Shown here one piece after another: positions 1 to 44,075 of a stretch of 44,075 nucleotides of DNA. Where the stretch lies: NCBI GenBank assembly GCA_016196035.1, contig JACPYM010000083.1, positions 1 to 44,075 on the forward strand, in the 5' to 3' direction. The notes under the pieces are model-generated. The model saw nothing but the letters and a program-made list of their open reading frames with translations. It did no database searches and was not told the origin of the DNA. Position numbers and translations under genes: made by a program. Positions within the stretch are counted from its first letter, which is position 1; each line of letters starts with the position of its first letter. The stretch is from Acidobacteriota bacterium (GTDB lineage Bacteria > Acidobacteriota > Blastocatellia > RBC074).

Positions 1-146
1 AGCAGCCAGAGGCTTGGCTGCCGCCCTTTCAGGGCTTCGCACCACCATTTGCATGGCTCCCCAGGGCTTCACCCTGGGCTGTTGGCTGATCGTCCCTTTG
101 GGACTTTTCGGAAATTCTTTTTCTTAAAAGCTATATTCATTCATGC
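1..146. repeat. Palindromic GCCCTTTCAGGGC-type repeat cluster
   Basis: Seen directly: the short palindrome GCCCTTTCAGGGC near 23-35, then an inverted pair CCAGGGCTTC/ACCCTGGG near 61-80, then GTCCCTTTGGGAC near 93-105. The same GCCCTGAAAGGGC unit recurs at 14591-14832, so this is a dispersed repeat family and not a local accident. It lies just downstream of the kinase that ends at 147 and could act as its transcription end. There is no regular spacer structure, so it is not a CRISPR array. Confidence 0.6.
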
Positions 147-2543
147 TTAATGAATCAGCGCCAGCAAATTCGCAAAGCGTTCCTCGCCCCGCACCACATC
201 CAGCATCGGCTCCACTTTCACGAATGCTAAAAATCCAGAACGTTCTTCATATGCCTCTTCCAGCCACGTCAGCGCCTCGTGCCGATTGCCCAACCCTAGA
301 TAGATCATGGCCGAAAAATACGCCGACACATATTGCCGTTTCCGCAACCGTTCCAATTGCGCCAGCATCTGGCGCGCTTCGCGATGCTGCCCGGCGCGGC
401 CCAGCGCGTGGCCCAAATACGCCAGAAAGTTCGGACTGCCACCGGCCAGATTGACCGCCTTGCGCATGGAAGCGACCGCCTCATCAAATTGGCCCAACTG
501 CAAATGGCACAATCCGGCGTGCGCATAGGCAAAGCCGAAGTTCGGATCGAGTTCCAGCACCTTGCGCCCCTGCGCCAGCCCGTGGTCAAAGCGGCGCGCG
601 AAATAATAGGCCCAGCCCACGCTCAACGTGGAAAACAACGACAAGGGATCAAGTTGCTGCGCCAATTTGCATTCGTGCAAGGCGGCTTCGTGCTGCCCGG
701 TGGCTTTCAGATAAAAGCCATAGCCGTCGTGCGCGTTGGGATAGTTCGGGCTGAGTTCGATGGCGCGTTTGTATTGCTGCTCCGCCGCCGCAAAATCCCA
801 GTCGTAGAGCAAATGAAAGAAACCCAGCGAGCAATGCGCTTCGCCCAGTGCCTCGTCCAATTCGAGCGCTTTCAACGCCGCCGCTTTGGCTTTCGGATAG
901 GCTTCGCGCGGCGGCAGGTTCCCGGTCGAAGAGGCCAGGAACCCATACGAATCGGCCATCCCGGCATAAGCCAGCGCGTAGTTGGGATCGAGATCAATCG
1001 CTTGCTGGAAGTGTTCGATGCCTTTGCGAATCCATTCCGGCGTGCGTTTGCTGTTGTAATAGCGGCCTTTCAAATACAGGTGATAAGCCTCGGTGTTGTC
1101 GGTGTAGCGTTTGACCAGCCGCTTCTTTTCCTCGCGGGTTAATTGCAAGCGCAGTTGCGCGCTGATCTCCTGCGAGATTTCGTCTTGCAAGGCAAAGATG
1201 TCGGTCATTTGACGGCGGTACTGTTCGCCCCAGAGTTGCGCGTTGTTGGCGACGTCAATCAATTCGGTTTTGACGATCAACGCGTTGGCCACCAGTTGCA
1301 CGCGGCCCGTCAGCACGGCGCGCACTTTCAATTCCCGCCCGGCCAGTTGCGGATCAACGACGCGGCCTTTGTAACGTTGCACGGTGCTGGCGGGCACGAC
1401 GCGCAACTTGGGCAATTGCGCCAGGCTGTTGATGATGCTTTCGGTGATGCCGTCGCTGAGATATTCCATCTGCGAATCTTTGCTGACATTGATCAACGGC
1501 AGGATGGCGAGTGAATCAATGATTTTGGGCGTTTTGCTTTTGCGCGGACGGCGCGTGGTGGCGGACTTCGCTGCCGCGCTGTTGAATTCGACAGTAACGG
1601 CTTCGCTCAGGCTACTGCTGCCCGTCGTGCGGGCGGCAATGTCAGACGAACTCAGATTCGCCAGCGCCGCTTCGACATCCAGCCGCGTTTTGATCTGGCG
1701 CAAATCGGTGCCCAGACTCTTGATCGTCTGATAGCGCTCTTCGCAGTTCTTGCGCAAAGCCTTGGCGACACTCCATCCCAGTTCCGCCGGCAGATTGGTC
1801 ACCACGTTCGCCAACGGCTCCGGCTCTTCGCGCAAGATGGCGGCGATCACATCACTGGCCGTCGCGCCGTCAAACGGCAAGCGGCGCGCGATCATTTCAT
1901 ACAGCAGCACGCCCAAACTGAAAATATCGCTGCGCGCATCCACGCGCTGGCCGCGCGCCTGTTCGGGTGACATGTAACGCACCGTGCCCATCACCATGCC
2001 GGGGTCGGTATGCGCCTTGAGCTTGGTTGCCGCTTCCGGGTCAAACTTGCCTTCGGACTTTTCCGTCAATTTGGCGAGGCCGAAATCGAGCACCTTCACA
2101 TAGCCATCGGGCCGCAGCATCACGTTTTCAGGTTTGATGTCGCGGTGCGTGATGCCCGCTTCGTGCGCGGCCTGCAACGCGGCGGCGGTTTGAATGGCGA
2201 TGTCCAGCGCTTCGCCCAGCGTCATCTGACCCGTCAGGTGTTGCCGCAAGGTCACACCGGCGACGTATTCAAACGCGATGAAATGCCGCCCGGCGTGCCG
2301 CCCAATGTCGTAAACCGTGATGATGTTCGGATGATTCAACGCCGAAGCCGCCCGCGCCTCTTGCTCAAAGCGCGCCACACGTTCGGGGTGTTTGGTGAAT
2401 TCAACCGGCAGGATTTTTAACGCGACGCGGCGGCCCAGGCGGTTATCTTCGGCCAGATAGACTTCGCCCATCCCGCCCGCGCCGAGCGGCGAGACGATGC
2501 GGTAATGCGCGAGCTGTGTTTCGGGAGCCAGTGATTCAGCCAT
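147..2543 (-). CDS. Ser/Thr protein kinase with TolB-like and TPR segments
   Basis: 798-residue Hanks-type (PknB-like) kinase. Residues about 14-290 are the kinase domain: glycine loop GAGGMGEVYL (21-30), catalytic Lys43, HRDIKPEN with Asp135, DFG at 153-155 and SPE at 192-194, all intact, so it should be active. Residues about 345-470 resemble the TolB/FlgO-like segment often found in such kinases (LAILPL, YLSDGITESIINSLA, ALTGRV), followed by TPR repeats to the C-terminus (LDPNYALAYAGMADSY, ELSPNYPNAHDGYG, LDPNFGFAYAHAG). Unlike the related kinase at 5576-8080, no hydrophobic membrane segment is visible between the kinase and TolB-like parts, so it is inferred to be cytoplasmic. The substrate is unknown. 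The start is the first ATG before the family motif; there is no clear Shine-Dalgarno sequence. Confidence 0.95.
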   Translation of the reverse strand: MAESLAPETQLAHYRIVSPLGAGGMGEVYLAEDNRLGRRVALKILPVEFTKHPERVARFEQEARAASALNHPNIITVYDIGRHAGRHFIAFEYVAGVTLRQHLTGQMTLGEALDIAIQTAAALQAAHEAGITHRDIKPENVMLRPDGYVKVLDFGLAKLTEKSEGKFDPEAATKLKAHTDPGMVMGTVRYMSPEQARGQRVDARSDIFSLGVLLYEMIARRLPFDGATASDVIAAILREEPEPLANVVTNLPAELGWSVAKALRKNCEERYQTIKSLGTDLRQIKTRLDVEAALANLSSSDIAARTTGSSSLSEAVTVEFNSAAAKSATTRRPRKSKTPKIIDSLAILPLINVSKDSQMEYLSDGITESIINSLAQLPKLRVVPASTVQRYKGRVVDPQLAGRELKVRAVLTGRVQLVANALIVKTELIDVANNAQLWGEQYRRQMTDIFALQDEISQEISAQLRLQLTREEKKRLVKRYTDNTEAYHLYLKGRYYNSKRTPEWIRKGIEHFQQAIDLDPNYALAYAGMADSYGFLASSTGNLPPREAYPKAKAAALKALELDEALGEAHCSLGFFHLLYDWDFAAAEQQYKRAIELSPNYPNAHDGYGFYLKATGQHEAALHECKLAQQLDPLSLFSTLSVGWAYYFARRFDHGLAQGRKVLELDPNFGFAYAHAGLCHLQLGQFDEAVASMRKAVNLAGGSPNFLAYLGHALGRAGQHREARQMLAQLERLRKRQYVSAYFSAMIYLGLGNRHEALTWLEEAYEERSGFLAFVKVEPMLDVVRGEERFANLLALIH

Positions 2544-2673
2544 CTTGGATGTGTTTGAATGCTGGGCATAGTTTCAACCACAAAGGGGCCAAGCGACAAA
2601 GGAAGCCGGGCGTAATCGAATTTTCTTTGCGCGCGTTGCCACGTGTTCGCCAACCTGCCACCAGTGCCGTTTC

Positions 2674-3246
2674 TCAGCATTTTGGTTGGAGTTCTGGTAA
2701 GTTGTGCGGCGCTTCAATCTCGCCCCACTCGCCCGGTAACAATGCCCCCAATGCCCACGGCCCGATTTGCACGCGAATCAGCCGCAGCGTCGGATGCCCC
2801 ACCGCCGCCGTCATCCGCCGCACCTGACGATTGCGGCCCTCGGCAATCGTCAGCCGCAACCAGACAGCAGGCACGTTTTTGCGCACGCGAATCGGCGGCG
2901 TGCGTTCCCAGACAGCAGGCGCTTCGGTCAATTCGACTTGCGCCGGGCGCGTCAGGCCATCTTTCAACTCCACGCCGCACCGCAACTGGCGCAACGCGGC
3001 TGCGTCGGGCACGCGCTCGACTTGGACGAGGTAGGTCTTGGGTAATTTGAAACGCGGGTCGGCGATGCGCTGTTGCAATGCGCCGTCATCGGTCAGTAAC
3101 AACAACCCTTCGCTGTCGTAATCAAGGCGGCCCGCCGGGTAGACAGCGGGCACATTGAGGTAATCGGCAAGTGTGGCGCGGCCCTCTCCGCCGCTGAATT
3201 GGCAGAGCACTTGGAAGGGTTTGTTGAAGAGGAGCAAGCGGCTCAT
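2674..3246 (-). CDS. rluE: RsuA-family rRNA pseudouridine synthase, RluE-like
   Basis: 190 residues, the short S4-less architecture of RluE. The N-terminus LLLFNKPFQVLCQF and the catalytic motif GRLDYDSEGLLLLTDDG, with the family's catalytic Asp in RLD, are clear; NRQVRRMTAAVGHPTLRL is the conserved C-terminal block. RluE of E. coli makes one pseudouridine in 23S rRNA; family membership is well supported, the exact target is inferred. The ATG overlaps the stop of the upstream gamma-carbonic-anhydrase-like gene by four bases (ATGA), which indicates translational coupling. Confidence 0.9.
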   Translation of the reverse strand: MSRLLLFNKPFQVLCQFSGGEGRATLADYLNVPAVYPAGRLDYDSEGLLLLTDDGALQQRIADPRFKLPKTYLVQVERVPDAAALRQLRCGVELKDGLTRPAQVELTEAPAVWERTPPIRVRKNVPAVWLRLTIAEGRNRQVRRMTAAVGHPTLRLIRVQIGPWALGALLPGEWGEIEAPHNLPELQPKC

Positions 3247-3785
3247 AGCGCGCTGGCGGGATCGTCCAGCCCTTGCCGGCGATAAACATCGCGCAGATGG
3301 TGATAGGCCAGCGTGCTGTGTTCGACCGAACGCAGCGCCGCGCCCGAAAGCTCTTTCTTGACCATAGCGGGCGAACCGGCGGCCAGCGTGCGCGGCGGGA
3401 TGATCGTGCCCGGCGTCACGACACTGCCCGCAGCGGTCATCGCGCCTTCACCGACAACCGCCTTATGCAAGACAATCGAACCCATGCCGACGACCGCGCC
3501 GTGCTCGATGGTGCACCCTTCCAGCAACGCGCCATGGCCGATGGTTACATCGTCTTTGATAATCGTCGGAATTTCGGGGGTCGTGTGAATGACGGAGTTG
3601 TCCTGCACGTTGCTGCCACGCCCGATTTCAATGCGGCCTTCATCGCCGCGCAACACGACGCCGTACCAGATGCTGGCGCCATCACCGATGATCACGTTGC
3701 CGATGATGGCGGCAGTCGGCGCGATGAAAACGTTTTGCCCGATCTGCGGGCGCTTGCCTGAGTACTCAAAAATCATAGTATCCAT
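3243..3785 (-). CDS. Gamma-carbonic-anhydrase-like hexapeptide-repeat protein
   Basis: 180 residues from the ATG at 3785 (MDTMIFEYSGKRPQIG); the reading frame stays open further upstream, but that part shows no family similarity. Left-handed beta-helix hexapeptide repeats run through the protein (IGNVIIGDGASIWYGVVLRGD, where RGD is typical). Of the three zinc-binding His of gamma-CA/YrdA proteins, His67 (VIHT) and His84 (IGHG) are visible, but the third, normally in LHGC, is Glu89 (LLEGC). His95 lies nearby. Carbonic anhydrase activity is therefore uncertain; it may be a structural or acyltransferase-like homologue. It overlaps the downstream rluE-like gene by four bases and follows the beta-CASP gene by 76 bases. 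Confidence 0.88.
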   Translation of the reverse strand: MDTMIFEYSGKRPQIGQNVFIAPTAAIIGNVIIGDGASIWYGVVLRGDEGRIEIGRGSNVQDNSVIHTTPEIPTIIKDDVTIGHGALLEGCTIEHGAVVGMGSIVLHKAVVGEGAMTAAGSVVTPGTIIPPRTLAAGSPAMVKKELSGAALRSVEHSTLAYHHLRDVYRRQGLDDPASAL

Positions 3786-3861
3786 AAAGAAATCAACCAC
3801 AGGTAACACGGGGATAGCTTTGGCATTCGCAAATGCTCCCCGCGTCCTCCGTGGTTCAATT

Positions 3862-5253
3862 TCAAAGCTCAAATTTCTGTTGATAAGTCGGCGTTTCCAC
3901 CGACCAACCAAACTTCTCTTCAATTTTCTGCTTCATAGACATCATTGCGTCCACTTCGCCATGCACCAAAAACACTTTCTTCGGCGCATGTTTGAAACCT
4001 GACAGCCAGCGCAGAATCTCGTGGTAATCAGCGTGGGCGGAAAGGTTCGGCAAATTCTCGATGTGGGCGCGCACCGGCACATATTGGCCGAAAATCTTGA
4101 TTTCCTTTTCGCCGTCCAGCAGGCGGCGTCCGCGCGTGCCTTCCGATTGATAGCCGACGAAGATCACGGTGTTGCGCTCATCCGGCAGGCGTTTGGTTAA
4201 GTGATGCAGGATGCGTCCGCCGGTCGCCATGCCGCTGGCCGAGATGACGATGGAAGGCTCGCGGCTGGCCGTGATGGCTTTGGAATCGTGCACGGTCTTC
4301 GACATATAAAACCGGTGCGTCGCCAGCGGGTTGCGATGCTCATCCACCAGCGCCGCCATCTCCAGATCGTGATCTTCTTTGTGATGCAGATAGAGCCGCG
4401 TCGCCTGCACAGCCATCGGGCTGTCCACATAAACGGGCAGTTGCGGGATGCGCTTTTCGTCTTCGAGCGCGCGCAGCAAATAAACCAGCAGTTGCGTGCG
4501 GCCCACGGCAAAGGCGGGCACCAGAATGTGGCCGCCGCGTTTGACGGTCTCGTTGATGATGTCGGCCAGGTGCGCTTTCACATCCAACTGGTGATGTTCG
4601 CGGTTGCCGTAAGTGGATTCGACCACGATGTAATCGGCTTCCTCGACGTTGGAAGGATCGTGGATGATCGGTTCGTTGTAACGGCCCAGGTCGCCGGTCA
4701 TCACTAGGCGGCGGGTCGCGCCGTCGGTGCACTCGACTTCAAAATTGACGAAGCTGGAACCGAGGATGTGCCCGGCGGTGACGAATTCGAACCCCAGTTT
4801 TTTGGTCAATTGCACGCGCTTGTGATAATTCACCGCTTCAAACAACTGCAACGCATCATTCGCGTCCTCTTCGCTATAGAGCGGCAACGCGGGATGATGT
4901 TTCGAGGTGCCCTGCTTGTTAGCGTATGAAGCATCTTCTTCCTGTAAGCGCGCCGAATCGGGCAGCATCACGCGCGCCAGTTCGACCGTGCCGGGCGTAC
5001 CGTAGACCTTGCCGTCAAAGCCGTCGTGCACCAGCCGTGGCAAATAGCCCGAATGGTCAATGTGCGCGTGCGTCAGGATGACTGAATTCAGGCTGCGCGG
5101 ATTGACCGGAAACGGGTCCCAGTTGCGTTGGCGCAATTGCGCCAAGCCTTGAAACAAACCGCAGTCCACCAGCGTGCGATAGCCGTCCACTTCGAGCATG
5201 TGTTTGGAGCCGGTGACAGTTTGGGTGGCACCGAGAAATTGAATGTAAGTCAT
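3862..5253 (-). CDS. Beta-CASP metallo-beta-lactamase-fold RNA-processing nuclease
   Basis: 463 residues. The start at 5253 ([16 protein letters not shown]) is chosen because a strong GGAGGA sits just upstream and the family similarity begins there, although the frame is open to 5307. The HxHxDH zinc motif is [10 protein letters not shown], and [10 protein letters not shown] and the beta-CASP region with [11 protein letters not shown] follow, then [19 protein letters not shown] and VHGE near the C-terminus. These are the features of bacterial CPSF73/YSH1-like exonucleases (RMMBL C-terminal domain). Expected role: zinc-dependent cytoplasmic RNA cleavage; the substrate is not predictable. It is first in a probable cluster with the gamma-CA-like and rluE-like genes. 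Confidence 0.92.
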
Positions 5254-5314
5254 AAAGTCCTCCGTGGTTGCGGCGGCCAATATGCCGCGTTCGTGCTGAT
5301 TCTTCAATCAAGCC

Positions 5315-5392
5315 GCAGACAGAAAAATGAAGGGCAGCAAAATGTAGGCTTACGGCCGTGTCCATTTTGCTGCCCCTCATTTTTCTGTCTGC
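5315..5392. repeat. 30-bp inverted repeat (hairpin)
   Basis: Arms 5315-5344 and 5363-5392 are 30 bases long with one mismatch, around an 18-base loop. The outer part reads GCAGACAGAAAAATGA. It lies between the 5' end of the beta-CASP gene (5253) and the end of the second kinase (5576). In the minus-strand direction it could act as a transcription stop behind the kinase; the arm length also suggests a small mobile palindrome. Confidence 0.7.
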
Positions 5393-5403
5393 CAATGCTG
5401 TCA

Positions 5404-5579
5404 GAGCGTTTTGTAATTGCGTTTACGGGAGCGGGTTGGGCCGGGACAGTACCGCGCGCGTGAGCAAGCGGAGCCTGCGGAACTCCGTCAACGGCTTAGC
5501 TTGACGCGCCGCTTGCTCACGCGCGCGGTACTGTCCCGCTGCGCGACTTTTCCCAGATACCGCTGTGAACCCGATCTAG
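5404..5579. repeat. Stop-docked hairpin element, copy 1
   Basis: About 176 bp. Perfect 29-bp arms at 5443-5471 and 5509-5537 (GGGACAGTACCGCGCGCGTG... and its complement). One end is TTTTGTAATTGCGTTTACGGG, the other ends in GATCTAG. Read on the minus strand, that right end is CTAGATCGGG, whose TAG is the stop codon of the kinase ending at 5576. Homologous copies are at 22579-22757 and 26053-26230. Confidence 0.85.
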
Positions 5580-8080
5580 TTCGCCAAGCCGACACGCTTC
5601 AGCACTTCGCCGAAGCGCGCATCATTTCGTAATGACGCAAAAACCGGCGCAACCTTCAATTCAACCATCCCGCCGTCTTTCTCGGCCAAGCCCTGCTTCA
5701 ACGCGGCAAAGGCCTGATCGGTCTCGCCCAAACGCGCATGCAGAGCGGCGATGGCGGATGCAGCGACATAATGCCCCTTGGTTTCGGTTTGCAGATGTTC
5801 CAGTTCGCGCTGCCAGAAAGCCTGGATACCGCCCTGGGCAAAGGCCTGTTTCAAGCTGTCGAGATAGCTTTCCGGCTGGCTCGTCAACTGGCGGCCTTGA
5901 ATCCATTCGTTGACCAGCGGTTGCGGCTGGCCTTTCTGTTCGTAAACCAAACCGAGGCCGGTGTGCGCGGCAGCGAATTTTTCATCCAACTTGAGCGACT
6001 TTTGAAAGTGTTCGGCGGCGTGTTCGTAATCGCTGGCGTAATACGAGAGCGTACCGATGTCGGTATTGATCGCTAGCGATTGCGGATCGAGTTTACGTGC
6101 CGTCCAGATTTCGGTCAGCGCGTCTTTGGGCTTGCCCATCAGCGCCAGGAATTCAGCGTAACGCTGATGCGCTTCGGCGCTTTTCGGATTCAATTCGAGC
6201 GCGTGTTTGAACAGGCGTTCGGCTTCTTTGAAATCCCAATCGTAACGCAGCTTGACCTTGGCGAGCGTCAATGTCGCGTCCACCGATTTCGGATCAAGCG
6301 AGAGCGTGTATTCGGCGACCTTGCGCGCCTTGTCCATCGCCTTGTCAGGCGTGATTTGATCCGCGCCGTCGGCGTGACAGGCGGCGCAACCGGCGGCGGC
6401 GGCGGCAAATTTGCTGTCGCGCGCGACGGCGGCTTCAAACAGTTCGTCGGCCTTGTGCTTGGCCTCGGGCGTGCCCTGATTGAAATAGTATTGGCCTTCC
6501 AGATAGAGCCGGTACGCCTCTTGATCTTTGGTGCCCGCTTTTGCCACGTCGGCGGCGGGCAGGTTGTTGACGGGCAATTGCAGCTTTTGCGTGATGCCGC
6601 GCGTGATGTCGTCTTGCAGCGAAATCAATTCGGTCAGCTTGCGCACATAACGTTCGCCCCACAGACGGCGGCGGTTGGCGGTGCTAACGAGTTCGGTGTT
6701 GACGATGACTTCATCGCCGCGCCGTGTGACTTCGCCGGTCAGGGCGGCGCGCACGTCGAGTTGATTGGCGAGTTCGACCGGGTCGGTGTCTTTGCCTTTG
6801 TATTTCAAAATGGAACTGCGCGCGACGACGTTCAGGTCGGGCACTTGCGAGAGCGCGTCAATGACTTGTTCGGTGATGGCGTCGCTCAGATATTCGGCCT
6901 GCGGATCGTTGATACGGAACGGCAGCACCGCGATCGAATCCACTTTGCTGGCGCGTTGTTGCCAGACGAAATACCCCGCCGCGCTGATTGCCAACAAGGC
7001 TAACACCCCGATTGCCGCCAGCAACCGGCTACGCCGCCGCGCGGGTTGCATGGCTGAAAGCAGATTGGTCGCTTGTACGGCATTTGCCGCCGAAGCCACG
7101 CCCAAGTTGGCCGCCGTGCCTTTGGTCGTCTCGAAAGAAACCGGCGCGCCCACGTTCGTTTCAAACGAATCGGCGGCGGCGGGTTGCGGCACGCCGAGTT
7201 CGCGCGTGGTGGTGTCGTCATCGCCGACTTCGACGCGGGCCTTGATGCGTTTGAGATCGGCGAGCACTTCCTGCGCGCCGGCATAACGCTTCTCGATGTC
7301 TTTGGCCAGCATGCGCGCGACGACCTGTTCCAATTCGCCCGGCACACCCGGCAACCGTTGTGACAAGCGCGTTGGCTCCTGCGTCAACAGCGAGGCGATC
7401 ATGTCGCTGACCGTTGCGCCGCCGAACGGACGCTGGCTAGTGATCATTTCATACAGCACGACGCCGAAGCTGAAAATGTCGGTGCGGCCATCCAGCCGCT
7501 GCGCGCGCGCCTGTTCGGGCGACATATACGCGATGGTGCCCATCACCATGCCGGGTTGCGTCTCAAACAAAGATTTCGTCGCGGCTTCCAAATCGCCGGT
7601 TTCCATTTCGTTTTGCGTGAGCTTGGCGAGGCCGAAATCGAGCAGCTTCACGTAACCATCGGGCCGCAGCATGATGTTTTCGGGTTTGATGTCGCGGTGG
7701 ATGATGCCGGCCTGATGCGCCGCTTGCAGCGCGCTCATGGTTTGCACGGCGATGTCGAGCGTCTCGCTCAGCTTCAAGCCTTTTTTCAGTTTGTCGCGCA
7801 ACGTGTCGCCTTCGATAAATTCGGTGGCGATGAAATGCGCGTGTTCGTGCTGGCCGATTTCGTAAATGGTGATGATGTTCGGATGGTTGAGCGCCGAAGC
7901 GGCACGGGCCTCCAGTTCAAAGCGGCGCACGCGGTCGGCGTCCTGGGTGAACTGTTCGGGCAACAGTTTGATGGCGAGCTTGCGGCCCAGGCGAACGTCT
8001 TCGGCGAGATAGACCTCGCCCATGCCGCCCGCGCCAATGCGGTTGACGATGCGATAGTGGGAAATGGTTTGTCCGATCAC
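5576..8080 (-). CDS. Transmembrane Ser/Thr protein kinase with TolB-like and TPR segments
   Basis: 834 residues. Kinase domain 9-290 with glycine loop GAGGMGEVYL, Lys38, HRDIKPEN with Asp130 and DFG at 148-150. A linker rich in Ala/Thr leads to a single membrane helix at about 352-373 (LLAAIGVLALLAISAAGYFVW) preceded by RRRSR, so the kinase should be cytoplasmic and the TolB-like segment (from IAVLPF, with YLSDAITEQVIDALS) plus TPR repeats outside the membrane. Residues 565-569 read CAACH, a formal c-type haem motif inside a TPR helix; it is probably coincidental. The TAG stop is provided by the end of a repeat element (5404-5579). It is a close paralogue of the kinase at 147-2543. Confidence 0.95.
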   Translation of the reverse strand: MIGQTISHYRIVNRIGAGGMGEVYLAEDVRLGRKLAIKLLPEQFTQDADRVRRFELEARAASALNHPNIITIYEIGQHEHAHFIATEFIEGDTLRDKLKKGLKLSETLDIAVQTMSALQAAHQAGIIHRDIKPENIMLRPDGYVKLLDFGLAKLTQNEMETGDLEAATKSLFETQPGMVMGTIAYMSPEQARAQRLDGRTDIFSFGVVLYEMITSQRPFGGATVSDMIASLLTQEPTRLSQRLPGVPGELEQVVARMLAKDIEKRYAGAQEVLADLKRIKARVEVGDDDTTTRELGVPQPAAADSFETNVGAPVSFETTKGTAANLGVASAANAVQATNLLSAMQPARRRSRLLAAIGVLALLAISAAGYFVWQQRASKVDSIAVLPFRINDPQAEYLSDAITEQVIDALSQVPDLNVVARSSILKYKGKDTDPVELANQLDVRAALTGEVTRRGDEVIVNTELVSTANRRRLWGERYVRKLTELISLQDDITRGITQKLQLPVNNLPAADVAKAGTKDQEAYRLYLEGQYYFNQGTPEAKHKADELFEAAVARDSKFAAAAAGCAACHADGADQITPDKAMDKARKVAEYTLSLDPKSVDATLTLAKVKLRYDWDFKEAERLFKHALELNPKSAEAHQRYAEFLALMGKPKDALTEIWTARKLDPQSLAINTDIGTLSYYASDYEHAAEHFQKSLKLDEKFAAAHTGLGLVYEQKGQPQPLVNEWIQGRQLTSQPESYLDSLKQAFAQGGIQAFWQRELEHLQTETKGHYVAASAIAALHARLGETDQAFAALKQGLAEKDGGMVELKVAPVFASLRNDARFGEVLKRVGLAN

Positions 8081-8132
8081 GATGGTTGACCTCGGTACAG
8101 AGGGTGTCAGTAAGCGGCTCGCCTCAGTAGTA

Positions 8133-8172
8133 GCGAATTTATTTCTGCTGCTTCGTCACGAATAAATTCGTC
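8133..8172. repeat. GCGAATTTATT-type palindrome, copy 1
   Basis: GCGAATTTATT and CGAATAAATTCG face each other across about 15 bases. The same AT-rich arm pair is found at 12742-12802 in better form and degenerate at 36522-36566. It lies upstream of the second kinase (start 8080) and downstream of the peroxiredoxin terminator. Confidence 0.5.
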
Positions 8173-8223
8173 ACGCCAAGGGCCGCAGGTTTCTAAGAGC
8201 CATTACACCCGTCCTTACGCAAA

Positions 8224-8263
8224 AAAGGATCGGCGTGGATTCATCCCTCCAAACCGATCCTTT
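8224..8263 (-). terminator. Rho-independent terminator of the peroxiredoxin gene
   Basis: On the minus strand AAAGGATCGG pairs with CCGATCCTTT across a 20-base loop, and the second arm runs into TTTTTT. It lies 47 bases after the peroxiredoxin stop codon at 8310, as expected for an intrinsic terminator. Confidence 0.75.
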
Positions 8264-8309
8264 ATTCCGCCAAGCCATTAGTTGACGGGCAAGTGGCGTA
8301 TTGCAACCG

Positions 8310-8891
8310 CTATTTCTTTTTCAACATGCTGCACGCGTCAAAGGCTTGCGTCGGATTGACCGCCGTGTTGCCTTCTTCGATAAACGAAAGTTTGCCTTCT
8401 TTATCCACGACGAAGGTCGCGCGTGAGCCGTAACCGGTCGCTTCGTTGAAGACGCCGTAATCTTTGACGGTTTTGCGCGAGACGAAATCGCTCAGGATCG
8501 GGAAGGAAAGGCCTTTGGTTTCGGGCGCGAGTTCTTCTGACCAATGTTTAAGCGCGGGCACGCTGTCCACGCTGAGGCCGAAAATCTGGGTGTCGGTGTC
8601 TGCGAATTTGGCGAGATCAGCCTGATACGCCTTCATTTCGCGCGTTCAGCCACCGGTGAAGGCCAGTACGAAAACGGCCAGCACGACATTTTTCTTGCCC
8701 CGGAAATCGCTCAGTTTGTAGGTCTTGCCATCCGTGCCCGGCAAGTTGAAATCGGGTGCGACATCGCCAACTTTCAAATTGGTTTTGATCGCGGGCGGCC
8801 TGGGCGCTTGGGCGGCTGGTGCGGGTTGTTGCGCCAGCGCGCCCACACACAAGCTCAGCAACAGGGCCAGACCCAGCATTGGTTTTAGCAT
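8310..8891 (-). CDS. Exported selenocysteine-containing peroxiredoxin (AhpC/TSA family)
   Basis: 193 residues if the TGA at 8646-8648 is read as selenocysteine. Residues 1-21 are a signal peptide ending ALA-Q; then [27 protein letters not shown]-type AhpC/TSA sequence begins. The frame continues without a shift through FTGG-Sec82-TREM, and Sec82 falls on the peroxidatic position of the family motif PxxxTxxC. After it come [21 protein letters not shown], the conserved Arg in [12 protein letters not shown] and a C-terminal ACS with Cys187 as possible resolving residue. The conserved Pro of the motif is Val75. A SECIS-like hairpin follows the TGA at 8631-8610. Expected role: thiol- or thioredoxin-dependent peroxide reduction outside the cytoplasm. 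Alternative: a Cys-to-stop mutation; unlikely given the second such gene at 12809. A naive annotation would give two fragments. Confidence 0.87.
8610..8631 (-). promoter_or_regulatory. Putative bacterial SECIS element of the peroxiredoxin
   Basis: Minus-strand RNA GGCG-U-AUCA-GGC-UGAU-CU-CGCC folds with a GGCG/CGCC lower stem, a small internal bulge with an unpaired U, an AUCA/UGAU upper stem and a GGC apical loop. The loop begins 24 nucleotides after the UGA. The established bSECIS model asks for a short stem-loop with G among the first two loop bases, about 16-37 nucleotides from the UGA; this fits. The folding is by eye. Confidence 0.7.
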
Positions 8892-9067
8892 TTGCGGTTC
8901 TCCTTCGTTTGGTTAAAGGGTTGGTCGGTTAATCGGATTGCGGAAACGCGGCCATTAGACAGCAAGGTACGCGGCGATGCAATCGGCGGTTACAACGCTT
9001 TCCCAAAAGACGAAGCGCCGGCAACCCTCACGGCTCACCGGCGCACACTAACCAGGTTGTTTTGAAT

Positions 9068-9529
9068 TTAGCCACGCAAGAGCGGCAATTCGTAAATCCC
9101 TGCCAGCCGGTTCAGATCGGCGCGCAACAGCCGCCATTGCTGTTCGACGCGCGGGTTGAAGCGGCCCGCCCGCATGAGCGCATTGATCTCGTCGGATTGG
9201 CGCATGACGCGCTCGACCTCGCGGCGCACTTCGCGGAAGGTGTCGCGCCGGTCGAATTCGCGGCGCAATTCATCCAACGCGGTCTCGAATTGCGCGACTT
9301 GGGTATTGATGCGCATTTCACGCCGGGTGTCATCCAAACGGCTATGATTGAGATTGTTGTCTACGGATTTGCGAAAGGCATCGCTGCGTTCTTCGACGCG
9401 CACGATGATGCGGTTGACGTCCGCCTTTGAATAAAATTTGCCGCGATAGCGGCCTTGCGCTTGGGCGGGGATAAAACTCAAGCCACAGATGACTAACAAG
9501 GTAAAAATCGTCGCTGCGAATTTCTGCAT
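9068..9529 (-). CDS. Small secreted protein of unknown function
   Basis: 153 residues from the ATG at 9529, chosen because GGAGGA lies just upstream and because this start gives a clean signal peptide (FAATIFTLLVICGLSFIPAQAQ). The mature part is highly charged, Arg-rich and probably all-helical (VEERSDAFRKSVDNNLNHSRLD, EFDRRDTFREVRREVERVM). No catalytic motif or known family is recognised. It lies between the exported peroxiredoxin and the divergent GMC oxidoreductase, with its own promoter region likely at 9530-9757. Confidence 0.75.
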   Translation of the reverse strand: MQKFAATIFTLLVICGLSFIPAQAQGRYRGKFYSKADVNRIIVRVEERSDAFRKSVDNNLNHSRLDDTRREMRINTQVAQFETALDELRREFDRRDTFREVRREVERVMRQSDEINALMRAGRFNPRVEQQWRLLRADLNRLAGIYELPLLRG

Positions 9530-9757
9530 AATTCCTCCTTCAAGCAACGGCTAACGCCAATTTACGGACGGCGCCGCCAGCACAGCCTGACCGGGGGGTG
9601 CGGCAGGCTTGGTTCGCAGCATTGGAGCGCGCAGGCCAGGGCTTGGCCGAAAAATAATCAGCTAGACACCCGCGCACGATGCAGCAATGGACAAGCATCT
9701 GGCGACGGTTGACAATGCGCGGCACCAATCCATTCAACCCATTCAATGAGGAACACC

Positions 9758-11320
9758 ATGTTCGATTACATCATCATTGGCGCAGGCGCCGCCGGTTGCG
9801 TGCTGGCAAACCGGTTGACCGCCGATCCCGCAGTCAAAGTCTTGCTGCTCGAAGCCGGTGGCCTCGACAAAAAGCAAGAGATCAAAATCCCGGCGGCCTT
9901 CAACAAGCTGTTCAAGACCGAATGCGATTGGGCCTATCAGACCGAACCGCAGGCGCAATTGCACAACCGCCGCGTCTTCTGGCCGCGCGGCAAAGTGCTG
10001 GGCGGTTCGAGTTCGATCAATGCGATGGTTTATAGCCGCGCCAACGCGCACGATCACGACCGCTGGGCCGAGATCGGCGTCAACGGCTGGAGTTATGCCG
10101 ACCTCCTGCCTTACTACAAAAAGTCCGAGCACAACGAACGCCTGAACGACCAATATCACGGCCAGGGCGGCCCTTGGCATATCGCCGATCAGCGCTGCGT
10201 CAATCCGCTGACGCAAACTTTTGTCGAAGCTGCCAAAGCGGCTGGCATTCAACCCAATCCCGATTTCAACGGCGCAGTGCAAGAGGGCGCAGGCGTCTTT
10301 CAAGTCAATCAAAAAGGCGGCCAACGCCACAGTGCCGCCGCCGCCTTTCTGAAACCCGTGCTCGCGCGCCCCAACCTGACCGTGCGCACCGGCGCACACA
10401 CCACGCGCATTTTGTTTGATGGCCCGCGCGCCGTGGGCGTCGAATTCGTCGTCGCGCAACGCCCAGAAACAGTGCGCGCCGAACGCGAAATCCTGCTCAG
10501 CGGCGGCACGATCAATTCGCCGCAACTGCTGCTGCTTTCCGGCCTCGGCCCGGCGGAGCATTTGCGCGCCCACGACATTCCCGTCATCGCCGACCTGCCC
10601 GGCGTCGGCCAGAACCTGCAAGACCACGCGCTGATCGGCGTCGAGTTTGAATGCAACCAGCCGCTCTCGTTGTACAAAGCCGACAACTTCAAAAACATTC
10701 TGAACTATCTGGTCTTCAAAAAAGGCCCACTGACCTCGAACGTGTGCGAGGCCGCCGCCTTCATCAAAACCAAACCGGGGCTGCCCGCGCCCGATTTGGA
10801 ACTGGCCTTTGCGCCGACGTTTTATATGGACAACGGTTTCGCCAACCCCGACCTGCACGGCTTCGCCATCGGCGTGGCCTTGCAACATCCCGAAAGTCGG
10901 GGCGAAATCCGGCTGCGTTCAAATGATCCCTTTGCCGCGCCGGTGATTCAGCCCAATTACTTTACCGCAGAAGCCGACCTCGCCACCGTCGTCGAGGGCA
11001 TCAAGGTCAGCCGCGAGATTTTGCATTCCAATACGTTCGGCACATTCCGTGGCAAAGAATGGTGGCCCGGCCCCGCAGCCCGTACCGACGAAGATTTCGC
11101 TGAACATATTCGCCGCACCTCCGAAACGATCTATCACCCGGTCGGCACTTGCCGGATCGGCACTGATGATCTGGCAGTGGTGGATGAAGGATTGCGGGTG
11201 CGTGGCATAGACGGTTTGCGCGTGGTGGATGCGTCGGTGATTCCGTTTCAAACGACAGGTCATACACAAGCGCCGGTCGTGGCCCTGGCCGAGAAAGCGG
11301 CAGACCTGTTGCGCGGATAG
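9758..11320 (+). CDS. GMC family FAD-dependent oxidoreductase (choline dehydrogenase-like)
   Basis: 520 residues from ATG 9758; GAGGAACACC upstream is a ribosome-binding site for this ATG, while the in-frame ATG at 9746 has none. FAD-binding GAGAAGCVLANRL is at the N-terminus, GMC signature 1 as GGSSSINAMVYSR, and signature 2 as SGGTINSPQLLLLSGLGP. The C-terminal YHPVGTCRIG carries the catalytic His, with GHTQAPVVALAEKAA closing the FAD domain. The family oxidises primary alcohols (choline, other alcohols, some sugars). No betaine pathway gene is nearby, so the substrate is left open. No signal peptide. Confidence 0.92.
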   Translation: MFDYIIIGAGAAGCVLANRLTADPAVKVLLLEAGGLDKKQEIKIPAAFNKLFKTECDWAYQTEPQAQLHNRRVFWPRGKVLGGSSSINAMVYSRANAHDHDRWAEIGVNGWSYADLLPYYKKSEHNERLNDQYHGQGGPWHIADQRCVNPLTQTFVEAAKAAGIQPNPDFNGAVQEGAGVFQVNQKGGQRHSAAAAFLKPVLARPNLTVRTGAHTTRILFDGPRAVGVEFVVAQRPETVRAEREILLSGGTINSPQLLLLSGLGPAEHLRAHDIPVIADLPGVGQNLQDHALIGVEFECNQPLSLYKADNFKNILNYLVFKKGPLTSNVCEAAAFIKTKPGLPAPDLELAFAPTFYMDNGFANPDLHGFAIGVALQHPESRGEIRLRSNDPFAAPVIQPNYFTAEADLATVVEGIKVSREILHSNTFGTFRGKEWWPGPAARTDEDFAEHIRRTSETIYHPVGTCRIGTDDLAVVDEGLRVRGIDGLRVVDASVIPFQTTGHTQAPVVALAEKAADLLRG

Positions 11321-11508
11321 GCATTTGATGGACCTTGGCAGGCCATTGACACAGAGCCACAAAGAAAAGGCTTGGCCTATCCGAAAACATCTCAGTGTCT
11401 CTGTGTCTCTGTGGCAAAGTTTCCAGCTTTTGCGTAAGTCCTAATTTGCTTTTTTACGGGGCAGCAGAAACAATCCATCCATCAAGCAACATTCAGGAAT
11501 CAACGCTT

Positions 11509-12750
11509 ATGGCCGGAACCATGCTCACATTCGCCGACCGCAATCACCTATCAGCCGCCGCCGCATTGCTGCGCCATGAACGCATCCGCCAGGCCTGCGA
11601 GTTCATCCACACACAGCAGCGCCACCTGACCGACGAACTCATCCACATTTGCGAAATCCCCGCGCCGCCGTTTCAGGAACAAGCGCGCGGACGCTACCTT
11701 GCGCAGCGCTTCAGCGAATTGGGATTGCACAATGTGCACACCGATGCCGAAGGCAATGTCATCGGCTTTTATCCCAGTGAAAGCGAGCAGCCTTTGCTGG
11801 TCGTCTCGGCGCACCTCGACACCGTCTTCCCGGCAGGCACCGATGTCACGGTCAAACGCAGCGGTTCGCGGCTGTGCGCGCCGGGCATTGCCGACGATTG
11901 CGCGGGGCTGGCGGCGCTCATCGGTTTGATTGAAGCGCTGAAGGCCGCGCAGCTTCGTCCGCGCGGCGGCCTCGCCTTTGTCGCGACAGTGGGCGAAGAG
12001 GGTGAAGGCGATTTGCGCGGCGTGCGCTATCTGTTCAGCGCGGGCAAGCTGGCGGGGCGGGTGGCTGGCTTTATCTCTTTTGACGGCACGGCCATCGAAT
12101 TCATCACGCATCAGGCGCTGGGGTCGAAACGCTTTCGCATCACCTTCGCCGGGCCGGGCGGGCACAGTTGGGGAGACTTTGGCGTCGTCAATCCGGTGCA
12201 CGCGCTGGGCCGCGTCATCGCCAAGCTGGCCGATTACCGCGCGCCTACGGAACCGCGCACGACTTACAACTGCGGGCGCATCGAAGGCGGCGAATCGGTC
12301 AATGTGATTCCCGAATGGGCGCGGCTGGATGTGGATTTGCGCTCGGCGTCAGAATTGGAGTTGGGCCGCCTGGAAGATTTCCTGTTGCGCGCGGTGCAAC
12401 AGGCGGCGGAAACGGAAAACAATTTGCGTGCGGCGGCGGGCAAGACGCTATCGGTAGAGGTGCAAATGATCGGCCACCGGCCTTCCGGGGAAACGCCCAA
12501 AAATGCGCCGCTGGTGCAATGCGCCATCGAGGCTTCGCAAGCCTTGGGCATCCGGCCACTACTCAATCGCGCTTCGACCGACGCCAACATCCCGATCAGC
12601 CTTGGCATTCCCGCCATCACGCTGGGCGCGGGCGGCGTGTCGGCGGATTCGCACCGGCTGACGGAATGGTATGACCCGATTGGCCGAGAGTTGGGTTACA
12701 AACGGGCGCTGTTGTTGATCTTGGGGATGACCGGGATAGCCCCCTCGTAA
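11509..12750 (+). CDS. M20 family zinc metallopeptidase
   Basis: 413 residues from ATG 11509 ([12 protein letters not shown]), with AGGAA upstream; ATG 11521 is an alternative. The co-catalytic zinc residues of M20 peptidases are visible: HLDTVFPAG (His and Asp), [10 protein letters not shown] (bridging Asp) and [10 protein letters not shown] (the Glu pair). The dimerisation domain begins near [13 protein letters not shown]. The C-terminal block [22 protein letters not shown] is typical of the M20/peptidase T-like branch. Expected role: cytoplasmic hydrolysis of short peptides or N-acyl amino acids. Its TAA stop sits inside the left arm of an inverted repeat, so the gene ends at a bidirectional hairpin facing the DsbA-like gene. 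Confidence 0.9.
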
Positions 12751-12802
12751 TCGCGAATTTATTCGTTACGGACTGGCGCGAATAAATTCGCGACCACGAG
12801 GG
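12742..12802. terminator. Bidirectional hairpin between convergent genes (GCGAATTTATTCG family)
   Basis: CCCTCGT-aa-TCGCGAATTTATTCG at 12742-12765 pairs with CGAATAAATTCGCGA-cc-ACGAGGG at 12779-12802, with only the two central aa/cc positions unpaired. It separates the convergent M20 peptidase (+) and DsbA-like gene (-). There is no long T-run, so termination is inferred from its position. Related arms occur at 8133-8172 and 36522-36566. Confidence 0.65.
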
Positions 12803-12808
12803 AGACCG

Positions 12809-13453
12809 TCATTTCCGTTGAATCGTAATCGGCACAAAAGGCGCTGGCTGCGTCACCGCCACCGGCTCCCCGTTGCGAACCGCTTCAAGCGCGCGTAACA
12901 AAGTCGCCTCTTCCTGCACGCCAAACAATACCTGTCCGCCCAGCACAAACGCAGGGACGCCGCGCACGCCGTAAGTTTCCGCAATCAACAAATCCTCGTC
13001 CACTTCCTCGGCGTGCCGTTGCGCGCGCAAGGCCGCACCCAAATCCGCCGCATCCATGCCCAAACGCCAGGCCAGTTGTTGCAGCGTTTCAATCGCGCCA
13101 ATGTCCAGGTCTTCGACAAAATGAGCACGCAGAATCGCGGCGTGGAATGCGGCAAAGCGGCCTTGTGCGCGCGCCCAGGCGGCGGCTTCATGTGCGTAAC
13201 GGGTGGGCGGCAGGCGCGAGGGTTGCCGCATCTCAACGCCCAGCGCCGCTGCGCTGGGCAGCACGGTATCGCGCCAGCCCTGGTTCATGGCCTCACCGCG
13301 CGGTTCCATACGGGGCGGGCCTGCCTGGCGCAATTGATAGGCGCGCCAGACGACTTCAGCGCCAGTCTTGGCGGCAGCCTGGTTGAGGGCGACCTGCCCC
13401 AGCAAACAAAAGGGTCAGGTGTAATCGGAAAAAACCTGAATGACGATGGACAT
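12809..13453 (-). CDS. Selenocysteine-containing DsbA/FrnE-like oxidoreductase
   Basis: 214 residues if TGA at 13415-13417 is read as selenocysteine. From ATG 13453 the frame gives MSIVIQVFSDYT-Sec13-PFCLLGQVALNQ, so the active site is U-P-F-C where DsbA-like proteins have CxxC. The rest is an FrnE-type thioredoxin fold with a helical insert and a cis-Pro loop (YGVRGVPAFVLGG). No signal peptide, so it is probably cytoplasmic like other FrnE proteins. A hairpin with an AGGUC loop follows the UGA at 13399-13387. The start lies six bases after the stop of the VWA gene, so the two are probably co-transcribed. Without Sec decoding only an ORF beginning at TTG 13405, lacking the first strand and active site, would be seen. 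Confidence 0.88.
13387..13399 (-). promoter_or_regulatory. Putative bacterial SECIS element of the DsbA-like gene
   Basis: Minus-strand RNA GGGC-AGGUC-GCCC: a four-base-pair GC stem, extendable by a G.U pair, with a five-base loop that starts 20 nucleotides after the UGA. As remembered, the E. coli fdhF SECIS loop is AGGUCU about 17 bases after its UGA, so loop sequence and distance are both very similar. The fold was judged by eye. Confidence 0.75.
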
Positions 13454-13459
13454 GAATGC

Positions 13460-14518
13460 TTAGCCTTTGGGTGCGTAATACCCGGCGCGGGCGCGCGCGC
13501 TGAAGCCGGGCTTTTTGATTTTGACTGCGAGTTTGCGGAAGCCGCCGTCGCGCGCTTCGTTGCTGGAATAGAAACCGAGAATGTATTGCGTGCGCAATTC
13601 ATCGGCCAGTTTGGCAAAGGCCGCGTCCAGTTCTTTCAGCGCGTGATCGGAATTGTCGTCGGGCGCGGCGTCGTCGTTGTCGGCCAGTTTGGGGTGATAA
13701 ACCTCGCCGCCCGTCTCTTTGGTCAAGGCGGCCAGCGCGCGTTCGGCGGCCAGATCGCGCAGGTTTTGCGAATTCCACAGACCGCCGGTGTAAATGGCAT
13801 AGATCACGCCATCCACGCCCTGCGTCTGTTGCAAGGCGAGTTTCAGCGTCTTGGCGCTGGTCGTGTCGCCGCCGTCGGTGATGAGCACGATGATGCGGCG
13901 GCCCCGCGCGGGTTTCAGGTAATCGGCGGCCAGATAGATGCCGTCATACAGCGAGGTCGCGCCCCCGGCTTTGAGTTGTTTGGTGGCGTTGGTGAGCAGC
14001 GGCACGCGGTTGGTGAATTCCTGCTGCAAGACGACATCGGTGGCAACGGAAAAGAGCGCGGCCTGATCCTGTGGGCGAATCAGGCGCTCGAAAAATTTGG
14101 CGGCGGCTTTCTTTTCAAAGGCCAAGCGCGGCGCCACGCTCAGGCTGGTGTCAAAGAGCATCACCAGACGCAATGGCGCTTCGCTCTCGCGCGTAAAGAT
14201 CGTCAGTTCCTGCGCGGCGCCGTCTTCCAGCACTTCAAAATCTTCGCGCTGCAAATCGCTGGCTTTGCCGCCCGCCGGAGCAATGATATTCGTGACGACG
14301 GTGACCAGATCGGTGTTGATGCGGATGGCTTCTTCTTTTTGCTCGGGCGCGGTTACCGGCGGTTTGGGCAGGGGTGGCAAGGGGACGGGTTTGACCGGGC
14401 GCTTCTCGTCTTGTTTGTTGCGGCCGCTCTGAGCATGCGAATGAAGCAGCGGCACGCACAACAGCACGCTCAGCAAACAACCCAACATTGCACTTGCCAA
14501 CCTGTTTGGCTTCGTCAT
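13460..14518 (-). CDS. Secreted VWA-domain protein, acidobacterial VWFA-related type
   Basis: 352 residues with an N-terminal signal peptide (SAMLGCLLSVLLCVPLLHSHAQ), then a Pro/Lys-rich linker and a short N-terminal domain (IRINTDLVTVVTNII, EDFEVLEDGAAQELTIF) typical of the VWFA-related family frequent in Acidobacteria. The MIDAS residues are intact: DTSLS, Thr in GGATSLYDG and Asp in LITDGGDT. Such proteins bind a metal and a protein partner; the partner is unknown. The mature part has no cysteine, so it is not an evident substrate of the downstream DsbA-like protein. The C-terminus FRKLAVKIKKPGFSARARAGYYAPKG is the usual family ending. Confidence 0.9.
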   Translation of the reverse strand: MTKPNRLASAMLGCLLSVLLCVPLLHSHAQSGRNKQDEKRPVKPVPLPPLPKPPVTAPEQKEEAIRINTDLVTVVTNIIAPAGGKASDLQREDFEVLEDGAAQELTIFTRESEAPLRLVMLFDTSLSVAPRLAFEKKAAAKFFERLIRPQDQAALFSVATDVVLQQEFTNRVPLLTNATKQLKAGGATSLYDGIYLAADYLKPARGRRIIVLITDGGDTTSAKTLKLALQQTQGVDGVIYAIYTGGLWNSQNLRDLAAERALAALTKETGGEVYHPKLADNDDAAPDDNSDHALKELDAAFAKLADELRTQYILGFYSSNEARDGGFRKLAVKIKKPGFSARARAGYYAPKG

Positions 14519-14590
14519 CTATGTTCTTTCGCTGAAAAATAAGCCTGAGGTTTAACCTCCAAGCTGTTCGTTGCGGCCACAGGTTAAAGG

Positions 14591-14832
14591 CCAATGAGGT
14601 TAAGCTTAGGGTTTTCCGCCCAAAGCCCTGAAAGGGCAGAGTTTAGTAGCCCAGGGCAACGCCCTGGGTCAACCAAACACCGTATGGTACCAAGCCCTGA
14701 AAGGGCGGAATAAACACACGCAATTTCGCCCTTTCAGGGCTTAATAATCATTGCGCGCCGGGTCCAGGGGCGTTGCCTCTGGCTATTCAATATCGCCCTT
14801 TCAGGGCTTCAGGTTTAACTTAACCTCATTGG
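14591..14832. repeat. Composite palindromic element with CCAATGAGGTTAAG ends
   Basis: The ends CCAATGAGGTTAAG (14591-14604) and its inverted copy CTTAACCTCATTGG (14819-14832) bound 242 bp that hold three GCCCTGAAAGGGC or GCCCTTTCAGGGC palindromes and an inverted pair AGCCCAGGGCAACGCCCTGGG. The inner units match those at 1-146. No ORF is present. It resembles a non-autonomous palindrome cluster between the VWA gene and trmFO, and it fills most of the 350-base gap 14519-14868. Confidence 0.65.
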
Positions 14833-14868
14833 ACTGAAGTCAGAACTCCATGCCATTCGCCTTCACGC

Positions 14869-16230
14869 TCAAACACTCTTGGCTAGCTCTTTTACTTCGC
14901 CGATGTCGCGCAACCACGCGGTAAACGCCTGCAAGCCGCGTTCGACCTGGATACGATGGCGCTCGGCTTTGCGTTTGAGTTTTCGGCGCGCGACATCTTC
15001 CAGCGGCGGCAACAACGCAAAGGTCGTGTTGGCCGGTTGGAAATTATCAGCATCGGCGTTGGCCAGATAAAACGTCAGCGAACCCAGCGCCGATTCGCGC
15101 GGCGGCGCGGCGGGTTCCTGTCCCAACGCCAAGCGCGCGGCATTCATGCCGGCCAACATGCCAGTCGCCATCGCCTCGGTGTAACCCTCGATGCCGGAAA
15201 TCTGTCCGGCAAACAGAACGCGCGGATGGGCGCGCATTTGCAAGGTTTGCCGCAACAATCTTGGCGAACAGATGTAAGTATTGCGGTGCATCTGGCCGAA
15301 GCGGATGAACTCGGCGTTTTCCAGCCCCGGAATCAGTTGCAGCACGCGCCGTTGCTCGCCCCATTTCAAATGACACTGGAACCCGACCATGTTGTAGGCC
15401 TCGGCCAGCAGATTTTCCATGCGCAACTGCACACAGGCATACGGCACTTGCCCGGTGCGCGGATCAACCAGCCCGACCGGCTTCATCGGCCCGTAACGCA
15501 GCGTCTCGATGCCGCGCCGCGCCGTCTCTTCGATAGGCAAACAGCCTTGAAAGTATTTGGCCTCTTCCTCCATGCCCTCGTGCGGCATGACTTTTTCGGC
15601 GGCGATCAACTCGTGGTAAAAGCGTTCGTACTGCTCTTTGTCGAGCGGGCAATTGACATAATCGTCGCCGCCGCGCCCGTAACGCGCGGCTTTGAAGACG
15701 ATGTCGTAATTGATCGAGTCGGCCTCAACAATCGGCGAGATGGCGTCGAAGAAATACAGGTCGCGCTCACCCGTCAGCTTGCCAATCGCCGCGACCAGCG
15801 CGGGCGAAGCGAGCGGCCCGGCAGCGATGACAGTGATTTCGTCCGGGTTGATCGTGCTCACTTCCTCGCGATGGATTTCGATGTTGGGGTGCTGGTGCAG
15901 CGTTTCGGTGATGAGCGGCGAGAATTGCGCGCGGTCAACAGCCAACGCCCCGCCCGCCGGTACGGCGACTTGTCGCGCGATGCGCAAGAGCAGCGAATTG
16001 CCCGCCTCCATTTCATTTTTCAGCAGCCGCGGCGCGCTGGCGGGTTCGTCGGTTTTCAACGAATTGCTGCACACCAGTTCGGCGAAATGGCTGGTGCGAT
16101 GCGCACCCGTCGCGCGTTGCGGACGCATTTCAAACAAGCGCACTTGGCAACCGCGCTCCGCCGCCTGCCAGGCGGCTTCGGAACCGGCGAGTCCGGCGCC
16201 GATGATGTTTACGAGTTTCTCGTCAGCCAT
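14869..16230 (-). CDS. trmFO: Methylenetetrahydrofolate-tRNA (uracil-5-)-methyltransferase
   Basis: 453 residues, full length for TrmFO. FAD-binding IIGAGLAGSEAAWQAAERG is at the N-terminus, followed by FEMRPQRATGAHRTSHFAEL and CSNSLKTDEPASAPRLLKNE, both strongly conserved in this family. Later blocks KPVGLVDPRTGQVPYACVQL and MVGFQCHLKWGEQRRVL and the FAGQISGIEGYTEA segment are diagnostic. The enzyme makes ribothymidine 54 in the T loop of tRNA with methylene-THF and FAD. The gene stands alone on the minus strand; no close operon partner is evident. Confidence 0.97.
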   Translation of the reverse strand: MADEKLVNIIGAGLAGSEAAWQAAERGCQVRLFEMRPQRATGAHRTSHFAELVCSNSLKTDEPASAPRLLKNEMEAGNSLLLRIARQVAVPAGGALAVDRAQFSPLITETLHQHPNIEIHREEVSTINPDEITVIAAGPLASPALVAAIGKLTGERDLYFFDAISPIVEADSINYDIVFKAARYGRGGDDYVNCPLDKEQYERFYHELIAAEKVMPHEGMEEEAKYFQGCLPIEETARRGIETLRYGPMKPVGLVDPRTGQVPYACVQLRMENLLAEAYNMVGFQCHLKWGEQRRVLQLIPGLENAEFIRFGQMHRNTYICSPRLLRQTLQMRAHPRVLFAGQISGIEGYTEAMATGMLAGMNAARLALGQEPAAPPRESALGSLTFYLANADADNFQPANTTFALLPPLEDVARRKLKRKAERHRIQVERGLQAFTAWLRDIGEVKELAKSV

Positions 16231-17175
16231 AACTACTCCCGTCTACCATGAATACTTGAGGCCGCGATCATAGCAGATGCGCCGGGCAGATGTGATGGGC
16301 CAGCCCGGCACCCGCCGGGAGCGGCAGAAAAAGAGTGTTCTTTCTAATTTCCAGTTGTGCTGTCCCATTACGCCGCCTATACTGCGCGGCGGCGAGCTTG
16401 GAGATTGTTCTTGTAAGAAAAATCTCCAACGAAATTTCACGGGAATAATGAATAGGTAAAGCGGTTTTACTTGGCCTTGGCTAAATTGAGGGTTTGCAGG
16501 GTGGGAGGGTTTATTTTTTCTGGCACCCCGCCTGAAAGCGACATCGGCAAATCACAACCCCACAGTATGATTTGTCTGCAAATCGTCAATTGATGAATTT
16601 CACGAGCAAAGCAAAGCAGTACAGATTTCAGCGGCGGTCAACTTCAGTTGCGGGCGGAGTAGTTTGCTTAGCCGCAACGATTTAGTGCCAAAGCGGCGCA
16701 TGCCCCGTGCCGCCAATGTTGGCCGTTTATGTAACGACTCAACCTTGCAAGTTGAGTATCCCCATTCGTCTAAATTTAGCGCCCCGGCAGAAGCACTGAT
16801 GACGCTGCCTCTTTTCTTGCTGGCGACTGTCGGCTGACCTGCGGCCAAAGAAGTTTTCATTGGCTGTAGGTCAGCCTGTCTGTTCGTAAACCGTTGCCCT
16901 GCAAGGAAGTGAAAGGTAAGTACCTGCACGCTTGTGTGGGACAAACGCGTAGTACTGCCTTTGTTTGAAACCCGGTGTTCACCGCAGTTGCTGAGAGTTC
17001 AAGTTCTCAAACATCGGCCCTAGACAGCTAACGCGGTTGATCTTTAGGACACGCACCTTGAGTTCACCAAAGCGCCATCACCGGTTTCGCCCTCCCTGGT
17101 TTATCGTAGCGAGCGCGGCTCGCTCATCCCTCAATCTCGCTGGCCCGCCCAGCAAAGGAATGACTAGGAGTTATT
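16231..17175. other. 945-base region without a recognised gene
   Basis: No convincing ORF: the longest frame (16600-16944, minus) has no family features and no ribosome-binding site. One 19-base stretch, GTCTAAATTTAGCGCCCCG at 16768-16786, nearly repeats at 38693-38710. AGGAG at 17167-17171 is the ribosome-binding site of the next gene. The region should hold the promoters of trmFO (minus) and the surface protein (plus), but I cannot place them. Confidence 0.5.
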
Positions 17176-19398
17176 ATGAAAACAAGAAAGACTCCAAAAC
17201 TCTTTCTGCCCCTCGTTGCTCTGATAGCGCTGGCCTTGGCCGCGCTATCTTTCACCCCAACGCACGATGCCGCACAACAATTTTCCGGCGCCATCTATAC
17301 CAGCATGTCAGATGCCTCTGCCGTCAACCACAACATTTATGACAAGTGCGACCAGGTCTACCTAAACGGCGGCCCCCAGAATCAGAATGGGCCAGGGCTA
17401 CCTGACGGTACCTATTATTTTCAGGTGACGACGCCAAACGGCGACCTGCTTTCAAACGACCCGGCGGCGTGTCGGCAGTTAATGGTAGTCGGAGGCGTGA
17501 TTGCAGGCGCCTCGCCGCTTTCGGGTGCGTGTGCACACCTTAACGGGACAACTAACCCGATCACCGGCACCACGCCCGTCAGACTGTTTCCGTTCAACGC
17601 CACCACCAATCCGGGCGGCGAATACAAAGTCTGGTTGATTATGCAAACACCCGCGACGACGGTTGCGGCGGATGGGATACACTTGAATTTCAGCAACAGT
17701 GACACCAAGACTGACAACTTCAAGTGCAAGGAAAACCCTGGCGGGCCGCAACTCGCGGGGATTGGCGGCAAAAAATACTATGACACGAATACCAATGGCA
17801 TGCTTGATGCAAACGAGCCTGGGATTGAAGGCATAACGATCAAAGTCACGCTCGGTGATGCCGCCCACACCATGGTGACAACGCAAACCAGCGCGACTGG
17901 AGACTGGGGTTTGGCCTTGCCTGTCGGAACGACCTATACGGCTTGCGAAATGTTGCCCGCGAGTCCCGTGTATGCCCAGACAGGACCGAAAGTGGGCGCT
18001 CAGGCGTTTGACGGTAGTAATACGTTAGCTGCTACCGCGCAATCCGTAAGTTCAGCGGTGTGCTGGGTAGGAACCGTAGCTCTCACGGACACGTTGAAAC
18101 TCGACTTTTTCAACGTCAAATGCACACAAATTACCTGCCCATTGAATGTGACGGTCGAGTGCGGCGCTGACACCTCCCCTGCCGCGACGGGTTCCGCTGT
18201 GGCCGTATGCGCGACGGTCACCTCGTCCGATTCTTTTGCTCCGGCCTGCGGCGCCACAGGGATTATCACCCGCACGTGGACGGCCACGGACAGCGCTGGT
18301 AACACTGCCACCTGCACGCAAACTATCACGATCCAAGATACCACTAAGCCGACGATCACCGGGTTCCCGGCGGACACGACCGTTTCGTGCGCGAGCGCGG
18401 TGCCCCCGGCTAATGATGCCGCAGTGACGGCCACGGATTGCAGCGCCGTGACGGTTACCCATGACCCTGACGTAATCAGCAATCTGACCTGTGCCAATCG
18501 CTACACGATCATGCGGACCTATCACGTCACCGATGCCTGCGGCAACGTCACCAACCGCACGCAAACCATCACGGTCAACGACACCACAGGCCCGACCATT
18601 ACGTTGGCCAATGTCAGCACGCCGATCCTGTGTCCGGCAACGCCTGTGTTCAATGCCCCGACGTTGAGCGACAACTGCGGCGGCGCAGTCTCGCTTAGTT
18701 ATGCTGACGTTACGACGAATGGCTTCTGCGGCAGTTACAGAATTACGCGTACCTGGACGGCCAAGGATGCCTGCAACAATACCAGCCAGGCCAGCCAGAG
18801 CATCACGGTTGAGTGCACCAGTTGCGGCGGGCTGACAAAAGGCTTCTGGCAGAACAAGAATGGACAGGGCATCATCACGGGCGGTGCGGCGACCGCTGGA
18901 GTCGCCAATGCGGGCACGTGGTTAAGACAGTTCGCGCCCTTCCAGGACCTCAGCGCGACAGCCACTCCGGCGCAGGTTGCACTCTACGTCTACAACGTCG
19001 TCAAGGCGGCCACTTCTGCCGGCACAACCATGAACCCGATGCTCAAAGCGCAAATGCTGGCGACGGCGTTGGATGTGTACTTCAGCAATCCGGTGCTGGG
19101 CGGCAACAAGATCAACGCCCCGGCGCCGCTTGGGAACGTCCGCCTAGACCTCACCGTCGTCTGCCCGATGCTTGATGACGCTAACGGCGTCGGGACATGC
19201 AACGGCGCTTATCAAAATGTGAGCGCGGTCTTTGGCAACGCGACATGTCCCACTGTGCTACAAATGCTCGCTTATGCAGCGAGCCAATCTAACAGTGGCG
19301 GCAGCAATTGGTATGGGCAGGTGAAAGCTACGCAAGAGATGGCGAAGAACGCCTTCGACGCCATCAACAACAGCAAGGCCTTTGCTTGCGGCCCATAG
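17176..19398 (+). CDS. Large Cys-rich secreted multidomain surface protein
   Basis: 740 residues, with AGGAG seven bases before ATG. Signal peptide about 1-34 (LFLPLVALIALALAALSF). Residues about 198-290 form an SdrD B-like/Cna-type domain (GGKKYYDTNTNGMLDANEPG, IEGITIKVTLG). From about 315 to 545 are three HYR-like Ig repeats, each with paired Cys and a RTWTATDSAGN or RTYHVTDACGN type core. From about 550 comes a domain starting GLTKGFWQNKNGQG, seen in other secreted bacterial proteins. There is no LPXTG, PEP-CTERM or C-terminal membrane segment, so the way it is held at the cell surface is unknown. Likely an extracellular structural or adhesive protein; no enzymatic motif. Confidence 0.85.
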   Translation: MKTRKTPKLFLPLVALIALALAALSFTPTHDAAQQFSGAIYTSMSDASAVNHNIYDKCDQVYLNGGPQNQNGPGLPDGTYYFQVTTPNGDLLSNDPAACRQLMVVGGVIAGASPLSGACAHLNGTTNPITGTTPVRLFPFNATTNPGGEYKVWLIMQTPATTVAADGIHLNFSNSDTKTDNFKCKENPGGPQLAGIGGKKYYDTNTNGMLDANEPGIEGITIKVTLGDAAHTMVTTQTSATGDWGLALPVGTTYTACEMLPASPVYAQTGPKVGAQAFDGSNTLAATAQSVSSAVCWVGTVALTDTLKLDFFNVKCTQITCPLNVTVECGADTSPAATGSAVAVCATVTSSDSFAPACGATGIITRTWTATDSAGNTATCTQTITIQDTTKPTITGFPADTTVSCASAVPPANDAAVTATDCSAVTVTHDPDVISNLTCANRYTIMRTYHVTDACGNVTNRTQTITVNDTTGPTITLANVSTPILCPATPVFNAPTLSDNCGGAVSLSYADVTTNGFCGSYRITRTWTAKDACNNTSQASQSITVECTSCGGLTKGFWQNKNGQGIITGGAATAGVANAGTWLRQFAPFQDLSATATPAQVALYVYNVVKAATSAGTTMNPMLKAQMLATALDVYFSNPVLGGNKINAPAPLGNVRLDLTVVCPMLDDANGVGTCNGAYQNVSAVFGNATCPTVLQMLAYAASQSNSGGSNWYGQVKATQEMAKNAFDAINNSKAFACGP

Positions 19399-19626
19399 GC
19401 CAACTCGCTCCTTCCCCGCGCGCTCCGTTCAAACGCGGAGCGCGCGGGGATCATGCAATCCCGCACTCTGTTCCTTGCCATTCGCTCAAGCCGTAGGTGT
19501 ACGTCGTTTGTGGTCGCGCGGGTTTTCTCACCTCTTGAAAAAAGAAATTGCCTTGCCCTAGCCGCCTGACTACAATCCCGCCCGGTTCCGGTGGTCTTTG
19601 GTTTTGGCCGGTTTTGGTGATCCACG

Positions 19627-20655
19627 ATGAAAGAATCCTTGCTCCCATTGTTAGCCTGTCCCACCTGCGGCAGCGATTTAACCCTGACGGTAACGCAACA
19701 AACGGACGCTGAAATTGAGGCGGGCGCCTTGCATTGCCCGCGCTGTCTGCACACGTTCACCATTCGCCACGGCGTGCCGCGTTTTGTCGAATTGGAAAAC
19801 GATCCGGCGCAGCGCGAGACCGCCGAAAATTTCGGCGCGCAATGGCTGGTCTTCGACCACGTCGAGCAACATCATCAGCAACAGTTTTTGGATTGGATAG
19901 CGCCTGTCACGCCCGAGTTTGTGCGCGGCAAACTCGTCGTCGAAGGCGGTTGCGGCAAAGGCCGCCACACCCGCGCCATCGCCGAATGGGGCGCCCAAGC
20001 CATCGTTGGCGTAGACCTGAGCGCCGCCGTCGAGGCCGCCCAGCGCAACACACGCGATTTGCCGAATGCGCACATCATTCAAGCCGACATCTATCACCTG
20101 CCATTGAAACAGGCGTTTGATTACGCCTTTTCGGTCGGCGTGCTGCATCACCTGCCCGACCCGCGCGGCGGCTTCGCCTCATTGTGCAAACACCTGAAAC
20201 CGGGCGGCGCGATTTCGGCCTGGGTTTATGGGCGCGAGAACAATGGCTGGATCGTGCATTTCATCAACCCGCTGCGCGAGCATTTCACCTCGAAGCTGCC
20301 GATGCGCGCGCTCTATTGGCTGTCGTACCTGCCGAGTTTGCTGCTGTGGTTAGTGTTGAAGCTGGTTTACCTGCCACTGAGCGGCACGCCGCTCAAACGC
20401 TTTTTATTTTACGGCGAATATCTGAGTTACATCGCGCGCTTCCCTTTTCACGAGATTCACAACATCGTGCACGACCACTTGACCGCGCCCGTCGCGTTTT
20501 ATTTAAGCCGCACAGAGTTCAACGCCTGGTTCACCGAAGCCCGCGCCGAACACGTCGAATTGCACTGGCACAATCAAAACAGTTGGCGCGGCTTCGGCTT
20601 CGTCAAGCCGCACGCGGCCCACTCTGCGAAGATGGAGGCCGGTTATGGCGCTTAA
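19627..20655 (+). CDS. SAM-dependent methyltransferase with N-terminal zinc-ribbon (Trm112-like)
   Basis: 342 residues. Residues 1-55 are a Trm112p-like segment with Cys11/Cys14 and Cys37/Cys40 (ACPTCGSD, LHCPRC). The class I SAM motif is LVVEGGCGKGRHT at about 103-115, with VGVDLS following and SVGVLHHLPDP as motif IV. The C-terminal third has a long hydrophobic stretch (WLSYLPSLLLWLVLKLVYLPL), suggesting membrane association. It begins a run of methyltransferase-methyltransferase-glycosyltransferase genes and overlaps the next gene by 11 bases, so it is probably part of a glycolipid or surface polysaccharide cluster; the methyl acceptor is not known. Confidence 0.85.
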   Translation: MKESLLPLLACPTCGSDLTLTVTQQTDAEIEAGALHCPRCLHTFTIRHGVPRFVELENDPAQRETAENFGAQWLVFDHVEQHHQQQFLDWIAPVTPEFVRGKLVVEGGCGKGRHTRAIAEWGAQAIVGVDLSAAVEAAQRNTRDLPNAHIIQADIYHLPLKQAFDYAFSVGVLHHLPDPRGGFASLCKHLKPGGAISAWVYGRENNGWIVHFINPLREHFTSKLPMRALYWLSYLPSLLLWLVLKLVYLPLSGTPLKRFLFYGEYLSYIARFPFHEIHNIVHDHLTAPVAFYLSRTEFNAWFTEARAEHVELHWHNQNSWRGFGFVKPHAAHSAKMEAGYGA

Positions 20656-21550
20656 CGCACCCGAAGTCGAAGCCGTCGAAGCCGTCTGGGGCGAAAATGG
20701 CGTGATGCGCCCATCCAATTACGAAGTGCTTTTTGATGTCGAAGATGCGCACTGGTGGTTTGTCGGGCGACGCGCGATTGTCTTTGCGCTGATTGAGCAA
20801 GCCCTGGGTACGCCCCTGGGTACGCACCGCTTCCAGCGTGCGGCCTCGGCGTCAGACGGCATAAAGGCCAGTGTTCCAACTCCTGATTCATTCCGTCAAT
20901 TGCCAAGCCCGCACGCTGGAAGCGGTGCGTACCCAGGGCAAATCCTCGACATCGGCTGCGGCACTGGCGCCACGATGGATCACCTGCAACGCTTCGGCAC
21001 AGTACAAGGTATTGATCTCTTCGACTTGCCGTTGCGTTTCTCACGGCAGCGCGGCCATCAGCGCGTGCTCTGTGCCAGCGCGACTGAACTGCCCTTCGCC
21101 ACAAGCTCTTTTGATTTGGTCACAGCGCTCGATGTGATTGAACATTTGGACGATGACGTCGGCGGCTTGCGCGAAATCCGCCGCGTGTTGAAACCGGGCG
21201 CGCCCGCCGTGATTTTCGTTCCGGCGTTTCAGGCGCTGTGGGGGCCGAACGATGTGCAATCGGGCCACAAGCGGCGCTATCGCTTGCCGCAGTTACAAAC
21301 CGCTGTCGCCGCCGCCGGCTTGAAAATCGAAAAGATCAGTTACGCCAACCTGGCGATGTTCGCGCCCATCTGGCTGGGCCGCCGCTTGCTGACGCTGCTG
21401 GGCCAAGCGGAGCAGGCCGAAAACCGCATCAATCATCCCTTTATCAACGGCGTTATCGCCAAACTCTTCGCCAGCGAAGCCGGCTGGTTGCGCCACCATT
21501 CCCTGCCCTTTGGCGTCTCGCTGATCTGCGTGATGCGTAAAGCTGAATAG
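20645..21550 (+). CDS. SAM-dependent methyltransferase carrying an in-frame palindromic insert
   Basis: 301 residues. The N-terminus NYEVLFDVEDAHWWFVGRR and motif I ILDIGCGTGATMDHL belong to a common class I family; motif IV is ALDVIEHLDDD. Between residues about 56 and 99, where relatives go almost directly from the first helix to motif I, lie some 44 extra residues encoded by a palindromic repeat (20803-20940, 29-bp arms). The insert keeps the reading frame and ends one residue before the SAM-binding strand. The ATG overlaps the upstream methyltransferase by 11 bases, and the glycosyltransferase follows after eight bases, so all three are likely one operon. Whether the enzyme is active is open. 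Confidence 0.85.
   Translation: MALNAPEVEAVEAVWGENGVMRPSNYEVLFDVEDAHWWFVGRRAIVFALIEQALGTPLGTHRFQRAASASDGIKASVPTPDSFRQLPSPHAGSGAYPGQILDIGCGTGATMDHLQRFGTVQGIDLFDLPLRFSRQRGHQRVLCASATELPFATSSFDLVTALDVIEHLDDDVGGLREIRRVLKPGAPAVIFVPAFQALWGPNDVQSGHKRRYRLPQLQTAVAAAGLKIEKISYANLAMFAPIWLGRRLLTLLGQAEQAENRINHPFINGVIAKLFASEAGWLRHHSLPFGVSLICVMRKAE
20803..20940. repeat. Palindromic element inserted in frame in a methyltransferase gene
   Basis: Arms 20815-20843 and 20909-20937 are perfect 29-base complements (CCTGGGTACGCACCGCTTCC...), with a 65-base loop. CCTGGGTACGC occurs twice in tandem at the left edge. The right arm plus eight flanking bases (20901-20937) is identical over 37 bases to 31343-31379, so this is a dispersed repeat. 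The insert is about 135 bases, a multiple of three, and is read as roughly GTHRFQRAA...SPHAGSGAYPG. Confidence 0.85.
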
Positions 21551-21558
21551 AAAACCCA

Positions 21559-22581
21559 ATGAGCACGCTTACTGAATCCGCAATCGTCCAATCCGGCAAC
21601 AGGCCGCAATCCACAGTTGCGCCGAAGCTCTCGCTCTTCCTGCCCGTCTATAACGAAGAGGAAAACCTGCCGCGTTTGAACCAAAAGATTTTTGAAGCGA
21701 TGGCGCAACTCGGCCAGACCTTCGAGGTGATTTATGTGGACGACGGCAGCAGTGACCGTAGTCTGGAATTGCTCAAACAGTTTGCCGACGCTGATGACCG
21801 TGTGCGCGTCGTGGCCTTCCGCCGCAACTACGGCCAGACGGCGGCGATGGCGGCGGGCATCCACGCGGCGCGCGGCGAGGTGCTCATCCCAATGGATGCC
21901 GATCTGCAAAACGATCCGGCGGACATCGCGCGGCTGCTGCAAAAACTGGAGGAGGGTTACGACGTGGTTTCGGGCTGGCGCAAAGACCGGCAGGACGCCT
22001 TCATCACGCGCACTTTCCCGTCGCGGCTGGCGAACGCCCTGATCTCGCGCATCGGCGGCGTGCCATTGCACGATTACGGCTGCTCGCTCAAAGCCTATCG
22101 CCGCGAAGTGCTCAAAGACGTACATCTGTATGGCGAGATGCATCGCTTTATTCCGATCTATGCCGCCTGGGTGGGCGGGCGCGTGACAGAGATTCCCGTC
22201 GCCCATTACGCGCGCACGGCAGGTGTTTCAAAATACGGCCTCTCGCGCACGATCAAAGTCGTGTTTGATCTGGTCACGATCAAGTTCATGGCGAGCTATC
22301 TGACCAAGCCGATTTATTTATTCGGCGGCGCGGGACTGATTTCCTTCATCGTCTCGGCGCTGGCGGGCGGGCTGGCCTTCTTGATGAAGTTCGCCAGTTG
22401 GCCGCACCACGCCGATTTCATTCAAACGCCCTTGCCGGTCGTGGCGCTGGTGCTGTTTGCGCTGGGCATCCAGTTTTTCCTGATGGGCTTGATCGCGGAG
22501 ATGGTGGTGCGGACGTACCACGAATCGCAGGACAAGCCGATTTATACCGTGAAAGCGCGCTTTAACTTTGAGGATGATTAG
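21559..22581 (+). CDS. Membrane glycosyltransferase family 2 (DPM1/ArnC-like)
   Basis: 340 residues. GT-A domain with SLFLPVYNEEENLPRL, VDDGSSDRS and the metal-binding MDADLQNDP; YGCSLKAYRREV lies further on. Two C-terminal membrane helices are at about 254-276 (IYLFGGAGLISFIVSALAGG) and 293-316 (LPVVALVLFALGIQFFLMGL), the layout of polyprenyl-phosphate glycosyltransferases such as ArnC and GtrB. Expected role: transfer of a sugar from a nucleotide donor to undecaprenyl phosphate at the inner membrane. It follows two methyltransferases closely. The TAG stop at 22579 is also the first three bases of a repeat element (copy 2). Confidence 0.9.
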   Translation: MSTLTESAIVQSGNRPQSTVAPKLSLFLPVYNEEENLPRLNQKIFEAMAQLGQTFEVIYVDDGSSDRSLELLKQFADADDRVRVVAFRRNYGQTAAMAAGIHAARGEVLIPMDADLQNDPADIARLLQKLEEGYDVVSGWRKDRQDAFITRTFPSRLANALISRIGGVPLHDYGCSLKAYRREVLKDVHLYGEMHRFIPIYAAWVGGRVTEIPVAHYARTAGVSKYGLSRTIKVVFDLVTIKFMASYLTKPIYLFGGAGLISFIVSALAGGLAFLMKFASWPHHADFIQTPLPVVALVLFALGIQFFLMGLIAEMVVRTYHESQDKPIYTVKARFNFEDD

Positions 22582-22757
22582 ATCGGTTTTCACATCAGTG
22601 TATGGGAAAAGTTGCGCAGCGGGACGGTACCGCGCGCGTCAGCAAGCGGAGCCTGGGCGGTTCGGCCAACAGCGTAAACTTGACACGCCGCTTGCTCACG
22701 CGCGCGGTACCGTCCCGGTACAACGCGCTCCTGTAAACGCAATTGCAAACCGGTCTA
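22579..22757. repeat. Stop-docked hairpin element, copy 2
   Basis: 179 bp. Starts TAGATCGGTTTTCACATCAG and ends CAATTGCAAACCGGTCTA. Arms 22621-22649 and 22688-22716, 29 bases with one mismatch; the outer pairs read GGGACGGTACC/GGTACCGTCCC where copy 1 has GGGACAGTACC/GGTACTGTCCC, a compensated change. It is inverted relative to copies 1 and 3. Its first TAG is the stop codon of the glycosyltransferase. Confidence 0.85.
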
Positions 22758-22777
22758 AGCCGTAATCAGCCCCAGCA

Positions 22778-23866
22778 ATGAACCGGAATGCAACCATGTC
22801 CGAACTCGCCAATCCACACGACAAATTTTTCAAAGAACTCTTCGGCCAGCCCGACACGGCGGCGGATTTCATCAGCAATTACCTGCCCGCCGCAATCGTC
22901 GCGCTGCTCAATCTGCCAACGCTGACGCCGGAAAAGGGCAGTTTTATTGATGATGAATTGCGCGAACACTTTTCTGATTTGCTCTATCGCGTGCAACGCC
23001 GCGCGGGCGGCGAGCTTTTCATCTATCTGTTGTTTGAACACAAGAGCGCGCCGTCCGAAGCGGTCGCGTTTCAGTTGCTGCGTTATCAAGTGCGGTTTTG
23101 GGAACAGCACCTGGCGCAGGGCGCGCAGCACTTGCCGGTGATGCTGCCCATCGTGTTTTATCACGGCGCCGCGCGCTGGACAGCCGCGCCCAATTTGCAT
23201 GCGCTGGTGGAATTGGTGGGAGCGGATGAATTGCGCCGTTATGTGCCGGAGTACGAATACCTGCTGTGCGATCTGTCAGCGTATCCGGCAAATGATTTGA
23301 AGGGCCAGGCCATCCTGCGCGTCGGTTTGGAAATCCTGAAATCCATCTTTGCGCCGCAATCGTCTGCACGACTGGCAGAATTGTTCGGCTTGTTGATTCA
23401 GGCGCAAGAACAAAGCGCGATAGAATTTCTGCGCACCGTGCTGCTATATTTGTCGCACGCGGGCGCGCGCACCACCCCCCGCGAACTAAAATTGGCGCTC
23501 AACCAGGCAATAGCACAACAGAGCGATCAAGGAGAACACGTCATGCAAACGATCTTCGATGAATATATTGATCTCGGCGTACAAAAAGGCTTGCAGGCTG
23601 GCCTCCAGCAAGGTCTTGAGCAAGGTCTTGAGCAAGGTCTTGAGCAAGGTCTTGAGCAAGGCATTCATCAAGGGCTGCTTTTGCTCACCTTGCGCCAGGT
23701 TCAGCATCGCTTCGGCCTTTTGACTGAAGAAGTCCGCACGCAAATCAACGCCTTCCCCACAGAGCGCTTGGAAATGCTGGGCGAGGCTTTACTCGACTTT
23801 CGCACGCCAGATGATTTGACGGAGTGGTTGCGCCGGCATGGCGGCGAGGCCGAAGTAAAACACTAA
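22778..23866 (+). CDS. Rpn-family PD-(D/E)XK nuclease (putative recombination-promoting)
   Basis: 362 residues from ATG 22778; ATG 22796 (MSELANPHDKFF) is an equally good start. NPHDKFFKELFGQPDTAADFI, then LYRVQRRAGGELFIYLLFEHKS with the E/xK core of the nuclease fold, and VMLPIVFYHG are typical of the Rpn/transposase_31 family (PF04754-like), whose E. coli members are DNA endonucleases that raise recombination. The C-terminus has a QGLEQ repeat array (codons from 23609), common in this family, and an amphipathic LLLLTLRQVQHRFG tail. It starts 20 bases after repeat-element copy 2 and precedes asnB by 27 bases; it interrupts what otherwise looks like a surface-glycan cluster. Confidence 0.85.
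   Translation: MNRNATMSELANPHDKFFKELFGQPDTAADFISNYLPAAIVALLNLPTLTPEKGSFIDDELREHFSDLLYRVQRRAGGELFIYLLFEHKSAPSEAVAFQLLRYQVRFWEQHLAQGAQHLPVMLPIVFYHGAARWTAAPNLHALVELVGADELRRYVPEYEYLLCDLSAYPANDLKGQAILRVGLEILKSIFAPQSSARLAELFGLLIQAQEQSAIEFLRTVLLYLSHAGARTTPRELKLALNQAIAQQSDQGEHVMQTIFDEYIDLGVQKGLQAGLQQGLEQGLEQGLEQGLEQGIHQGLLLLTLRQVQHRFGLLTEEVRTQINAFPTERLEMLGEALLDFRTPDDLTEWLRRHGGEAEVKH
23609..23656. repeat. Four tandem copies of a 12-base unit in the Rpn gene
   Basis: CAAGGTCTTGAG is repeated four times without a mismatch, followed by a degenerate CAAGGCATTCAT. It encodes QGLE units. Being a multiple of three, gain or loss of copies would change the length of the linker without a frameshift. Confidence 0.9.
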
Positions 23867-23893
23867 CACCAGCCAACGAAGGGATGGGCGCGG

Positions 23894-25786
23894 ATGTGCG
23901 GTATCATCGGTTACGTCAACACAGATCAGCAGCAACCCATTAACGAAGCGGTCGCGCGCGCGATGAACAGCGCCATTTTGCATCGCGGCCCCGATGACGA
24001 AGGCTTCTATTTCAACGGCCACGTCGCGCTCGGCATGCGGCGGCTTTCGATCATTGATCTGGCGGGCGGACAGCAGCCCATCTGCAACGAAGACCGTTCG
24101 GTCTGGGTCGTTTTCAACGGCGAGATTTACAACTTCCCCGCTTTGCGCCAACAGTTGCTGCAACGCGGCCACACGCTGCGCACGCAATCCGACACCGAAG
24201 TCATCGTGCATCTTTACGAAGAGTACGGCGACGAACTCGTGCAGCACCTGAACGGCATGTTCGGTTTTGCGTTGTGGGACACGCGCAAACAACGGCTGCT
24301 AGTCGCGCGCGACCGCATGGGCGAGAAGCCGCTCTATTTCACGCAAACCGGCGAAGCCTTTGTCTTCGCGTCGGAATTGAAAGCCCTGCTGCAACATCCG
24401 GCAGTCGAGCGCAAATTGAATCTGCTGGCGTTGCGCAAATATCTGCAATACGAATTCGTCCCCTCACCGCACACGATGATCGAAGGCGTGTGGAAGCTGC
24501 CACCTGCACACCGGCTGATTTTTGAGCACGGTCATTGGCGACAGGAACGTTACTGGCAGCTCAGCTACGAACAGGAACGCCTGCGCATCAGTGAAGAAGA
24601 AGCCCTGCTCGAAGTCCGCCGCCTGTTACGCGAGGCCGTGCGCATACGCCTGGTCGCCGATGTGCCGCTGGGCGTCCTGTTATCGGGCGGCATTGATTCG
24701 AGCGCGGTCACGGCGATGGCGGCGGAATCGGCGGTGGGCCGGGTCAAAACCTTCAGCATCGCCTTTGAAGAAAAATCGTTTGACGAATCTTCCTATGCAC
24801 GCATGGTCGCCGAACACCTGGGCACGGAGCACTACGAACAGCGTTTCAGCGAACACGACATGCTCGACATCGTGCCCGAAATCCCGCGCCTGTTGGACGA
24901 ACCGTTGGGCGATGCCTCGTTGATTCCGACGTTTCTGGTTTCGCGCTTTACCCGCGAACACGTCACAGTGGCGCTGGGCGGCGATGGCGGCGACGAATTG
25001 TTTGCGGGCTATCCGACCTATCTGGCGCATCGCATGACGGGCTATTACAACGCGCTGCCCACCTTCGTACGCAAAGGCTTGATCGAACCGGCGGTCGCGC
25101 GGCTGCCGGTTTCGACCAACAATCTGAGCTTCGATTTCAAAGCGAAACGCTTTATTAGCGGGGCTGGACTGCCCACAGGCATGCGCCATACGGTTTGGAT
25201 GGGTTCGTATGACGCCGCCTTGCAACGCCAATTGCTGCATCCCGACATTATTGCCGCCTGTCCTGATGAAGCGGTGTTTGACGAAGTCAGCGACTACGAC
25301 CAACCGGCTGGCGCCAACGGGCACGACGCAATTGAACAAATGATGAAGTTGGATGCGACGCATTACCTTTCCGAATGCGTCCTCTTCAAAGTAGACCGCG
25401 CCAGCATGGCCGCCTCGCTGGAAACGCGCGCACCGCTGTTGGATCACACTTTCATCGAATTCCTGACGCAATTGCCGCTGGATTTGAAGCTGCGCCGCTT
25501 CACCGGCAAATACATTTTGAAACAAGCCATGCGCGACCGGCTGCCACGCGCCGTGATTGATCGGCCCAAGAAAGGCTTCGGCATGCCCGTCGCCAAATGG
25601 GTCAAAGGCGAATTGCGCCCGCTGGTGCGTGACACCTTTGCGCCAGAAAGACTAGAACAACGCGGGCTGTTCAACCCGACGTTTGTGCAGCGGATGCTTG
25701 ACGAACACGAACGCGGCGTGGCCGACCATCGCAAATTGATTTGGACGTTGTTGATGTTTGAACTCTGGCCGTTGTTGGAAACTTAG
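23894..25786 (+). CDS. asnB: Asparagine synthase (glutamine-hydrolysing)
   Basis: 630 residues. Cys2 after Met (MCGIIGYVN) is the class II glutaminase nucleophile; LHRGPDDEGF and VFNGEIYNFPALR complete that domain. The synthetase domain has the ATP pyrophosphatase loop LLSGGIDSSAVTAM at about 263, then EHYEQRFSE and ALGGDGGDELFAGYPTY, and the C-terminal DRPKKGFGMPVAKWVKGELR. The reaction is Asp + ATP + Gln to Asn. Long homologues are often found in polysaccharide clusters, where they may amidate sugars or peptides; the nearby methyl- and glycosyltransferases allow that reading, but free Asn synthesis is equally possible. Confidence 0.95.
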   Translation: MCGIIGYVNTDQQQPINEAVARAMNSAILHRGPDDEGFYFNGHVALGMRRLSIIDLAGGQQPICNEDRSVWVVFNGEIYNFPALRQQLLQRGHTLRTQSDTEVIVHLYEEYGDELVQHLNGMFGFALWDTRKQRLLVARDRMGEKPLYFTQTGEAFVFASELKALLQHPAVERKLNLLALRKYLQYEFVPSPHTMIEGVWKLPPAHRLIFEHGHWRQERYWQLSYEQERLRISEEEALLEVRRLLREAVRIRLVADVPLGVLLSGGIDSSAVTAMAAESAVGRVKTFSIAFEEKSFDESSYARMVAEHLGTEHYEQRFSEHDMLDIVPEIPRLLDEPLGDASLIPTFLVSRFTREHVTVALGGDGGDELFAGYPTYLAHRMTGYYNALPTFVRKGLIEPAVARLPVSTNNLSFDFKAKRFISGAGLPTGMRHTVWMGSYDAALQRQLLHPDIIAACPDEAVFDEVSDYDQPAGANGHDAIEQMMKLDATHYLSECVLFKVDRASMAASLETRAPLLDHTFIEFLTQLPLDLKLRRFTGKYILKQAMRDRLPRAVIDRPKKGFGMPVAKWVKGELRPLVRDTFAPERLEQRGLFNPTFVQRMLDEHERGVADHRKLIWTLLMFELWPLLET

Positions 25787-25821
25787 CCTACAATCGGCCC
25801 CGCCGTTTGCCAGGAGGGGTT

Positions 25822-26055
25822 ATGAACAAGTTTCAAAAAGCAATCAACATTGCGCTGGCGTGTTTCATTGTGCTGCTTTTGCTTCTGGGTGAATGGAAAG
25901 AAACATTCATCTACGCAGCCCTGTTGCTCAGCAGTTGGTTAGGCCCAAAGGAACTGCAATTATCCAAGCCCGCCAAAGTCATTGGCTTTGGTCTCGCGTT
26001 TATTTTGCTAGCTTTCGGTTGTGTGTTTCTCTGGCAAGATTTGCGCAAACATTAG
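25822..26055 (+). CDS. Small integral membrane protein
   Basis: 77 residues, with a strong GGAGGGG just before ATG 25822. Three hydrophobic segments are visible: INIALACFIVLLLLL, ETFIYAALLLSSWLG and VIGFGLAFILLAFGCVFLW. No motif or family is recognised. It lies 35 bases after asnB and may be in the same transcript. The TAG stop at 26053 is the first codon of repeat-element copy 3, so the C-terminus QDLRKH was set by the insertion point. Confidence 0.65.
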   Translation: MNKFQKAINIALACFIVLLLLLGEWKETFIYAALLLSSWLGPKELQLSKPAKVIGFGLAFILLAFGCVFLWQDLRKH

Positions 26056-26230
26056 ATCGGTTTGCAATTGCGTATACGGGGGCAGATGGCGCTGGTGCGG
26101 TACCGCGCGCGTGAGCAAGCGGTGCGACCAGCTTGTGCCATTGGCTGAACCGCCAAACCTCCGCTTGCTCACGCGCGCGGTACCGCACTGCTGCGCGGTT
26201 TTCCCGCACACTGAAGTGAAAACCGATCTA
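26053..26230. repeat. Stop-docked hairpin element, copy 3
   Basis: 178 bp. Begins TAGATCGGTTTGCAATTGCG and ends GTGAAAACCGATCTA, so the outer 11 bases TAGATCGGTTT are terminal inverted repeats. Arms 26095-26122 and 26161-26188 are perfect over 28 bases (GTGCGGTACC.../...GGTACCGCAC). Its orientation is opposite to copy 2, with which it brackets the Rpn, asnB and small membrane protein genes. Confidence 0.85.
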
Positions 26231-26294
26231 GCTGCAATGTTTTTTGTTTGTCAGGATTTGAGCAAGCCTTTTAACTTTGAACCGCTAAAACAAC

Positions 26295-27095
26295 ATGACC
26301 CAACCGAATAATTCACCCTGTGCCTTCATCCCCGCCGCCAGCGCACCGCCGAAATCCACCCTCCGCGATTACATCGAGCAAGGCTTGATCACCGTGATCA
26401 TGGCCCTCTTCGGCATGACCTTTGTCGCCCAGGCGGTCGAAGTGCCGACCGGCTCGATGCAAAACACCATCAACATCGGCGATCACTTTTTCGTCAACAA
26501 ATTCATCTTCGGCAAACGCAGCACGTGGCTGGGGCCGCTGCAACCATCACGCGAAATCCGGCGCGGCGATGTGATCGTCTTCAAACTGCCGAGCGATCCC
26601 AAAGTCAATTACGTCAAACGCGTGATTGGCCTGCCCGGCGATACGGTACAGGTGCGCGGGATGGCCGTGTTCGTCAATGGCAAGGAATTGCCCGAACAGC
26701 GGCTGAGCGTAGAGATGACCGGCAATTACAACGCGCGGTCGGCGCTCAAAGTGCTGAATACCGGCCCGGTGCCAGCCGGAGCGCACTACCAAACCTATCA
26801 CGACCAGAACGACAGCGGGGCGGCGCACGCATACATGGAAAACAACGCCAAGTACGCCGTCAAAGAACCGTTCACCGTGCCGCCCGACAGCTATTTCGTG
26901 ATGGGCGACAGCCGCGACAACAGCGTGGACAGCCGTTTCTGGGGCACCGTGCCGCGCAGCAACGTCATCGCCCACGCGCTCTATGTGCACTGGTCGTACA
27001 ACCGCAACGATCCTGCGAATCGCGATTACGGCTTCCCACCGCTGAACGTGCTGCTCAACACACACTGGTGGCGGTCAGGCACGGCCATCAAATAA
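26295..27095 (+). CDS. lepB: Signal peptidase I
   Basis: 266 residues. One N-terminal membrane helix at about 26-48 (YIEQGLITVIMALFGMTFVAQ), then EVPTGSMQ with the catalytic Ser54, GDVIVFKLPSD, and VNYVKRVIGLPGD with Lys108 as general base. The box E motif GDSRDNSVDSRFWGTVP is intact. It removes signal peptides from exported proteins on the outer face of the inner membrane. No clear ribosome-binding site precedes ATG 26295, and the gene begins 65 bases after repeat-element copy 3, so its promoter must lie close by or upstream of the repeat. Confidence 0.95.
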   Translation: MTQPNNSPCAFIPAASAPPKSTLRDYIEQGLITVIMALFGMTFVAQAVEVPTGSMQNTINIGDHFFVNKFIFGKRSTWLGPLQPSREIRRGDVIVFKLPSDPKVNYVKRVIGLPGDTVQVRGMAVFVNGKELPEQRLSVEMTGNYNARSALKVLNTGPVPAGAHYQTYHDQNDSGAAHAYMENNAKYAVKEPFTVPPDSYFVMGDSRDNSVDSRFWGTVPRSNVIAHALYVHWSYNRNDPANRDYGFPPLNVLLNTHWWRSGTAIK

Positions 27096-27102
27096 AGCTC
27101 TG

Positions 27103-27169
27103 CGCGAAGACACACGCAGCGGCACGAAGAAAACCCAATTCTCTTCGTGCCGCTGCGTGTGTCTTCGCG
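27103..27169. terminator. 28-bp perfect hairpin between lepB and the ADOP permease
   Basis: Arms 27103-27130 and 27142-27169 (CGCGAAGACACACGCAGCGG... and complement) are perfect, with an 11-base loop. On the plus strand GGAAGTTTTTATT follows, so it should end lepB transcription; it can also stop the converging minus-strand permease. The second arm lies eight bases before the permease stop at 27177. Confidence 0.8.
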
Positions 27170-27176
27170 GAAGTTT

Positions 27177-29618
27177 TTATTCGTACCGCAGCGCCACCAG
27201 CGGATCCACTTTGGTCGCGCGGCGGGCTGGCAGCCAGCACGCCAGCAACGCCACGGCACAAAGCAGCAGCGGCACCAGCACAAACGTCAGCGGGTCGTTC
27301 GCGCCGATGCCGAAAACCAGACTCTTCATCAACCGCGTCAAGACCGCCGCACCCAGCAAGCCAAGCGCGACGCCGCCCAACACCAGCGTCATTCCCTGCC
27401 GCAACACCAGCCGCAACACATCGGACGGTCGCGCGCCCAGCGCCATCCGCACGCCGATTTCGGGCGTGTGCTGCGTGACGAAATACGAAAGCACGCCATA
27501 CAGACCGAGCGCGGCCAGCAACAGCGCCAACACAGCAAATGACACCAGCAAGGTCATGCCGGTGCGGCGCATGGCCGACTCTCCGCTCAGGACTTCGGCG
27601 AGCGTCTGAATGTTGGCGACGGGTTGTTCGGGGTCAACAGCGTGGATGGCTGTGCGCACGGCGGCGGCCAGGGTGAGCGGTTCGACGCGGGTGCGCAGCA
27701 CCAGATCGCGCGGCGTGAAAAAAGCGTGCGAGCGAACCTGGCGTTGCGGAAAATACATTTCCGGTTTGACCGCCACATCCATGCCCATCTGGCGCACATC
27801 GGCGACGACACCGACAATCGTCATCCAGGGGGTCTTTGCATCAGGCCCGCCGAGCTTGAAGCGTTTGCCCAGCGGTTCTTCGCCCGGCCAGTATTTTTGC
27901 GCCATCGTTTCGTTGACGATGACGACCGGCTGGGCCTGCTCGTGATCTCCGGCATTGAAATAGCGCCCGCTCTGCAAGGGGATGCCCAGCGTTTGCAGGT
28001 AATCCTCGGTCACCTGGCGGTGGTTTGCATTCCAATTGAAAATGTTCGGCCCACCCTGTTTGCCTTCGAGGGTCAGGCCGTTCGCGCCGCCTTTCCATTC
28101 CAACGGCACCGAGGTCGTGTACCCCGCCGAAACAACGCCGGGCAAAGCGCGCACGCGGTCGAGCACCTGGCTGTAAAACTGCACGCGTTTGGCGTGTTCG
28201 CCGTATTTGTAATCGGGCAGCACCGTGCGCGCGGTCAACACGCTTTCGGGTTGCAACACTGAATACTGGCCGTGCAAATGGTAAAGCGTTTGAATCAACA
28301 ACCCCGCGCCGATCAACAGAATCAGCGCCAGCGCAACTTCGCCCACGACCAAGGCGTTGCGCAAACGGCGCTGGCCGCCCCCGCCGGCAAAGCCACCGGC
28401 GCGCCCGCCGCTCTGTTTGAGCGCGTCGTTGAGGTTGACGTGCGCGGCTTGCAAGGCGGGCACGAGACCGAACAGCACGCCCGCCGCCAGCGCCGCCAAC
28501 AACGTAAAGAGCAGCACGCGCGGATTGAGTTGCAAACTGGCTTGCAAGACCAGCCCCGACGGAATCAGCCGTTGCAAAAATTCAAAGCTCCAGACGGCGC
28601 ACAACACACCGAGCACTCCGCCCCCGCCCGCCAGCAGCAAACTTTCCGTCAGGAATTGCCGCACCAGCCGGAAGCGTCCGGCACCCAACGCGGCGCGCAC
28701 GGCGATTTCACGTTGCCGTGCCGCCGCGCGCGCCAGCAACAGGCTGGCGATGTTGGCGCAGGCAATCAGCAGAACAAATCCGACGGCGACCACCAGCAAC
28801 AGCAAGGCGCGTTGCACTTCGCCCGTGAACTCTTCGCGCAATGAAACGACGACGCTGCTCAACCCTTCGGCCAGGTTGGGATATTGCCGGGCGATGCGTT
28901 GGGTGATGGCGCTGATGTCGGCATCGGCCTGACTGACGGTGACGCCGGGTTTGAGCCGCGCGACCACATTCAGGTAATGGTTGTCGCGATTGGCTAATTC
29001 ATCGGGGCTGAATCCCGCTGGCACCCACACGCGGATGTAACGGTCGCCGAACTGAAACCCGCGCGGCAACACGCCAATCACGCTGTATTTTTCGCCGTTC
29101 AGCAGAATCTCGCGGCCAATGATCGTGGATTCGCCGCCGTAACGGCTTTGCCAGAATTGATAGCTGAGCAACGCGACCTTGGCCGCACCGGGCTGGTCTT
29201 CGCCGGGCAGGAAGTTGCGGCCAAGAGCGGGCGACACACCCAGCAAAGGCAGGAAATTCGCCGTCACGCCAAAGGCTTGCAGCTTTTCCGGTTCGCCCTC
29301 GCCCGTCAGATTGAAGCTGCGGTAAGCAAGCGCGGCGACATCCTGAAAGACGTGATTCTGCGCCCGCCAATCGCTGTAATTGCCCGGCGCGGGCGTGTCG
29401 CGCGGGAAGCCGATGGCCGTAGAGTCTTCCCAAACCATGACCAATTGCTCGGCCTTATCATACGTCAGAGGCCGCAGCAGCACGGCGTCAATCAAGCTGA
29501 AAATCGCCGTATTCGCGCCGATGCCCAAGGCCAGCGTGCAGACGGCAATCAACGTAAAGCCGGGATGTTTCAATAACATGCGCGCGCCGAAGCGCAGGTC
29601 TTGCCAGAGTGTTTGCAT
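27177..29618 (-). CDS. ADOP-type ABC transporter permease (MacB/FtsX family)
   Basis: 813 residues from ATG 29618 (MQTLWQDLRFGARMLL), chosen because GGAGGA precedes it. The N-terminal helix HPGFTLIAVCTLALGIGAN is the usual start of acidobacterial duplicated orphan permeases, followed by a periplasmic MacB-like core (PGNYSDWRAQNHVFQDVAAL, LPLLGVSPALGRNF). The first FtsX domain has helices at about 270-290 and 320-340 with ARAAARQREIAVRAALGAGR; a second periplasmic core and FtsX domain (ALRRTGMTLLVSFAVLAL region, GVRMALGARPSDVLRLV) complete the duplication. No ATPase gene is adjacent, which is typical for this family. The substrate is unknown. Confidence 0.93.
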   Translation of the reverse strand: MQTLWQDLRFGARMLLKHPGFTLIAVCTLALGIGANTAIFSLIDAVLLRPLTYDKAEQLVMVWEDSTAIGFPRDTPAPGNYSDWRAQNHVFQDVAALAYRSFNLTGEGEPEKLQAFGVTANFLPLLGVSPALGRNFLPGEDQPGAAKVALLSYQFWQSRYGGESTIIGREILLNGEKYSVIGVLPRGFQFGDRYIRVWVPAGFSPDELANRDNHYLNVVARLKPGVTVSQADADISAITQRIARQYPNLAEGLSSVVVSLREEFTGEVQRALLLLVVAVGFVLLIACANIASLLLARAAARQREIAVRAALGAGRFRLVRQFLTESLLLAGGGGVLGVLCAVWSFEFLQRLIPSGLVLQASLQLNPRVLLFTLLAALAAGVLFGLVPALQAAHVNLNDALKQSGGRAGGFAGGGGQRRLRNALVVGEVALALILLIGAGLLIQTLYHLHGQYSVLQPESVLTARTVLPDYKYGEHAKRVQFYSQVLDRVRALPGVVSAGYTTSVPLEWKGGANGLTLEGKQGGPNIFNWNANHRQVTEDYLQTLGIPLQSGRYFNAGDHEQAQPVVIVNETMAQKYWPGEEPLGKRFKLGGPDAKTPWMTIVGVVADVRQMGMDVAVKPEMYFPQRQVRSHAFFTPRDLVLRTRVEPLTLAAAVRTAIHAVDPEQPVANIQTLAEVLSGESAMRRTGMTLLVSFAVLALLLAALGLYGVLSYFVTQHTPEIGVRMALGARPSDVLRLVLRQGMTLVLGGVALGLLGAAVLTRLMKSLVFGIGANDPLTFVLVPLLLCAVALLACWLPARRATKVDPLVALRYE

Positions 29619-29722
29619 ATTCCTCCAAGTGGATGGCCGCGGATGGGCGCGGCCATCCACGGATCAGTCTTTGAACAAGCTGCGTTTATCTGCGCCCATC
29701 TGCGGCGCATCTCAGCAAAAAG

Positions 29723-30883
29723 TCAGCGTTTCGCCGTCGCCTCGCGATACGCGGCAGCGACGCCCGGCCCGGCGACATACTGACCGAACAGCAATTTCCT
29801 GACCGGCGATTCGCCCGCGAACTGACGGCGGAATTCGTCGAGTTTAACGCTCTTGCGCGCCTGCTCCAGCGTTTCACCGCGTGCGGCGGACGCCGTTGTC
29901 TGTTGTTGAATGGAGGCGAACAGCGCGGCCATTTGTTTGATGTAAACGTCATCGCGCAACACCGGGCCGTGGCCGGGCACGATGATGGCCGGTTGCAGCG
30001 CGCGTATCTTTTCGAGCGTCGCGCCCCATTCACCGACGTGCGACTGTTCGCCGCCGACCAACGGCACGGGCCAGACGACGAGGTCGCCGGTGATGACGAT
30101 GTTTTCTTTGGGCAGATGCACGATCAGATCGCCCGCCGTGTGACCGCGTCCCAAGTGGCGAATGTCAATCACGCGCGGACCGCGATGCAACGTCAGGCGT
30201 TCCTCGACTGCAATGGTCGGCAGTGTCAATTGCGTTTGCGGCGCTTCGGCCAGCACCAAACCAACCAGGCGCAAATCGCTGTCGAGACTGGCGTGTTCTT
30301 CCCCTGTCAGTTCAGCGCCCGCGAGGTTCTTGTTCTGTTCGATCAGCTTGCGTAGTTCCGGCACAAACTGCGTCGCGCCTTCGACAAAGTTTTTGCGATT
30401 GACCTGGCCTTGATTCGACAAGTATGCGCGGTTGCGCGCGTGGCCAATGAATTCGACGTTGGGAAAGGCGGCGCGGTAGACGGGATCACCGATGATGTGG
30501 TCGTCGTGCCAGTGCGTGTTGATGACGTAGCGCACCGGCTTGTCGGTCAGTTTGCGCAAGGCCGCCAGTACTTCTTTGGTGATCGAAGGCGCGCCGTTGG
30601 CATCCACCACGATCACATCGTCGTCGTTGATGATGCAGACATTGTTAGCATCCACCATCAAACCGGGCAGGTCTTGGCGGATGACGGCGTAAACGCCTTC
30701 GGCCAGTTTTTGCACGGCGAAGTTGCGCGCCGGATTGGGCGGGTCAGGATTGGGGTGTGACGCGGGTGCCTGTTCCGCCTGCGCCAGCATGGCGGGCGGG
30801 AATTGTGGTGTGCCGGTGAACCAGCACAGAGAAAACGCGGCTGTCAGTATCCAGCAGCCAAACGGTCGCATCAAATTTTGCAT
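29723..30883 (-). CDS. Exported metallo-beta-lactamase-fold hydrolase
   Basis: 386 residues from ATG 30883, with AAGGAG seven bases upstream and a signal peptide (MRPFGCWILTAAFSLCWF, cleavage near MLAQA). The zinc motif HxHxDH is NTHWHDDHIIGD; the next ligands lie in LGRGHTAGDLIVHLP and GHGPVLRDDVYI. The order of motifs fits quinoprotein relay-type/class B beta-lactamase-like hydrolases, not glyoxalase II. Function in resistance cannot be claimed from sequence. It ends 105 bases upstream of the permease start on the same strand, so co-transcription is possible. Confidence 0.88.
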   Translation of the reverse strand: MQNLMRPFGCWILTAAFSLCWFTGTPQFPPAMLAQAEQAPASHPNPDPPNPARNFAVQKLAEGVYAVIRQDLPGLMVDANNVCIINDDDVIVVDANGAPSITKEVLAALRKLTDKPVRYVINTHWHDDHIIGDPVYRAAFPNVEFIGHARNRAYLSNQGQVNRKNFVEGATQFVPELRKLIEQNKNLAGAELTGEEHASLDSDLRLVGLVLAEAPQTQLTLPTIAVEERLTLHRGPRVIDIRHLGRGHTAGDLIVHLPKENIVITGDLVVWPVPLVGGEQSHVGEWGATLEKIRALQPAIIVPGHGPVLRDDVYIKQMAALFASIQQQTTASAARGETLEQARKSVKLDEFRRQFAGESPVRKLLFGQYVAGPGVAAAYREATAKR

Positions 30884-31184
30884 ACACTCCTTGCCTAGAT
30901 GATGGGTGATACGGACAGGCGTGCGCAGTTGCAGGGTCGTGTTGCCATTAGCCACTGGCGTGCCAGGAAAGACGCATTGATAAGTGCTGCGCGACCGACG
31001 TTTGTTTGAAAAAGACTCTGTGGCAACGGGGCCGTTGGTGTTCGTTTGCGGGGAACGGCAATCCCAAAAGCGAACCCTGCTGAATTTGGCAAACGACCTG
31101 GGTGCGCGCCGCCTTCAGCGTCAGGGCTTTTGCAACCTCCTCAAAACATCCGCCCAAGACCTTTGACTGACTCCTGATTCCCGG

Positions 31185-31244
31185 TTCCTGATTCCTGACA
31201 AACTGAAAATCCCGGCTGATTTTCAGTTTGTCAGGAATCAGGAA
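31185..31244. repeat. 27-bp perfect inverted repeat
   Basis: Arms 31185-31211 and 31218-31244, TTCCTGATTCCTGACAAACT... and complement, around a six-base loop CCGGCT. CTCCTGATTC just outside resembles the loop of the element in the methyltransferase at 20803-20940, suggesting the two belong to one family. Confidence 0.8.
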
Positions 31245-31342
31245 TCAGTCAAATCGTTCGAGCGCTCTCGTTGGCGACTTTGCAAAAGCCCTGCTTCCAG
31301 CATGCAAGCGTCAAATCAGCGCCTCTGGCCGACAGCGTCACC

Positions 31343-31379
31343 TGCCAAGCCCGCACGCTGGAAGCGGTGCGTACCCAGG
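31343..31379. repeat. Second copy of the methyltransferase-insert arm
   Basis: 37 bases identical to 20901-20937 (TGCCAAGCCCGCACGCTGGA...). An imperfect inverted partner, 21 of 25 positions, lies at about 31097-31121, so this copy spans about 285 bases with other hairpins nested inside. Confidence 0.8.
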
Positions 31380-31514
31380 TCGCGCAACCCCGCCAGATAT
31401 TTTCAGCCGCCCGCCGCTTTCCACCTTGCAGACGTTCCCTCTTTCGACCAAACGCGCCATAATGCGCGGCGCCGAAACGTCTCCCTGCAAAACCAGAAAG
31501 GAAACACAACTGCT

Positions 31515-33284
31515 ATGCGCTTACGCATTCTCTCGCTGGCGTTCATCTCGCTGTTGGCCGCGTCGTCCGCTGTTTGGGCGCAAACGCCGCAAAATACCGA
31601 AACCTATCCACAGCACCCCGATTCCGTAGCTCAACCGGACGTGCCCAAGGGCGAAGTGCTCAAATTCACCTTCGACAAATCCAAAATCTTCCCTGGCACC
31701 TGGCGCGAATACTGGGTCTACATTCCGGCCCAATACAAACCCGAACAACCCGCCTGCGTTTACGTCAATCAGGACGGCGTGCAATGGGGCGCGCCGGTCG
31801 TCTTCGACAATCTGATTCACAAGAAAGAAATGCCCGTCACCATCGGCGTCTTCGTGATGCACGGCAAAGTGCTGGCGGCGGATGGCAATACCGCGCTGGA
31901 TCGTTTCAATCGCAGCTACGAATACGACGGCCTGGGCGACGCCTACGCGCGCTTCATTCTGGAAGAGATTTTGCCCGAGGTGGAAACGAAAAAGGCCAGT
32001 GATGGCCGTGTGATTCGCTTGTCAAAGAATGGCAACGACCGCGCCATCGGCGGTTCTTCGAGCGGCGCGATTGCGGCGTTCACGGCGGCCTGGGAACGTC
32101 CCGATGCGTTCAGCCGCGTGTTTAGCGCGATTGGCACATACGTCGGATTGCGCGGCGGCGACCGCTATTCCACGCTGCTGCGCAAATACGAACCGAAGCC
32201 GCTACGCGTCTTTTTGCAGGATGGGTCGAACGATCAAAACATTTACGCCGGGGATTGGTGGATGGCGAACCAAACGCTGGAACGCGCGCTGGCCTTTGCC
32301 GGTTACGACATCAATCACGTGTGGGGCGAAGGCCCGCACAGCGGACGGCATGGCACAGCGATTTTCCCCGACGTGATGCGCTGGCTGTGGAAGGATTGGC
32401 CCGCGCCCATCAAACCGGGCGTGAGCAAAAACAATACGCTCGCCGCCTTGCTCATCCCCGGCGAAGACTGGCAACTGGTGGGCGAAGGTTACAAATTCAG
32501 CGAAGGCCCGGTGGCCAACGCCAAAGGCGAAGTTTTCTTTGCCGATGGTTCGAGCAACAACATCTGGAAAGTCGCGCTGGATGGCAAGCTCAGCGAATTT
32601 GCCACCAACACGCAAGGCGCTTATGGCTTGGCGTTTGGCCCAGACGGCAAGCTTTATGCAGCGGCGGGCACGGCACAAAAAATCACGGCTTATGATCCGA
32701 GCGGGCAAGTGACGACGCTGACCGAAGGAGTGAAGATCAATGATCTCGTCGTCAGTCACAACGGCAACGTCTACGCCACCGACCCCAAAGGCTACGACCC
32801 GCAAAGCAATATCTGGCTGGTCAAGCCGAACGGCGAAAAGAAAATCGTAGACACAGGCCTGCGCTTTTCCAACGGCGTCACGCTTTCGCCCGACCAGACG
32901 TTGCTGTACGTCGCCGAAATGCGCACGCATTGGGTCTATAGCTACCAGATTCAAGCTGACGGAACGCTGGCGCACAAACAGCGCTATTACTGGCTGCACG
33001 TCGCCGATACCGCCGATGACAGCGGCGCGGACGGGATGCGCGTGGATCGCGAGGGGCGGCTGTACGTGGCAACGCGGCTCGGCATCCAGATTTGTGACCA
33101 GGCCGGGCGCGTCAACGCGATCATCCCGACGCCGAACGGCAAGCTCTCAAATCTCTGTTTTGGCGGCGCGAATGGTGACGTTTTGTATGCGACTTGTGGC
33201 GACAAGGTCTACAAGCGGAAGTTGAAGGTTAAAGGCGCCAATGCCTGGGATGTGCCGAACAAACCGGCAGCGCCACGGCTCTGA
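31515..33284 (+). CDS. Secreted esterase fused to an SMP-30/gluconolactonase-like domain
   Basis: 589 residues from ATG 31515, where a signal peptide begins (LRILSLAFISLLAASSAVWA). The frame is open further upstream but only through repeat sequence. Residues about 40-300 are an esterase-D-like alpha/beta hydrolase with VYIPAQYKPEQPACVYVNQDG and GGSSSGAI, nucleophile Ser182, and HSGRHG carrying a candidate His. Residues about 315-580 are an SMP-30/gluconolactonase beta-propeller (GYKFSEGPVANAKGEVFFAD, LRFSNGVTLSPDQTLLYVAE, DGMRVDREGRLYVA). Both halves are found separately in carbohydrate-ester and lactone hydrolysis, so the fusion may de-esterify and open a sugar lactone outside the cell; this is inference. 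Confidence 0.9.
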   Translation: MRLRILSLAFISLLAASSAVWAQTPQNTETYPQHPDSVAQPDVPKGEVLKFTFDKSKIFPGTWREYWVYIPAQYKPEQPACVYVNQDGVQWGAPVVFDNLIHKKEMPVTIGVFVMHGKVLAADGNTALDRFNRSYEYDGLGDAYARFILEEILPEVETKKASDGRVIRLSKNGNDRAIGGSSSGAIAAFTAAWERPDAFSRVFSAIGTYVGLRGGDRYSTLLRKYEPKPLRVFLQDGSNDQNIYAGDWWMANQTLERALAFAGYDINHVWGEGPHSGRHGTAIFPDVMRWLWKDWPAPIKPGVSKNNTLAALLIPGEDWQLVGEGYKFSEGPVANAKGEVFFADGSSNNIWKVALDGKLSEFATNTQGAYGLAFGPDGKLYAAAGTAQKITAYDPSGQVTTLTEGVKINDLVVSHNGNVYATDPKGYDPQSNIWLVKPNGEKKIVDTGLRFSNGVTLSPDQTLLYVAEMRTHWVYSYQIQADGTLAHKQRYYWLHVADTADDSGADGMRVDREGRLYVATRLGIQICDQAGRVNAIIPTPNGKLSNLCFGGANGDVLYATCGDKVYKRKLKVKGANAWDVPNKPAAPRL

Positions 33285-33737
33285 CAAATCCTGGATGAGG
33301 TGCGGGGACTTTACCCGCACCCGTCCGCTCAAGGCGCGTGAAATGCGGTAAAGTCCCCGCACCACCCTTGCGTGAGTTTTAACCTGATTAGAATCGGGGC
33401 GGCAAATTAAGGTGCTGGCCCAGGCCTTAGTTTCTGCGGGCCGCAATCTGGCTGGCGGGAAAGTAGCCGGTTAACTGCTGAAATAGTTGCGGATAAACCC
33501 CACTTTTCAACCAAAAGCGAGGTTTCCTTTTCTAAACTGCTGAGAACAAAGTCGGTTACCCGATTCGGATGCACTACGGCGATTTTCCGCACCTGCCTTA
33601 TGAAAACTAAAATTTCAGCCCTGTCATCACTTTAAGCCCTGCCCCTGAATTGGTGATTGACGCCGTATTCACGATGTTTTTAGTATGCATCTCGCGTTTC
33701 ATCCCCTATTTATGCAGCTTTCGTGAGGCAGGTCGTA
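33285..33737. other. Intergenic region with a 20-bp hairpin, no gene seen
   Basis: 453 bases. Arms GGTGCGGGGACTTTACCCGCA at 33299-33319 and TGCGGTAAAGTCCCCGCACC at 33344-33363 pair almost perfectly just after the esterase stop and probably end its transcript. The remainder has a weak minus-strand frame at 33407-33592 with no family features. A promoter for the SprT-like gene is expected but not identified. Confidence 0.5.
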
Positions 33738-34445
33738 ATGTCGCCAAGAGAAAATTCCCTGAAAACGGTCTTCGCCGACGCCTTCCGCCAGATCACTCAG
33801 CGGTCGGATATGCCGGAAATCCACGTCTCGTTTTACCCCTTCGCCGGGCTGAACCACACGATTCGGTTACGCAACCGGCGGATGTACGTGCGCGTTTCGG
33901 ACTTGCTACAAGACGCCCCGCTCGAAGTGCATCGGGCCTTGGCGCACATCCTGGTCGCCAAACTGTTCAAAAAACGCATTACGCCGGAACACGACCAACG
34001 CTATCGCCAATATGCCTATCAACCCCAGGTGCTGCGCGCTTCGGATTTGGCGCGGCAAAAACGTGGTTACAAACGGGTCACGACGGCGCTGGGACGCACG
34101 CACAATCTGGACAAGTTATTCACCCGGCTCAACCGCCGTTACTTTGACAGCGAGTTGGCGAAACCCGTGCTGAGTTGGAGCCCGCGCCGCAGCAAAAGCA
34201 TCTTGGGGCATCACGACTATTCGCACGACACGATCATCATCAGCCGCTGCCTGGATCAGGCTAACGTGCCCGAGTACGTTGTTGAATTCGTGCTCTACCA
34301 CGAGATGCTGCACATGAAACATCAGCCGCGCGTGGTGAAAGGACGCCGCATTTATCACACCGCAGCCTTTCGCACTGATGAGAAGCGCTTCGCCAAGTTT
34401 GACGAGGCCATGAAATGGCTGGATGACATGGCCGAGCGCCGTTAG
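33738..34445 (+). CDS. SprT-like zinc metallopeptidase
   Basis: 235 residues from ATG 33738; GTG 33723 is less likely. The C-terminal half is SprT-like: [21 protein letters not shown], then [11 protein letters not shown] and [15 protein letters not shown] with HExxH at 188-192, and the third His expected in [17 protein letters not shown]. The N-terminal 110 residues ([20 protein letters not shown]) are the usual extension of this bacterial subfamily. SprT-family proteases of eukaryotes (Spartan) act on DNA-protein crosslinks; a bacterial role is not established. A terminator-like hairpin follows its stop. Confidence 0.85.
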
Positions 34446-34466
34446 CATCAACCGGCATGGAAAAGA

Positions 34467-34511
34467 AAAAGGGTGAAGCGGTCATTTTGCTCAGCGCCGC
34501 TTCACCCTTTT
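34467..34511 (+). terminator. Intrinsic terminator of the SprT-like gene
   Basis: AAAAGGGTGAAGCG at 34467-34480 pairs with CGCTTCACCCTTTT at 34498-34511, 14 bp with a 17-base loop, followed by CGTTTTTC. It is 21 bases after the stop at 34445. Confidence 0.8.
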
Positions 34512-34541
34512 CGTTTTTCACCGTATCATCCTCCCCAATCT

Positions 34542-35684
34542 ATGCACATCGGAATTGACGCTCACGCCATCGGCGCACAACAGGGCGGCAACGAAACTTA
34601 CATCAAGCAATTGATCACGGCGTTGGCCGAAATAGACGACACCAATCGCTATTCGCTCTATCTGGCCAATGCCCGGGCCGCCGTCGAATGGCGCACAGGG
34701 TTTGCGCGCGCGCATCCCAACTTCGCCATCCGGCAAATCCCGCCACCGACGCCGCTGGTACGCGTGCCGCTTTATCTGGCGTATGAGTTGCGCCGCCGCC
34801 CCGTGGATGTGCTACACGTGCAATACACCGCACCGCCGTTTTGCCCGGTGCCGGTGGTGGCGACAATCCACGATCTGGCCTTTGAGCATTTGCCTGAAAC
34901 ATTCACGCGCCGCGGGGCTTGGCAATTGCAACTCACGGTGCGCCGCACGGCCCAACGCGCCGCCCGCATCGCCACTGTTTCGGAATATTCGCGGCAGGAT
35001 TTGCTGCGCACCTACAAGTTGCCGCCAGAGAAAGTCGCGGTCACTTACAATGGCATCGCAGCCCAATTCACACCCACGCCAGCAATGGCGGATGAAGCGG
35101 CACAGGTCAAAGCCCGCTACGGCATCACGCGCGACTTCATTCTGACCGTCGGCAGTTTGCAGCCGCGCAAGAATCTGGTGCGGCTGATACGGGCGTATGC
35201 TAAGTTGCGGGCGGAACAGTCCAACTTCACCCAGCAACTGGTGATCGTCGGGCGCAAGCTCTGGTTGCATCACGAAATTTTTGCCGAGGTCGCGCGCCAA
35301 CCCTGGGCAGCGGATGTAATTCTGACCGGCTATGTCGCCGATGAAGAGTTGCCGCCGTTGTATCGCGCCGCAGCAGTCTTTGCCTATCCTTCGATTTTTG
35401 AAGGCTTCGGCCTGCCGCCGCTCGAAGCAATGGCTTGCGGCACACCCGTGGTCACGAGCAACAATTCCTGCTTGCCCGAAATCGTGGGCACAGCGGCGCT
35501 GTTGGTTGATCCTTTTGATGAAGCGGCCATCGCGAACGGTTTGCGGCGCGCATTGCAGGATGCAACATTGCAGACACAATTACGTGCTGATGGGCCTAGA
35601 CGCGCGCAGCGCTTCACCTGGCGCGAGGCAGCGGAAAAAACCTTGCAGTTGTATCAAGCCAGTTTTGCGGAAAAACACAAATAG
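34542..35684 (+). CDS. Glycosyltransferase family 4
   Basis: 380 residues from ATG 34542 ([20 protein letters not shown]); the frame is open to 34473, but that part overlaps the terminator hairpin. A GT-B fold enzyme: [20 protein letters not shown] in the N-terminal domain, [17 protein letters not shown] at the domain joint, and the C-terminal [20 protein letters not shown] with the E-x7-E motif of retaining GT4 enzymes. Expected to transfer a hexose from a nucleotide sugar to a growing glycan at the cytoplasmic face. It is followed after two bases by a broken methyltransferase gene, with which it was probably an operon. Confidence 0.92.
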
Positions 35685-35686
35685 CC

Positions 35687-36485
35687 TTGAACCTCAACGC
35701 TCCAACTTGTGATCTCTGTGGCACTCGCGACAGCGAATTCGTGTTGGCAACCCCACGACTGGACGGCCCGCTGGTGCGTTGCCGCCGCTGCCAGTTGCAT
35801 TTCGTCGTCAAGCCTGAACCTGCCACAGCGGTCGCAGCCACGCCGCCCATACAAACCGCTGGCGTACTCAACCTAGTACTCCATCAAGCTGAAAATGAGG
35901 GATGTAGGGCGGGATTAAATCCCGCCCTACATCTTGCTGGCGGCAGCCAGTCCGGCGTTTGACACGCGCGGCGTCGAAGCGGATGCGCAAACCAGCGCCG
36001 CCGCGCGCGCGCGCGGGTTGCGCTGCGTGACGGGGACGCTCTTTGACGCGCAATTGCCGTCAGAGCAGTTTGATGTCGCCCTGCTTTATCACGTGATCGA
36101 ACACCTGCCCAGCCCGGTCGCCGCTGTGCGCGAATTGCGGCGCCTCGTCAAACCGGGCGGCTGGCTGGTGCTGGAAGCGCCGAACATTGAAACCATTTGG
36201 TTCCACCTGCTCGGCGCGCGCTGGCGGCAGTTCATCCCCGATCATCTGTTTTTCTTTGCCCCGGCGACCTTAACCCGCTTGTGCGAAGAGCATGGCTTCG
36301 CCGTGCGCGAAGTGCGCGCGGTGGGCAAGGCCATGAGCGTGCGCCTGTTTCTCAGCCGCTTGAGCCGCCTCAATCGCCCGCTGGCGGCGGTGCTGACCAA
36401 GCTTTGCCGGGTTGTTCGGATGGAAGACCGCACCTTGCACCTCAAGCTTGGCGATGTCATCCGGGTGTACGCACAACGCCGCTAA
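35687..36485 (+). pseudogene. Broken SAM-dependent methyltransferase
   Basis: Two frames make up one family. 35687-35962 (TTG start) encodes the zinc-binding N-terminus, CDLCGTRDSEFVL and CRRCQLHFVVKP. From about 35934 another frame encodes LLAAASPAFDTRGVEADAQ, ALLYHVIEHLPSPVAAVREL and the C-terminal half to 36485. The SAM-binding motif I that should come just before LLAAAS is missing, and a 15-bp-arm palindrome (35901-35933) sits in its place, with the frame changed and a TGA at 35960. So part of the gene was lost or replaced and the product cannot bind SAM. It would have modified a glycan with the adjacent GT4. Confidence 0.8.
35901..35933. repeat. Palindrome GATGTAGGGCGGGAT inside the broken methyltransferase
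   Basis: Arms 35901-35915 and 35919-35933 are perfect 15-base complements with a three-base spacer TAA. It occupies the position of methyltransferase motif I. No second copy was seen in the window. Confidence 0.85.
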
Positions 36486-36521
36486 AGACCGGCGCGGATG
36501 CAGTTGGCGAAGAGGTTGAGC

Positions 36522-36566
36522 GCGGCGAATTTATTCTCGCACTGACACCGCTAGCAAATTCGCTGC
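36522..36566. repeat. GCGAATTTATT-type palindrome, degenerate copy
   Basis: GCGGCGAATTT and AAATTCGCTGC face each other across about 23 bases, resembling the hairpins at 8133-8172 and 12742-12802. It lies between the broken methyltransferase (ends 36485) and the minus-strand HExxH gene (ends 36588), a place where both transcripts converge. Confidence 0.45.
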
Positions 36567-36587
36567 GACCAAACCCGCTGCCTGCAC

Positions 36588-37403
36588 TCAGTGAAAAGCC
36601 GCCGTCAATCCAGGTTTCGCATTCCAATTAGGCTTGGAGATGATACCGACCGTTTCAGCTTCCCACTGCAAAAGAAAGCGCTCCTGCTTGGCTTGCCCCC
36701 GTTTTTCAGAGGTACGCGCAAAATAGAGTTCGGCAATGAGCCGCGTCCCCAGCATCAGGTTCAAGGTTCCCGAACGCACGCGCGCCAGATAATTCTGGCG
36801 CTCCGGCAATTGCAATTCGCGGCGAATCAGGTTGATGAAGGATTCGCATTCGCCCGGCTCATCCTCAGACTGGGCGGCGTCGTGCAGGCGCCAAACGGCG
36901 TGGCCGAGTTCATGGAAAATGACCAGGCCAAGATCGAACGCTTTCAAAGCGAGTCCGTCGCCGCGCAATTGCTGAAAGTCTGCGAAATCCAACTGCAAAG
37001 GATAGGCGCTGATCCTGGCGCCCGTGCGGCGGCTCTCGAAATCAACGGCGGGCGCGAGCCGCGCGAAGGTCACGTTCCGTGAATGCTGATGAGATTCCAG
37101 GTCGTAGGCTGCGGTGCTCGTTAGCGCCGCCCACAACAAACGCCGCGCGGCGGCGGAACCGCCGCTAAAGACTGCCGGCTCCGGGCAAACCAGAAACGCC
37201 TCTTCATCAAAATACAAGCTCTGCCAGCCGGTCTTGTCACGCAGGCTTTGCAACACCTGTTGCAGTTGTTTGACCGACAACTGCTCAACGCCGGGCGCAT
37301 TGCGCAACCCGGCGCGAAAGCGCGTATTGCCCGCGCACACGGCAACGTTCAAACACACGCACACACACATTCCGAAGACAGTACACACAGACGCTCTTCG
37401 CAT
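36588..37403 (-). CDS. Secreted protein with an HExxH metallopeptidase-like motif
   Basis: 271 residues from ATG 37403, with GGAGGG nine bases upstream. The signal peptide is unusual (FGMCVCVCLNVAVCAG) because it is encoded by a CA/GT-rich run at about 37352-37371. LGLVIFHELGHAVWRLHD carries HELGH at 164-168, followed at 182-188 by EPGECESF with acidic residues that could be the third zinc ligand, as in gluzincins. The N-terminal part (VKQLQQVLQSLRDKTGWQSLYFD) is not a family I can name. Probably a zinc-binding periplasmic or extracellular protein; peptidase activity is inferred only from the motif. Confidence 0.75.
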   Translation of the reverse strand: MRRASVCTVFGMCVCVCLNVAVCAGNTRFRAGLRNAPGVEQLSVKQLQQVLQSLRDKTGWQSLYFDEEAFLVCPEPAVFSGGSAAARRLLWAALTSTAAYDLESHQHSRNVTFARLAPAVDFESRRTGARISAYPLQLDFADFQQLRGDGLALKAFDLGLVIFHELGHAVWRLHDAAQSEDEPGECESFINLIRRELQLPERQNYLARVRSGTLNLMLGTRLIAELYFARTSEKRGQAKQERFLLQWEAETVGIISKPNWNAKPGLTAAFH

Positions 37404-37806
37404 TCCGTTCCCTCCTTCTCGCACTTTGTTGAACCGCCGGCAGGAGATGCTTGCAACGCAGCCGCACAGACAGTCCGGCTGACGTCGTGACATCCGCTAC
37501 TACTGCGGTCAGCGGAGCAGAGTTCAACGAAAGAGCCTGAAACGCTGTGCAAACCCGCGCGCAAAGCCGCGAAAAAGCAGGCGCGGACGCGGCCTTTTGA
37601 CGCGCAGCTTAGTTTGCCGGATCGCGCCGCTGGGCGAGTCAAGAAAGATGGAGGGAGTAATGCACTGAATGAAGGCTGGCAGCAAAAGACCAAAGCGGTT
37701 GGATGGGCGCGCGGCAAGCTGAAAGCATTTGCAAGTGGCGCGAACGGATGTTAGATGTCTGCTTACCGATATTCATTTTGAAATCCATCAATAGACCCAA
37801 ATCGTT
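37404..37806. other. Divergent intergenic region, nothing recognised
   Basis: 403 bases between the start of the HExxH gene (minus) and RNase D (plus). It should contain both promoters. No repeats, hairpins or supported ORFs were noticed. Confidence 0.4.
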
Positions 37807-38661
37807 TTGAACCCGAACATCCCTTATCGCTACCTGATTGATCCTGAAGAAACGCGCACGCTGCTGGCGGATTTTGCCGGGCAGGAAATCATCGGCCTCG
37901 ACACCGAGACCTTTTATGATTTCCGCACGCAAGAAAACCGGTTAAGTCTGCTGCAACTGGCGGCGCCCAACGGCGCGGTGGTCGTCGTGGATGCCCTCGC
38001 CGCCGGCATTGAAGCCGCCCGCGACCTGATCGAGAATCCACAAATCGTGCTGGCCGCGCATAATGCGCGTTTCGATGATGGCATCTTGCGCGGCTCGGGC
38101 TTCGAGCCTGCCGGGTTTGTTGACACCTTGCGGTTGGCGCGGCGCACCTTGCGCCTGCAATCGTATGGCTTGGCCTCGGTGGCGGATCACCTGTTTGGCA
38201 TGACGCTCGATAAGAGCCACCAGCGTAGCGATTGGCGCAAACGTCCGCTCTCACGTGCGCAACTCGACTATGCGGCACTCGACGCACAGGCCGCCTTGCA
38301 GGTCTTCCAGACACTGACTGACCGGCTAAAGTCGCAAGGGCGCCTCGAAAGCGAACTCAAACGCGCACGCCTCAAACGCAAGGGCGAAGAAGAAGAACCA
38401 AAACCCACTGCCAAACCGCGCGGCCCGGAATTGCGTCCGTTGACTGGCGAAGAACGCATTATCTATGAACGGCTCAGCACGTGGCGCGAGGTCGAGGCCA
38501 AACGCGCGCGGCTGCCGCTGTATATGATCTGTTACGACAAGACCCTGGAACAGCTTGCCATCACCCGCCCCCGCACGCTGGCTGATCTCGATCCGATTTA
38601 TGGCTTAGGTCCGGCGCGCATCGCCAAGTACGGCGAGCAACTACTGGCCTGCTTGTCCTAG
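37807..38661 (+). CDS. rnd: Ribonuclease D
   Basis: 284 residues, with TTG as the apparent start at 37807 and no evident ribosome-binding site; the sequence NIPYRYLIDPEETRTLL begins like the family. The DEDDy exonuclease motifs are in GLDTETFYDF (Asp and Glu), AAHNARFDDGIL and LDYAALDAQAAL (Tyr and Asp). The C-terminal 75 residues, EERIIYERLSTWREVEAKRA and LADLDPIYGLGPARIAKYG, are one HRDC domain. The protein is shorter than E. coli RNase D, which has two such domains. Expected role: 3' end trimming of tRNA and other small RNA. Confidence 0.93.
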   Translation: MNPNIPYRYLIDPEETRTLLADFAGQEIIGLDTETFYDFRTQENRLSLLQLAAPNGAVVVVDALAAGIEAARDLIENPQIVLAAHNARFDDGILRGSGFEPAGFVDTLRLARRTLRLQSYGLASVADHLFGMTLDKSHQRSDWRKRPLSRAQLDYAALDAQAALQVFQTLTDRLKSQGRLESELKRARLKRKGEEEEPKPTAKPRGPELRPLTGEERIIYERLSTWREVEAKRARLPLYMICYDKTLEQLAITRPRTLADLDPIYGLGPARIAKYGEQLLACLS

Positions 38662-39379
38662 AATTAGAATGCCGAGCCTGCTTGTCTTCGAGGTCTAATT
38701 TAGCGCCCCGTCTGCATCATCACGACCCATCAGCAAGTTTCTGTAAACATTTTTCCCGGAATTGTATTGACAGCCCAACAACCATTCGTTAAGTTGCGCC
38801 TGCGACTCAACAATCAATTTTCATAAACATACGCAACGCACAGGATTCGGGCGAGCCTGTCTTAAGTCTGTTCGTTTGGTTGCTGAAAGATTGATTGAAA
38901 TGACTGCTCACCAAATCCTAGCGAGCAAGACTACACACAAAGCGGGCTGTTGGTCATTCAATAAACAGGTGACGTCATCAGAAAAAGTAGGGCGGATATG
39001 CTTGGCATAGCGGCAAGCTCGCCAAGTTCCTCTTTACATTACCGCTGGATAACTCCCTCTAAATTATCCGTACAACTTTTGTAGATCGGCTGGCTGAAAG
39101 TGCTTGTAAAAGCGCGGTGTGGCACAGCCAGCCAATTGAGTCTTGCCTCACTAGGCGGTTAGCGCGGGCCGCCAAACATCAACAGTTTGAGATCGGTTGC
39201 TGAGCAGTTCAGAAGCGCACTCGCTTCTCGTTTTCTCCCTTGGGAGTGTTGCTTTCCCTGCCGCAGCAGTGGGCATTTTCTGGTTTTGGAGGCCGCATTC
39301 TGCTGCTTGCGCTTGCTCCAAAACTACTTTCCGCTAGACGTCCCGTAACCCACGCAGATCAAGAAAGGAGTTCGTCGTA
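38662..39379. other. 718-base region without a recognised gene
   Basis: Contains TAATTTAGCGCCCCG at 38696-38710, shared with 16772-16786, and a 9-bp perfect stem GGCTGGCTG/CAGCCAGCC (39088-39096 and 39125-39133) with inner GTGCTT/AGCGC complementarity, which might be a structured leader of the next gene. TTGACA occurs at 38767 but without a good -10. AAAGGAG near 39365 is the ribosome-binding site for ATG 39380. Confidence 0.45.
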
Positions 39380-40075
39380 ATGTTAGCTTTGGTAAACGCC
39401 CCCGCAACTCCGCTACGTTTAACATCGGTTGTCCCCCCAACGGTGTCCTATATCCGTATTCACAGAGAATACCCACAGGAAACGACGCTCAGCACACCCT
39501 CTTGTGCGCCGCTGGTGCAACACGAGTTGTTAAAAGCCGTGCGTCACCGGCAACCGGAATTGTATCTGCGTGCCAGCCGCGAATTGGGTCTGACACTGGA
39601 ACGCACCCAGGCAATCGTGCAACAACGCCTCCCCATCATTAGCGCCGCGCGGGTCATTAAACTGGCGCGCATGGTGGCAAGCGAACCGGAAGGACGTGAC
39701 GTTTTTGGTGAAGCAGGCCAAGCCCTGTTTGCGCCGCTCTCGCAGGAAATCAATCGTTCGGTCAAATTCGCCGTCCGCCATATGCCCCGCTCGCTACGCT
39801 TCAGACTGGCCCTCACGGCGGCACGGCGTCTCAGTGAGCGGTTCGCAGGCAGCACCAATCAAATTCTGGTGACGCAACATGAACAAGGCCTCTATTTGAC
39901 CCTGCGCGATGCGGTTTTCTCCGACCGCATGGAAACGCTGGTGGGTGCGCATTACTACTACCGCAAAATCCTGGAAACGATGTTGCAGCAATTTGCCCAC
40001 CTTGATTGCGAAATTCAGGAAGTGCGCCGCCCACGCCTGCACCTGCATCAATGTAACTTCCGCATCAACTTTTGA
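39380..40075 (+). CDS. Conserved-looking protein of unknown function, 231 residues
   Basis: Starts at ATG 39380 with AAAGGAG upstream. No signal peptide or membrane helix. An N-terminal low-complexity part (to about 45) is followed by helical sequence, LKAVRHRQPELYLRASRELG, AARVIKLARMVASEPEGRDV and SVKFAVRHMPRSLRFRLALTAARRL, and a C-terminal alpha/beta part, ITLRDAVF-like LYLTLRDAVFSDRMETL and YYYRKILETMLQQFAHLDCEI, ending HLHQCNFRINF. The last part looks like a small ligand-binding or sensory fold, but I cannot name a family. It stands alone, 590 bases before the TonB-dependent receptor. Confidence 0.7.
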   Translation: MLALVNAPATPLRLTSVVPPTVSYIRIHREYPQETTLSTPSCAPLVQHELLKAVRHRQPELYLRASRELGLTLERTQAIVQQRLPIISAARVIKLARMVASEPEGRDVFGEAGQALFAPLSQEINRSVKFAVRHMPRSLRFRLALTAARRLSERFAGSTNQILVTQHEQGLYLTLRDAVFSDRMETLVGAHYYYRKILETMLQQFAHLDCEIQEVRRPRLHLHQCNFRINF

Positions 40076-40663
40076 CGCGCAGGCAACCGCCCTGACACCT
40101 CGACGGTTTAGCGCGAAGCCGGGCTTTGCACTCAACCGTTTTTACCTTCTGCCTAACCAAAGGAAGATTTCTTTTGGCGTGTCTTACTGGGCAGCGAAAA
40201 TCCAAACAAACAACGGTCGAGCATCATCCTTCAGGCTTCCAATCAAGCTCTTATCCACCGAACATAAAACGCCTTCGATTCGGTAAAACCAAGTCACAAA
40301 ATCAATCCGAAAATTTGCACTGAAATTCATTTTTTTGAACAGGTTAGAGCCAGCAACAACCGTGACTTAGGTGATAACTCTAAGTTTGGAATACCTTTGC
40401 CGCGCAGCGTTTATTTTACATCTTGTTGGAATGCCACTTGCCAGCTACCAGACTCCGCAGGAGTGATCCACAATTTAGACAGTGATTGCGCATCTTCACC
40501 ATAAATTTATCAGTTAGACATATCACGGCATAAAACTCATTCGCGGTTATCTTGTTGAAGATGGTCATTGCACTAAATTGAATGAACCGTGATCGGTCAA
40601 GCGTTGCGGGCAACTGACACCACAACGTCTTAATTAACCCCAACTACAAAGGAGTTTCCCACT
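40076..40663. other. 588-base upstream region of the TonB-dependent receptor
   Basis: No gene supported. It is more AT-rich than the coding DNA around it and should hold the promoter and a long 5' leader of the receptor gene. AAAGGAG at about 40649 is its ribosome-binding site. No riboswitch consensus or clear operator was recognised. Confidence 0.45.
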
Positions 40664-43600
40664 ATGAAACCAACATTTTTGGCCAAGAGGACGCTGGGAT
40701 TTTTCAGCCTCTTGCTCGGCGCTGCCGTGTTGGTCTTCGCGTCATCAATCGCGCTGGCGCAAGAGAACACGGGGAGCGTTACTGGTACGGTCAAAGATTC
40801 GGCTGGCGCTTCGGTGCCGGGGGCGAAAGTAACGCTCTCAGGTCCTGGCTTGGTGCGCTCGCTGGATGCAACGAGCGGCAAGGATGGTAGCTTCATTTTC
40901 CCGAAGGTACCTTCCGGCGTCTACAACGTCACCGTCAGCCAGACTGGCTTCAAAACTGTCAAAAACGAAGACGTGATGGTTGTCCTCGGACAAGCTTCCA
41001 ACGTTGACGTAGCGCTTTCGGCGGGTGCGGTGACCGAATCGGTCACGGTGAGTGCGGGTTCGGACATCATTGACGTGACTTCTAGCAAGGCTGCTACCAA
41101 CATCACCGAACAGTTCGTTGACAACACGCCGAAAGGCCGCCAGTTCCACTCGTTGCTGGTTGTCGCCCCGGGCGTGCGGCCCGAACCCAAATCCGGCAAC
41201 TTCGGCGTTGGCGGTTTCCAGATCAACGGCGCGAGCGGTTCGGAAAACACCTTCGTCGTGGACGGCGTGGATGTTTCTGACGTGCGTCGTGGCGCGCTGC
41301 GTGCCAATGACTCGCTGCCCTTCGAGTTTGTTCGTGAAGTGCAGGTCAAGACCGCCGGTTTCGAAGCGGAATACACCGGCACGCTGGGCGGCGTGATCAA
41401 CGTCGTCAGCAAGAGCGGTTCGGACGAGTTTCATGGTGACGGCTGGCTGCAAATGAACGGTGCCGCGTTGAACTCGGCACCGCGTGGTAGATGGCAAAAC
41501 ACTGCGGCTGACCCGACCAAAAACGAATTCTTCCGCCAGCGCGAAGATGAGTACCGCACCTTCTTCCCAGGCTTTGCCTTCAGCGGGCCGCTGATCAAAC
41601 AGCGCTTGAATTTCTTCACGGGGTATACGGCCGATTTGTTCCGTGCCGAGCGCACTACTCCCTTCCTGGTGGGAACGAAGACGACGACGCAACGGCAGAT
41701 TTCCCATCGCGGTGTCGCGCGTGTTGACTATGCGCCAACGCAAAAACTCCAGATCAACACTTCTTACTTCTGGAACCCGGTCAAACGCATTGGCGACTTG
41801 TCCGGTACTGACCCGCGCATTTCCCCAGGCAGCACTGATTTCTCGATCCGCGGTGGTTATGTGCCAGCGTCCAACTACACGGCTTCGGGCACCTATACGG
41901 TCAATTCACATTTGATCCTGGAAGCTCGTTACGGCTACAAGTATCTGAATGATAAGGACGGGAATTACGGTATCTCCGGCAGTCCCTATCTTATTTGGAG
42001 TGCTTCAGCAGCGCCGGGAACTGGGACCAATCCGCCACCTGTGGTGGCGGCGGGTAAGCTGACGCAAGCTCAGTATGATCAGATTCCGGTGGCGTACCGC
42101 CAGGCATCTGGCTTTACAAACGTTGCGACCACCTTAGCGATTCAACGCGACATCACGACACGTCACAATGTCTACTTGAATGCCAACTACTTGACGAACA
42201 TCTTCGGTCAGCGTCACAGCTTCAAGGGCGGCTATGCTTTGAACCGCCTGAAGAATGATGTGAAAGACGACTATACCAATGGCCGCTTCCAGATTCTCTG
42301 GGGTGAAGCCATCAGCCGTGGCAGCGTTCAAGGCGTGCGTGGCACCTATGGCTATTACATCTGGCGCGATGGCGTTCGTCACGATTCTCAGGTCACCAGC
42401 CGGAACCAGGGCTTCTATGTCCAGGATAGCTGGCAGGTGGCAAAGAACGTCACGTTGAACCTCGGAATTCGTCTCGAAAACGAATTCCTGCCGCCTTACG
42501 CCAAAGTAGTCAACGGCAATAAAGTTCCGAATCCGATCAGCTTCGGCTGGGGCGATAAAGTCGCTCCTCTCATCGGTGGCGCGTGGGATGTGTTGGGCAA
42601 TGGCAAATGGAAAGTCAGCGCCAGTTACGGCCAATACTACGATTTGATGAAGTATGAATTGGCGCGTGGCTCCTTCGGTGGTGACTATTGGCACGATCAT
42701 TACTATCGCCTGAACGATACCGATCTCTCTAAGTTGTCACTGGCAACTCCGTCCGCTTTGGCAGGCGGCACGACCCAAGTGCTGGACGTTGACAACCGCA
42801 CGGTGCCGATCAACGCCCAGGGACAACTCGACGGAATTGACCCGGCGATCAAGCCGATGTCTACCCGCCAATACTCCGTTGGTCTCGATCACGAGATCAA
42901 GCCAGGTATGGTCTTCAACGTGCGCTATACCCGCAACCGTCTGGTGCGTGGCATTGAAGACATCGGCGTGTTAGACGCTCAGGAAAACGAAGTTTACACG
43001 ATTGGCAACCCTGGCTTCGGTCAAACGGATGCCAAGAAGTACACCACGGCGAGCGGTGTACCGCTGACTCCGAAAGCGGTGCGTAACTACGACGGCGTCG
43101 AGTTCCGCTTGGATGGCCGTTTTAGCGAAGGTTACCTGAAGCGCTTGAACTACAACGCTTCATACACCTATAGCCGGTTGTACGGTAACTGGCCTGGCTT
43201 GGCGAACTCAGACGAGAATGGCCGTTCAGACCCGAATGTGAGCCGTGCGTTTGACCTTGCGCCGGGTAACTTCACCTCGAAGGGACAGAACGCGATTGGC
43301 TTGCTGCCGACCGATCGTCCGCACACCTTCAAGCTGTTCCTGAACTACGCACAGCCCTGGGGCGGCAAGTCTGGTGAAACGCTGTTCTCGCTCAATCAGG
43401 TTGCCTACAGCGGCACACCGTTCACTTCCGCCGCTTTGTTCATCGTGCCGGTCTTTTACAACGACCGTGGCGATCTAGGCCGTAGCCCGGCGTACACGCA
43501 AACCGACTTTTTGGTCGCACACACGATCAATCTGAGCGAGCGCGTAAAGATGAAGTTTGACGCGAACATCACCAACCTGTTCAACCAGGCTGCCGTGATC

Positions 43601-43801
43601 AACATTGACCCAACGTTTAACCGCACCGGTGACCTCCACGGATCTCTTTCAACAGAAGCCTTTTATAAAGGTGGTTGGGACGTCACTAAGCTGGTGAACC
43701 CGGTTAATGGTGTGGCTCCAGCCAAGAGCGCCAACTACGGATTCCCGAACACTTATCAGGGTATCCGCGATGTCCGTCTTGGTTTGCGTGTCCAGTTCTA
43801 A
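40664..43801 (+). CDS. TonB-dependent receptor, Oar-like, with carboxypeptidase-regulatory domain
   Basis: 1045 residues. Signal peptide 1-33 (FFSLLLGAAVLVFASSIALAQ). Residues about 34-115 are a CarboxypepD-regulatory-like Ig domain (GSVTGTVKDSAGASVPGAKV, IFPKVPSGVYNVTVSQTGF). The plug follows at about 130-240 (FHSLLVVAPGVRPEP, NTFVVDGVDVSD, FEAEYTGTLGGVINVVSKSGS), and then an outer-membrane beta-barrel to the end, closing with LGLRVQF, an aromatic C-terminal residue as usual for barrel proteins. Such receptors take up large ligands with energy from TonB; the ligand is unknown. Codons such as CGT and GGT are used more than in neighbouring genes, which suggests strong expression. A strong terminator follows. 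Confidence 0.95.
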   Translation: MKPTFLAKRTLGFFSLLLGAAVLVFASSIALAQENTGSVTGTVKDSAGASVPGAKVTLSGPGLVRSLDATSGKDGSFIFPKVPSGVYNVTVSQTGFKTVKNEDVMVVLGQASNVDVALSAGAVTESVTVSAGSDIIDVTSSKAATNITEQFVDNTPKGRQFHSLLVVAPGVRPEPKSGNFGVGGFQINGASGSENTFVVDGVDVSDVRRGALRANDSLPFEFVREVQVKTAGFEAEYTGTLGGVINVVSKSGSDEFHGDGWLQMNGAALNSAPRGRWQNTAADPTKNEFFRQREDEYRTFFPGFAFSGPLIKQRLNFFTGYTADLFRAERTTPFLVGTKTTTQRQISHRGVARVDYAPTQKLQINTSYFWNPVKRIGDLSGTDPRISPGSTDFSIRGGYVPASNYTASGTYTVNSHLILEARYGYKYLNDKDGNYGISGSPYLIWSASAAPGTGTNPPPVVAAGKLTQAQYDQIPVAYRQASGFTNVATTLAIQRDITTRHNVYLNANYLTNIFGQRHSFKGGYALNRLKNDVKDDYTNGRFQILWGEAISRGSVQGVRGTYGYYIWRDGVRHDSQVTSRNQGFYVQDSWQVAKNVTLNLGIRLENEFLPPYAKVVNGNKVPNPISFGWGDKVAPLIGGAWDVLGNGKWKVSASYGQYYDLMKYELARGSFGGDYWHDHYYRLNDTDLSKLSLATPSALAGGTTQVLDVDNRTVPINAQGQLDGIDPAIKPMSTRQYSVGLDHEIKPGMVFNVRYTRNRLVRGIEDIGVLDAQENEVYTIGNPGFGQTDAKKYTTASGVPLTPKAVRNYDGVEFRLDGRFSEGYLKRLNYNASYTYSRLYGNWPGLANSDENGRSDPNVSRAFDLAPGNFTSKGQNAIGLLPTDRPHTFKLFLNYAQPWGGKSGETLFSLNQVAYSGTPFTSAALFIVPVFYNDRGDLGRSPAYTQTDFLVAHTINLSERVKMKFDANITNLFNQAAVINIDPTFNRTGDLHGSLSTEAFYKGGWDVTKLVNPVNGVAPAKSANYGFPNTYQGIRDVRLGLRVQF

Positions 43802-43848
43802 GTTTTATCTGTACAAAGGCATTATAGCCTTGTATGAATAACAACTAG

Positions 43849-43877
43849 GGGCTGCTCATCTAATAGATGAGCAGCCC
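43849..43877 (+). terminator. Intrinsic terminator of the TonB-dependent receptor gene
   Basis: GGGCTGCTCATCT pairs perfectly with AGATGAGCAGCCC over 13 bp with a three-base loop AAT, followed by AATTTCATTTT. It lies 48 bases after the stop. The remaining bases to 44075 are AT-rich and show no gene. Confidence 0.85.
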
Positions 43878-44075
43878 AATTTCATTTTATGCGTCCTACT
43901 AAAATAGGATACTTGAAAATTCTCATTGTTTTTATTGTACTTGATTAGCGGCTCGCTTTGATTTTGCCGATTGTGTGTTGAGAGTGTGGTAGTTGAATTT
44001 AGCTTTAGGACGTATTTACCGAGGCAAGCTGTTGTGGCAATGAGGTCGCAATCAGGTGGGTCAGTTTTTCCAGCA

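Follow-up and report, generated by a model that had tools for sequence, protein, structure and literature searches.

The window, by which we mean the whole 44,075-nucleotide stretch of Blastocatellia (Acidobacteriota) DNA that was analyzed (contig JACPYM010000083.1), contains a minus-strand reading frame that continues through an in-frame TGA codon between a von Willebrand-type VWA-domain gene and a convergent peptidase gene. The features of this locus are as follows.

12809..13453, minus strand: coding sequence of the predicted FrnE/DsbA-family selenoprotein, 214 residues (P0001), with Sec13 in U-P-F-C and a terminal TGA at 12811-12809
13451..13453, minus strand: ATG start codon, six bases past the TAA of the VWA gene
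13415..13417, minus strand: UGA codon 13, inferred to encode Sec, at the position of the catalytic nucleophile
13406..13408, minus strand: codon of Cys16, the presumed resolving Cys of UxxC
13386..13400, minus strand: candidate apical hairpin of a bacterial SECIS, GGGGC-AGGUC-GCCCU, nucleotides 18-32 counted from the U of UGA
13460..14518, minus strand: upstream VWA-domain gene, possibly cotranscribed with the selenoprotein gene
11395..12750, plus strand: convergent M20 peptidase gene, a neighbor found in the same orientation beside the Cys homolog L021

From 13453 to 12809, the frame consists of the ATG, 11 codons, the UGA, 201 codons, and the final TGA. Its ATG (13453-13451) is in frame with the TAA of the VWA gene (13462-13460), and no other in-frame ATG, GTG, or TTG lies between that TAA and the UGA. 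By eye, no clear Shine-Dalgarno sequence precedes the ATG. The mechanical list of open reading frames holds only a truncated frame with a TTG start (12809-13405). The original prediction had extended this frame through the TGA to an ATG six bases past the VWA gene, and its coordinates are exact, with the gene on the minus strand. It had also held that the added N-terminal part supplies both the missing first strand and the catalytic residue, and we concur; a protein started at the TTG would lose both. The 12 codons ahead of the UGA encode MSIVIQVFSDYT, followed by U-PFC, and the four nearest relatives have MPxxxQVFSDYV ahead of the UGA/Cys position. Standard gene calling shortens such genes, leaving the first strand and the catalytic residue outside the listed frame.

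The protein matches Pfam DSBA (PF01323) over residues 5-189 (profile positions 2-190 of 191; E = 5.9e-31), and its best sequence match among solved structures is Deinococcus radiodurans FrnE (E = 3e-21). Elsewhere in the genome there is one second DSBA match, which has no internal stops. Alignment with FrnE/DsbA proteins, suggested earlier as a check, places residue 13 on Cys22, the nucleophilic Cys that opens the CPWC of D. radiodurans FrnE (numbering from PMC8945050). With the 17-row alignment A4 as input and the TGA modeled as Cys, AlphaFold confidently predicts a DsbA fold that is nearest to Deinococcus FrnE (mean pLDDT, 90.7; pTM, 0.88). In this model, UPFC occupies positions 13-16 and a helix spans residues 14-30, which puts the active site at the N terminus of helix 1. 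Val166-Pro167, presumably the place of the cis-Pro loop, is invariant in all 17 rows of A4.

In a Foldseek search of the PDB, FrnE entries take the first five places (TM-score by query length, 0.78-0.83; rmsd, 3.5-10.8), followed by SCO1869 (a probable DsbA oxidoreductase) and, further down, by HCCA isomerase and kappa GST. The gene might accordingly encode an enzyme of the kappa-GST/HCCA-isomerase type rather than a disulfide oxidoreductase, as 3fz5, 2imd, and kappa GST resemble the model in fold, too, with TM-scores only somewhat lower than those of FrnE. By E-value, however, these three rank below FrnE, and the U/C-P-x-C pair is retained in 17/17 rows of A4; we regard this alternative as unlikely and continue with a FrnE/DsbA-family oxidoreductase. 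The NCBIfam model NF041057 (Rcas_1661 family thioredoxin-like [seleno]lipoprotein) matches residues 84-190 with 34.9 bits, far under its cut-off of 190.

The window protein shares membership of the DsbA family with D. radiodurans FrnE (DR_0659; PDB 5cnw and others), the CPWC of which aligns with its UPFC, but it differs from that Cys-type enzyme in its predicted active-site Sec. DR_0659 is predicted to be cytoplasmic, a role in regeneration has been proposed for its C-terminal CxxxxC, and some FrnE proteins have no such motif (PMC8945050). Cys16 is the sole Cys of the window protein, and the C-terminal CxxxxC is therefore absent, which places the protein outside the DrFrnE subgroup. Thus, the label “FrnE-like” given in the original prediction fits the fold and the best match, but not the C-terminal motif of the Deinococcus protein. 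No signal peptide was seen by eye, and the protein is probably cytosolic.

A protein search of the class (162 genomes, E ≤ 1e-15) yielded 23 loci in 22 genomes. In 17 of them, the matched stretch contains exactly one in-frame stop, a TGA, and this TGA always stands for the U of U-P-[FYW]-C; the remaining six have no in-frame stop and carry TGT or TGC at the same codon. This distribution bears out the earlier argument that a TGA at the catalytic Cys is more than chance. Randomly placed stops in relatives were sought as well, and within the matched stretch all 17 UGA loci have a stop at codon 13 only. In one of them (L043), a TGA ends the frame about 147 residues in, perhaps owing to a frameshift.

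A profile search of the phylum (396 genomes, eight candidates scored per genome, E ≤ 1e-30) gave 18 loci, 13 of them with TGA; five of the 18 (in G000, G010, G032, G091, and G146) repeat places already found. Two loci of this search also contain TAG or TAA, namely, those in G146 (the same as L041, where the TAG is the end of the gene) and G495. The order and family searches covered one and the same set of 11 genomes. A single-protein search of genome and viral contigs found no relative, its peptide patterns (one of which spans the UGA) probably being too specific. When the alignment of the part after UxxC was searched against named genome contigs, 77 loci were recovered. The Sec form occurs in records named as Acidobacteria, Pyrinomonadaceae, Chloracidobacterium, Methylomirabilota, Gemmatimonadetes, Nitrospirae, Desulfobacteraceae, Anaerolineales, and others, many of which are metagenome bins, so that some organism labels may be binning errors. 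The Cys form was found under Microvirga, Massilia, Halomonas, Myxococcus, several Bacteroidota, and other names. Typing of 90 loci by a motif expression gave 33 UxxC, 44 CxxC, one DxxS, and 12 undecided, four of which (L061, L062, L071, and L122) show U by eye.

For the tree and the hairpin counts, 21 duplicates were removed (106 to 85), leaving 85 distinct homologs, 36 with Sec and 49 with Cys. Rows were dropped as (i) repeat fetches (L050-L053 and L060), (ii) matches that stop short of the motif (L113 and L134), (iii) rows with Asp for Cys (L128-L130), and (iv) rows missed by the motif expression (L066 and L071, both with U). A maximum-likelihood tree of the 85 rows, built with the trait column masked, implies at least eight Sec/Cys changes; well-supported branches alone force seven, and shuffled labels need about 28. 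The clade of five that includes the window gene (support, 100/100) comprises two Sec and three Cys rows, and the Sec homolog L022 pairs with the Cys homolog L023 (support, 97/71), the two genomes sharing one genus code. As a separate observation, one genome of the set has a second, distant Sec copy of 33% identity (L028; G006:C30:13612-14199), and the close homolog of the window gene in that genome (L021) has Cys.

These data bear on the idea that the TGA is a nonsense mutation or a sequencing error in an ordinary Cys-type FrnE gene, which would then be dead or start at the internal TTG. The Cys form is indeed common (49/85), TGT or TGC becomes TGA in one step, and the Sec locus L043 does end early. 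However, 36 of the 85 distinct homologs have UGA at the same codon, the matched stretch contains no second stop in any of the 17 UGA loci that the class search recovered, the 12 codons ahead of the UGA remain recognizable in relatives, and the TTG start would cost the protein its first strand and catalytic residue. We therefore consider such a mutation or error very improbable and favor decoding of the UGA as an amino acid.

The machinery for decoding as Sec was sought in the host genome (G000; 9.59 Mb in 139 contigs), as the original prediction had proposed, and tRNA-Sec(UCA), SelA, SelB, and SelD were all found. The tRNA-Sec match scores 66.9 bits (cut-off, 47) and is called tRNA-SeC with anticodon UCA by ARAGORN, which was run on eight tRNA-Sec candidate loci; ARAGORN identifies a second covariance match that exceeds the cut-off (49.9 bits) as a tRNA-Ser. 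Because 5 of 14 control genomes also pass the tRNA-Sec covariance model, the model alone is not specific, and the ARAGORN anticodon call decides. SelA scores 478 bits, SelB 363.7 bits (cut-off, 242.25), and SelD 362.1 bits (cut-off, 125), each of these cut-offs being passed by 2 of the 14 controls. Among the class genomes with a Sec locus, 15/17 have SelB over the cut-off, and the two others are G124 (67% complete) and G126 (75%). This co-occurrence says little, because SelB exceeds the cut-off in 132 of the 162 class genomes.

An open frame under the assumption that TGA encodes a residue cannot by itself name that residue, and the UGA could in principle be read as Trp or Cys through reassignment of the code or another UGA-decoding tRNA. 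Against this stand the terminator of the gene itself, which is TGA, the presence of tRNA-Sec(UCA), SelA, SelB, and SelD, and the homolog column at codon 13, which in the readable rows holds Cys, apart from three distant rows with Asp (L128-L130), and never Trp. Such a reading appears extremely improbable to us, the least likely of the alternatives weighed here, and Sec is the residue assumed below.

Two further UGA-bearing frames were noted in this genome. The selD gene (L048; G000:C88:97181-98110) has its own in-frame UGA, in NCAGUASKL. Within the window, a peroxiredoxin-like frame (8310-8912, minus strand) has a UGA at 8648, in FTGGU-T; in NCBIfam, it matches PrxU and other peroxiredoxins best, in every case under the cut-off. 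The original prediction had spoken of another TGA-bearing redox frame in the same 44 kb. Such a frame is present, and the peroxiredoxin-like one with its UGA at minus 8648 is probably the first selenoprotein meant there.

In bacteria, a SECIS element is a hairpin directly after the UGA with a G among the first two loop bases. In 51 nucleotides starting at the UGA or Cys codon, we looked for a stem of at least 4 bp and a loop of 3-8 with a G in the first two loop bases, a geometry picked after the result of an earlier folding analysis had been seen. That analysis, of 33 nucleotides after the codon, had compared 17 Sec with 6 Cys loci (mean z, -1.07 versus -0.14; p = 0.004); the geometry-based scan, on the larger set, separates the two forms better. 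A hairpin is present in 34/36 Sec versus 25/49 Cys homologs, and one of -5 kcal/mol or better in 28/36 versus 7/49. The two Sec rows in which the scan found no hairpin are L059 and L120, and the seven Cys rows with a hairpin of -5 or better include L023 (-7.0) and L033 (-8.1), which are closely related to Sec rows. After subtraction of the synonymous-shuffle mean, the energies of Sec and Cys rows differ (Mann-Whitney p = 9e-9, for rows that are not independent), and p ≤ 0.05 against a row's own synonymous shuffles was reached by 11/36 Sec rows and 1/49 Cys rows. Comparison of seven supported, independent Sec/Cys pairs links the hairpin to Sec in 4.7 pairs on average, and about 0 show the opposite, a contrast short of significance (median p = 0.0625).

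The window hairpin can be extended to nucleotides 13-35 (13383-13405) with a 2-nucleotide bulge. Taken alone, it is not significant against its own synonymous shuffles (p = 0.095), its 39-nucleotide fold does not surpass that of dinucleotide shuffles (z = 0.31), and no Rfam match was found over the hairpin. Because the window hairpin is not significant alone and some Cys relatives have hairpins too, the putative SECIS assignment is one for the family and not for the window sequence by itself.

Apart from the convergent M20 peptidase gene common to the window and L021, nothing in the neighborhood of the gene points to a functional link. Among ten neighboring open reading frames scanned at five loci, six have Pfam matches, and these are without a common theme. 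Between the two convergent genes, an inverted repeat (TCGCGAATTTATTCG...CGAATAAATTCGCGA) lies at 12751-12793, perhaps a two-way terminator or a repeat. Beyond the VWA gene, two matches to the Rfam family “Acido-Lenti-1” (RF01687), at 14624-14668 (minus) and 14764-14808 (plus), lie 95 bp apart as a minus/plus pair (39.2 and 36.0 bits; cut-off, 37). With 150 of 3095 candidates scored, the genome holds at least 132 Acido-Lenti-1 matches at E ≤ 0.01, 66 of which form 33 minus/plus pairs, 81-116 apart (end to start). Other neighbors within 250 bp, among the matches scored, comprise three minus/minus pairs and no plus/minus or plus/plus pair. The locus L034, of another family, also has a minus/plus pair (42.3 and 29.2 bits). 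Acido-Lenti-1 thus looks like a REPIN-style dispersed inverted-repeat doublet and not like a single sRNA gene.

We conclude that the gene very probably encodes a 214-residue FrnE/DsbA-family thiol-disulfide oxidoreductase in which Sec is inserted at UGA codon 13 by means of tRNA-Sec(UCA), SelB, and a downstream hairpin. The basis of this conclusion is computed: the frame is conserved on both sides of the UGA, Sec and Cys exchange at one codon, the Sec machinery is present, and the predicted fold fits. The conserved frame, the UGA/Cys codon of the relatives, and the Sec machinery likewise uphold the original proposal of a DsbA/FrnE-like selenoprotein with U-P-F-C. Decoding, the function of the SECIS, location, redox direction, partner, and substrate are all part of the mechanism that we infer. 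In it, UGA codon 13 would be read as Sec by tRNA-Sec(UCA) and SelB under the guidance of the hairpin just downstream. At the beginning of helix 1, the selenolate of Sec13 would attack a substrate disulfide or an oxidized thiol, and Cys16 would resolve the intermediate as an Se-S bond (the two roles being argued from PMC8945050). A thioredoxin-type or low-molecular-weight thiol may then reduce the Se-S bond. A selenolate is ionized at neutral pH and is the better leaving group, and hence Sec should speed the exchange.

A search of the open-licence literature for FrnE, COG2761 (which we take to be the FrnE COG), or Blastocatellia together with selenoprotein found no title that reports a Sec-FrnE clade. 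DsbA-like selenoproteins as such are well documented. Nine DsbA-like UxxC sequences, filed under COG2761, come from the Sargasso Sea set (PMC1088965, 2005), others were described in bacterial genomes (PMC1794560, 2006), and the GOS set contains “DsbA 1” (63 listed), “DsbA 2,” and “DsbA 3” (PMC2398784, 2008); two reviews treat them as well (PMC9312934 and PMC13188914). For Acidobacteria, four selenoproteins of three families have been counted (PMC1794560), and three known selenoproteins are listed for Occallatibacter riparius (PMC12013277). A search for the term Blastocatellia in PMC13188914 and PMC12013277 gave no hit. The published DsbA-like selenoproteins, as described in these sources, have Sec first in UxxC, a DSBA domain, and many Cys homologs; UxxC and PF01323 are shared by the window protein, as compared by description. 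The window clade may be among the published DsbA-like sequences (e.g., NIP15863.1). In all likelihood, then, the gene encodes a real selenoprotein of a UxxC DsbA-like family known since 2005, and what it adds is a clade in Blastocatellia with recent Sec/Cys switching.

More tentatively, and with the odds somewhat against it, the homologs could represent a distinct Sec-FrnE clade in which selenium is ancestral or long-standing across Blastocatellia and beyond, the enzyme being a Se13/S16 disulfide reductase or isomerase that works without the C-terminal relay of Deinococcus FrnE. If this is true, Sec/Cys switching between close species would provide a natural test bed for the benefit of selenium to an enzyme. 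Natural Sec/Cys pairs of one enzyme, such as L022 and L023, are useful for asking what selenium contributes. With SelB over the cut-off in 132/162 of its genomes, the class appears to merit a systematic search for selenoproteins.
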